In this document: positions 1-41,011 of the stretch, one piece after another
Layout of the letters: every line of letters begins with the position of its first letter
Position numbering within the stretch: position 1 is the first letter of the stretch
Source of the DNA: a virus
Length of the DNA: 41,011 nucleotides
Virus record (IMG/VR): IMGVR_UViG_3300035201_000241
Span: 1-41,011 of that record
Direction: 5' to 3' (one strand)
The notes under the pieces: generated by a model
What the model saw: the letters and a program-made list of their open reading frames with translations, nothing else
Told to the model about the DNA's origin: nothing
The model's database searches: none
Made by a program: the position numbers and the translations under genes

Positions 1-56
1 GTATGGTTTGTCGGTCAAATACTATAAAGAACTTTAAGGGCGCGGGATAATAACAA

Positions 57-180
57 GGGGGGTCGTGTAAATTGTCCCTATAGTGTACGGAGCAATCCGA
101 TGCTGAGAACCAGCGAGTCAGGCAATGTAGCGAGCAAATGCCGTGGATAAGACCTGACTCACCAAATCACACACTATGGA
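57..180 (+). promoter_or_regulatory. Structured mRNA leader, copy A (divergent, multi-helix)
   Basis: This lies directly before the gene at 190. A 5' part (57-79) resembles the core of copies B-E: a G-run, a T/A-rich loop, then TTGTCCCT. It is followed by a long closing helix, 78-86 with 171-179 (CTATAGTGT with ACACTATGG, 9 pairs, one G-T). Inside are three helices: CGGA/TCCG with a GCAA tetraloop (88-99), GCTG/CAGC (102-114) and an 8-bp GAGTCAGG/CCTGACTC stem (115-122 with 153-160). The 3' strand of the closing helix reaches the GGAG ribosome site (178-181), so folding could affect translation. The pairings are read directly from the sequence; riboswitch-like function is inference. Confidence 0.55.
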
Positions 181-189
181 GAACATTTT

Positions 190-564
190 ATGGCAGTTCG
201 CAGACGGTCTTCATCCAAGGTCGCAACAACTGTAAATAAAAGTCCTTCTGCTGAGGTTAAGGTCACTAAATACTCAAAACCTATTGAGATTAAGAAAGTG
301 ACTGAAACTCCCACTAAAACCAGACGATTCGCAACAACTCGTCCTGATGAACCAAAGATTTCACTGGAAGAGTATGTAACTGATTTCAAAATCAGAATGC
401 AAATCAACAACTATGAGGTAATGGAATTCCTCGAAGATTGTAAGAAATGGTACAATACTTCTTCTCCTTATGTTGTTAAAGCATTCAACTTCGTGAAAGA
501 CAAAGTTCAAGAGTTTTCAGCAACACCAGTAGAGAAGAAGGAAGAGGATAAACCAGCAGAATAA
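190..564 (+). CDS. Hypothetical basic/acidic protein, 124 aa
   Basis: I do not recognise a family. The N-terminus is strongly basic and Ser/Thr-rich (residues 1-50, with RRR at 4-6). The middle (about 55-105) looks helical and the last 15 residues are Glu/Lys-rich. There is no signal peptide or membrane segment. The start is supported by GGAGAA at 178-183, 6 nt before the ATG. The gene is monocistronic: leader A precedes it and an intrinsic terminator begins 8 nt after the stop. The charged N-terminus could contact nucleic acid, but this is only an inference from composition. Confidence 0.75.
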   Translation: MAVRRRSSSKVATTVNKSPSAEVKVTKYSKPIEIKKVTETPTKTRRFATTRPDEPKISLEEYVTDFKIRMQINNYEVMEFLEDCKKWYNTSSPYVVKAFNFVKDKVQEFSATPVEKKEEDKPAE

Positions 565-572
565 CTGTCACA

Positions 573-600
573 AGGAGGGGTCAAACCCTCCTATTTTTTT
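573..600 (+). terminator. Intrinsic terminator after the 190-564 gene
   Basis: A 7-bp perfect stem AGGAGGG (573-579) / CCCTCCT (586-592) has a 6-nt loop and is followed by A and seven T residues (593-600). It ends the transcript of the first gene. The next gene starts only 14 nt after the T-run. Confidence 0.85.
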
Positions 601-614
601 GTTATGATACTACT

Positions 615-1523
615 ATGAAAAACACTCACATCGAACATCCAGAAGACTCCATTCTCACAGGCGATTTAAGTGTATTAGATTGGTTCTGTGCTGATGGTAA
701 CATATCAGTCAAAATTGATGGTGCTCCAGCAATAGTTTGGGGACGTAATCCTGCGACTGGTAATCAATTTGTAGGCACTAAATCTGTCTTCAATAAAAAG
801 TTAATTAAGATCAATGAATCCCATGAGGATATTGATAAGAATCACAGTGGAAATGTAGCAGAGATATTACATGAGTGTTGGGATTATCTTCCTGATACTG
901 ATAACATCTATCAAGGTGATTTTATTGGTGTTGGTGGTGATAATTGTTATAGACCTAACACCATAACATATGTTTTTGATGAAATAATACCGCATGAGAT
1001 TATAATAGCACCTCATACAACATACGAAGCTAAAGAAGATTTAAGAGATGCAATTGCAAGACCAATAACAGATAGAGAGATACTTTCTCTATGGGAAGAA
1101 GATTGTGATGTGCTATTCTTGAGACCATTTGTTACACTTAAGGAGCACAGAGATGATATGAATGATCTCTGTAATTTTGCTGCTCAAATGTCAACATTAT
1201 GCACATTCGTGAATGAAAGACAAGCAACACACTTAAAAAAGGTGTTAAACTCTTACATTAGAGATGGAAGACAAGTTGATGAGGAAGAGATAGCATTACA
1301 GCACGACGTTGATATTAACCTGATACGATTGTGGAAGTTAGTTGAATCAATCAAAATGGACATGTTTTGTTACATTGAGACAGATGATTCCGTGAAATGT
1401 ATCATCGAAGGTCATGAAGTTGACCATGAAGGTTATGTTATAGAAAATGGGTTTGGTACATTTAAGATGGTAGATAGAGAAACATTTTCTTACCATAACT
1501 TTAACCTAGCAAAGAGTTGGTAA
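615..1523 (+). CDS. Predicted polynucleotide ligase / nucleotidyltransferase-like protein
   Basis: This 302-aa protein carries signatures of the covalent nucleotidyltransferase (DNA/RNA ligase) superfamily: motif I VKIDG with candidate nucleophile Lys33, GTKSVFNKK (54-62), a motif III-like QGDF (100-103), motif IV EGYV (272-275) and motif V-like KMVD (284-287). Enzymes of this superfamily form a lysyl-AMP or -GMP intermediate. Similar proteins are widespread in T4-like cyanophages as conserved hypotheticals (I recall the label DUF6267). Substrate and activity are unknown. No clear Shine-Dalgarno sequence precedes the ATG, which lies 14 nt after a terminator T-run. Leader copy B begins right at its stop codon. 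The family call is an inference from motif order and spacing. Confidence 0.75.
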   Translation: MKNTHIEHPEDSILTGDLSVLDWFCADGNISVKIDGAPAIVWGRNPATGNQFVGTKSVFNKKLIKINESHEDIDKNHSGNVAEILHECWDYLPDTDNIYQGDFIGVGGDNCYRPNTITYVFDEIIPHEIIIAPHTTYEAKEDLRDAIARPITDREILSLWEEDCDVLFLRPFVTLKEHRDDMNDLCNFAAQMSTLCTFVNERQATHLKKVLNSYIRDGRQVDEEEIALQHDVDINLIRLWKLVESIKMDMFCYIETDDSVKCIIEGHEVDHEGYVIENGFGTFKMVDRETFSYHNFNLAKSW

Positions 1524-1603
1524 GGGGGTACGCTTAAAGTGTCCTACTAGTGAGAGACAAACCAGGCATCAATCGTGTAAGTCCTGTTTTTGTCTCTCCC
1601 ACT
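1522..1603 (+). promoter_or_regulatory. Structured leader element, copy B
   Basis: The core at 1524-1544 forms helix 1: GG(T)ACGC pairs with GTGTCC around a TTAAA loop with one bulged T, extended below by AGGG against TACT. Helix 2 follows at once: AGT (1549-1551) with ACT (1601-1603), then GAGAGACAAA (1552-1561) with TTTGTCTCTC (1589-1598), enclosing CAGG/CCTG (163-66 and 83-86 of the 1500s). The element starts at the TAA of the ligase-like gene and ends 19 nt before the next ATG. A GGAGG ribosome site (1612-1616) lies outside the fold. Confidence 0.65.
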
Positions 1604-1622
1604 CAATTCTTGGAGGCATTTA

Positions 1623-2009
1623 ATGACAACAAAGGTCAAAAAGAAACTAACAGTGGAGGATGTAATTCATCCAGTTGAGTTAACTTATCAACGTTCAATC
1701 CCTGAAATGGTATTAGATTGGACAAATGAGTTAGTATTAAGATTGCAAGCAGATTACGATCGACAGTATAAAGAAAACTCAAATCCTTGCAAGTTTTCTA
1801 TCACTAGCGGTCGCAAATATCATAAAATTCTTGATAGAAAAGGATCTGTACATGCTTTCGTTAATAAACAAACTGGAGAACTATATAAACCCGCTAGTTG
1901 GAATGCACCTGCCAAGCATGTTAGATATGATTTGAGACGAATTAAGCAGCGTCATGAATGTTTTAACAATGCAGATTGGGCAGGAAGTTATCTTTACCTA
2001 AGAGGTTAA
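1623..2009 (+). CDS. Conserved hypothetical cyanophage protein, 128 aa
   Basis: The ATG at 1623 is chosen over upstream non-ATG codons because GGAGG lies 6 nt before it and helix 2 of leader B occupies the DNA upstream. The protein is basic, with a C-terminal segment rich in Tyr, Lys and Arg (VRYDLRRIKQRHECF). It contains GSVHAFVNKQTGELYKPASW, a compact beta motif I remember from small cyanomyovirus proteins of unknown function. It is the first gene of an operon running to 2889. There is no membrane segment or known catalytic motif. Confidence 0.75.
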   Translation: MTTKVKKKLTVEDVIHPVELTYQRSIPEMVLDWTNELVLRLQADYDRQYKENSNPCKFSITSGRKYHKILDRKGSVHAFVNKQTGELYKPASWNAPAKHVRYDLRRIKQRHECFNNADWAGSYLYLRG

Positions 2010-2011
2010 TT

Positions 2012-2155
2012 ATGCTTTGGGAAATCAAACTTTACGTTGCAGGTAAAGTCTTCAACGAAAAAGTTCATGCAGTTGATAGAAACAATGCTATCGATACTGC
2101 AAAGGCACGTAATCCTCATGCCAAGGTAATTGGCGCAAACCCAGTATTCAAATGA
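2012..2155 (+). CDS. Small conserved hypothetical protein, 47 aa
   Basis: The frame begins 2 nt after the previous stop and ends in an ATGA overlap with the next start (2152). The predicted sequence is beta-alpha-beta like: LWEIKLYVAGKVFNEKVHA, then DRNNAIDTAKARNPHAKVIG. The pattern of a short beta hairpin followed by a helix ending in ARNPxAKV recurs in small cyanophage proteins, as far as I remember. No function is known. Translational coupling on both sides supports a real gene. Confidence 0.7.
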   Translation: MLWEIKLYVAGKVFNEKVHAVDRNNAIDTAKARNPHAKVIGANPVFK

Positions 2156-2355
2156 AAACACAATTCATGCCACCTCAAACATACTTTAGTAACGTCAATC
2201 GTTACACAAGAGCAGGAAGAAATGGCAAGGATATATTATGCCCTGAGTGTAGAACTTGGGGCACTGTTTATCATTTTGCATGGAGTGCATTAGGTTGTAC
2301 TCATTGTAATGAAATGATAGATAAAGAGGATTGGTTAGTTGAAAAGAATGTCTAA
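2152..2355 (+). CDS. Zinc-ribbon-like small protein, 67 aa
   Basis: Two CxxC knuckles, Cys30-Cys33 (CPEC) and Cys49-Cys52 (CTHC), are separated by 15 residues containing VYHFAWSAL. This is the layout of a zinc ribbon, so a structural Zn site is likely. Such domains often bind nucleic acid or protein, but no target can be deduced here. The gene overlaps the previous one by 4 nt (ATGA) and the next by 8 nt, so it is translated as part of the operon. Confidence 0.75.
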   Translation: MKTQFMPPQTYFSNVNRYTRAGRNGKDILCPECRTWGTVYHFAWSALGCTHCNEMIDKEDWLVEKNV

Positions 2356-2497
2356 CAAAAAGGAACCAAAAGTTAAACTCTCCTTCGACGGTTGTTATAA
2401 CTATGACCGTCTAAAGAAGGAGGGTTTAATTAATGCTGAAGAGGAAAAAGATAAGAAAGAATATACACCTGAAAACGACCCATTTGGAGGATATTAA
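2348..2497 (+). CDS. Small hypothetical acidic/lysine-rich protein, 49 aa
   Basis: The start overlaps the end of the zinc-ribbon gene by 8 nt, and the stop abuts the next ATG (TAAATG at 2495). It has a short beta segment (KVKLSFDGCYNYDRLKKEG), a charged Glu/Lys stretch and an ENDPFGGY tail. No family is recognised. Coupled spacing on both sides is the main evidence for coding. Confidence 0.65.
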   Translation: MSNKKEPKVKLSFDGCYNYDRLKKEGLINAEEEKDKKEYTPENDPFGGY

Positions 2498-2794
2498 ATG
2501 AACATTATCGAAAACATTCGCACCTTCTTTGTTAATATCCTTGAATGGATTAAGGGAGCATTTAGTATAGCTCCAGCAGAGATTATAGACCCTGAAGTAG
2601 CATTTCTTGAGAAATTAGATACAAAAGGTTACACTTTTGATGAAGAAAAGAATTGGTATGTAAGAACATGGACAACAAATAATGGTAAGGAAAGTTGTCT
2701 CGAAGTCTATCAAAAAGACGAGGAAAGTAACTGGAAAGTCATAATGTATGGGACTGAAGGTGATATTTTCTATGAACATCCTGTGGAGATATGA
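2498..2794 (+). CDS. Hypothetical protein, 98 aa
   Basis: The start directly follows the previous stop and is preceded by GGAGG (2486-2490). An amphipathic N-terminal helix (IRTFFVNILEWIKGAF, 8-23) could associate with membrane. The C-terminal 60 residues look like an antiparallel sheet with repeated aromatic residues (YTFDEEKNWYVRTW, SNWKVIMYG). No family is recognised. It overlaps the downstream micro-gene by 4 nt. Confidence 0.7.
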   Translation: MNIIENIRTFFVNILEWIKGAFSIAPAEIIDPEVAFLEKLDTKGYTFDEEKNWYVRTWTTNNGKESCLEVYQKDEESNWKVIMYGTEGDIFYEHPVEI

Positions 2795-2889
2795 AGAACA
2801 CAAATACCCTAGGAATGTTCCTGATGACTATACTAACTCAGGTCTCATTTGTTGGACTATGTGTTATTTTGTGTTTATTGCTTGTCTGA
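2791..2889 (+). CDS. Membrane micropeptide, 32 aa
   Basis: The ATGA overlap (2791-2794) couples this frame to the preceding gene. After a short polar N-terminus, residues 8-32 are almost wholly hydrophobic (GMFLMTILTQ then VSFVGLCVILCLLLV), which is one transmembrane helix. It ends the operon 6 nt before leader copy C. Phage micropeptides of this type can act on host membranes, but no function is shown here. Confidence 0.5.
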   Translation: MKNTNTLGMFLMTILTQVSFVGLCVILCLLLV

Positions 2890-2894
2890 CTAGA

Positions 2895-2992
2895 AGGGGG
2901 TACGCTTAAAGTGTCCTCCTAGTGAAGGGAGGGAAATTCCTGAAACAGGTAGTCCCGTCAAGTTCTTAACAGCGATGTTATGCTCCCTCACT
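2895..2992 (+). promoter_or_regulatory. Structured leader element, copy C
   Basis: The core at 2896-2916 is identical to copies B, D and E. The lower part of helix 1 pairs AGGG with TCCT. Helix 2 pairs AGTGA (2921-2925) with TCACT (2988-2992) and GGGAG (2927-2931) with CTCCC (2983-2987), with A2926 bulged. Within it CCTG-AAA-CAGG (2939-2949) forms a small hairpin. It starts 6 nt after the upstream stop and ends 21 nt before the next ATG. Confidence 0.65.
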
Positions 2993-3013
2993 CAAATTTC
3001 AATCGTTTTAATT

Positions 3014-3166
3014 ATGTCAACTCTTCAAAATGAAGTCCTATTAGAAACAATCTATGAGGAAGTTTTGGAAGAGTTATCATCAAAGAACTTTCATTTGTTA
3101 TTCTCTGAGTCTGAAATTAATGAGATGGCAGAGAAACTAACCATCGAAAGATTCTGGGACAGATAA
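3014..3166 (+). CDS. Small hypothetical protein, 50 aa
   Basis: This is the first gene after leader C. The ATG at 3014 is preferred because upstream codons of the frame lie inside helix 2. It is predicted to be all-helical and acidic (LETIYEEVLEELSS, ESEINEMAEKLTIERFWDR). It shares its size and a terminal pattern of a helix ending in FW with the next gene (PAFWEYN), so the two may be diverged paralogues. No Shine-Dalgarno sequence is evident and no function is assigned. Confidence 0.65.
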   Translation: MSTLQNEVLLETIYEEVLEELSSKNFHLLFSESEINEMAEKLTIERFWDR

Positions 3167-3203
3167 CACAAACCAAGTAAACTTCATTCATTATTTTTCT
3201 ATT

Positions 3204-3371
3204 ATGTCACAAACACTTCGTTCACTAACTATCACCGAACAAGAAGAAACTGCACTCGTTGAAATGATTAAATTCTTCAACGATATGGGTCTTCCCGATG
3301 ATATCAATTCCACAGATTATGACACACTATGTGAGAAAGTCTGTGAACCAGCATTCTGGGAGTATAACTAA
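3204..3371 (+). CDS. Small hypothetical protein, 55 aa
   Basis: This is an acidic, helical protein (TITEQEETALVEMIKFFNDM) with a C-terminal DTLCEKVCEPAFWEYN. The end resembles that of the gene at 3014 in layout. An intrinsic terminator overlaps its last codons (3358-3385), which argues that the frame really ends here. No family is recognised. Confidence 0.65.
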   Translation: MSQTLRSLTITEQEETALVEMIKFFNDMGLPDDINSTDYDTLCEKVCEPAFWEYN

Positions 3372-3385
3372 CTCCCATTTTTATT
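3358..3385 (+). terminator. Intrinsic terminator overlapping the stop of the 3204 gene
   Basis: GGGAGT (3358-3363) pairs with ACTCCC (3371-3376) across a 7-nt loop, followed by ATTTTTATT. The stem is short, so termination may be partial. Confidence 0.6.
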
Positions 3386-3409
3386 ATTCACTTTATTGAG
3401 GTTATTACC

Positions 3410-3568
3410 ATGACTACATTCACAATCAACAACAAGGAATATACACATAATGAGTTAAATCTTATGTGGGATTTCTTCACTCAAGACCAATGGGATTCTA
3501 TCCTAAGTGATATTAAAGATCCTGAGATTGTGTCCACTATTCAACAACTATGGAGGGCAAGTTACTAA
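3410..3568 (+). CDS. Small hypothetical protein, 52 aa
   Basis: The ATG follows TTGAGGTTATTACC, which contains a GAGG ribosome site about 9 nt upstream. The protein is short and tryptophan-rich (Trp20, Trp28, Trp48) with a helical C-terminus. Its stop TAATG overlaps the start of the next gene by one base. No family is recognised. It opens a coupled run of genes to about 4147. Confidence 0.65.
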   Translation: MTTFTINNKEYTHNELNLMWDFFTQDQWDSILSDIKDPEIVSTIQQLWRASY

Positions 3569-3744
3569 TGAAATTAACACTAAATCAATCTGAGTTTATT
3601 GTACTTAAGGGAATTATTGATGACCGATTAAATTCACTTAAGGAGACAATTACAAAGCACAGTGATAATTTAGATGAGTATGAACGTGATATCAAGAACT
3701 ATACAACTTATGATCTTCATGTTAAACTATCTGAGGTACAATGA
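3568..3744 (+). CDS. Small helical hypothetical protein, 58 aa
   Basis: ATG3568 overlaps the previous stop (TAATG), which is why it is chosen over upstream codons of the frame; TGGAGGG lies about 14 nt upstream. The sequence is one long predicted helix or helical hairpin (FIVLKGIIDDRLNSLKETI, then KHSDNLDEYERDIKNY), possibly a coiled coil. It overlaps the next gene by 4 nt. No function is assigned. Confidence 0.7.
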   Translation: MKLTLNQSEFIVLKGIIDDRLNSLKETITKHSDNLDEYERDIKNYTTYDLHVKLSEVQ

Positions 3745-3887
3745 TGAATTTACTAGACAAATTGTATGCCTACATTATGAATCATTTTTTACCTAAAGAT
3801 GATTTTGACCCTGATAAAGTAACATGCACATTAGACGATCATCCAGTAGATTGTAACACTTGGGAGGAAACTAATTATGGAAACTAA
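3741..3887 (+). CDS. Small hypothetical protein, 48 aa
   Basis: ATGATG at 3741 overlaps the previous TGA, and the frame also overlaps the next gene by 11 nt. The N-terminal half is a mildly hydrophobic helix (LLDKLYAYIMNHFL) and the C-terminal half is acidic with two Cys (VTCTLDDHPVDC). No known domain. The support is translational coupling rather than similarity. Confidence 0.55.
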   Translation: MMNLLDKLYAYIMNHFLPKDDFDPDKVTCTLDDHPVDCNTWEETNYGN

Positions 3888-4059
3888 AGAATGGAACTTA
3901 CAAACAAGAGGACAATTAGTTGAGGATTTATATTATACTTGTAGGCAAGATGGTGAGATATTAGAAGAATTATTAGATGAGTATGTATATCTTTTGAAAG
4001 ATAATCCTGATAGGTTAAATGTACTTAAGGGATATACTGATGAAACATTAGGTGAATGA
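3877..4059 (+). CDS. Small acidic helical protein, 60 aa
   Basis: GGGAGG (3862-3867) lies about 9 nt upstream of the ATG. The product is acidic and helical (GQLVEDLYYTCRQDGEILEELLDEYVYLL). It contains NVLKGYTDE, and the DNA GTACTTAAGGGA also occurs in the 3568 gene (VLKGIIDD), perhaps from local duplication. No family is recognised. Confidence 0.65.
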   Translation: METKEWNLQTRGQLVEDLYYTCRQDGEILEELLDEYVYLLKDNPDRLNVLKGYTDETLGE

Positions 4060-4060
4060 A

Positions 4061-4147
4061 TTGAACAAATATCAGTTTACATTATTATTCATTCAAGGGC
4101 TATTTCTTGTAATGATTTTAAACATAGTACAAAACGGTGGCATGTAA
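4061..4147 (+). CDS. Possible TTG-start membrane micropeptide, 28 aa
   Basis: A TTG at 4061, 7 nt after AGGTG, opens 28 codons ending in TAA inside the terminator stem. The core is hydrophobic (FTLLFIQGLFLVMILNIV), one membrane helix, like the micropeptides at 2791 and 5725. The non-ATG start and the short length keep confidence low. Confidence 0.3.
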   Translation: MNKYQFTLLFIQGLFLVMILNIVQNGGM

Positions 4148-4177
4148 TCAACATAGATAATGTGCCACCATTTTTAT
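4136..4177 (+). terminator. Probable intrinsic terminator
   Basis: GGTGGCAT (4136-4143) pairs with GTGCCACC (4162-4169), one G-T, around an 18-nt loop, followed by ATTTTTATT. It closes the 3410-4147 operon just before the gene at 4186. The large loop makes it weaker than the others. Confidence 0.6.
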
Positions 4178-4185
4178 TATCCATC

Positions 4186-4437
4186 ATGACTAATTTCATC
4201 AAACTGGATATAAACGAACACCTGCAAAGTAAGTATCCTAATTTACCATCAGACCAAATAGATTTAATTGCTGAAGATGTATCAAGGCGATGGGATTACA
4301 GGGAATTAATTGATAGTGTAGATTTCAAATGTAAGCAAACAGCATATTATGCAAATATTGAATTAGGGGAGGAAAGTTATAATGAAGGTATAGGAATTAA
4401 ATATGAACCAATGGAGCACAGTTCTGAAGGGTGTTAA
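4186..4437 (+). CDS. Hypothetical protein, 83 aa
   Basis: ATG4186 is chosen because upstream codons of the frame fall in the terminator hairpin. The product is mixed helical (LQSKYPNLPSDQIDLIAEDV) with RRWDYRELID, then a strand-rich part. The tail GIKYEPMEHSSEGC may be disordered. It ends 6 nt before leader copy D. No family is recognised. Confidence 0.65.
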   Translation: MTNFIKLDINEHLQSKYPNLPSDQIDLIAEDVSRRWDYRELIDSVDFKCKQTAYYANIELGEESYNEGIGIKYEPMEHSSEGC

Positions 4438-4442
4438 TAGGA

Positions 4443-4503
4443 AGGGGGTACGCTTAAAGTGTCCTTCTAGTGAGGGGGTACACAAGGGCAGTTGCCTCCT
4501 CAC
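4443..4503 (+). promoter_or_regulatory. Structured leader element, copy D
   Basis: The core at 4444-4464 is identical to B, C and E. Lower helix 1 pairs AGGG with TTCT. Helix 2 is a continuous 9-bp stem, GTGAGGGGG (4470-4478) with CCTCCTCAC (4495-4503, one G-T), and a 16-nt loop. It starts 6 nt after the upstream stop and ends 21 nt before the next ATG, the same distance as in copy C. Confidence 0.65.
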
Positions 4504-4524
4504 AGTTCTAAACCAAGACTCATT

Positions 4525-4857
4525 ATGAGAAAGATTGAAACCCAAATGAATTCCGCCATCCGTTCCCGTCGCGACTGGCATTCAGGAAACACAAGGGTTG
4601 AAATCACTGAAGACCAGACAGCAATTGTTTATCTTCACGGCAACAAAATTGCTGAGATTGATGAAACAAATGTTCGCCTATTTGATGGCGGTGGTTATCA
4701 AACAGTGACCACAAAATCAAGACTCAATGCTATATGCTATGAGTTCTTATCTCCTTTCTTTGGTGTATTTCAAAAGAACTGGAATTGGTTTGTTAATGTT
4801 CAACTTGACCGCACAAATCCAGTCCCATTCTATTCAGGTATCGCACTCGATGTGTGA
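4525..4857 (+). CDS. Conserved hypothetical phage protein, 110 aa
   Basis: ATG4525 lies 21 nt after leader D. The protein has the pattern SGNTRVEITED, then LHGNKIAEID, then LFDGGGYQTVTTKSRLNAI, which I remember as recurring in small phage and cyanobacterial proteins of unknown function (SGNTxV ... LHGNxIA ... TTKxRLN). It is probably a single beta-rich fold. There is no signal peptide. A terminator overlaps its 3' end, making it a single-gene unit. Role unknown. Confidence 0.8.
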   Translation: MRKIETQMNSAIRSRRDWHSGNTRVEITEDQTAIVYLHGNKIAEIDETNVRLFDGGGYQTVTTKSRLNAICYEFLSPFFGVFQKNWNWFVNVQLDRTNPVPFYSGIALDV

Positions 4858-4867
4858 TACCTTTTTT
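4837..4867 (+). terminator. Intrinsic terminator overlapping the 3' end of the 4525 gene
   Basis: GGTATCGCA (4837-4845) pairs with TGTGATACC (4853-4861), 9 pairs with one G-T, loop of 7, then six T residues. The right arm includes the TGA stop codon of the gene. Confidence 0.85.
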
Positions 4868-4890
4868 ATTACTTAATCAACAAATTTACT

Positions 4891-5061
4891 ATGAAAAACT
4901 TATTTACTATTGGTCTAATTTTCGTTTCAATGTTAATTACTAGTTGTGCGACTAATGTAAAAGAACCCAAAGGAAGTTCAACAACTGAAGCACAACAAGC
5001 ATGGGATAATTTGCCTATTGATAGTACAACTGATGAAGAGTTTTTTAACTCCACTAATTAA
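4891..5061 (+). CDS. Small phage lipoprotein, 56 aa
   Basis: The N-terminus is a lipoprotein signal peptide: Lys2, a hydrophobic stretch FTIGLIFVSML (5-15) and lipobox ITSC with Cys19 as the lipidation site. Position +2 is Ala, not Asp, which by the enterobacterial Lol rule favours the outer membrane. The mature 38 residues are hydrophilic and acidic, ending DEEFFNSTN. Small phage lipoproteins such as T5 Llp block superinfection at the receptor, so this is a candidate exclusion factor by analogy only. It follows the terminator at 4867 and precedes a coupled run of small genes. Confidence 0.75.
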   Translation: MKNLFTIGLIFVSMLITSCATNVKEPKGSSTTEAQQAWDNLPIDSTTDEEFFNSTN

Positions 5062-5066
5062 CAACA

Positions 5067-5237
5067 ATGACCCAAACAAAACCCATCTTCAATAACACAA
5101 TGAACACATCAATTCGTTACTGGTTTCCTGATAATCAACAGTGCAGATATATGTCATTTAAGACATATGAAGAGGCACTAAATGCAATTCGATTGTTATC
5201 ACAAGTTCAAATAAAAGCGGAGGTAAAATGTTACTAA
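5067..5237 (+). CDS. Small hypothetical protein, 56 aa
   Basis: The start is 5 nt after the lipoprotein stop, and the end overlaps the next gene by 10 nt. The sequence reads as beta then helix: TSIRYWFPDNQQCRYMSF followed by KTYEEALNAIRLLSQVQ. This is a small alpha/beta protein with no recognised family. A second in-frame ATG (residue 12) could also be used. Confidence 0.6.
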   Translation: MTQTKPIFNNTMNTSIRYWFPDNQQCRYMSFKTYEEALNAIRLLSQVQIKAEVKCY

Positions 5238-5371
5238 CTAAGGAGGAATATGATGCACTAATTGTTCTTATCTCCCTTGAACAAAATGATATTATTGATG
5301 ATGAAGAAAATGAGTTTTGGAATCAAATAAGACGTAAACTTAGGCATCAAACTTATCAATCTGCACTTTAA
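5228..5371 (+). CDS. Small hypothetical protein, 47 aa
   Basis: GCGGAGG (5217-5223) sits 4-5 nt before the ATG. The product is short and helical (LTKEEYDALIVLISLEQN) with a basic tail (IRRKLRHQTYQ). It overlaps the preceding frame by 10 nt. No family is recognised; a DNA- or protein-binding helix is possible but unsupported. Confidence 0.6.
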   Translation: MLLTKEEYDALIVLISLEQNDIIDDEENEFWNQIRRKLRHQTYQSAL

Positions 5372-5376
5372 CTAAA

Positions 5377-5544
5377 ATGAATCATTATCCCGAAAATGAG
5401 TACCCAAATCTTTATAACGAAATAGTCAAAGATTGGAATTTTCGTTATGGCAAATTCAGTCCAATTCCTTATCCCAATGTAACAAATAAGCAAGAAAAGA
5501 AGTCTGAATTACTACCTAAACCCATTCGCAAATTACCCCAATGA
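5377..5544 (+). CDS. Small hypothetical protein, 55 aa
   Basis: Tyr/Pro/Asn-rich N-terminal half (MNHYPENEYPNLYNEIVKDW) and a basic, proline-containing tail (LLPKPIRKLPQ). It ends in an ATGA overlap with the next gene. It looks partly disordered and no domain is recognised. Coding support is its position in the coupled array and the lack of competing frames. Confidence 0.6.
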   Translation: MNHYPENEYPNLYNEIVKDWNFRYGKFSPIPYPNVTNKQEKKSELLPKPIRKLPQ

Positions 5545-5732
5545 TTGACTACAACTCCCCCAAAATTCTCCAACAACAAGCAACATTAGTATTGGAACAT
5601 GTAGAGGACATTGTTGAACATATATGCGATGAAAATAGACTAAGTGGTGAGAAAGTATGGGTAATGATTAATGCACTAAGTGAAGCAAAAATCAATGAAT
5701 ATCCGTCCCCCGATGATAACGAAGATGATTAA
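5541..5732 (+). CDS. Small acidic helical protein, 63 aa
   Basis: The start overlaps the previous stop (ATGA). The body is helical (ILQQQATLVLEHVEDIVEHI) with LSGEKVWVMINALSEAKI, followed by an acidic tail (SPDDNEDD). It overlaps the downstream membrane micropeptide by 8 nt. No family is recognised. Confidence 0.65.
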   Translation: MIDYNSPKILQQQATLVLEHVEDIVEHICDENRLSGEKVWVMINALSEAKINEYPSPDDNEDD

Positions 5733-5808
5733 CATAATAGCTCTAATGTATGGTTATCTCATCGTAATTAACCAACTATTGTTTCACACTATCCCCCAAA
5801 CATTATGA
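5725..5808 (+). CDS. Membrane micropeptide, 27 aa
   Basis: This frame overlaps its upstream neighbour by 8 nt and its downstream neighbour by an ATGA, so it fills the only gap in the run. Residues 2-20 are hydrophobic (INIIALMYGYLIVINQLLF), one transmembrane helix. The coupling on both sides is the main argument that it is translated. Function unknown. Confidence 0.45.
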   Translation: MINIIALMYGYLIVINQLLFHTIPQTL

Positions 5809-6011
5809 ACACTAATTTTCAACTAAGACAAGCACTTTGTGAGGGTATTCTTGATAATATGGATCCTTCAGAAATGGCACAATTTATATACGACTCATTA
5901 GAATTGTCCTATGATAAGTATTCTGACAATGAGTTAAAAAGCGAGATAGAAGAACAATTAGGAGAGGAACATTTAGCATCAGTTCTTAACACTATTAAGG
6001 AGGAAGTATGA
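5805..6011 (+). CDS. Small helical protein, 68 aa
   Basis: The pattern LRQALCEGILDNMDPSEMAQ, then LELSYDKYSDNELKSEIEEQL is one I associate with a small conserved family in cyanophages (perhaps the one labelled DUF7326). It is acidic and all-helical. It overlaps both neighbours by 4 nt. The family name is from memory and the function is unknown. Confidence 0.65.
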   Translation: MNTNFQLRQALCEGILDNMDPSEMAQFIYDSLELSYDKYSDNELKSEIEEQLGEEHLASVLNTIKEEV

Positions 6012-6358
6012 CAACAAAGTACAATCAATTAGTAGACAATTTGGTAAACTCAATGAAACAATCAACAGACAACATTTACTCAGTTCCTGATAACAATCCA
6101 AGGAAAAGTTTCGATGAATTGTATGAAGAATATAGTAGTAAATCTATCCCAGAACAAGTAAACAATTTAAAGCAATTAGGTCGTAAGTTAGTATCACAAA
6201 TAGATGGAATAGTTGATAAGTTAAATGTTATAATAGAGGATATAGAAGAGGAAGAAAGTAATAATAAGGAGTTTGAAATTACAGTAGACCCATTAACACA
6301 TAAGGTCATATATAACACTGAATTAAATGAATATAAGGTAGTAAGAAGAGAGGACTAA
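6008..6358 (+). CDS. Hypothetical coiled-coil protein, 116 aa
   Basis: AAGGAGG (5998-6004) precedes the ATG and the start overlaps the previous stop. A disordered N-terminal third is followed by a long helix (PEQVNNLKQLGRKLVSQIDG, continuing to IIEDIEEEES, about 50-87) with heptad-like hydrophobic spacing, then a short strand-rich tail (ITVDPLTHKVIYN). It is the last gene of the array before the terminator at 6393. No family is recognised. Confidence 0.7.
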   Translation: MTTKYNQLVDNLVNSMKQSTDNIYSVPDNNPRKSFDELYEEYSSKSIPEQVNNLKQLGRKLVSQIDGIVDKLNVIIEDIEEEESNNKEFEITVDPLTHKVIYNTELNEYKVVRRED

Positions 6359-6392
6359 TTATACCTAACCTGTGGAAAACTATTGTATACTT

Positions 6393-6416
6393 AAGGGGTC
6401 TAATCACCCCTTTTTT
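6393..6416 (+). terminator. Intrinsic terminator closing the small-gene array
   Basis: AAGGGGT (6393-6399) pairs with ACCCCTT (6406-6412), loop CTAATC, in a run of six T residues (6411-6416). It separates the 4891-6358 array from the non-coding region that follows. Confidence 0.85.
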
Positions 6417-6640
6417 AGTATCAATTAATACCAAACATATATTAAAAAGGTTTATAAATGGTCGAATAAATAGCACCCCGTTGTTTATACGTTTTCCACA
6501 AGTATGTTGAAAAGTAGTGTATAATAGGGGAAAAGTATGTGGAATAAGTTGTTAGTAAAGGAGTTATAATTGTACTAGAGAAGGTGATAAGAATGCTCAA
6601 TTATTTGTGTTCTTAAATGTGCTCAGACGTTGTGATCTAA

Positions 6641-6700
6641 GCGAGCGTAGTATAACACAATCGCTCGCAAACTACAAGGGTCTGGGTAACATTTTGTAGT
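6641..6700 (+). repeat. Two adjacent inverted repeats (possible RNA hairpins)
   Basis: GCGAGCG (6641-6647) with CGCTCGC (6662-6668), then ACTACAA (6671-6677) with TTGTAGT (6694-6700). Both are 7 bp and perfect, with 14- and 16-nt loops. TTGTG (6630-6634) can pair with CACAA (6656-6660) in the first loop, giving a pseudoknot-like arrangement. The GC-rich first stem stands out from its AT-rich surroundings. No T-run follows, so these are not terminators. Confidence 0.5.
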
Positions 6701-6768
6701 ATAATACCAAACCAGTTCAGTATAAACTAGAACCGATAGTTTAGGTTCGTTATGTAACACAAATGTAC

Positions 6769-6776
6769 TATAAATA
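6769..6776 (+). promoter_or_regulatory. T4-type late promoter motif TATAAATA
   Basis: An exact match to the T4 late promoter word, 70 nt upstream of the ATG at 6847 and 11 nt upstream of a sigma-70 -35 box. It suggests that the same gene could also be read late. Confidence 0.5.
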
Positions 6777-6787
6777 TCTTACACTAC

Positions 6788-6816
6788 TTGACACTTTTCC
6801 ACAGTTATGTTATAGT
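6788..6816 (+). promoter_or_regulatory. Sigma-70 promoter for the 6847 gene
   Basis: TTGACA (6788-6793), 17-bp spacer, TATAGT (6811-6816). The expected start near 6823 gives a leader of about 24 nt. The spacer contains a TTTTCCACA box found elsewhere in this region. Confidence 0.8.
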
Positions 6817-6846
6817 ACTAACTAACACTCCCAGGGGTCTAATCTC

Positions 6847-7005
6847 ATGCCAGTTTCTAACGCTTACTGTAGTGCTGCTAAGTATAGAATAACACTAGAA
6901 TTAGATGTGCTCGATGACTTTAATCCCCGGCAGATTAACTGGGCAAAAATGTTTGAATTGGCAGAAGATGAGTCCGTAGAGTGTTACATTGAAGAATTAG
7001 ATTAG
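6847..7005 (+). CDS. Small conserved cyanophage protein, 52 aa
   Basis: After MPVSNAYCSAAK comes KYRITLELDVLDDFNPRQIN, then WAKMFELAEDESVECYIEEL, a beta-helix pattern I remember as recurring in small cyanophage proteins. It is transcribed from the consensus promoter at 6788. It is followed 16 nt later by leader copy E. Function unknown; early expression suggests a host-interaction role, but this is inference. Confidence 0.75.
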   Translation: MPVSNAYCSAAKYRITLELDVLDDFNPRQINWAKMFELAEDESVECYIEELD

Positions 7006-7020
7006 GAGTTAGTTATTATA

Positions 7021-7056
7021 AGGGGGTACGCTTAAAGTGTCCCCCTAATGAACACT
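7021..7056 (+). promoter_or_regulatory. Structured leader element, copy E (helix 1 only)
   Basis: The core at 7022-7042 is identical to B-D. Here helix 1 is longest: AGGGGG (7021-7026) with CCCCCT (7041-7046), then bulged T27, then ACGC with GTGT, loop TTAAA, giving 10 pairs. The second closing helix of B-D is missing. Instead AGTGT (7036-7040) could pair with ACACT (7052-7056), an alternative fold that would open helix 1. It ends 15 nt before the next ATG. Confidence 0.6.
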
Positions 7057-7071
7057 CAACACCAGTCAATC

Positions 7072-7182
7072 ATGACCACAGTTTATAACACTGAAGCACT
7101 GCTATTTGCGCTAGAAGATGCACAAACAGGCAGAGAATTGCTAGAGGTTATTGATGCTTTCGTAGCAGAGATTAGCGACTAG
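7072..7182 (+). CDS. Small conserved hypothetical protein, 36 aa
   Basis: The sequence TEALLFALEDAQTGRELLEV followed by IDAFVAEI is a helical hairpin. From memory, short proteins of this type recur in cyanophages and marine picocyanobacteria, so it may be host-related. It lies 15 nt after leader E and before the dyad at 7201. No Shine-Dalgarno sequence is obvious. Confidence 0.65.
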   Translation: MTTVYNTEALLFALEDAQTGRELLEVIDAFVAEISD

Positions 7183-7200
7183 TTCTTATTACAAACTGTG

Positions 7201-7227
7201 TACCCCTTGATTGACACTCAGGGGGTA
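7201..7227. promoter_or_regulatory. Dyad over the -35 region (possible operator)
   Basis: TACCCCTTGA (7201-7210) and TCAGGGGGTA (7218-7227) form a 10-bp inverted repeat with one G-T pair. Its 7-nt centre, TTGACAC, contains the complete -35 box of the promoter at 7211. There is no T-run, so it is not an intrinsic terminator; a repressor or activator site is the simplest reading. Confidence 0.45.
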
Positions 7228-7239
7228 TAATAGTATAAT
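7211..7239 (+). promoter_or_regulatory. Consensus sigma-70 promoter
   Basis: TTGACA (7211-7216), 17-bp spacer, TATAAT (7234-7239): both hexamers match the consensus. An overlapping TATAAT at 7226-7231 has the wrong spacing. Transcription would begin near 7246, giving a leader of about 200 nt before the ATG at 7447, or a small RNA. Confidence 0.85.
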
Positions 7240-7397
7240 GACAGTATATGCGTAAAACACAGTATTTGCGCCCTTTTGTGTTACCTTGCCGCGCCGCGTT
7301 GCCTTAGCTTAAAAAAAGGGTCCTATCTAGGCTACAAAAGTGGGACTATACGAGATCATTATATAAAAAAATCTGAAAAAATTTCTGGGACCCACAA

Positions 7398-7417
7398 GGT
7401 CGCACAGGGGTCGCACA
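7398..7417 (+). repeat. Tandem GGTCGCACA repeat in a long leader
   Basis: Two copies of GGTCGCACA (7398-7406 and 7409-7417) start 11 bp apart, about one helical turn. They lie in the roughly 200-nt untranslated stretch between the promoter at 7211 and the ATG at 7447. Protein-binding sites or a structured leader are possible. Confidence 0.4.
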
Positions 7418-7446
7418 AAACCTATATACAAAAACGCCCAGGTATT

Positions 7447-7668
7447 ATGAAAGATGAAACGATTTATCATATATACGCGAAGAATGTGTGTTTATATCCG
7501 TGCCTAAAAGAAGAGGAGTTCAAAGTAAAATGGGCAGAACTCAAAGGAATGGTTGGGTTAATGAAGACAGATTACATAGAAGAAGACCTGAGTTTTGTGG
7601 AATGCCCAGCAGATAATGTGGGCACCGGTGGGGGTTCTTATGATGATAATTTAGAACCGTCATATTAA
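7447..7668 (+). CDS. Conserved cyanophage protein (YHIYAK type), 73 aa
   Basis: The recognisable protein begins at ATG7447: TIYHIYAKNVCLYPCLKEEE, then FKVKWAELKGMVGLMKTDY and EEDLSFVECP. The frame is open for 57 codons further upstream, but without an ATG and with unlike composition, so I use the internal start. Similar short proteins occur in many cyanomyoviruses, as I remember. Two Cys (11 and 15) lie in the first strand. A Gly/Ser/Asp tail follows. The role is unknown. Expression is likely from the promoter at 7211. Confidence 0.75.
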   Translation: MKDETIYHIYAKNVCLYPCLKEEEFKVKWAELKGMVGLMKTDYIEEDLSFVECPADNVGTGGGSYDDNLEPSY

Positions 7669-7688
7669 CCGAACAGAAAAAAAACTAA

Positions 7689-7717
7689 TTGACACTCTAC
7701 ATATATTAGAGTATAAT
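7689..7717 (+). promoter_or_regulatory. Consensus sigma-70 promoter for the 7740 operon
   Basis: TTGACA (7689-7694), 17-bp spacer, TATAAT (7712-7717). Start near 7724, leader of about 16 nt containing an AAAGGAC ribosome site. It drives the genes at 7740, 8515 and 8681, which end at the terminator at 8834. Confidence 0.85.
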
Positions 7718-7739
7718 GAATTGAAAGGACTTAGGATTT

Positions 7740-8510
7740 ATGGCAAAAGGATTTACAGTCAAAGCAAACTCACCAAAACCTAAAGCAAAGGAAGAGTGGG
7801 ACATTGACGCAATCAAGGCAAGAATGAAGGGGAAGGCAATAGTCTTCTGCTTACCTGGGAGGGGAGTTTCCTACATTTTCTTGAAGAACTTTGTACAGTT
7901 ATGTTTTGATATTGTACAGAATCAGATGAGTATACAGATATCTCAGGATTACTCATCGATGGTAAACTTTGCAAGATGTAAGTGTCTTGGAGCAAACGTC
8001 TTAAGGGGTAAAGACCAGATTCCATGGGACGGAAAATTAAACTACGATTATCAACTCTGGATTGACTCGGATATTGTCTTTGACACTAACAAGTTCTGGC
8101 AGTTATGTGATCTTTCATTAAATGCAGAGGGCGAAGAGAAAGCAATCACAGCAGGTTGGTATGCCACTGAAGACGGAAAGACGACAAGTGTTGCCCATTG
8201 GTTAGACGAAGAGGATTTCCGTAAGAATGGTGGAGTTATGAACCATGAAACGGTAGAATCTATCAGTAAGCGTCGTAAGCCTTTTACAGTTGACTACACT
8301 GGGTTTGGATGGGTGATGATTCAAAAGGGCGTTTTTGAGAAACTCCCATATCCTTGGTTTGCTCCTAAGATGCAAGTCTTTGAGTCTGGCGCAGTCCAGG
8401 ATATGTGTGGAGAGGACGTAAGTTTCTGTCTCGATGCAATCGAGGAAGGTTATGATATCTGGTGCGATCCTCGTATTAGAGTCGGCCACGAAAAAACTCG
8501 TGTCATTTAA
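7740..8510 (+). CDS. Glycosyltransferase-like protein (GT-A fold), 256 aa
   Basis: After a Lys-rich N-terminus (1-30) the protein shows a GT-A pattern: strand KAIVFCLPGRG (32-42), NFARCKCLGANV (76-87), then LWIDSDIVF (106-114) with a DxD metal/nucleotide-sugar motif Asp109-Ser-Asp111. A late conserved block has TGFGWVMIQKGVF (187-199) and GEDVSFC (224-230), the position of a catalytic acid in family-2-like enzymes, then VGH (248-250). It probably transfers a sugar from a nucleotide sugar; the acceptor (phage DNA, virion protein or host glycan) cannot be told. It is the first gene of a sigma-70 operon just upstream of the late region. Confidence 0.75.
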   Translation: MAKGFTVKANSPKPKAKEEWDIDAIKARMKGKAIVFCLPGRGVSYIFLKNFVQLCFDIVQNQMSIQISQDYSSMVNFARCKCLGANVLRGKDQIPWDGKLNYDYQLWIDSDIVFDTNKFWQLCDLSLNAEGEEKAITAGWYATEDGKTTSVAHWLDEEDFRKNGGVMNHETVESISKRRKPFTVDYTGFGWVMIQKGVFEKLPYPWFAPKMQVFESGAVQDMCGEDVSFCLDAIEEGYDIWCDPRIRVGHEKTRVI

Positions 8511-8514
8511 GAAA

Positions 8515-8694
8515 ATGGCACCGTTTGGAAGTAAACCCGGTTTCTCGAATAAGACAGACGAACAACTCTGGTATGAAATCAGTGAAAATCTTACTGAATT
8601 AGGAAAGAGGGACGCTGTTCAATATCAGGTGCGGGCCTCGAAGGAGTCCGTAATAGCAAAATTGAAAGAATTGGAGGAAAATGGCAAAATCTAG
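8515..8694 (+). CDS. Small hypothetical protein, 59 aa
   Basis: ATG8515 is used because it follows the previous stop by 4 nt and starts the compact sequence APFGSKPGFSNKTDEQLWYE; codons upstream lie within the glycosyltransferase gene. The rest is helical (ISENLTELGKRDAVQYQVRA, then VIAKLKELEENGKI). It overlaps the next gene by 14 nt. No function is recognised. Confidence 0.65.
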   Translation: MAPFGSKPGFSNKTDEQLWYEISENLTELGKRDAVQYQVRASKESVIAKLKELEENGKI

Positions 8695-8830
8695 ACAAGG
8701 GATTTATGGTACAGGGGATTTTTTCTTTGCACCGCCGAAGAAAACTCGTCAGGGAAGGTCCGAAAACACCAAACTCGCGCCTTCCTCTCGTAACAAAGCA
8801 AAGAAGAAGTATCGAGGACAAGGAAAATGA
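8681..8830 (+). CDS. Conserved short basic cyanophage protein, 49 aa
   Basis: The sequence starts MAKSRQGIYGTGDFFFAPPK and ends SSRNKAKKKYRGQGK. I recognise it as a short, strongly conserved protein of T4-like cyanophages. It is very basic and likely binds nucleic acid or the virion, but no role is established. GGAGG (8673-8677) lies 3 nt before the ATG. It overlaps the 8515 gene and is followed 3 nt after its stop by a strong terminator. A longer frame at 8706-8891 in another phase is a shadow. Confidence 0.85.
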   Translation: MAKSRQGIYGTGDFFFAPPKKTRQGRSENTKLAPSSRNKAKKKYRGQGK

Positions 8831-8833
8831 CCC

Positions 8834-8859
8834 AAAAGAGCGTTTTTACGCTCTTTTTT
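8834..8859 (+). terminator. Strong intrinsic terminator before the late module
   Basis: AAAAGAGCG (8834-8842) pairs with CGCTCTTTT (8849-8857), loop TTTTTA, with T residues to 8859. It separates the sigma-70 operon from the late genes. Confidence 0.9.
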
Positions 8860-8863
8860 CATG

Positions 8864-8871
8864 TGTAAATA
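8864..8871 (+). promoter_or_regulatory. Weak late promoter candidate TGTAAATA
   Basis: It matches the TAAATA core of the other late motifs but has TG in front. It sits 25 nt before the ATG at 8897 and just after the terminator, where a new promoter is needed. Confidence 0.4.
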
Positions 8872-8896
8872 GAAAAAAATCGCGGATTTAGTGAAA

Positions 8897-9076
8897 ATGT
8901 CTAGACTACCATCTACATACAACGAAAAAATGCTTAGAGAAATCGCAAATGATGCAATTACACCTAAAAAAAGCGATAGAAAAGTTCAAAATGACCTCTA
9001 TGAACGTGCCGAAGACGGTGATTTTTACGAAGGATTGGACTATGACGACGATATGATCCCTTCTGCACAAGTTTAG
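8897..9076 (+). CDS. Small acidic protein upstream of gp25, 59 aa
   Basis: ATG8897 is preferred to GTG8891. The N-terminus MSRLPSTYNEKML is followed by a basic patch (TPKKSDRKVQ) and an acidic aromatic tail (DGDFYEGLDYDDDMIPSAQV). Its place between the terminator at 8834 and the gp25 late promoter suggests a late gene, perhaps a virion or assembly protein. No family is recognised. Confidence 0.65.
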   Translation: MSRLPSTYNEKMLREIANDAITPKKSDRKVQNDLYERAEDGDFYEGLDYDDDMIPSAQV

Positions 9077-9088
9077 TTAAAGATCCTT

Positions 9089-9096
9089 AATAAATA
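9089..9096 (+). promoter_or_regulatory. Late promoter AATAAATA for gp25
   Basis: The TAAATA core lies 22 nt upstream of the gp25 ATG, the spacing shared by most late motifs in this window. It heads the baseplate genes gp25-gp6-gp7. Confidence 0.7.
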
Positions 9097-9118
9097 ACTA
9101 ATAATTTTATAATTTCTA

Positions 9119-9520
9119 ATGCCTCTCCAAAAGGTAAGTCAAGGATTTAAGGACATTAGCATGTCATTTCAGTCTAACCCACTGAATAATGACCTTATTG
9201 GGCTTAAAAACGAAAACGCAATTGCTCGTTCTGTTAAAAACATAGTTTTTACAGTTCCTGGAGAGAAGTTTTTTAATGAAGACTTTGGATCTGAGATTTC
9301 TGCCATACTTTTTGAGAATGTTGATGATATTTCAGCTGCAGAAATTGAGGATCAAATTACATTATCTATTGAAAATTATGAACCAAGAGTGAAATTGCTC
9401 AGTGTAGTAGCAATTCCTGATTTTGATAATAACCAATTTGATACTGTTATCAATTATGAAATTATAGGTATGGATATTCCACCACAAGAACTACAATTCG
9501 TTTTGCAACCAACAAGATAA
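9119..9520 (+). CDS. 25: Baseplate wedge protein gp25
   Basis: This 133-aa protein matches the gp25/GPW lysozyme-like wedge family: the early NDLIGLKNENAIARSVKNIV block (about 25-44), PGEKFFNEDFGSEISAILFE (about 47-66) and the C-terminal strand pattern ending IPPQELQFVL. In T4, gp25 joins the wedge to the sheath start and the hub. The length equals T4 gp25 (about 132). It is separated from gp6 by one nucleotide, the usual cyanophage order. Confidence 0.93.
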   Translation: MPLQKVSQGFKDISMSFQSNPLNNDLIGLKNENAIARSVKNIVFTVPGEKFFNEDFGSEISAILFENVDDISAAEIEDQITLSIENYEPRVKLLSVVAIPDFDNNQFDTVINYEIIGMDIPPQELQFVLQPTR

Positions 9521-9521
9521 G

Positions 9522-11447
9522 ATGCCATTAGTCAATTTTTCAAATTTAGACTTTCAGCAGTTAAAAACGACTCTGAGAGATTATCTACAAGCAAATAGTA
9601 ATTTCACAGATTACGATTTTGAAGGTTCTAACCTTTCATCTATTCTTGATGTATTAGCATATAACACTTACATTACTTCATACAATGCCAACATGGTTAC
9701 GAATGAAGTTTTTATTGACAGTGCAACTCTAAGAGAAAATGTAGTTTCATTAGCAAGAAATATTGGATATTTACCTCGCTCAAGGACCGCTGCAACCGCC
9801 ACAATCAACTTCTTTGTCAATTGTGACTCAATCGTACCACCACCTGCTACACTAACCCTTAAAAAGGGTCCTGTAGTACGTACACAGGGTTCTTTTGGTA
9901 ACCAATCCTTCGTTTTTTGTATTTTAGAAGATATTACAGTTCCAGTCTATGATGGAGTTGCTACTTTTGATGAAATTCCTGTTTATCAAGGCACTCTTTT
10001 AACAAATACCTTTACATATAGTCGTAGAAACCCTGATCAACGTTTTATTTTACCAAATATTGGAGTTGACACTAATTTAATCACCGTTACAGTCAAAGCA
10101 AACGAATCTGCAACAGCATCAGTTAAATATAGTGCTCAAGATAGTCTTTTTGACATCGATTCTAATTCAAAAGTCTATTTTTTACAAGAAATTGAAGATG
10201 AGAGGTACGAACTCTTCTTTGGAGATGATATTTTCGGAAAAGCACTCGAAGAAGGTAATTTTGTTACAGCAGATTACATTATTAGCGATGGTGATGCTGC
10301 AAATGGCATTAGTGATTTCGCATTTTCAGGTAGATTGACTTATAATCGCAATTCTTTAGGTTATAACGTCACTACAGGTGTTTCTTTAATTACAACAGGT
10401 ACTATTTCAGCTGGTGGAGAAGAAATTGAAGCAGTTGAGTCAGTTAAGAAGTTTGCACCTCGAATTTATGCTTCTCAAAATCGTGCAGTTAGTGCAAATG
10501 ACTATGAAACACTAATTCCAGCAAAAATCTATCCAGAAACTGAATCTATTACCGTTTTTGGGGGAGAAGACCTAATTCCTCCTCAATATGGAAAAGTTTT
10601 CATCAGTATTAAACCAAGAAGTGGAGATTTCTTGCCAAACTTGATGAAAGAGAATATTAAAACGAAATTAAAGAAATATGCTGTTGCTGGAATCGTTCCA
10701 GAAATCCTTGATTTGAAATATCTCTACATTGAAGTTGATTCTAAGATATATTACAATTCTAACCTTGCTCCAAACGGTGCTTATGTTTCAAGTGTCGTTC
10801 AAGACAATGCACAGAAGTATGCAGAGTCTACAGAGTTGAATAAGTATGGTGCTAGGTTCAAATATAGTAAATTCTTAAAAATTATTGATGATAGTAACGA
10901 TTCTGTAACATCTAACATTACAACTGTCAATATGAGGAGAGATTTGAGAGTTGTATTAAATGCTGCTGCTGAGTATCAAGTTGGATTTGGTAATAAGTTC
11001 CATATTAAGAGTATGGACGGATATAACATCAAATCTTCTGCTTTTACAGTAAGTGGTGTTACTGAAAACGTTTATATATCTGATGTTCCTAATACTAACA
11101 GAACAAACGGATCTTTATTCTTATTTACTGTTCCTTCAGTCAATTCTACAACTCCAACAATTATAAGAAGGAATATTGGAACAATTGACTATGAAAATGG
11201 AATTGTAACCTTAAATCCTATTGTTATTGAATCTGGTAAGTTCAAAGATGGGCAATCCATTATTGAAATATCTGCTTGTCCTGCATCTAATGATGTTGTC
11301 GGATTACAGGACTTATATTTACAACTAGATATAAGTACAAGTAATTTTGAAACGATTGTTGACGAAATCTCATCGGGATTAGACCCAGCAGCATCAAATT
11401 ATGTTGTAACTTCCAGCTACTCTAACGGCGCACTAGTAAGAGCATAA
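9522..11447 (+). CDS. 6: Baseplate wedge protein gp6
   Basis: This 641-aa protein (T4 gp6 has 660) opens with a DYDFEGSNLSSILDVLAYNT block (29-48), then TNEVFIDSATLRENVVSLAR and NIGYLPRSR, typical of gp6/Baseplate_J-like proteins. A second recognisable part has KFAPRIYASQNRAVSANDYE. In T4 gp6 forms the ring that changes shape at contraction. The start is 1 nt after gp25; gp7 follows after 1 nt. No truncation is seen. Confidence 0.93.
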   Translation: MPLVNFSNLDFQQLKTTLRDYLQANSNFTDYDFEGSNLSSILDVLAYNTYITSYNANMVTNEVFIDSATLRENVVSLARNIGYLPRSRTAATATINFFVNCDSIVPPPATLTLKKGPVVRTQGSFGNQSFVFCILEDITVPVYDGVATFDEIPVYQGTLLTNTFTYSRRNPDQRFILPNIGVDTNLITVTVKANESATASVKYSAQDSLFDIDSNSKVYFLQEIEDERYELFFGDDIFGKALEEGNFVTADYIISDGDAANGISDFAFSGRLTYNRNSLGYNVTTGVSLITTGTISAGGEEIEAVESVKKFAPRIYASQNRAVSANDYETLIPAKIYPETESITVFGGEDLIPPQYGKVFISIKPRSGDFLPNLMKENIKTKLKKYAVAGIVPEILDLKYLYIEVDSKIYYNSNLAPNGAYVSSVVQDNAQKYAESTELNKYGARFKYSKFLKIIDDSNDSVTSNITTVNMRRDLRVVLNAAAEYQVGFGNKFHIKSMDGYNIKSSAFTVSGVTENVYISDVPNTNRTNGSLFLFTVPSVNSTTPTIIRRNIGTIDYENGIVTLNPIVIESGKFKDGQSIIEISACPASNDVVGLQDLYLQLDISTSNFETIVDEISSGLDPAASNYVVTSSYSNGALVRA

Positions 11448-11448
11448 A

Positions 11449-14400
11449 ATGGCAGAAAAGAGAATCCAGTTTAGTAACGTAGTTCAAAACCAGCTGCCTG
11501 CGTATGTAAGGAACGAATATCCTTTAATTTCAGAGTTCCTGAAAGAATATTACGTTGCTCAGGAATTTGAAAGTGGTCCAATTGACCTTATTCAGAATAT
11601 TGACCAATATATTAAAATTGATGAAATAACCAATCTTACTGAAACTGTAGGATTGAGAACTGATATTACATATGATGCTTCAACTATTGATGTTGATATG
11701 ATTAGTCATCCAGAAGGAACTACTGGATTTCCGGATTCTTATGGACTATTAAAAATTGATGATGAGATAATTACATATACTTCCAAAACTAAAACATCAT
11801 TTAATGGATGTATTAGGGGATTTAGTGGTATAACTTCATATAGAGCAGAAACTGAAACTGACCAATTAGTTTTTAATTCAACAGAATCTGCTGATCATGC
11901 TTATACAGCACCTGTTCAAAATTTAAGTTGTCTTTTTCTTAAAGAATTTTTATTAAAGACAAAATATCAACTTTTACCTGGATTAGAAGAAAGAGATTTA
12001 CATGAAGATTTAAATAAGAACGTTTTTATAAAACAAGCTAAAGATTTTTATTTAAGTAAAGGAACAGATCATTCTTTTGAAATCTTATTTAAAGCATTAT
12101 ATAATGAAGATGTAAGTATAATAAAACCAAGAGATTTTCTTGTTACTCCATCTAATGCTCATTTTATTATTACAAAAGATCTTGTAGTTGAACCTATTGA
12201 AGGAGATCCAGCAAATCTTTTAAATGCGACTTTATATCAGGATGCTTATGGAGATAGTATTGAAAAGGGATATGCTCCTATTACTTCTATAGAAAAAATA
12301 AATCCTGGATATGGTAAAACTTATTATAAACTTAGTATAGATGGTGGATATAATAGAGACTCACGAGTTGATGGTGCATTATATGGAAGTTTTACAGTTC
12401 ATCCTAAAACTAAGGTAATTGGTGAAGTATCTGCGGGAACCACTTCATTAGATGTAGATTCAACTGTTGGATTCTCTACTTCTGGTGAATTGTTAGTAGA
12501 TTATGTTGATACGACTATAGGAGTTGTTTCTTACACTTCTAAGAACTTAACTCAGTTCTTTGGATGTAGTGGTATTGATAAAAGAGTATTAAATGCAGCA
12601 AATGTTGGAATTAATACTTATGCTTATGGATATAATTTTTATGATCAAGATGATAAAATCACTGTAAGAATTAATTCTGTTTTAGGTGATTTAGATTATC
12701 CTACTCGTACTCATTATTATAATATTAATGATACTGCTAAGATTAAAACCTTAGGTGTTGCTAATAAGAATTTCAGAGCACAAAATTGGTTTTATAATAT
12801 TGCACCAACTTTTAATGTTACTAAGATTACATTAGTTAATGCTTCTGATAGATCATATCAAGTTAATACCAATACAGAGCATACTTGTCGTATTGGAGAC
12901 TCTGTAACCCTTATTGGTAGTTCAGTAGGGACTTATGCAAGTTCTCTTATAATAGAAATATTAGATGCTAAATCTTTTGTTATAAGAGGTCAGGGAGATA
13001 TTGATACTGCTGATAAGTATACAATTAAGAGAAATATTTTAAAAACCAATTCTAATACTTTCCCTGAGGCAGTACAATATACTACTAATGTTCAAAACGT
13101 ATATAATATTAATGGTCAAGAAGATCTTTTAATAGCATCTTCATCAATTCCTTCATATTATGCACAACCACTTAATGCATCAACTCAAGAAACTACCATA
13201 ACAGGTACATTTAGTGGAACTGAATTTGAGATATCACCAGATAAAGACCATGGTTTCTATACTGGAGATGAAGTTTATTATATTCCAGAAAAGATTGAAG
13301 AGAAATATTTCACTGCTGGCGGAGCAATTGCTACTAGAGTTAGTATCGGAACAAAGTTATTTGATGAAGGTCTTTATTTCTTATACAGAGTAAATTCTTC
13401 AACAGTTAAATTTGCTAAGAGCAGAACTGATATTTCTAATGGATCATTTGTTTCTATTGAAGCAACAGAAGTAAAGAATAATAAAGTACAACCATTTGAT
13501 TTTAAAGGTAAGACTTTAGCATCACAAAAACTTGTAAGAGAAGTACTTCCACCTAAGAATGATGGAATTTTGTCTCCCACTATTCCTGGATATACTGGGA
13601 TTTTAATAAATGGTGTTGAAATTTTAAATTATAAATCTCCTGATTTAATTCATTATGGTCGAATTGAAGATATTGAAGTTATTGCTCCTGGTGATGACTA
13701 TGATGTAATAAATCCCCCTCTTATTAAGATTTCTGATCCTGTTGGTGCAGCAGCTACTGGACATGTGGATGTTAGTGGTTCTTTGGAAGAAATTAGAGTT
13801 TTAGATTCTGGATTCGATTATCAAGGTATTCCTGAAGTTAATATTAGGGGTGGTAATGGTTCTGGTGCAAATGCTACCGTAACTATGCGATCAATTGTCC
13901 ATAAGGTTGACTTTGATGCCCAAGTGGTTGGTGGGGCTGTAGGAGTTGGAACAACTTTATCAACAATTGGATTTGGCACATATCATAAGTTTAAAAATGC
14001 AGAACAGGTAATTTATCTAAGCAATGGACAAGAAGGTATTAGTGGACTTACGACTGATGCTTCTTATTTTGTTAATACAATAAGCAATACTGAGATATCA
14101 TTACATCCAACTGAAAATGATGCTCAACTTGGAATTTCAACGGTTTCATTACTTTCTTATGGAGTCGGTAGACAATCTATTAAATCTTATAACACAAAGT
14201 CTGTAGTAGATGCAGTTAATGTTGTTAGTGCGGGTAGTGGATATTCTTATAAGAAGAGAGAAGTAAGTTCAGCAGGTGTTAGTACTGCTCTTAATAAAAT
14301 TGAATTTATAAATCATGGATATGAATCTGGAGAAGTTATTAACTATTCTTCTACAGGAACTGCAATTGGTGGACTTAATAGTGGAACTGATTATTATCTT

Positions 14401-17400
14401 ACAAAGGTAGATGATAACAATTTCAAATTATCTGCTGTTGGTCTAGGTTCAACTAATAAAGATTTTTATTATAGAACTAATCAATATATTGATTTGACTA
14501 GTGTTGGTGATGGAACATTCAAGTATCCTGATATTTCAGTAACTTTAGTCGGACGTGTAGGAATATCTTCAATAGGTAGTGAGACATTTGAAGCAGAAGT
14601 CCAACCAATATTCCGAGGAGGAATAACTGGAGCATCTTTGACTAATAAGGGTGTTGGATACGGATCTTCTGAAATTATTAATTATATTAGAGATCCTTTA
14701 GTTACTTTGTCATTTGGTGATGAAGCACAATTAACACCAATTATTGTTGATGGTAAGATTGATGAAGTAATAGTTATGAGCGCTGGTAAAGAATATAATT
14801 CTCCTCCAGATTTAGTAGTAGAAGGAAATGGCATTGGTGCTGTTGTAGTTCCTGTAGTTTCTAATGGTATTATAACTTCTGTTAAAGTAGTTGCGGGTGG
14901 TGCTGGATATACTCAGGATACAACTACTATTTCTGTTCTTTTCCCTGGAGATGGAGCAGTTCTTAAACCAAATGTACAAACTTGGCGTATAGATTTAGTT
15001 AAGAGACATTTTGAAGAATTTAGTGAAGATGATGGATTTATTTCTGAAGGAATTAATGATAAGTATGAGTTAGAATACTGTCATTTATATGCTCCTAGAA
15101 AACTTAGAGAATCTGTATACTCTGTAGATCAGACAGGAAAGATCATCTATGGTGAAAATGACCTTGTAAGACAAGATGGTGTTGAAGTTGCTGCTAGAAA
15201 CCACTCTCCTATTATTGGATGGGCATATGATGGTAACCCAATTTATGGTCCATTTGGATATCAGACTAAGCAAGGTGGTGTAGTTGCCCAGATGAGGTCT
15301 GGTTATAAATTATCCCTTGCTGCAGATAGACCACCTTTTCCTGCAGGATTCTTTGTTGAGGATTATTCATATTCTTTAATAACTGATGAGGATGTTCTTG
15401 ATGAGAATAATGGTAGATTTGGTATTACTCCAGAATTTCCAGAAGGAACATATGCATATTTTGCTACTATTGATAGTACTCAAGCAGCATCTGCTGGAGC
15501 ATTTGCAAATTATAAGCAACCAGTTTTCCCATATCTAATTGGTCAGAGTTATCATTCGACACCTAATAATTTTAACTTCCGTACAACTTCTAATCAAGAT
15601 GAATTTGTGTTTAGTCGGGAATGGTTGAGAAATACTCAACCATATAATTTGATGGATGGAGAAGTGCAATATGAATATGTTTATATACCTAACAAATTAA
15701 AACAGACAGCAAAAATTAAAAATGTAGAATCTGGAAAGGTTGATACTGTAGGAATTGAAACTGGTGGTACCAATTATAAAGTTGGTGACCCTATAGCGTT
15801 TATAAATCCTCCTCACGCTAGTAATGGAGCAGGAGCAGCTGCCAATGTTTCATCTATTGGTGGTAAGGTAATTAATACAATTAGTATTGCTTCTAGTACC
15901 ATTAATCCAGTTGAGATTTACCCTGGAGAGAATAGGGGTGATTATGTTGTTGTTTGTGATAATCCACATAACTTTAGGAATAACGAAACAATTAGTATTT
16001 CTGGATTATCTACTACATCCTCAAAGATTGGTGGATTCTATAAGGCAGGAATTACAACTGCTATGTTCTCTGTAGCAGGGGTTGGAACCACTACAACTGG
16101 TATAGGAACTATTGGGGCAACTGGAATTGTTACTTATATTAATTTGGATGGAAATCTTTCTTATCCTACTGAGGATTATTATCAAGTAAAAAATATTAGA
16201 TCAAATGATGTATTTAAACTTAATGATGAAAAAGTTAAGATTCTGAATGTAGAACCTAAACTATCAAGAGTTAGAGTTATTAGAGGTATTGGAACTGGTA
16301 GCACTGTAGGTGCTGCTCATAGTGCCACAACGGTCTTATATGAAGATTCTAGACTAATAACTATAGATTCTGGATTTAGCACAAGTTATAAGTATACAAT
16401 TAATAAAGAGATTTATTTTAATCCAAGTGAGTCGGTTGGATTAGGAACTACTGCTGGAGTTGGTATTGGTACAACCATTTCCTTTGCCAATCCAGGAACA
16501 GGAATTAGTAATATCTTTATTCCTACTAAGTCAATCTATATTCCTAAGCATGAATTAAAGACTGGTGATAAGTTAACGTATTCTCCAAATAGTGGAGCAG
16601 GTCTTATTGTTCAATTTACTAGTGCTGGAATTGGAACTACCGTTGCAGATCAAACGTCTCTTTATGTTGCTAAAATAAGTGATGATTTAATTGGTTTATC
16701 CACGGTTAGAGTTGGTCTTGGTTCGACAGGTAGTTTTGTTGGTATTTCAAGCACCTATCAAAATTCTACTACTTTATATTTTACTGGAATTGGAACAGGG
16801 GTTTATCACAGCTTTAAGACCAATTATGATGTTATTACTGGAGAGATTTCTAGAAATCTAGTAACAGTAGCAACAGCAAGTACTCATGGGTTAACAACTG
16901 ATGACGAAGTTAAAGTTTCAGTTAGTCCTGGTGTTACTACATCAGTTGTTGTAAAATATAATGATTATAATCGTCGTCTTTTAGTCAATCCTAAGACATT
17001 TGTTGCTGGAGGAGTAGATACAACCTTTAATACTATTACTATTGCAGATCATGGTTATAGTACTGGACAAAAGATTGTTCATAATGCATCAACTCCTTCT
17101 GGTGGTTTATCAGATAATGGCATTTACTTTATAGTAAGAGTTGATAATAATAAGTTTAAATTATCTAATACTTATTATGATGGGACTTTAGAAAAACCAA
17201 TTATCGTTAATATCACATCTGCTTCTGGTGGAACTATTTCTTTAGTAAATCCACCATTAAAGGTATATAAAGATTCTACAGTCAATTTTGATGTATCTGA
17301 TGGGTCTTTAGCATATACTGTTCAGGGAACTGCATACCCTGCATTTGAATTTAATTTCTATACCGATCAAGCATGTCGTGAGATATGGAGTGCAACTGGT

Positions 17401-20400
17401 ACTACTAAAAACTTTGAAGTTCAAAGAACTGGAACTGTTGGTACAGCAGGTGCTAAGGTTGCACTAACAGTAGATAAGAATATTCCAGAGGTTCTATATT
17501 ATAAATTGGTTCCTGTTTTTGAAAGTGATCTTCCAGCAGTAAAATCAGAGGTTGTAATAGATAGCGATGTTATTTCCTCTAATTTGGTAGAAGTTAAGGA
17601 GAGTTTGTATAATGGAACTTATGAAGTGTCTCTTCCTACTACAAGTTCCTTTACTTATAGTATTTCTAGTAAACCAGAGAAAGTTTCTTATGCAGGAACT
17701 AGTTCTCTTTTAAATTATGAGACAACCTCTAAATCTGCATTAGGGTCTATATCTAAGTTTGAGTTAATGGATGGTGGACAGTATTACTATGATGTTCCTG
17801 GAATTTCTACTGTTACATCTAATCTAGGTCAGGGTGCTATTGTTTCTGCTTCTAGTACAACAATTGGAAGAGTTATAAAAACAGAAATTGAAAATATTGG
17901 ATACAATTTCCCATCTGATCCTACATTAAGTCCAAGCGTAGGATTACCTCAAGTTGTTCAAATAGAATCTTTAGCAACATTTGAATCTATTGGAGTAAAT
18001 TCAGTTGGAAGAGGATATTCTTCTGCACCAAAATTACTTGTTTTTGATGGAAAAACCCAAAAGCAAGTTTCTGAAGTTGATTTAAAATATACTCTTGGTA
18101 AATCTGAGGTAGAGATTAGAAAGAATGTATATGGATTAAGTGATACTCGTCCAACTATTATTCCAATACACAATAGTGGTGGTGTAGGAATTAATACAGT
18201 TGATTATAATAGTTCAACTCAAACCGTAACTCTTACATTAGATGTTGGATTTAGTACTGCTAATAGTTTCCCATTCTCTGTTGGAGATAAGATTTTAGTT
18301 GAGAATATTAGTGTTGGATTGGGTTCAACAGGAAGTAATTTTAACTCTGAGGGTTATGATTACAAACTCTTTACTGTAAGTGCTACAGATGAGAATTTAG
18401 GTGGTATAGGAACGATTGCCTATAGTCTTTCTGGTATATTACCTGCTGGGCAAATTCCTGGAACTTATGATCCACTTAATTCTTCTGGTAGAGTTATACC
18501 TGAAAAATACTTCCCTGTATTTGATATAAAATTAAAAACTAAAGATTACTTCCCTGGAGAAACAGTTACTTCAAGTTCTGCAACTGGTACTGTAGAGAGT
18601 TGGGATAAAAACATTGGTATTTTAAAAATATCGTCTGGTGATAACTTTGTTGTTAATGAGACCATTACTGGCAAAACTTCTAATACTCAGGGAGTTGCTT
18701 CTTCTATTACAGCATATGATTCCACATTTACTCTAGCAGAATTTTCTGAAGTAATTCATGGATGGGAAACCGATTCTGGTGTTCTTAATAAGAGCCTGCA
18801 GAGAATAGAAGATAGTTTATATTATCAGAAGTTCTCTTATTCGTTAAAATCTAAAGTTGATTTTGATACTTGGGATGATGTTGTTAGTGCAACTAATCAT
18901 ACTTCAGGATTCCAGAAATTCTGTGATTATCAGTTGGAGTCTACTTCTAATGATCCAACTATGGTTATTGGATTATCAACTGATACAACTGCAATAGACT
19001 CAGTAAATGAATTGAGTGGAATTGGTAATTTACATTGTGTTGAAGATTTTGATCTTGTTAAAGAAAACTCTTTAACTCTAGGTAAAGATATAGTTTCAAA
19101 TAAAATTATTTTTGCTAATAGAGTTCTTACTGATTATTATGAATCTGTAGGTAACAGGGTGCTCTCTATCGATGATATGAGTAACACCTTTAATAGCAAT
19201 CCTAGAGCAACACAGTATAGTGCTGTTGCTACTATCGATTTAGCAAAAGTAAGAGCAGCTAAGTTCTTTACTTTTGTAAAAGATAAGAGATATGTGGGTC
19301 AAAGACAATTAATGGTTGTTGATCTTATTCATGATGGTTCTCAAGCTTATTTGAACCAGTATGGTAGAATTGAAACTCAATATATTCAAGGTTCATTTGA
19401 TTTCTCTGTTTCTGGAGATGATGGACAATTACTATTCTATCCTGTTAATTATTCTGTAAATGATTATAATATTGGTGCTATTGCTTATAACTTAGATGAT
19501 AACCTTCTTGGCATAGGAAGTACAAGTCTTGGTAGTAATAATGTTTGGATTAATTCAAATAGTGTTAAGGTTCTTAAATCAAATACATCTACAAATATTG
19601 TAAGTATTGGTAGAACCTATCAGTCTGCTAAGATTCTAGTTGAAATAACAGCAGATGTTAGTGGAAATAGTAATGAATTTGAATTTGAAGAAATCAACCT
19701 TATCCATGACAGTCAAGCAAATGGTTTAGGAACAGTTGATATAATTGATTATGGTCAGATGGAAACGACCACATCAAATGTTCCAGGTCAACCAGGATTG
19801 GGTACCTATTCTGCTTATATTGATGGTGAAAACATTAAACTTGACTTCTTCCCCAATAGTGTTGGAATTGCAACCACAGCGGTAGTTAATACCCTAGCAG
19901 TAGCAATGGGCGGGTTCACGACCACTACAACTGGCGTAGGGACCATTCATATGAAGCATGCCCAACTAGAGGGTAAGTCTACTTATATTGCTGGTACTGG
20001 AGCAGGATATGGTGCTACTACAGTAGTCGCTAAGTACCCTACTCAGACTGGAATTATAGATGAATTTGATGCTGCATACTTCATAGTACAAGTTAGTGAT
20101 CTTAGCACTAATGCATATGAGATGGCAGAGATGCTTGTTGTTGATGATTATAGTGAAGAGACTGCAAGTGGTAATACTTATGAAGTTGAATATGGTAATC
20201 TTGGGATAGGAACTAATAGTGGATATGTTGGATTAGGAAGTTTTGGAACTAGATTGGATATTAATGCAGGTTCTACTACTTACGTTGAATTGACATTTAC
20301 TCCAACAGATGCATTATCTAATCTCAACATGGAAGTTAATGTTTATATGAATGCTATTAAGATTAATGATGATAGTGCTGATATAATCGATTTCAATAAT

Positions 20401-23400
20401 GGATCTATAGAAACTTCATTTGGAGAGTATGAAGGAACAGAGAGGGATATTAAGAGAACCTTTAATTTAACTCATAAGAATGATCCTATCTTTGAGAAGT
20501 ATTTCTTCGGTAATAGTGCTGAAATTGTTAAATTAACTGATAACACAATCACTCTACCAAACCACTTCTTTGTTAGTGGAGAAACTATTAAGTATCATCA
20601 TGCTGGAGCCGGTTCTACACAAGCAATTGGATGTCAGAGCACTGCATTTGTCGGTGCTGGTACAACCGATAAACTTCCAGGAGAGAATCTATATGTAGTT
20701 AAGATTGATGACGATTCAATTAAGATTGCTACTAGTGCAGAAAAAGCACTTAAAGCAGTTCCTGAAACAGTAGATCTCACTAGTGTTGGTATTGGTACTT
20801 CTCATAGATTTGTATCTACCAACCAAAATGCTAAAGTACTGATTGGTCTTGATAATATTATTCAAGGACCAGTTGTAGCAACTGCTCAAACTACCCATTT
20901 AGCAGATCAGGCATTGAGCACAGTTGATGTAATTTACTTCTCTGGAATAACGTCGTTCTTTGGATCAGACTTAATTAGGATTGGTGAAGAGATAATGAAG
21001 GTGGAGGGGGTTGGTATAGGTAGTACCAACGGAATAAGAGTACGTAGAAACTGGTTAGGAACTAAAGCATCTGGATATGGTACTGATGCACTGGTTACTA
21101 AGGTTGAAGGTAATTATAATATTGTTGATAACCTACTTACATTTGCAGAAGCACCTTATGGCAATACTCCATTAAGTACGAGTACTAATCCACCTGATGA
21201 TAGAGATTGGGTAGGAATTGCAACAGGTTCATCTTTCCAAGGAAGAACATTCTTACGTTCTGGTATTACCAATAGTTCTAATGAGACCTATTATGAGAAC
21301 TTTATTTTCGATGATATTTCTCATGGATTTACTGGAATTACTAAAGAGTTTACTCTTAAGTCCAGTGGTAATAATGTAACAGGAATTAGTTCAGAGGCAA
21401 TCATTCTTATTAATGATGTATTCCAGGCACGTGGAAATACTGCAGATTATACTTTAGAAGATAATGCTGGTATTACTTCTATCAGCTTTACTGGTACTGC
21501 TCAGGATATTTCCAATGATGTTGGTATATCAAGCTTCCCTAAAGGCGGTATAATCATCTCTGTGGGGTCTACTGAGGGAATGGGTTATCAACCTCTAGTC
21601 GCTGCTGGTGCCACTTACACAGTGGGTGCTGGTGGGTCAATCTCTGCTATTTCTATTGGTAATAGTGGTTCTGGTTATAGGATTGGGGTACAGACTGTTA
21701 GCGTAGGAATACAAACACAAGGTGTAGATGGTACATATGTGACAGGAATCGCCACTGCTATTATTGCAAATGGTCATATTACCGGAATTGGTACTATTAA
21801 TCCAATTAGCTTTACTGGTTCAACTATTAAGAAAGTTGTATTTGATGACCCACTTTCTTATACAGATATTCCATTAAATTATAGTAGCGATTCTGTATCT
21901 GGAGTTGGTTCTAATGCAAGAGTTAGTGTTGTTGTAAGTCAAGGTTCTAGTGTAATTGACTTTAATATTTCTAACCAAGGATATGGTTATGGTGTTAAGG
22001 AAATCTTAACACTTCCTATTGGAGGACCTACTGGAATACCCACATTTACAACTGGAACCTTTAAGGAGTTCCAACTCACAGTTGATGAGAAATTTAATGA
22101 TGAATTTACTGGATGGTCTGTAGGACAACTCCAATTCTTAGATGATTGGGATAAAGAATTTGACTCGGATACTCGTGCTTTCCAATTGAAAGAGGGTGGA
22201 AGTCTTGTTTCTATTATTGCAGGTAAGGGTTCTAAAGTTGATGTACAGTCAGTCATTCTTATCTTTATTAACGACATTCTTCAGGTTCCAGGTAAAGGAT
22301 ATACCTTTACTGGAGGTAGCCAAGTTAACTTTACAGAAGCACCTAAACCAGGTGATACTTCTAAGGTTGTATTCTATAAGGGAACTGGTGGGGTTGACGT
22401 TGCATTTAGAAACGTACTTGAGACAGTTAAGAAGGGTGATGATTTAACTATTACATATGATGCTTCTCTTGGACAACCAGCATACTGGGAGGAAGATACA
22501 AGAACTGTTAGTAACATTGATTCTACTGATATTGTAAGTACTAATCCATACTTTGGACCTGGTAATACAAATGATGAATCTTTATTAAGACCTGTTGCAT
22601 GGTGTAGACAGACTGAAGATAAGATAATTAATGAAATACCTGTAGGTAAGGATAGAGAACTTTATGAACCAAATATCTATCCTAATACTTATATTATTAA
22701 ATCGGTTGGTATTGGATCTACTACTGTTTGGGTTGATAATCTAAGACCACAGTTTGATAGTCAGAATGAGAGTGACACTGATCTTGAGTTCCAGAAGAAG
22801 GTTACTTTCGTTTCTCAAGGAGTTAAGACTGGTGCTGCTGCAACTGCTATTGTTTCTGCTGCTGGTACAATTTCTTCTATTGATATTACCGATGGCGGTG
22901 TTGGATATACCACTGCTTTTGTTAGCATTGCATCTACGGTAGGAGTAGGAACAACTACAAATGCATTTGGATCAGTAACTATTGGTGCTGCTGGAACCAT
23001 TACTGGTGTTGCTATTACTAATCCTGGATATGGATATACTTGGACAGATGTTCCTTCCGTTCTAATTTCTCCACCTACGTCAGTTGATGAGCAAAATACG
23101 GTTGTTTCTTATGCGGGTGATTCGGGTGTTATTGTTGGATTTGGAACTACAACGGTTAGTGGTAGTAAAGAATTAATATTTGATCTTTATATCCCTGGTG
23201 ATTCTGATTTAAGAAGTACAACTTTTGTTTCTGCTGCTGTTACTGCTAGTGCTTTAGCCAAGTATGATTACTTTAGAGTTACTGATTCTAATGTTGGTTT
23301 AGGATCTACTACAGTATACTCACAAGATCTTTCTGGTAATACAGTTGGTGTTGGAACATCCTTTGCTGATAATGTTTATGTTGTTAAGAGTTCTCAATTA

Positions 23401-23646
23401 GTTCAAAGAAATGTTGCTGGAGTGACTACATATATTAGGCAAGTTAACGTCAAAGTAAACGGATTTAAATACGCATACTCTGGGGTTACTACCTCTGATT
23501 ACTTCGGATCCTATAGTTGGGGAAGAATTCAATTAGGAGGAAGAGTTGGTGTAACATCCTACCAAGCTTATACTCAGACTGGGATTACAACGTCAATGCT
23601 TGTTATACGTACTGAACCTCTTAAGTATAAGAACTACATAGCCTAA
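11449..23646 (+). CDS. 7: Giant gp7-like baseplate wedge protein, 4065 aa
   Basis: Its place between gp6 and gp8 and an N-terminus of cyanophage gp7 type (FSNVVQNQLPAYVRNEYPLI) identify it as the wedge initiator gp7. At 4065 aa it is about four times T4 gp7 (1032). The frame is intact. Most of it is beta-repeat: (a) HGxxTGDxV modules near residues 601, 956, 1701, 1868 and 3039; (b) GxGY modules with GGxGxGAxA, e.g. 746-810 and 3760-3880; (c) GEExxxV...RGxxGT modules near 98-132 and 3173-3215; (d) dense GIGTT/GVGTT motifs. Residues about 1180-1370 look like a YHYH domain (WAYDGNPIYGPFGY), with YAYF at 1335-1338. The insertions probably form external appendages of the baseplate. Confidence 0.75.
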   Translation: MAEKRIQFSNVVQNQLPAYVRNEYPLISEFLKEYYVAQEFESGPIDLIQNIDQYIKIDEITNLTETVGLRTDITYDASTIDVDMISHPEGTTGFPDSYGLLKIDDEIITYTSKTKTSFNGCIRGFSGITSYRAETETDQLVFNSTESADHAYTAPVQNLSCLFLKEFLLKTKYQLLPGLEERDLHEDLNKNVFIKQAKDFYLSKGTDHSFEILFKALYNEDVSIIKPRDFLVTPSNAHFIITKDLVVEPIEGDPANLLNATLYQDAYGDSIEKGYAPITSIEKINPGYGKTYYKLSIDGGYNRDSRVDGALYGSFTVHPKTKVIGEVSAGTTSLDVDSTVGFSTSGELLVDYVDTTIGVVSYTSKNLTQFFGCSGIDKRVLNAANVGINTYAYGYNFYDQDDKITVRINSVLGDLDYPTRTHYYNINDTAKIKTLGVANKNFRAQNWFYNIAPTFNVTKITLVNASDRSYQVNTNTEHTCRIGDSVTLIGSSVGTYASSLIIEILDAKSFVIRGQGDIDTADKYTIKRNILKTNSNTFPEAVQYTTNVQNVYNINGQEDLLIASSSIPSYYAQPLNASTQETTITGTFSGTEFEISPDKDHGFYTGDEVYYIPEKIEEKYFTAGGAIATRVSIGTKLFDEGLYFLYRVNSSTVKFAKSRTDISNGSFVSIEATEVKNNKVQPFDFKGKTLASQKLVREVLPPKNDGILSPTIPGYTGILINGVEILNYKSPDLIHYGRIEDIEVIAPGDDYDVINPPLIKISDPVGAAATGHVDVSGSLEEIRVLDSGFDYQGIPEVNIRGGNGSGANATVTMRSIVHKVDFDAQVVGGAVGVGTTLSTIGFGTYHKFKNAEQVIYLSNGQEGISGLTTDASYFVNTISNTEISLHPTENDAQLGISTVSLLSYGVGRQSIKSYNTKSVVDAVNVVSAGSGYSYKKREVSSAGVSTALNKIEFINHGYESGEVINYSSTGTAIGGLNSGTDYYLTKVDDNNFKLSAVGLGSTNKDFYYRTNQYIDLTSVGDGTFKYPDISVTLVGRVGISSIGSETFEAEVQPIFRGGITGASLTNKGVGYGSSEIINYIRDPLVTLSFGDEAQLTPIIVDGKIDEVIVMSAGKEYNSPPDLVVEGNGIGAVVVPVVSNGIITSVKVVAGGAGYTQDTTTISVLFPGDGAVLKPNVQTWRIDLVKRHFEEFSEDDGFISEGINDKYELEYCHLYAPRKLRESVYSVDQTGKIIYGENDLVRQDGVEVAARNHSPIIGWAYDGNPIYGPFGYQTKQGGVVAQMRSGYKLSLAADRPPFPAGFFVEDYSYSLITDEDVLDENNGRFGITPEFPEGTYAYFATIDSTQAASAGAFANYKQPVFPYLIGQSYHSTPNNFNFRTTSNQDEFVFSREWLRNTQPYNLMDGEVQYEYVYIPNKLKQTAKIKNVESGKVDTVGIETGGTNYKVGDPIAFINPPHASNGAGAAANVSSIGGKVINTISIASSTINPVEIYPGENRGDYVVVCDNPHNFRNNETISISGLSTTSSKIGGFYKAGITTAMFSVAGVGTTTTGIGTIGATGIVTYINLDGNLSYPTEDYYQVKNIRSNDVFKLNDEKVKILNVEPKLSRVRVIRGIGTGSTVGAAHSATTVLYEDSRLITIDSGFSTSYKYTINKEIYFNPSESVGLGTTAGVGIGTTISFANPGTGISNIFIPTKSIYIPKHELKTGDKLTYSPNSGAGLIVQFTSAGIGTTVADQTSLYVAKISDDLIGLSTVRVGLGSTGSFVGISSTYQNSTTLYFTGIGTGVYHSFKTNYDVITGEISRNLVTVATASTHGLTTDDEVKVSVSPGVTTSVVVKYNDYNRRLLVNPKTFVAGGVDTTFNTITIADHGYSTGQKIVHNASTPSGGLSDNGIYFIVRVDNNKFKLSNTYYDGTLEKPIIVNITSASGGTISLVNPPLKVYKDSTVNFDVSDGSLAYTVQGTAYPAFEFNFYTDQACREIWSATGTTKNFEVQRTGTVGTAGAKVALTVDKNIPEVLYYKLVPVFESDLPAVKSEVVIDSDVISSNLVEVKESLYNGTYEVSLPTTSSFTYSISSKPEKVSYAGTSSLLNYETTSKSALGSISKFELMDGGQYYYDVPGISTVTSNLGQGAIVSASSTTIGRVIKTEIENIGYNFPSDPTLSPSVGLPQVVQIESLATFESIGVNSVGRGYSSAPKLLVFDGKTQKQVSEVDLKYTLGKSEVEIRKNVYGLSDTRPTIIPIHNSGGVGINTVDYNSSTQTVTLTLDVGFSTANSFPFSVGDKILVENISVGLGSTGSNFNSEGYDYKLFTVSATDENLGGIGTIAYSLSGILPAGQIPGTYDPLNSSGRVIPEKYFPVFDIKLKTKDYFPGETVTSSSATGTVESWDKNIGILKISSGDNFVVNETITGKTSNTQGVASSITAYDSTFTLAEFSEVIHGWETDSGVLNKSLQRIEDSLYYQKFSYSLKSKVDFDTWDDVVSATNHTSGFQKFCDYQLESTSNDPTMVIGLSTDTTAIDSVNELSGIGNLHCVEDFDLVKENSLTLGKDIVSNKIIFANRVLTDYYESVGNRVLSIDDMSNTFNSNPRATQYSAVATIDLAKVRAAKFFTFVKDKRYVGQRQLMVVDLIHDGSQAYLNQYGRIETQYIQGSFDFSVSGDDGQLLFYPVNYSVNDYNIGAIAYNLDDNLLGIGSTSLGSNNVWINSNSVKVLKSNTSTNIVSIGRTYQSAKILVEITADVSGNSNEFEFEEINLIHDSQANGLGTVDIIDYGQMETTTSNVPGQPGLGTYSAYIDGENIKLDFFPNSVGIATTAVVNTLAVAMGGFTTTTTGVGTIHMKHAQLEGKSTYIAGTGAGYGATTVVAKYPTQTGIIDEFDAAYFIVQVSDLSTNAYEMAEMLVVDDYSEETASGNTYEVEYGNLGIGTNSGYVGLGSFGTRLDINAGSTTYVELTFTPTDALSNLNMEVNVYMNAIKINDDSADIIDFNNGSIETSFGEYEGTERDIKRTFNLTHKNDPIFEKYFFGNSAEIVKLTDNTITLPNHFFVSGETIKYHHAGAGSTQAIGCQSTAFVGAGTTDKLPGENLYVVKIDDDSIKIATSAEKALKAVPETVDLTSVGIGTSHRFVSTNQNAKVLIGLDNIIQGPVVATAQTTHLADQALSTVDVIYFSGITSFFGSDLIRIGEEIMKVEGVGIGSTNGIRVRRNWLGTKASGYGTDALVTKVEGNYNIVDNLLTFAEAPYGNTPLSTSTNPPDDRDWVGIATGSSFQGRTFLRSGITNSSNETYYENFIFDDISHGFTGITKEFTLKSSGNNVTGISSEAIILINDVFQARGNTADYTLEDNAGITSISFTGTAQDISNDVGISSFPKGGIIISVGSTEGMGYQPLVAAGATYTVGAGGSISAISIGNSGSGYRIGVQTVSVGIQTQGVDGTYVTGIATAIIANGHITGIGTINPISFTGSTIKKVVFDDPLSYTDIPLNYSSDSVSGVGSNARVSVVVSQGSSVIDFNISNQGYGYGVKEILTLPIGGPTGIPTFTTGTFKEFQLTVDEKFNDEFTGWSVGQLQFLDDWDKEFDSDTRAFQLKEGGSLVSIIAGKGSKVDVQSVILIFINDILQVPGKGYTFTGGSQVNFTEAPKPGDTSKVVFYKGTGGVDVAFRNVLETVKKGDDLTITYDASLGQPAYWEEDTRTVSNIDSTDIVSTNPYFGPGNTNDESLLRPVAWCRQTEDKIINEIPVGKDRELYEPNIYPNTYIIKSVGIGSTTVWVDNLRPQFDSQNESDTDLEFQKKVTFVSQGVKTGAAATAIVSAAGTISSIDITDGGVGYTTAFVSIASTVGVGTTTNAFGSVTIGAAGTITGVAITNPGYGYTWTDVPSVLISPPTSVDEQNTVVSYAGDSGVIVGFGTTTVSGSKELIFDLYIPGDSDLRSTTFVSAAVTASALAKYDYFRVTDSNVGLGSTTVYSQDLSGNTVGVGTSFADNVYVVKSSQLVQRNVAGVTTYIRQVNVKVNGFKYAYSGVTTSDYFGSYSWGRIQLGGRVGVTSYQAYTQTGITTSMLVIRTEPLKYKNYIA

Positions 23647-23656
23647 TAAATAAATA
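23645..23656 (+). promoter_or_regulatory. Late promoter (tandem TAAATA) for gp8
   Basis: AATAAATA at 23645-23652 is immediately followed by a second overlapping AAATAAATA register. The first is 20 nt from the gp8 ATG and overlaps the TAA stop codon (23644-23646) of the gp7-like gene. Confidence 0.7.
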
Positions 23657-23672
23657 AAAAATCCCTGTAAAA

Positions 23673-25223
23673 ATGTCAGCAATTATAACTGATCAAATTA
23701 GAATATTAAATGCGAAAAACTTTGTTGCTGGTGTAAGTACTAGTGATAACGCATATTATTCTTTTATTGGTCTTCCTAACCCTACTGATTATCAGTCTGA
23801 TTGGGATACCAGTCCTCCTGCTCCTAAAGATAACTTTAATCAGGAGAATGATTATTGGGACAATATGATTGCTCTGAAGAAGATTAATTCTGACGATGTA
23901 AGACAGGTTGTTACTCGTAGGGTGTGGTCATCGGGTACCACATATGATATGTATAGGGATGATTATAGTAGGTCTAATACTGCCAAGATTTCTGGTGCGA
24001 CTAACTTATATTCAGCATCTTATTATGTAATTAATAGTGATTATAGAGTTTATGAGTGTCTTCAGAATGGAACTGACCCTGATAACCCAAATGGTAGACC
24101 ATCTCTAGATGAACCAACATTTACAGATTTAGAACCCAGAAGTGCTGGTAGTAGTGGTGATGGGTATATTTGGAAATATCTTTATACCATTAAACCTAGT
24201 GAAATTGTAAAGTTTGAATCTAGTGATTATATTCCTGTTCCTTCTAGTTGGTCTACTAGTACTGATAATTCTGCAGTTAGGAATAATGCAGTAGATGGAT
24301 CTATTAAGATTATCACTGTCACTGACCGTGGAGTTGGTATTGGAACTGGAAACAGGACCTATACTAGAGTTCCTATAAAAGGTGATGGGTCTGGTGCAGA
24401 ATGTACTGTTATTGTCAATGCTGATTCTAAAATTGATACTGTAACTATTTCTAATCAAGGATCTGGTTACACTTATGGTAATATTGATCTTCTTGCAGGC
24501 GGAGTTCCAACTGGAACAACTATTCCAACCTTTAATGTTATCGTATCACCTCCAGGTGGACATGGATATGATATTTACAAGGAATTAGGAGCAATGAATG
24601 TTCTTCTATATTCCAGAATTGAAAATGACAATGAAAACCCAGACTTTATAACTGGAAATCAAATCGCAAGAGTTGGTATTGTTGAAAATCCAAAATCCGC
24701 TGGAACTACACTTTTAAGTGCTGATAAAGCAAGTGCTACTTATGCTTTAAGATTAACTGGACTTGGATATAGTACTGCTTCATTTACTGCAGACTCTTAT
24801 TTTGAACAAACTGTATCAACTGGAACATCTGCAGTTGGTAGGGTTGTAAATTATGACCAAACAACAGGGGTCTTAAAGTACTGGCAAGATAAGACCATGG
24901 CTGGTTTCAATACAGTTGGAACAGCACAAACAGATCCACAATGGGGATTTGATCTAACAGAGTTTACTGCTTCTCCTAGTACTGGTGGAAGTTTGACGAT
25001 TGTACCATCTACAGGATCCAATTTAGCGATTGATACATCCTTTACGGGTGTCTCAACCGTAATAAATAATCGTACATACTACCTTGGCCAAGAGTTTACT
25101 GACGGTGTGGCTTTACCTGAAGTCAAAAAATATTCAGGTTCTATAGTTTATGTTGATAATAGACCCTCTATAACCAGGTCGGTGAACCAAAAAGAAGATA
25201 TCAAAGTTATCTTGCAATTCTAA
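23673..25223 (+). CDS. 8: Baseplate wedge protein gp8
   Basis: The N-terminus (YYSFIGLPNPTDYQSDWDTS, about 28-47, then DNMIALKKINSDDVRQVVTR and TYDMYRDDYS) is the gp8 wedge signature. It has 516 aa against 334 in T4. Extra length includes a GxGY repeat (TISNQGSGYTYGNIDLLAGG, about 260-280) of the type found in gp7 and gp14. The C-terminal RSVNQKEDIKVILQF is typical of cyanophage gp8. In T4 a gp8 dimer binds gp7 and gp10 in the wedge. It has its own late promoter and lies 6 nt from the next gene. Confidence 0.9.
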   Translation: MSAIITDQIRILNAKNFVAGVSTSDNAYYSFIGLPNPTDYQSDWDTSPPAPKDNFNQENDYWDNMIALKKINSDDVRQVVTRRVWSSGTTYDMYRDDYSRSNTAKISGATNLYSASYYVINSDYRVYECLQNGTDPDNPNGRPSLDEPTFTDLEPRSAGSSGDGYIWKYLYTIKPSEIVKFESSDYIPVPSSWSTSTDNSAVRNNAVDGSIKIITVTDRGVGIGTGNRTYTRVPIKGDGSGAECTVIVNADSKIDTVTISNQGSGYTYGNIDLLAGGVPTGTTIPTFNVIVSPPGGHGYDIYKELGAMNVLLYSRIENDNENPDFITGNQIARVGIVENPKSAGTTLLSADKASATYALRLTGLGYSTASFTADSYFEQTVSTGTSAVGRVVNYDQTTGVLKYWQDKTMAGFNTVGTAQTDPQWGFDLTEFTASPSTGGSLTIVPSTGSNLAIDTSFTGVSTVINNRTYYLGQEFTDGVALPEVKKYSGSIVYVDNRPSITRSVNQKEDIKVILQF

Positions 25224-25229
25224 AAAATC

Positions 25230-28200
25230 ATGCCGCAGCAAACGAATCTCAACGTCTCACCATATTTCGACGACTTTGATCCTGATAGCGATTTTCATCG
25301 GGTATTATTTAAACCTGGATATCCTGTACAAGCAAGAGAACTAACAGGACTGCAATCTATGTTGCAGAACCAAATTGAGAAATTTGGTAAACATTTTTTT
25401 AAAGAGGGTGCAAAGGTAATTCCAGGTAATACTGGATATACTCAATTATTTAATTGTATTCAGTTAAATAATACTTTCCAAGGAGTACCTGTAACTGCTT
25501 ATGCGGATCAGTTAATTGGTACAAAAATTACTGGAAAAAAATCAGGGGTAACAGCAGTTGTTGAGACTATATTATATCCTCAAGATTCAGAAAGAAATAA
25601 TCTTACTCTTTACGTAAATTACTTAAGTTCAAACACACAGAATAATACTACTACCACTTTTTCAGATGGTGAGGAGTTGTCTTCTAATGTAATAATTACG
25701 TCAGGTTTATTAGGAAATACTACTATAGCAGCAGATACTTCATTTGCTACTACTATTGCTAGTAATGCAGCAGCAACTGGATCTGCTTTCCAAATTCAAG
25801 ATGGTGTTTATTTTATTCGTGGAAATTTTGTAAATGTAGATACTGAGACTCTTTTATTAGATCAATATACCAATACTCCAAGTTATAGAATTGGACTTTA
25901 TATTGATGAGACAATAGTTAATGCTGATATGGATGAGAGTTTAAATGATAACTCTCAGGGATTTAATAATTATGCAGCACCTGGTGCAGATAGATTAAGA
26001 ATCTCTACTAGGTTATTTAAAAAAGCTTTAGATGATTTTAATGACGATAATTTTGTTGAGTTAGCAATAGTAACGGAAGGTGTTTTACAAACTCAAACTG
26101 CTGCTTCTACAACATATTCTTCCAATTTCATGGAGATTTTGGCAAGAAGGACTTATGCTGAATCTGGTGATTATTATGTAAATCCATTTGATATTACAGT
26201 TGAGAACTCTTTAAATGATAATGTTGGTAATAGGGGTATCTTTCAGGAAGGTCAATTTACTCCTGGAGGGTCTACTCCATCTGATGACTTAGCACTTTAT
26301 AAGGTTTCTCCTGGTAAAGCATTTGTTAAAGGTTGGGAAGTTACTACCATAAGTCCCGTATACCTAGATGTAGAGAAACCAAGAGCAACTGCAACAATTG
26401 AAGATCTTACTTTTGCTTATAATACTGGGCCTACTTTAAAGATAAACAGAGTTGATGGTTCACCTACTATTGGTATAGGAAATACTTATATTGTAAGTCT
26501 ACGTGACCAGAGAGTTGGTTATACTACTTCTTCACTTCCTGGTAAAGAAATTGGTGTTGCAAGGGTATATGATTACCGATTAGAATCTGGATCATATAGT
26601 ACTTCTAATGGAAATTTAAATGAGTGGGATATTTCTCTTTATGATGTACAGACAGTAACAGAAATTGCTGTCAGTACTGCATGTACTTTAACAGTTCCTA
26701 CCTTTATTAAAGGAAAGAATAGTGGTGCAACAGCATTTCTTAAGGATGCTGTAACAGCAGGAACAGCGTTAACTGTATATGAGACAACAGGAAACTTTAT
26801 TCCTCAGGAATCTCTTGTTATTGATGGCATTCCTGATGGAAGAATTGCTATTGCTATTACTGAGTATGGAATTGGTAATGTAAAATCATTATATGGAACT
26901 AATAATGGGGTTGTTGGTGTTAATACCTTTACTGCTGATGTAATTCAATCTACTGGTATTAATGTTGGAATAGTTACTGTTAGTCCTGCATCTGGTGCAA
27001 ATTATATTAGTACTGTAAGGACAGCAAATCCAAACTTCCCTGGACCACCTACCAACCCTCTCGTAAGGGAAAATGATTTAGTATCATTTACAGATATTGC
27101 CATATCTCCTACAGATCCAATTTATGGTAGGGTAACTAGTGTTAGTGAAAATGATATTACTATTACTGGTATAACTTCAGTTTCTGGAATTGTAGATGGT
27201 AAGTTACCTGAAGCAGCATATGAAGCAACTGATTTCAAAGTTTTAACTACAAAATTAGATAGTTCATCTGATAATACTCTTTATACACCACTTCCTAAAA
27301 CTAATGTTTCTACTGTTGATTTAACAGATGCATTTATTACCATAAGAAAGAGTCAATTAGTTAATATCACCAATAATCAATTATCAGCAGTTGTAGTTGC
27401 TGGTGAAAATGAAACTTTCTTACCATATGATGAAGAAAGATATGCATTATTGAGATCTGATGGAACTGCAGAACCATTAACTTCTAATGCCGTTGAGATC
27501 ACGCTAGGTTCTACTAATCTTCAAATCCAGAATTTGGGAGCAAATGATACTGATGCTCAGTTGATTACTACTTTAAAGAAAGTAAAACCAAAGGCAAAGG
27601 TAAAGATTCAAAATAGAGTTAATTCTATAGTAGTTAATTTATCAAAACTTGCTGGTTCTGGTATTGGAACAACAACTTTAAATAATGGATTAACATACGG
27701 AAACTATCCATATGGAACTAGAGTTGAAGATGATTCTATTTCTTTAAATTCTCCCGATGTTATTGAGGTTCATGGTGTCTTTGAGATGGCAACTGTGCCT
27801 TCAGAAGATAACACTAATCCATCAGCACCTAAGATGGTTCTTGGTTCACTGACTAGTTCTACCACTACGACTTCAGAATTTGTAATTGGTGAACAAGTTA
27901 TTGGGCAAACAAGTGGTGCTATTGCCATAGTTGCTGAGAAATTAACAGATACTCAGATTTCGTTTATTCATAAGAATGATATCTCCTTTAAAGAAGGTGA
28001 AGTTATAGCTGCTCAAGAATCTCTTGTTGAAGGAACTATCGTTACTTTAGATTCTCCTAGTTTTAATATAACAGATAACTTTAAAATTAATGATGGTCAG
28101 AAGAGTACTTTCTTAAATTATGGTTCAATAATAAGAAAAGCAAACTTTGAACCACCTGAAAAGAAAATTAAAATTTACTTCTCTAATGGATATTATGATA

Positions 28201-31200
28201 CTACTGATGATGGTGACATTACTACAGTAAATTCATATGACAATTTTGATTATGCAACACAAATTGCAGTTGTAGATGAGATTTCAGAAAGTGATATTAT
28301 TGATATAAGACCAAGAGTTTCTGATTATACAGTTTCTGAGAATGCACGTTCTCCATTAGAATTTTATGGAAGAACCTTTAATTCTTCTGGTCAATCAGCA
28401 ACTAATCCATTAGCATCTGATGGAGACATTAAGGTTACATTCTCTTACTATCAGGGAAGAATTGATAGGATATTTGTAACTAAAGATGGTATATTTGAAG
28501 TTAAATATGGAACTCCTTCTGATTATCCTGATAGGCCAGGTCCAGTTGATGATGCAGTTGAAGTAGCAAGAATTACTTTACCTCCTTATCTGTATAATAC
28601 ATCTGACGCTGCTCTTGAATTTTTAGAGCATAAGAGATTTAGAATGGTTGATATTAAGAGACTTGAGGATAGAATCAAGAATCTTGAATATTATACCACA
28701 CTTTCCTTAATGGAAGTCAATACTGCCAATATGTTTGTCCCCGATGCGGATGGACTGAATAGGTATAAGTCTGGTTTCTTTGTAGATAATTTCTCTTCCT
28801 TTATTGCACAAGAGAATAAAATTGGAATTAATAATAGTATTGATAGAAAGCATAATGAAGGTAGACCCCTACATTATACCAATTCTGTCGATATGATTTT
28901 TGGTCCGGTAACTAATCCTGACCCAACTGCCGATCTTCAGTTTGCTTCTATTTTAGAGAATAATGTTACTAAACAGAATGATACTTTAACTTTATCATAT
29001 ACTTCTGTAGAATGGTTAAAGCAACATTTTGCAACAAGATCTGAAAGTGTAACTCCTTTCCTTATTAGTTTCTGGCAAGGAAGTCTGGAATTAACTCCAG
29101 CATCAGATACATGGGTTGATACCGTAAGATTAGAAGCTAAGATTATTCAGACAGAAGGTAATTATAATGAGGTAATGAATGATGCTATTGAAGCAGGGAC
29201 TGTAGATCCACAAACAGGATTTGGTCCAATTATTTGGAATTCTTGGCAGACTAACTGGACAGGAACAGATGTTACAACAGTAACCAGGACTCGTAATCAG
29301 CGTATTGGTTGGAGGGGACAAGGACCTGGTGGTCGCAATTTGGTTTGGCGTGGTACTCTTATTGATAGAACCATCAGAGATACCTTCCGGTCAAGGAGAG
29401 ATACTGGTGTAAGGAGTAGAACCGGTGAAAGAACTATCATTACAGAATCTTTTGATGAGCATTCTGTTGGAGATAGAGTTGTTAGCAGAGATCTTATTCC
29501 TTTCATGAGAGCAAGGAATGTAGAATTTGATGCTAAGAGAGTTAAACCTCTTACAAGAATGTATGGTTTCTTTGATGGAGTAGATGTTACCAAGTATTGT
29601 GTACCTAAACTCCTTGAAATTCAAATGAATACTGGTACATTCCAGGTTGGAGAAAAGGTCACTGGAACAGTTCAAGGTACTGGTTTAGGTGAGGAAACTT
29701 CAAAACCAAGGATAACTTTTAGAGTTGCTCAATCTAATCATAGAGAGGGTGAATATGATCTTCCTACTAAGATCTATCCCGAAAGTCCTTATAATAATCA
29801 AATTTTACCAGAATCATATTCATCTACTTCAACTATTTTGAATGTAGATACATATTCTCTTGCTAATGAGGTTCAGGGAGAATATTGGGGTTGGGTAGAA
29901 ACAGGAATGACTTTAGTTGGTGAATCTAGTGGAGCAACAGCAGAGATTGTTAATCTAAGACTTATTTCTGATTTAGCTGCTAATTTGAAAGGAAGTTACT
30001 ATATTCCTAATCCTAACAATATTAATTTCCCTAGATTTGAAAGTGGCACTAAAGTCTTTACTTTAGTAAATGATGATACTAATGATCATGATGTAGCAAG
30101 TACTATTGCAGAAGAATCATATACTGCAGCAGGTACTTTAGAAACAGTTCAGGAAAATATTGTTTCTGTTAGAAATGCTAGAATTGAAAGAAAGCAGGAA
30201 TTCCAAGAGAGAGCAGTTACTAGAACAACTGGTCTTCAGATTGTAGGATCTCAAGTAATTAGAGAAAGAAGACAGGAAAATGCTATTGTTGGTTGGTATG
30301 ACCCTCTTGCTCAGTCTTTCTTAGTTGATGAAGAGACTGGAATATTCATTACTGACTGTGATGTATTCTTTAGATCTAAAGATGATAATGATGTTCCTCT
30401 AGTATTCCAATTGAGGACTATGAAGAATGGATATCCTACGCAACATGTTATTCCATTCTCAGAGATTGTAGTAGAACCAGGTGATATTACTACATCTGGT
30501 GATGGTTCTATTGCCACTACTATTAAGATGAAAGCACCTGTTTATTTGGAAGGTGGTCAAGAATATGCTATATGTTTAGCATCTAACTCAACGAAATATA
30601 GTGTTTATATTTCAAGAATTGGTGAAAATGATCTTCTAACTCAAACTTATATTTCTAACCAGCCTTATCTGGGATCTCTCTTTAAATCTCAGAATGCTTC
30701 TACTTGGGAAGCAAGTCAATGGGAAGATCTTAAGTTTACTCTTTATAGAGCAGACTTTGAAGAATCAGGAAGTGTTGAACTTTATAATCCCCAACTTTCA
30801 GTAGGTAATAATCAAATCCCTCAATTACTACCAGATTCCTTGAATATGATTTCAAGAACTGTTAGGGTTGGACTTGGTACAACTGTTGCAGATCCTGGAC
30901 TTCAGGTTGGACAATTAGTTTCTCAACCAGCTTCAGATGCTACAGGTAGATTGATAGGGGTTGCTGGTTCAGCGACTGGTTCATTAACTGTTAGCAATGC
31001 TGGTATTGGGTATACACCTGCTGATGGTTCTCGTACTGTTGCTGGAGTTAATCTTGTTACTCTCACTGGTAATGGTAGAGGAGCAGTTGGATCTGTAAGT
31101 GTTACTAATGGTGCTATTAGCGCTGCTACTATTACTGGTGGTGGTTCGGGATATCAGGTTGGTGATGTTGTTGGATTTACAACTTTAGGTGTTACTTCTG

Positions 31201-32747
31201 TTGGTAGAGATGCCAGACTTTCCATTGTTTCAATTGGAATGACTAGTGAATTAATTGTAGATGGAGTTCAAGGAGATTTCACTGTTGGTGCTGCTAAGAC
31301 TATACAGTATACCAATAGTGCTGGTAATACCGTAGATCTTAATGCTGGGTATGGTGGTAATGTTCAAGTATCTGCAACTACCGTTGATACTGATGGTCTT
31401 CATATTAAAGTAGATCATAAGAATCATGGTATGTACTTTGCTGATAATTTAGTTGAAATTTCTAATGCAAGATCTGATGTTAAACCTACTAAGTTGTCTA
31501 CTCCTTTAGATATTACCAATACTGCGGGTAGTATAAGTGTGACAGATGCCACTAAGTTTAATCTATTTGAAAATGTCGGTGTAGGAACTACTAATTTTGG
31601 ATATCTTGAAATTGGTGGTAATGGATATGGTACTGGAGAAATTATTTCTTATGAATCTGTTAGTGGTAATAATATTGGTATAACCACTAGAGGATTAAAT
31701 CCAACTACTTATCCGGTTGGAACTCCAATTTATAAGTACGAATTGGGTGGAGTTTCTCTGAAGAGAATTAATAAGATTCATAATCTATCCGATCCTACTG
31801 TAACATCTCCAATTACATTTGATTCTTATCATATAAGAGTGGATATGAGTCAGGATGGAACTAATAGAAATGTTGCTGGATATCCAAGTCTCTATCTAAA
31901 TGCAACTAAGTCTGCAGGTGGACAGAAGACGAGGGCAACTCAAAATATGCCGTTTGAGATTCTTACTCCAGTTGTTCAAAATGTATCTGTTCGTGGTACT
32001 TCTATAACTGGTGAAGTTAGGACTATTACTAGTCAAAGTATTGATGGAAATGAAATTCCTTTCTTGGATGCTGGATTTGAAAGTATTACTCCAAACACTT
32101 CAAACTTCTTCCATACTCCTAGAATGATTGCATCTAAGATTAATGAAGATTTGAAACTTGGAACTCTTGCTGGTAATAAGTCTATGAATATGAGACTTTT
32201 CTTGAATACTACAGATAGTCGTTTAAGTCCAGTTATTGATGCTCAAAGGCTAGCAGTTATTACTACTTCTAATAGAGTTAATAACGTCATTACTGATTAT
32301 GCTTCAGATAGTAGAGTAAATGGTATTGACACTGATCCCACAGCATGTCGGTATATTTCTAAAGAAGTAATTCTTGAGAATAGTGCAAGTGCTCTTAAGA
32401 TTTTGGTAGATGCTCATATTAATGTTAATTGTGATATTAGAGCATTCTATTCAATATCCAATACAGAAGGTGGTACACCTATCTTTACACCATTCCCTGG
32501 ATTTAATAACTTGAATGGTAGAGGTCAAGTTATTGCTGTGAAGGATAATGATGGTCAATCAGATATATTCATTCCTAAAGTGAATTCTACTGGATTTGAA
32601 AGTGGTGATTTAGAATTTACTGAGTATGTATTTACTGCCGATCAATTACCATCATTTAGGACTTATAGAATTAAACTTGTATTAACTTCATCAAGTCAAG
32701 TTTATGTTCCTCGTATGAAGAAACTGAGAGTAATGGCATTAGCATGA
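25230..32747 (+). CDS. Large DUF4815-type virion/baseplate protein, 2505 aa
   Basis: The N-terminus (NVSPYFDDFDPDSDFHRVLF, then VQARELTGLQSMLQNQIEKF) is that of the DUF4815 family of phage tail proteins. The spot after gp8 is where T4 has gp9/gp10, so a wedge-periphery or fibre-attachment role is likely. Landmarks: YKVSPGKAFVKGWEVT (about 360), several GExhxGxxSGAxAxV modules (e.g. near 890 and 1570), an Arg-rich segment (about 1350-1410), a conserved block GWYDPLAQSFLVDEETGIF (about 1690), GxGY repeats (about 1920-1990), and a GTGEIISYE...TTRGLNPTTY module near 2130. The end (VYVPRMKKLRVMALA) overlaps the next gene by 4 nt. It may be a functional gp10 equivalent; no specific T4 homologue is claimed. 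Confidence 0.72.
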   Translation: MPQQTNLNVSPYFDDFDPDSDFHRVLFKPGYPVQARELTGLQSMLQNQIEKFGKHFFKEGAKVIPGNTGYTQLFNCIQLNNTFQGVPVTAYADQLIGTKITGKKSGVTAVVETILYPQDSERNNLTLYVNYLSSNTQNNTTTTFSDGEELSSNVIITSGLLGNTTIAADTSFATTIASNAAATGSAFQIQDGVYFIRGNFVNVDTETLLLDQYTNTPSYRIGLYIDETIVNADMDESLNDNSQGFNNYAAPGADRLRISTRLFKKALDDFNDDNFVELAIVTEGVLQTQTAASTTYSSNFMEILARRTYAESGDYYVNPFDITVENSLNDNVGNRGIFQEGQFTPGGSTPSDDLALYKVSPGKAFVKGWEVTTISPVYLDVEKPRATATIEDLTFAYNTGPTLKINRVDGSPTIGIGNTYIVSLRDQRVGYTTSSLPGKEIGVARVYDYRLESGSYSTSNGNLNEWDISLYDVQTVTEIAVSTACTLTVPTFIKGKNSGATAFLKDAVTAGTALTVYETTGNFIPQESLVIDGIPDGRIAIAITEYGIGNVKSLYGTNNGVVGVNTFTADVIQSTGINVGIVTVSPASGANYISTVRTANPNFPGPPTNPLVRENDLVSFTDIAISPTDPIYGRVTSVSENDITITGITSVSGIVDGKLPEAAYEATDFKVLTTKLDSSSDNTLYTPLPKTNVSTVDLTDAFITIRKSQLVNITNNQLSAVVVAGENETFLPYDEERYALLRSDGTAEPLTSNAVEITLGSTNLQIQNLGANDTDAQLITTLKKVKPKAKVKIQNRVNSIVVNLSKLAGSGIGTTTLNNGLTYGNYPYGTRVEDDSISLNSPDVIEVHGVFEMATVPSEDNTNPSAPKMVLGSLTSSTTTTSEFVIGEQVIGQTSGAIAIVAEKLTDTQISFIHKNDISFKEGEVIAAQESLVEGTIVTLDSPSFNITDNFKINDGQKSTFLNYGSIIRKANFEPPEKKIKIYFSNGYYDTTDDGDITTVNSYDNFDYATQIAVVDEISESDIIDIRPRVSDYTVSENARSPLEFYGRTFNSSGQSATNPLASDGDIKVTFSYYQGRIDRIFVTKDGIFEVKYGTPSDYPDRPGPVDDAVEVARITLPPYLYNTSDAALEFLEHKRFRMVDIKRLEDRIKNLEYYTTLSLMEVNTANMFVPDADGLNRYKSGFFVDNFSSFIAQENKIGINNSIDRKHNEGRPLHYTNSVDMIFGPVTNPDPTADLQFASILENNVTKQNDTLTLSYTSVEWLKQHFATRSESVTPFLISFWQGSLELTPASDTWVDTVRLEAKIIQTEGNYNEVMNDAIEAGTVDPQTGFGPIIWNSWQTNWTGTDVTTVTRTRNQRIGWRGQGPGGRNLVWRGTLIDRTIRDTFRSRRDTGVRSRTGERTIITESFDEHSVGDRVVSRDLIPFMRARNVEFDAKRVKPLTRMYGFFDGVDVTKYCVPKLLEIQMNTGTFQVGEKVTGTVQGTGLGEETSKPRITFRVAQSNHREGEYDLPTKIYPESPYNNQILPESYSSTSTILNVDTYSLANEVQGEYWGWVETGMTLVGESSGATAEIVNLRLISDLAANLKGSYYIPNPNNINFPRFESGTKVFTLVNDDTNDHDVASTIAEESYTAAGTLETVQENIVSVRNARIERKQEFQERAVTRTTGLQIVGSQVIRERRQENAIVGWYDPLAQSFLVDEETGIFITDCDVFFRSKDDNDVPLVFQLRTMKNGYPTQHVIPFSEIVVEPGDITTSGDGSIATTIKMKAPVYLEGGQEYAICLASNSTKYSVYISRIGENDLLTQTYISNQPYLGSLFKSQNASTWEASQWEDLKFTLYRADFEESGSVELYNPQLSVGNNQIPQLLPDSLNMISRTVRVGLGTTVADPGLQVGQLVSQPASDATGRLIGVAGSATGSLTVSNAGIGYTPADGSRTVAGVNLVTLTGNGRGAVGSVSVTNGAISAATITGGGSGYQVGDVVGFTTLGVTSVGRDARLSIVSIGMTSELIVDGVQGDFTVGAAKTIQYTNSAGNTVDLNAGYGGNVQVSATTVDTDGLHIKVDHKNHGMYFADNLVEISNARSDVKPTKLSTPLDITNTAGSISVTDATKFNLFENVGVGTTNFGYLEIGGNGYGTGEIISYESVSGNNIGITTRGLNPTTYPVGTPIYKYELGGVSLKRINKIHNLSDPTVTSPITFDSYHIRVDMSQDGTNRNVAGYPSLYLNATKSAGGQKTRATQNMPFEILTPVVQNVSVRGTSITGEVRTITSQSIDGNEIPFLDAGFESITPNTSNFFHTPRMIASKINEDLKLGTLAGNKSMNMRLFLNTTDSRLSPVIDAQRLAVITTSNRVNNVITDYASDSRVNGIDTDPTACRYISKEVILENSASALKILVDAHINVNCDIRAFYSISNTEGGTPIFTPFPGFNNLNGRGQVIAVKDNDGQSDIFIPKVNSTGFESGDLEFTEYVFTADQLPSFRTYRIKLVLTSSSQVYVPRMKKLRVMALA

Positions 32748-32965
32748 TGTATAAAGTTGAAGGACATGGGGATCTTGCTAGAGATCCAAAAACAAATTCA
32801 ATTATCAACATCAATTCTTTAGATCATGATAAGTATGTGGCAACTCGTGATATTAAAAAAGTGAAGGAAAAAGATCTTGATAACATGAAAGAAGATCTTG
32901 ATAATTTAAAAGGTGAAATTGGGGAAATAAAATCCTTACTCAGGGAGTTAGTCCATGGCAAGTAA
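32744..32965 (+). CDS. Small coiled-coil virion-module protein, 73 aa
   Basis: The start overlaps the previous stop (ATGA). N-terminal KVEGHGDLARDPKTNSIINI resembles short conserved proteins at this locus in cyanophages. Residues about 38-70 are a charged heptad helix (DLDNMKEDLDNLKGEIGEIK), so oligomerisation is likely. It overlaps the next gene by 11 nt. Possibly a chaperone or linker for the neighbouring structural proteins. Confidence 0.75.
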   Translation: MMYKVEGHGDLARDPKTNSIININSLDHDKYVATRDIKKVKEKDLDNMKEDLDNLKGEIGEIKSLLRELVHGK

Positions 32966-33341
32966 AAAGATTACATTTGATCCTACTGCTGGTGTGCCCT
33001 ATGCAGCAAACTTGACCATTTTTGGTGGTGCTAATTTCTCAGCAGACTTTACCGTTGTTGATACGGGCAATGCTGCTTATAATTTTACTGGATGGACTGG
33101 TTCTGCTCAATTAGCAAAAAGCGTGTCTGTAGGAGCAACTATGGGTGCCTTAGCGACCTTTAATGTAGGGTTCACTAGTGCTTATGATGGTAAGTTTAAT
33201 CTATCTTTAGGATCAACAGCAACTGGACTTTTGGCAGAAGGAAGATATGTTTATAATGTTCTAGTAAGTTCTGGAACAACCATATACAGTATTGCTAATG
33301 GTAATATCCTAGTGTATGCGGGCATTTCTTCTGCTCCCTAA
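32955..33341 (+). CDS. Beta-sandwich structural protein, 128 aa
   Basis: ITFDPTAGVPYAANLTIFGG is followed by FTGWTGSAQLAKS, then AYDGKFNLSLGSTATGLLAE and GRYVYNVLVSSGTTIYSIAN. The order of strands and the DGxFxLxLxxxxTxxLxxGxYxYxV pattern resembles N-terminal domains of baseplate/receptor-binding proteins such as BppU in siphoviruses. Role inferred from fold pattern and from position between the DUF4815 protein and the neck genes. Its stop codon is part of the gp13 late promoter. Confidence 0.7.
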   Translation: MASKKITFDPTAGVPYAANLTIFGGANFSADFTVVDTGNAAYNFTGWTGSAQLAKSVSVGATMGALATFNVGFTSAYDGKFNLSLGSTATGLLAEGRYVYNVLVSSGTTIYSIANGNILVYAGISSAP

Positions 33342-33344
33342 ATA
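33337..33344 (+). promoter_or_regulatory. Late promoter CCTAAATA for gp13
   Basis: The TAA stop codon (33339-33341) of the upstream gene supplies the TAA of TAAATA. The distance to the gp13 ATG is 21 nt. It heads gp13 and gp14. Confidence 0.65.
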
Positions 33345-33365
33345 TCTAAAAGAGTAGTTGTGTAA

Positions 33366-34217
33366 ATGGCTCAACCAACAAGCAGGACAGAATTTAAAGA
33401 ATATTGTTTAAGGCAACTGGGTGCTCCTGTGTTAGAAGTTAATCTAGCCACGGAGCAATGCGATGATTTAATAGATGATGCTATTCAATATTTCCAAGAG
33501 AGACACTTTGATGGAGTCTCTCAAGTTTATATGAAATATAGAGTAACGCAGGAAGATATTGATAGGGGAAGAGCATCTACAAATGGAAATTATGGAACTG
33601 CAGGTATAGTTACTGAAACTGCTAGTGCAAATATTGCAGGAACAGCAACTACATTTTCATATTATGAGAATAGTAATTACCTACAAATACCTCCAGAAAT
33701 TATTGGTGTAACTAAGATATATCACTTTGATGGATTGAATACTGCTACCAATAACATGTTTAGTGTTAAGTATCAGTTATTCTTAAATGACATTTATTAT
33801 TGGGGATCAACAGAGATTTTGACTTATGCAATGACAAAGACTTATTTGTCAGATATCCAATTCCTATTAACTACAGAAAAGCAAATAAGATTTAATCAAA
33901 GAATGGATAGGTTATATCTAGATGTTGATTGGGGTAGTTTGGCGGTAGGAGACTTTATAATTATAGATTGTTTTAGAGCATTAAATCCAAACGATTACAC
34001 AAGAGTTTGGAATGATTCATTCTTAAAGAGATATACTGCTGCTCTCTTTAAAAGACAGTGGGGACAAAATTTACTTAAATTCCAAGGAGTTAAATTGCCA
34101 GGAGGGGTTGAATTAAATGGACGACAAATCTATGATGATGGAATGAAAGATCTTGAAATCATTAGAGAGCAAATGTCCAATACTTATGAATTGCCTCCAC
34201 TCGATATGATAGGTTAA
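33366..34217 (+). CDS. 13: Neck protein gp13
   Basis: This 283-aa protein (T4 gp13 has 309) begins MAQPTSRTEFKEYCLRQLGA, then CDDLIDDAIQYFQERHFDGV, the typical gp13 start. Later YWGSTEILTYAMTKTYLSDI and the C-terminal KRQWGQNLLKFQGVKLPGGV are also characteristic. In T4 a gp13 ring closes the filled head and receives gp14 and the tail. It is followed after 4 nt by gp14. Confidence 0.93.
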   Translation: MAQPTSRTEFKEYCLRQLGAPVLEVNLATEQCDDLIDDAIQYFQERHFDGVSQVYMKYRVTQEDIDRGRASTNGNYGTAGIVTETASANIAGTATTFSYYENSNYLQIPPEIIGVTKIYHFDGLNTATNNMFSVKYQLFLNDIYYWGSTEILTYAMTKTYLSDIQFLLTTEKQIRFNQRMDRLYLDVDWGSLAVGDFIIIDCFRALNPNDYTRVWNDSFLKRYTAALFKRQWGQNLLKFQGVKLPGGVELNGRQIYDDGMKDLEIIREQMSNTYELPPLDMIG

Positions 34218-34221
34218 GATT

Positions 34222-35694
34222 ATGGCACTTAATCCATACTTCCAGCAGGGTGCTAAGAACGAACAGAGTTTAGTTCAAAATCTTATCAACGAACAGTTGA
34301 GGATGTATGGCGTTGAGGTGCATTATCTTCCTAGGAAGTATATGACTGAAACTACAGTCATTAGGGAAGTAATCCAATCAAAATTTGATGATGCTTATCC
34401 ATTAGAAGCATATGTTGAAACCTATGATGGATATGCAGAAAACCCAGTCTTGATGACCAAGTTTGGTATTGAAGGAACCAATGAAGTTACTCTTACAATC
34501 TCCAGAGAGAGATGGGAGACTTATATTGAACCTTTAATGAAGAATGAGTCTAATGTAAAATTAAGCACTAGACCAAAAGAAGGAGATTTGGTTTATTTTC
34601 CATTAGGAGATAGGTTATTTGAAATTAAGTATGTAGAGCATGAGAAACCATTCTATCAATTACAAAAGACTTATGTTTACCAGTTGAGATGTGAGCTCTT
34701 CCGTTACGAAGATGAGGTTATTGATACTGGAATTGCTGCTATCGATGATGAATTGGTAGGAGATGATATTGGAGATGGAACTACTGAAGACGGTATTTCT
34801 ACAATTCTTGGACCTACGCAAACACTTACTTTAGTAGGTGCTGGTGTAACTGCTGCTGCATATACTGGAATTATAACTTCAGGTGCAATATCTTACTTTA
34901 AGATTAGTAATCGTGGTGGAGGGTATGCCGGAATACCAACTGTAGGAGTGTCTTCTGCACCAGCAGGAGGAGTTACTGGTATTGCTACCATAGGAGAAAT
35001 GATCGGTGGTATACAATACTGCAATACAAACGTCAATTCCGCACTTAAATCTGTACAATCAATTCATATAATTAATCCAGGTGCTGGATATACAGTTGTA
35101 CCTGGAGTTGAATTTACCAATACTGGAGATGGATCTGGTGTTGCTGCTACAAGCTTTATTAGCGATAATACTCTAGGTATTGTAACAGTTACCGCTAGTG
35201 GTAGTGGATTTACTACTGCACCAACAGTTACATTCCCTGCTCCAGATTCAATTGCTAAGACTGGAATTGGTACTACTGCAACTGCTGCTGCTATTATGAA
35301 TGCTGCGGGTAAGATAACCAACGTCTGGTATACAAATACTGGTTCTGGTTATACTGCTGGGGATCTACCAGTTTATGCTACATTCTCTATACCAGGTGGA
35401 ACTGGAAGTGGAAACTTCCAATTCAACGAAGTTATTACGGGAGGTACAAGTGGAGCAACTGCAAGAGTAAGAGTATGGAAGTCCGATACTAACATACTTG
35501 AGATAACTAATGTTGCAGGTACATTTGTAATTGGAGAAACCTTAACAGGAGCATCTTCAGGTGCTACTCATGATATCAGACTTATTGATACTGAGATTGG
35601 AGATACTGAAGAATATGCAGATAACTTCAATATAGAAACAGAGGCAGACAAGATTTTAGACTTTACAGAGACTAATCCCTTTGGAACGCCCTAA
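34222..35694 (+). CDS. 14: Neck protein gp14 with a large repeat insertion
   Basis: Residues 1-180 (MALNPYFQQGAKNEQSLVQN, HYLPRKYMTE, TISRERWETYIEPLMKNE, YQLRCELFRYEDE) and the last 30 (ADNFNIETEADKILDFTETN then PFGTP) are gp14-like. Between them, about 200-459, lies a block of beta repeats: four GxGY modules (NRGGGYAGIPTV, NPGAGYTVVPGV, GSGFTTAPTV, GSGYTAGDLPV) and two GExhTGxxSGA modules. This explains 490 aa against 256 in T4. gp14 joins the head to the tail; the insertion probably decorates the neck. The stop codon lies in the gp15 late promoter. Confidence 0.9.
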   Translation: MALNPYFQQGAKNEQSLVQNLINEQLRMYGVEVHYLPRKYMTETTVIREVIQSKFDDAYPLEAYVETYDGYAENPVLMTKFGIEGTNEVTLTISRERWETYIEPLMKNESNVKLSTRPKEGDLVYFPLGDRLFEIKYVEHEKPFYQLQKTYVYQLRCELFRYEDEVIDTGIAAIDDELVGDDIGDGTTEDGISTILGPTQTLTLVGAGVTAAAYTGIITSGAISYFKISNRGGGYAGIPTVGVSSAPAGGVTGIATIGEMIGGIQYCNTNVNSALKSVQSIHIINPGAGYTVVPGVEFTNTGDGSGVAATSFISDNTLGIVTVTASGSGFTTAPTVTFPAPDSIAKTGIGTTATAAAIMNAAGKITNVWYTNTGSGYTAGDLPVYATFSIPGGTGSGNFQFNEVITGGTSGATARVRVWKSDTNILEITNVAGTFVIGETLTGASSGATHDIRLIDTEIGDTEEYADNFNIETEADKILDFTETNPFGTP

Positions 35695-35697
35695 ATA
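35690..35697 (+). promoter_or_regulatory. Late promoter CCTAAATA for gp15
   Basis: TAA 35692-35694 is the gp14 stop codon and forms the start of TAAATA. The gp15 ATG is 19 nt downstream. Confidence 0.65.
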
Positions 35698-35716
35698 AAG
35701 TACTAGGAATTTAACA

Positions 35717-36733
35717 ATGTTTGAATATTTTTATAACGAAATATTGAGGAAGACCATTATTTCTTTTGGTACTCTTTTTAATGGGATTTCTATTACCCAT
35801 ACAGATGCTAGTGGCGGTGATATAAATGTCACTAAGGTTCCTTTAGCATATGGTCCAACACAAAAATTCCTGGCAAGACTTACACAACAACCAGATTTAA
35901 ACAGAGCAACAGCAATAACGTTGCCCAGGATGTCATTTGAGTTTACTGGATTGACTTATGATCCTTCTCGTAAAGTTACTACTACTCAGCAAATTGTAGT
36001 AAAAGATCCTGATGATGGAACTGAGACCAAGAAAGCATATATGCCAGTTCCTTATAATATGCAATTTGAACTTGCTATTATGTGTAAGTTAAATGATGAT
36101 GCTTTGCAAATTACAGAGCAGATTTTACCATATTTTCAACCTGCATATAATCTAACGGTGCAGTTAGTATCATCAATTAAAGAGAAGAGAGATATTCCTG
36201 TTGTATTAGAAAATATAACAATGCAAGATGATTATGAGGGAGACTTTGATAAGAGAAGAGTTCTTCTTTATACTTTAAGATTTACTGCAAAGACATATCT
36301 ATTTGGTCCTGTATCCAGCGCAACCAAGGATATCATCAAGAAGACAACTGTTACATATCTTGCTGGTGGTTCCAAGAGTACAGAAAGAGATATCTCTTAC
36401 TCTGTTACTCCAAGAGCAATCAAGGATTACACTGGAGATATTATTACTACTTTAGTTAATGATATAGGAATATCTGATGTAGTATTTGCTGTAGAAGATA
36501 CTAGTGGATTGAGTACTAAGAAGTACTATGATATTGGTGGTGAAGAAATCTATATCACCAAAATTGACGCTGCCTCTAAGAACATAACCGTAGAAAGAGG
36601 TAAGGATGGTACTACAATGGCTTCACATCTAAGAGGAGATCCTGTTAAGGGAATTACTCAAGCAGATGATGATCTTGTTGCATTTGGCGATGACTTTGGA
36701 TTTGATGGGTCTACTACTGGATGGGTTGATTGA
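35717..36733 (+). CDS. 15: Tail completion / sheath stabiliser gp15
   Basis: MFEYFYNEILRKTIISFGTL and LAYGPTQKFLARLTQQPDLN, then ITLPRMSFEFTGLTYDPSRK, are gp15 signatures. In T4 a gp15 hexamer caps the tail tube and sheath and binds gp14. The protein is 338 aa against 272. The extra C-terminal part (about 252-320) is a GGEEIYITKI ... VERGKDGTTMASHLRGDPV module also seen in the gp7-like protein. TGATG joins it to gp16. Confidence 0.92.
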   Translation: MFEYFYNEILRKTIISFGTLFNGISITHTDASGGDINVTKVPLAYGPTQKFLARLTQQPDLNRATAITLPRMSFEFTGLTYDPSRKVTTTQQIVVKDPDDGTETKKAYMPVPYNMQFELAIMCKLNDDALQITEQILPYFQPAYNLTVQLVSSIKEKRDIPVVLENITMQDDYEGDFDKRRVLLYTLRFTAKTYLFGPVSSATKDIIKKTTVTYLAGGSKSTERDISYSVTPRAIKDYTGDIITTLVNDIGISDVVFAVEDTSGLSTKKYYDIGGEEIYITKIDAASKNITVERGKDGTTMASHLRGDPVKGITQADDDLVAFGDDFGFDGSTTGWVD

Positions 36734-37164
36734 TGAAAATGACAAAGAAGTTTGACCAATTAGATGATGCTTTTAATGTAGCAACTGAAGTTGTTGCAGA
36801 AGCGTTACCTGCAAAGGTAGAGAAGCAAAAACCTGATAGGTTGACTAAAGATGATATTGAAAAAGATTATGAATACACAAGAGGCAATTTATACTCTATC
36901 ATTGAGAAAGGACAAGAAGCAATTAATGGAATTCTTGAACTTGCTCAGGAGAGTGAAATGCCCAGAGCATATGAAGTTGCGGGACAGTTGATTAAGAGTG
37001 TCTCTGATGCTACTGACAAACTCATGGACCTTCAGAAGAAACTGAAGGATGTTGAGGAAGAGAAGGTTGCTAAAGGTCCTTCTAATGTAACTAATGCATT
37101 ATTTGTTGGTTCTACTGCAGATTTAGCAAAGTTAATTAAGAGCGAAAATGCCAACCCAAAATAA
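36733..37164 (+). CDS. 16: Small terminase subunit gp16
   Basis: The sequence has the gp16 pattern: DDIEKDYEYTRGNLYSIIEK, then GQEAINGILELAQESEMPRA, YEVAGQLIKSVSDATDKLMD and a final coiled segment with KKLKDVEEEK. In T4 gp16 forms a ring that regulates the packaging ATPase gp17, which would be expected downstream but is not in this window. The ATG at 36733 shares a base with the gp15 stop (TGATG); 36739 is an alternative start. Length 143 (T4: 164). Confidence 0.88.
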   Translation: MKMTKKFDQLDDAFNVATEVVAEALPAKVEKQKPDRLTKDDIEKDYEYTRGNLYSIIEKGQEAINGILELAQESEMPRAYEVAGQLIKSVSDATDKLMDLQKKLKDVEEEKVAKGPSNVTNALFVGSTADLAKLIKSENANPK

Positions 37165-37816
37165 ACTAACACCTATTGTATCTCTTACAGGTATCAATAC
37201 TGTTGGTATCTATACGGTAGGTATTACTGAGCTTGCTGGTGGAGGAGGGGTTAGTTCTACAACTTATCTTAGATCTGTGTTAATGCATAATACTGGTTTA
37301 GGAACTTGTACTTCGTCATTATATGTTTACCCTCATTGGGAAGAAGTTGAGGGGGTTGGAAAAACTGCATATAAATTATTAAACAAGAGTTTAGAAGCAG
37401 GAGAAACTTTTCTTTGGGATTTACCATCCTATCCTATATTAATGATGGATAGGGAGAAAGTCGTTGTTGAGATTAATGCTCCTACTACAATAGACAAATC
37501 ATTTACTTTAAATACTGCTATTTCTGCTGGATCTACTGCAGGAATTGGAACTACTGAATTTACGTTAAATTCCATTACAGGAATTGGGATTGGAGATTCT
37601 ATAACAGTTGGTGCTGCTATTACTGATGCTCCTGTTACACAAGTTTTTACTGCTACTAATAAGGTTAAAATAGGACTTGCTTTAACTGCTGGAGAGTCAA
37701 TATATGCAGGAACAGCAGTTACAGTTACAGGACCAGACATAGTTACAAATGGAACAGGTATAGGTTCTGCCGTCAATTATATACTGTTTGGTGATCTAGA
37801 CTCTGCTTGGGCATAA
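37148..37816 (+). CDS. Virion structural protein, 222 aa
   Basis: The gene overlaps gp16 by 17 nt. N-terminal half: IVSLTGINTVGIYTVGITEL, LRSVLMHNTGLGTCTSSLYV and the conserved-looking FLWDLPSYPILMM. The C-terminal half is beta-rich with GIGTTEFTL and GIGIGDSITV motifs like those of the gp7-like protein. It is probably a small virion or fibre-associated protein. It ends in GCATAAATA, so its stop codon is embedded in the next late promoter. Confidence 0.7.
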   Translation: MPTQNKLTPIVSLTGINTVGIYTVGITELAGGGGVSSTTYLRSVLMHNTGLGTCTSSLYVYPHWEEVEGVGKTAYKLLNKSLEAGETFLWDLPSYPILMMDREKVVVEINAPTTIDKSFTLNTAISAGSTAGIGTTEFTLNSITGIGIGDSITVGAAITDAPVTQVFTATNKVKIGLALTAGESIYAGTAVTVTGPDIVTNGTGIGSAVNYILFGDLDSAWA

Positions 37817-37819
37817 ATA
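37812..37819 (+). promoter_or_regulatory. Late promoter CATAAATA for the fibre gene
   Basis: TAA 37814-37816 is the stop codon of the upstream gene. The distance to the fibre ATG is 42 nt, about twice the usual one, because a hairpin (37820-37843) lies between. Confidence 0.65.
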
Positions 37820-37843
37820 ACTTTGGGAGAAAAATCCCAAAGT
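37820..37843 (+). other. Perfect 9-bp hairpin between late promoter and fibre gene
   Basis: ACTTTGGGA (37820-37828) pairs with TCCCAAAGT (37835-37843), loop GAAAAA. No T-run follows, so simple intrinsic termination is unlikely. From the promoter at 37812 the start point would lie within the left arm, so the full hairpin forms only in read-through RNA from gp15-gp16; it may be a processing site or barrier. Confidence 0.6.
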
Positions 37844-37861
37844 ACCTAAGTTACTCATACC

Positions 37862-39646
37862 ATGTCGGAACAGTTACCGTCAATTGATGACTTCTATGAG
37901 GAGTTACCATCAGTTGAGGAGGTTATAAAAGAAGAAAATTTACCCTCTATTGACGAGTTCATTGAGAAGGAAGAAGAAGATATTGTAGAAGAGACAATAG
38001 AAGAACCTGTAATAGAAGAAGCAGAGGATCTTACAGAAGTAATACGTCTTATTAATGACGTAAGAAAGGATATTCCTAATATTCCTGAAATAAAGTGCTA
38101 TGATGAGGAATTAAGAGTACTCTCTGAGCAACTTATAGAAGTTAGGGAAAGTATTCCTGAAATTCCTGAACCAAGGGAATATGATAGTGAAGTAGAAGCA
38201 ATATGTGAACAAATTGACTTAGTAAGGGAGGAAATTAAAGATCTTCCTGAAGTTAAGTACTATGATGATCAGGTAACTTTAATTGAAGATAGAATTGATA
38301 ATCTTCAAACTGAAGTAACTAATCTCCCTGAGGTTAAGTATTATGATGCTGAGATTGAAGCAATATGTGAAGCAATTGATGAGGTTAAGGCAGCAATACC
38401 TAAGTTCCCTAAGTGGGTTAATGAAGTTAATGAAGTTCCTGATTTCTCATGGATTGGAAAAACATTTAGTGTAATTGATGATGATTTTGTTAAGGTTAAT
38501 GACCATATAGAAGATCTTAAAACTAAGTTTGATTTTGATATTGATACTCTTGCAGAAAGTCTTGATACCAAAGATTTTGAACGTAGAGGAGAAGTTAGTA
38601 AGGTAAGAGAAGACCTTAAAGAGGCAAAAGAAAAGATATATGAAGAGTTGAAAGAGGCTGCTATAAAAATATATGAGCACCAAACTCAATTTAAAGATGA
38701 TGATCGTAAATTAAAGAAACAGGTATTAAGTAAACTTAATGAGACTAAGGGAAAACTTGAAAAGCAAATACTTGAGTTCAATACAAAAAATTATGCGAAT
38801 AATAAAGAACTTGAAAATTATTTCAAGGGATTAAAAGAAGAGATTTCTAACCTTCCTGAAGTAAAGTATTATGATAACCCTATAAGGGATTTAAAAAATG
38901 AATTATCTAAGTTAGATGAAAAGAGGGAAGAACAAGGAGTTAATATCACAGAACTCTATAAGATTGTTGAAGAGTTAAGAGGCAATCAGCAAGAGTTAAC
39001 TGAGATTTATAATGATCGACCTATTGGACCTGATCCTAAGGAGAAGCAAGGTCAAGACCCTCTTACCCCTACAGACCAAAAGTTTGCTACTCTTAAAGAT
39101 TTAGCAGCAAACTATAGATTATTTGTTAATAGAGTTGAGCAACAGTTATATACCATCGGTGGTGGTGGTGCTGGATTCCTTAAGGACCTAGCAGATGTTA
39201 ATATCTCTGGATTGGCAAATGGGGATACTTTAGTATGGAATTCTACTACCAGCATGTGGGATGTTGGTAGTGCTGCTGCTGAAACTTGGATAGTTGATGA
39301 TGTAGGAGTTAGCACTACTAAGAATGTAGGGGTTGGTACTACTGCTAAGTCTGATAGTGCTTTATATGTTGAAGGAACTGCTACAGTTACTGGTGACTTA
39401 AATGTTACTGGTGATATTGTATATGATGAGGTAACTGGTAGAAACCTTAATATTAGTGGGATAGCTACTGTAGGTACTCAATTCTATCCACCTGTATTAA
39501 CTACAACACAAAGAGATGCCCTTACTGTTAGTGAAGGGTGTATGATTTTTAATACTACTACCAAGAAGATAGAATTCTATGATGGTACTTCTTGGAATAC
39601 TTTACCAGGAATGAGTCTTGGTCTTACTGTTGCTTTAGATGGTTAA
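37862..39646 (+). CDS. Long coiled-coil fibre-like structural protein, 594 aa
   Basis: Residues 1-60 are very acidic with three LPSIDDF-like motifs (5, 15, 27). A tandem 27-residue repeat starts at 74, 101, 128 and 155 ([I/L]PE-x-[K/R]-x-YD then VxxIxxxIDxV), with a degenerate fifth at 182 and an isolated copy at 331. Residues about 205-400 are charged helices, probably coiled coil. The C-terminal part carries a Gly-rich hinge (TIGGGGAGFLKDLADVNISG), the fibre-type segment VTGDLNVTGDI, and MIFNTTTKKIEFYDGTSWNT, typical of phage tail-fibre ends. It is likely a trimeric fibre or fibre-attachment protein. Confidence 0.75.
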   Translation: MSEQLPSIDDFYEELPSVEEVIKEENLPSIDEFIEKEEEDIVEETIEEPVIEEAEDLTEVIRLINDVRKDIPNIPEIKCYDEELRVLSEQLIEVRESIPEIPEPREYDSEVEAICEQIDLVREEIKDLPEVKYYDDQVTLIEDRIDNLQTEVTNLPEVKYYDAEIEAICEAIDEVKAAIPKFPKWVNEVNEVPDFSWIGKTFSVIDDDFVKVNDHIEDLKTKFDFDIDTLAESLDTKDFERRGEVSKVREDLKEAKEKIYEELKEAAIKIYEHQTQFKDDDRKLKKQVLSKLNETKGKLEKQILEFNTKNYANNKELENYFKGLKEEISNLPEVKYYDNPIRDLKNELSKLDEKREEQGVNITELYKIVEELRGNQQELTEIYNDRPIGPDPKEKQGQDPLTPTDQKFATLKDLAANYRLFVNRVEQQLYTIGGGGAGFLKDLADVNISGLANGDTLVWNSTTSMWDVGSAAAETWIVDDVGVSTTKNVGVGTTAKSDSALYVEGTATVTGDLNVTGDIVYDEVTGRNLNISGIATVGTQFYPPVLTTTQRDALTVSEGCMIFNTTTKKIEFYDGTSWNTLPGMSLGLTVALDG

Positions 39647-39650
39647 TTCT

Positions 39651-39950
39651 ATGGAAAAACAATTTTCACAATTTATGGGAGAAGCCAAAGATTCTCCATC
39701 AGGAAAAAAATGTCCGCCAGGTCAATACTACTGTACAAAACGTAAGAAATGTATGGACATTCCTTCAGGTTATAGAGTAGGATATGGTGGATGGTTAGTA
39801 TCTACTTCTAAAAAGAATGGTAACGGGAATGGTAATGGCAACGGTAATGGGTCCCATAACGGTAACGGAGGTGGTAATGGCAATGGTGGCGGTCATAGCG
39901 GTGGGAACGGCAACGGTGGCGGTGGCAATGGCGGTGGAAATGGGGGATGA
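39651..39950 (+). CDS. CPPG-motif protein with Asn/Gly-rich tail, 99 aa
   Basis: ATG39651, 4 nt after the fibre stop, is chosen; an in-frame ATG at 39639 overlaps the fibre gene. Residues 20-50 hold KKCPPGQYYCTKRKKCMDIP and SGYRVGYGGWL with Cys21, Cys28 and Cys34, perhaps a small Cys-stabilised knot. From residue 56 on it is almost only Asn and Gly with a few Ser/His. From memory similar CPPG...YC...KC proteins occur near cyanophage fibre genes. A receptor-binding or fibre-tip role is plausible but not proven. Confidence 0.7.
   Translation: MEKQFSQFMGEAKDSPSGKKCPPGQYYCTKRKKCMDIPSGYRVGYGGWLVSTSKKNGNGNGNGNGNGSHNGNGGGNGNGGGHSGGNGNGGGGNGGGNGG
39816..39947 (+). repeat. Low-complexity GGTAAT/GGCAAC-type repeat
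   Basis: A degenerate 6-bp repeat, GGTAA[C/T]GG then GGCGGT units, encodes the Asn-Gly tract of the 39651 gene. It is unusually G-rich for this AT-rich genome and its length could vary by slippage. Confidence 0.75.
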
Positions 39951-39956
39951 TAAATA
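39949..39956 (+). promoter_or_regulatory. Late promoter GATAAATA for the DUF2997 gene
   Basis: It overlaps the last two bases of the upstream TGA stop (39948-39950) and is 21 nt before the ATG at 39978. Confidence 0.65.
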
Positions 39957-39977
39957 ACTTAACATATCATGTAACAA

Positions 39978-40187
39978 ATGGCACAACAAACTATAAAATT
40001 CACTGTTAAACAAGATGGCACTGTAACTGAGGAGGTTATTGGTGTTGTTGGTAATGACTGTGAAAATCTTACTAAAAGAATTGAAGAGAGATTAGGAGTG
40101 GTGGAACGAGTTGAACATAAGCCTGAATATTATGAGCAAAAACAAACCACTGAGGAAGATGTCACACTTCACATGCATAAAGACTAA
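39978..40187 (+). CDS. DUF2997 family protein, 69 aa
   Basis: TIKFTVKQDGTVTEEVIGVV followed by CENLTKRIEERLG and KPEYYEQK matches the small DUF2997 family of cyanobacteria and their phages, where it often neighbours DUF1257 (Ycf35). The function is unknown. Here it overlaps the DUF1257 gene by 29 nt, so the pair is translationally linked. It has its own late promoter. Confidence 0.8.
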   Translation: MAQQTIKFTVKQDGTVTEEVIGVVGNDCENLTKRIEERLGVVERVEHKPEYYEQKQTTEEDVTLHMHKD

Positions 40188-40554
40188 AATTAAGGAACGT
40201 CCTTATTTGATTGAAGCACTAGAATTGATGGGTCATGATGTTCAGGAAAATCAAGAATTGGTTATTACAAATCCTGATCACGCTGAGGATCATCCTGTGG
40301 TTCATGCGGAAGTTGCTATATCAAACGATATCGGATTTCGTTGGAATGAAGAAACCCAGACTTATGATCTTTATTCTGACCATGCTACTTGGAATCTTAA
40401 TATCCCTACTTCTAGGTTTGTAGATAAAGTTAACCAACAGTATGCAAGAATGCTTCTTCATGGTACCGTTAAAGAGGAAGGGTTTACCGTACAAGAAGAG
40501 TGGGAAATGGACGATAATTCAATTGAACTAACGGTAACACGCTGGATTGCCTAA
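40159..40554 (+). CDS. DUF1257 / Ycf35-like protein, 131 aa
   Basis: The start at ATG40159 is chosen because MSHFTCIKTKIK is the typical N-terminus of Ycf35/DUF1257 proteins and GAGG (40152-40155) lies before it; the longer frame from 40111 adds residues unlike the family. Further family pattern: HAEVAISNDIGFRWNEETQT, YDLYSDHATWN, VDKVNQQYARM and the C-terminal VTRWIA. Ycf35 is encoded by cyanobacteria and some algal plastids and has no established function. Carrying the host-type pair with DUF2997 suggests an auxiliary metabolic or regulatory role. Confidence 0.82.
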   Translation: MSHFTCIKTKIKERPYLIEALELMGHDVQENQELVITNPDHAEDHPVVHAEVAISNDIGFRWNEETQTYDLYSDHATWNLNIPTSRFVDKVNQQYARMLLHGTVKEEGFTVQEEWEMDDNSIELTVTRWIA

Positions 40555-40557
40555 ATA
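40550..40557 (+). promoter_or_regulatory. Late promoter CCTAAATA for the DUF192 gene
   Basis: TAA 40552-40554 is the DUF1257 stop codon and supplies the TAA of TAAATA. The distance to the ATG is 24 nt. Confidence 0.6.
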
Positions 40558-40581
40558 TTAGGGTGAAGTTGTCTAAAATAC

Positions 40582-41011
40582 ATGAAAGTAGATCTACCAC
40601 TTAAGATCGAAATCCCCCAAACTCCTGGTGAGTTTAAAACGGGTTTGATGTTTAGAGAAAGTCTAGACACAGATTCTGGGATGCTTTTTGTCTTTGATAG
40701 GGTTGCTCAACAATCCTTTCATATGAGTCATACTACCATTCCTTTAGATATTGCTTTTATTGATGAGGAAGGTTGTATTGAGAGTATAAAAGAATTAACA
40801 CCTTTAAGAAGAGAACCTGTGTATTCTAATGCACCGGTTCTTTATGCTTTAGAAGTAAACCGTGGATGGTTTGCAGAAAATGAAGTAAAGGTGGGTGATC
40901 AAATAATCAAAGATGAAATTAATGAGAACATAGACACTTCTGATTGGCGTAATGACTTCAAACCTACTGAATATGAATTCACTGATATCATTACACCCGA
41001 ACCTTTACAAT
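40582..41011 (+). CDS. DUF192 family protein (partial, runs off the window)
   Basis: From ATG40582 the frame stays open to the window end (143 codons seen). DUF192 signatures: GLMFRESL (21-28), GMLFVFDR (33-40), FHMSHTTIPLDIAFID (46-61), ALEVNRGWF (89-97) and VGD (104-106). There is no signal peptide, unlike many bacterial DUF192 proteins, so this one acts inside the cell or in the virion. A phage-specific acidic extension follows from about residue 110. DUF192 is a small beta-barrel family of unknown function. Confidence 0.85.
   Translation, partial: MKVDLPLKIEIPQTPGEFKTGLMFRESLDTDSGMLFVFDRVAQQSFHMSHTTIPLDIAFIDEEGCIESIKELTPLRREPVYSNAPVLYALEVNRGWFAENEVKVGDQIIKDEINENIDTSDWRNDFKPTEYEFTDIITPEPLQ

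Follow-up and report, generated by a model that had tools for sequence, protein, structure and literature searches.

Marine T4-like cyanophages run early, middle and late transcription programmes, but T4 middle promoters and motA/asiA are reportedly missing from them (PMC5780444). T4 middle promoters combine a phage-specific upstream box with a common core before many non-structural genes, as does the repeated element described here, but the element has no MotA box and no usable -10 geometry, and its box varies by lineage. In T7/SP6-type promoters TATA stands directly 5' of a purine +1, and the element shares this feature at its predicted +1; it may also bear a partial resemblance to the SP6 promoter. 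The variable box, however, lies largely outside a T7-type footprint.

Two families of viral repeats are also close to it. SAS/ESAS of cluster K mycobacteriophages is a short asymmetric repeat found at translation initiation sites in 11–19 copies per genome, and like the element it is tied to gene starts (PMC3203893). The 13-bp SAS (GGGATAGGAGCCC) nevertheless has another sequence, and the element, whose distance to the start codon varies and which marks a predicted RNA 5' end, does not belong to this class. Repeated intergenic sequences of the halovirus HF2 are reported to carry promoters and to have been tested as such in a reporter (PMC8707807). These repeats belong to a haloarchaeal virus and are unrelated to the element in sequence. 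We know of no lineage-swapped box among HF2 repeats.

Repeat copies head separate small-gene units

The window, i.e. the whole 41,011-nt stretch of the IMG/VR record IMGVR_UViG_3300035201_000241, was scanned with up to three mismatches allowed. The exact 21-mer GGGGGTACGCTTAAAGTGTCC occurs on the + strand at 1524, 2896, 4444 and 7022, while 100 shuffles gave no match at the same threshold; a copy at 57 is divergent, with 5 mismatches to the 21-mer. The four identical copies and the divergent relative reported in the preliminary description are therefore confirmed. The elements and the features downstream of them are as follows.

55..91, + strand: promoter-like element, copy A, divergent (PWM member, alignment, leader folding from 83); predicted +1 at 83
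83..189, + strand: leader RNA A, fold z -3.20, 5' of gene 190-564 (phrog_27005)
96..172, core about 99-161, + strand: covarying structured RNA domain in leader A, 14 members
573-592: intrinsic terminator closing the copy A unit, 3' of gene 190-564
1522..1558, + strand: promoter-like element, copy B (exact 21-mer, PWM member); predicted +1 at 1550
1550..1622, + strand: leader RNA B with 5'-terminal hairpin, fold z -2.31, 5' of gene 1623-2009 (DUF7717, phrog_818)
2894..2930, + strand: promoter-like element, copy C (exact 21-mer); predicted +1 at 2922
2922..3013, + strand: leader RNA C with 5'-terminal hairpin, fold z -1.68, 5' of gene 3014-3166
4442..4478, + strand: promoter-like element, copy D (exact 21-mer); predicted +1 at 4470
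4470..4524, + strand: leader RNA D with 5'-terminal hairpin, fold z -2.54, 5' of gene 4525-4857 (Kyano_Gp96, Pfam PF23790)
4836-4862: terminator of the copy D unit
7020..7056, + strand: promoter-like element, copy E (exact 21-mer, ORF list); predicted +1 at 7048

The earlier view that the copies head separate small-gene units is upheld, A and D each consisting of element, leader, one gene and intrinsic terminator. The core itself does not set the distance to the ATG, which had been put at 15-21 nt from the ends of copies B to E: counted from the predicted +1, the start codon is reached after 107, 73, 92, 55 and 0 nt in copies A to E. Copy E would give a leaderless mRNA, its predicted +1 (7048) coinciding with the first letter of the start codon ATG of ORF 7048-7182.

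Leaders A–D are more stable than their shuffles (z of -3.2, -2.3, -1.7 and -2.5), and relatives of leader B are present in L071, L174, L115 and L059. The second helix, opened by AGTG and closed by a downstream complement, is real and was found in A, B, C and D; it probably forms the 5' end of the transcript. Leader A contains in addition the domain at 96-172, in which 100% of cells are paired among the 14 members, four pairs show two-sided changes, and the covariation score is reached by 0 of 500 shuffles. It has no match in Rfam and is a putative riboswitch-like RNA, separate from the repeat.

A constant core behind a lineage-specific box

Our collection, drawn from cyanophage genomes and from contigs of IMG/VR, holds 349 copies after redundancy was removed. 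A PWM search gave 356 matches to a gapless and sharply bounded 37-nt motif, with scores that split in two groups and none between 10 and 19 bits. Its 3' core (TAAAGTGTCCYTATAGT, motif positions 10-26) is constant and free of gaps, and its 5' box of 11 nt (positions -1..9) is constant inside one phage and differs among lineages. The box reads GGGGGTACGCT in the window copies; types found by lineage include GGGGGWCGYN, TTACTCACCTC, ACTGAAGCGAG and others, and a TTACTCACC type is told apart from the GGGG type. Box identity is 0.864 within contigs versus 0.479 between them, and core identity 0.874 versus 0.865, although conservation of the core is inflated because it served as the search pattern. 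At orthologous sites of SynMITS9220M01 the sequence TTACTCACCYC replaces GGGGG... and the core is unchanged; the sites of P-TIM68 read AATGTTAGTTACCTCTAAATTGA. Like these two isolates, S-SM2 and S-B05 have the motif.

Copies are restricted to one strand and to one 9-17 kb stretch. In S-B05 one copy stands at the head of an operon, opposite a divergent late gene. Core-pattern matches in Campylobacterales (L318) and Gracilibacteria (L319) are taken as chance, because both the box and the copy number are missing there. The motif is previously undescribed as far as the literature searched goes.

A predicted RNA 5' end at position 25

Three signals, namely the start-codon positions, the onset of leader helices at 25 and the structure of the leaders, lead us to infer an RNA 5' end at or beside motif G25. 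Start codons lie at exactly 27 in 73 of the 349 copies, at 34-41 in 5 and at 42-49 in 89, so that positions between 27 and 42 are nearly empty. The N-termini encoded from the start codon at 27, for example MKNTH and NNPY, are common to relatives. Leader complementarity begins at position 25 (11 7-mers versus 2.1 in swapped controls, 0/200), where 8 maximal helices start versus 1.5 in the controls. Leaders of at least 35 nt have a mean fold z of -1.44, with 41/109 below -2 and 0 above 2, and strong leader helices are found in a minority of copies. Duplex-energy mapping gave no leader boundaries since long interior loops mask the edges. This indirect 5'-end evidence indicates transcripts that begin inside or after the core, the case in which, according to the preliminary description, the core would act as DNA promoter rather than as RNA.

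A probable promoter module of T4-like cyanophages

These 5'-end signals, like the motif, its two-part architecture and its confinement, were computed directly; the 5' end itself, judging by sequence, appears to be made by initiation. Each copy, then, probably serves T4-like cyanophages as a promoter module in the DNA, made of a lineage box and a constant core, with initiation near 25. The 11-bp recognition box (-1..9) would confer lineage specificity, the family-wide core (10-26) would follow, and RNA would start at about position 25, directly 3' of TATA. The outcome would be either a leaderless mRNA (ATG at 25 or 27) or a leader of at least 17 nt, in which a stem-loop would often start right at the first nucleotide. 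A dedicated factor presumably recognises the element: matched to the lineage and supplied by phage or host, it would bring in RNA polymerase by way of the box and could alone turn on every unit of the small-gene region.

A +1 at 25 matches no known polymerase geometry, as TATAGT would fall inside the start site and a -35 is not conserved. A T7-like polymerase does not fit, none being encoded in the element-bearing genomes searched: PF00940 had no match in four cyanophage genomes or in AG-345-O18, whose record is partial, with P-SSP7 hit as positive control. The T4 late promoter -10 box TATAAATA is absent from the motif profile. As for a MotA box with TATAAT at fixed spacing, the consensus motif has no MotA box, and motA/asiA are reported absent (PMC5780444). 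A search for a trans-acting factor by gene co-occurrence in nine genomes returned only a PF06114-like protein (T4-GC 70) and T4-GC 89, neither of them specific; both are common to element-bearing genomes and absent from five element-free ones, and both labels also occur in P-SSM2. For marine T4-like cyanophages the motif offers a specific candidate for one promoter class that is not the host's, and the exchange of boxes beside a constant core amounts to a natural experiment through which the cognate factor could be found.

Alternative readings of the element

The main rival to initiation is RNA processing, in which a phage or host endoribonuclease would cut an upstream transcript after UAUA, between 24 and 25, and the hairpin would protect the new 5' end. 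The signals at 25 are equally expected from such a cut, a same-strand gene lies directly 5' of 290/337 copies, and the 99% conservation of T26 fits RNase E, which prefers U at +2. We still consider processing unlikely: an unstructured 25-nt recognition sequence, half of it lineage-specific, is unusual for an RNase, and some copies follow terminators or, as in S-B05 and the host islets, lack a gene of the same direction immediately 5' of them. Strong intrinsic terminators stand immediately 5' of six copies, with no overall enrichment of terminators upstream of elements (6/337 versus 27/984). Quite improbable is a sigma-70 reading in which TATAGT would be the -10 box, transcription would start near 33 and a MotA-like activator would help at the lineage box. 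TATAGT and TATAAT do look like a -10 box, and the centre of the lineage box near -30 recalls the MotA box, which is centred there; but the start codon at 27 (73 copies, with MKNTH and NNPY conserved in relatives) would be missing from a transcript that begins at 33, which disfavours TATAGT in this role, helices open at 25 and not at 33, and the window copies read NCTAGT, without A at hexamer position 2. Sigma-70 promoters have -35 and -10 hexamers with a spacing of 16-18 and a start 6-9 nt 3' of the -10; in a sigma-70 scan no element copy was among the + strand matches, and other sites in the window matched 12/12. The reported lack of motA and/or asiA in cyanophages (PMC5780444) also speaks against it.

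Two further readings fare worse. That a phage repressor silences the small-gene units from an operator or stoperator, with the promoter elsewhere, seems very unlikely to us. Mycobacteriophage stoperators are asymmetric, co-directional and lineage-specific repeated sites and resemble the element in this, and tandem copies do occur in host islets; yet start codons at 27 and helices from 25 tie the motif to an RNA 5' end and not to a downstream roadblock, and no separate conserved promoter was found upstream. Hardly tenable is the proposal of the preliminary description that the core folds into an RNA structure with a cis-regulatory role, a riboswitch-like or protein-binding hairpin recognised by preserved pairing. 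In the GGGG lineage, the only one with the hairpin, copies do fold better than shuffles (z -2.49), but in non-GGGG lineages, where z is 0.08, folding is lost: related phages swap the entire 5' strand and retain the 3' strand. Covariation, which cannot show in the four window copies because they are identical, is missing from the pair table of relatives too, with paired counts equal to the independence expectation. Pair table and box replacement led us to reject an RNA hairpin for the core, and transcripts appear to start downstream of it. A search of the window with all Rfam families, the glutamine, wcaG, manA and PhotoRC candidates suggested before among them, yielded no match at gathering score, and no relevant one even at E<5. 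Of the earlier reading, then, the separate units and the downstream RNA helix are genuine, and the 21-nt core as structured RNA is not.

Copies in host islets

To return to the promoter reading, the element was also found in five Prochlorococcus-family genomes, 5' of orphan genes that mobile islets with a recombinase carry as cargo; there it lies away from any upstream stop codon and in two cases forms tandem arrays. Its place before these genes suggests host genes tuned to phage transcription, which may sense infection via the phage promoter. More tentatively, islet cargo might sit behind the promoter of a phage lineage, and infection by a phage with the matching box might then switch on a host response (defence or satellite). 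Phage lineages may diversify the box to escape eavesdropping or cross-activation. In four more islets with a companion gene the element was not found nearby.

Picocyanobacterial integrase islands are described with a small serine recombinase and a specific tyrosine integrase near tRNA-Phe/Cys, in passages that, unlike our islets, mention no phage-type promoter (PMC10187409). The element-bearing islets share with the islands the small serine recombinase (PF00239, confirmed) and in one case the neighbouring tRNA-Cys; another islet has a tRNA-Ser.

Distribution and composition of the element

The preliminary description's four identical 21-mers and one divergent relative were all recovered by a search of the window. 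This 41 kb virus record includes T4-like baseplate genes (phrog_219), and its small-gene region has Synechococcus phage SynMITS9220M01 as its top DNA match. At least 119 IMG/VR stretches match a degenerate version of the repeat. There are 12 copies in Synechococcus phage S-SM2, nine in Marine virus AG-345-O18 and four in L001, an IMG/VR contig of 5.7 kb with homologous overlap between its end and the window start. With a position weight matrix, 356 matches were cleanly split from the background in 1.02 Mb, no score falling between 10 and 19 bits. The motif is gapless, reads AAGGGGGGWCGYNTAAAGTGTCCYTATAGTRTRAGCA from –3 to +33 (in the numbering used, the window 21-mer starts at –1, one base before G0), and its conservation ends at both edges, the upstream stop codon excepted.

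After an IMG/VR scan with the 3′ core alone, the loci collected contained at least 85 exact core sites with the window's own 5′ box (GGGG type) and at least 126 others, whose 5′ halves sort into many lineage-specific types. Identity of the 11-nt box is 86% within versus 48% between contigs; that of the core is 87% in both comparisons, a value inflated because the core served as search pattern. Further box variants, regularly spaced, occur in P-TIM68 and S-B05. The motif is absent from several other cyanophages examined. Upstream of genes of the same region, Bellamy and P-SSM2 have a bipartite design of another kind, AGTGGCACAC ... TATATTAAAG or TATAAT. Other repeated gene-start motifs were noticed in S-SSM7 (TCACTGCCCTATAATGATAGTATAACAAACA) and S-SKS1 (CTAAGTAACACTTACTCA...CACTAACTAACACTT).

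Promoter, processing site or RNA hairpin

The core had been proposed to be a structured RNA; comparison of the copies argues that it is not an RNA hairpin. Paired sequences at the proposed pairs occur as expected from independent columns (pair 4–18, 264 observed versus 264.2 expected), and over the pairs of the hairpin the biggest excess is 250 versus 240.4, at 8–14. SynMITS9220M01 copies, upstream of the same genes as in the window, read AATRTTACTCACCYCTAAAGTGTCCCTATAGTRT, which replaces the hairpin's 5′ strand and leaves its 3′ strand intact. Fold z against shuffles is –2.49 for GGGG-lineage copies versus 0.08 for other lineages, and no Rfam family matches the window.

The best reading of the sequence is a promoter rather than an RNA processing site. 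Copies lie on a single strand, in a 9–17 kb stretch upstream of gp25/gp6, and one S-B05 copy heads an operon with a divergent gene facing it. Strong terminators directly precede six copies, with no enrichment of terminators upstream of elements overall. Downstream of window copies A and D comes, in each case, a single gene and then a terminator, in agreement with the earlier view that copies head separate units. The window also has, towards the end of its small-gene region:

6788–6816: near-perfect sigma-70 promoter (TTGACA-17-TATAGT or TATAAT)
7211–7239: near-perfect sigma-70 promoter (same consensus)
7689–7717: near-perfect sigma-70 promoter (same consensus)

One of these sits just upstream of gene 7740. 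Since such promoters are present elsewhere in the window, the element would represent a second class of promoter. The element-bearing genomes encode no T7-like RNA polymerase (the P-SSP7 positive control gives a match), and whole-genome gene comparison yields no convincing candidate for a factor that would read the element. TATAGT as a –10 box is ruled out if RNA starts at position 25. The motif may already have been described in the Syn9 transcriptome study (Doron 2016), the most relevant of its kind. S-B05 (MK799832) has two extra box-type sites (ATTACTCACCTC), at 156038 and 156966 (+), on the opposite strand and far from the main cluster.

Probable position of the RNA 5′ end

In a set of 349 non-redundant copies, the first ATG with an open frame of 35 codons or more is at position 27 exactly in 73 cases, at 34–41 in five and at 42–49 in 89. 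Relatives lacking the motif, among them the window gene at 615, share N-termini such as MKNTH..HPED, so ATG27 very probably serves as a genuine start codon. Downstream enrichment of the motif segment's reverse complement begins only at position 25 (7-mer complements, 11 versus 2.1 in swapped controls at 25 and 6 versus 3.2 at 24), and starts of maximal helices peak there (8 versus 1.5). Leaders counted from position 25 have a mean fold z of –1.44, with 41/109 below –2 and none above 2, and their stems often open at the first base. From start codons, complementarity and leader structure combined, we infer an RNA 5′ end within about positions 23–27. The second helix previously noted downstream of the core is thereby accounted for, in a different role: it would be the transcript's 5′ terminus.

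Leader A, the putative RNA from copy A, contains at 96–172 a member of a 14-sequence family that appears to be the riboswitch-like object of the region. All 15 modelled pairs hold in 14/14 members, with two-sided changes at four pairs (15 cells) and a covariation score reached by 0/500 shuffles. A GNRA-type hairpin precedes helices GSYG/CRSC and GAGYMAGG/CCUKRCUC, which have a nearly invariant inner loop, GGCAAUGUAGCG ... AUGYCGUGGAUAAG; Rfam has no match for this RNA. It mostly lies a short distance downstream of an element and usually upstream of a MATRSRIG-type gene, whose S-SM2 relative is phrog_1987. Another leader that recurs after the element in several phages (L006 23813, L016 9313, L017 2203, L019 2895), GTGAGGGATANNCGGTTCTACTGCC..., may also be a structured RNA.

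Elements in host-family genomes

An exact core scan of bacterial genomes matched at least two Prochlorococcus single-cell genomes, and three further genomes with the element were found among 400 of the same family. Phage-type promoter elements precede orphan genes in these serine-recombinase islets:

L320, 6313–6160 (–): three tandem diverged copies
L321, 6800–6700 (–): two tandem diverged copies
L324, L325 and L327: GGGG or ACTGGTACC boxes

The tandem copies have no stop codon nearby. Every element-bearing islet encodes a serine recombinase-like protein (PF00239 confirmed in 3/3 tested) and a small YxRLTEE-type protein; no element lies near the companion gene's four other islets. Cargo proteins have no convincing match to known families, with one weak PADLOC match (Cmr5, E 0.005); hypothetically, cargo genes respond to infection. 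The single-cell genomes are possibly chimeric, yet two contigs carry tRNA genes, near the islets, and several have chromosomal-looking genes (by eye). In picocyanobacteria, islands that carry a small serine recombinase close to tRNA-Cys/Phe have been described (PMC10187409); the islets found here resemble them in their serine recombinase, and two lie near tRNAs.
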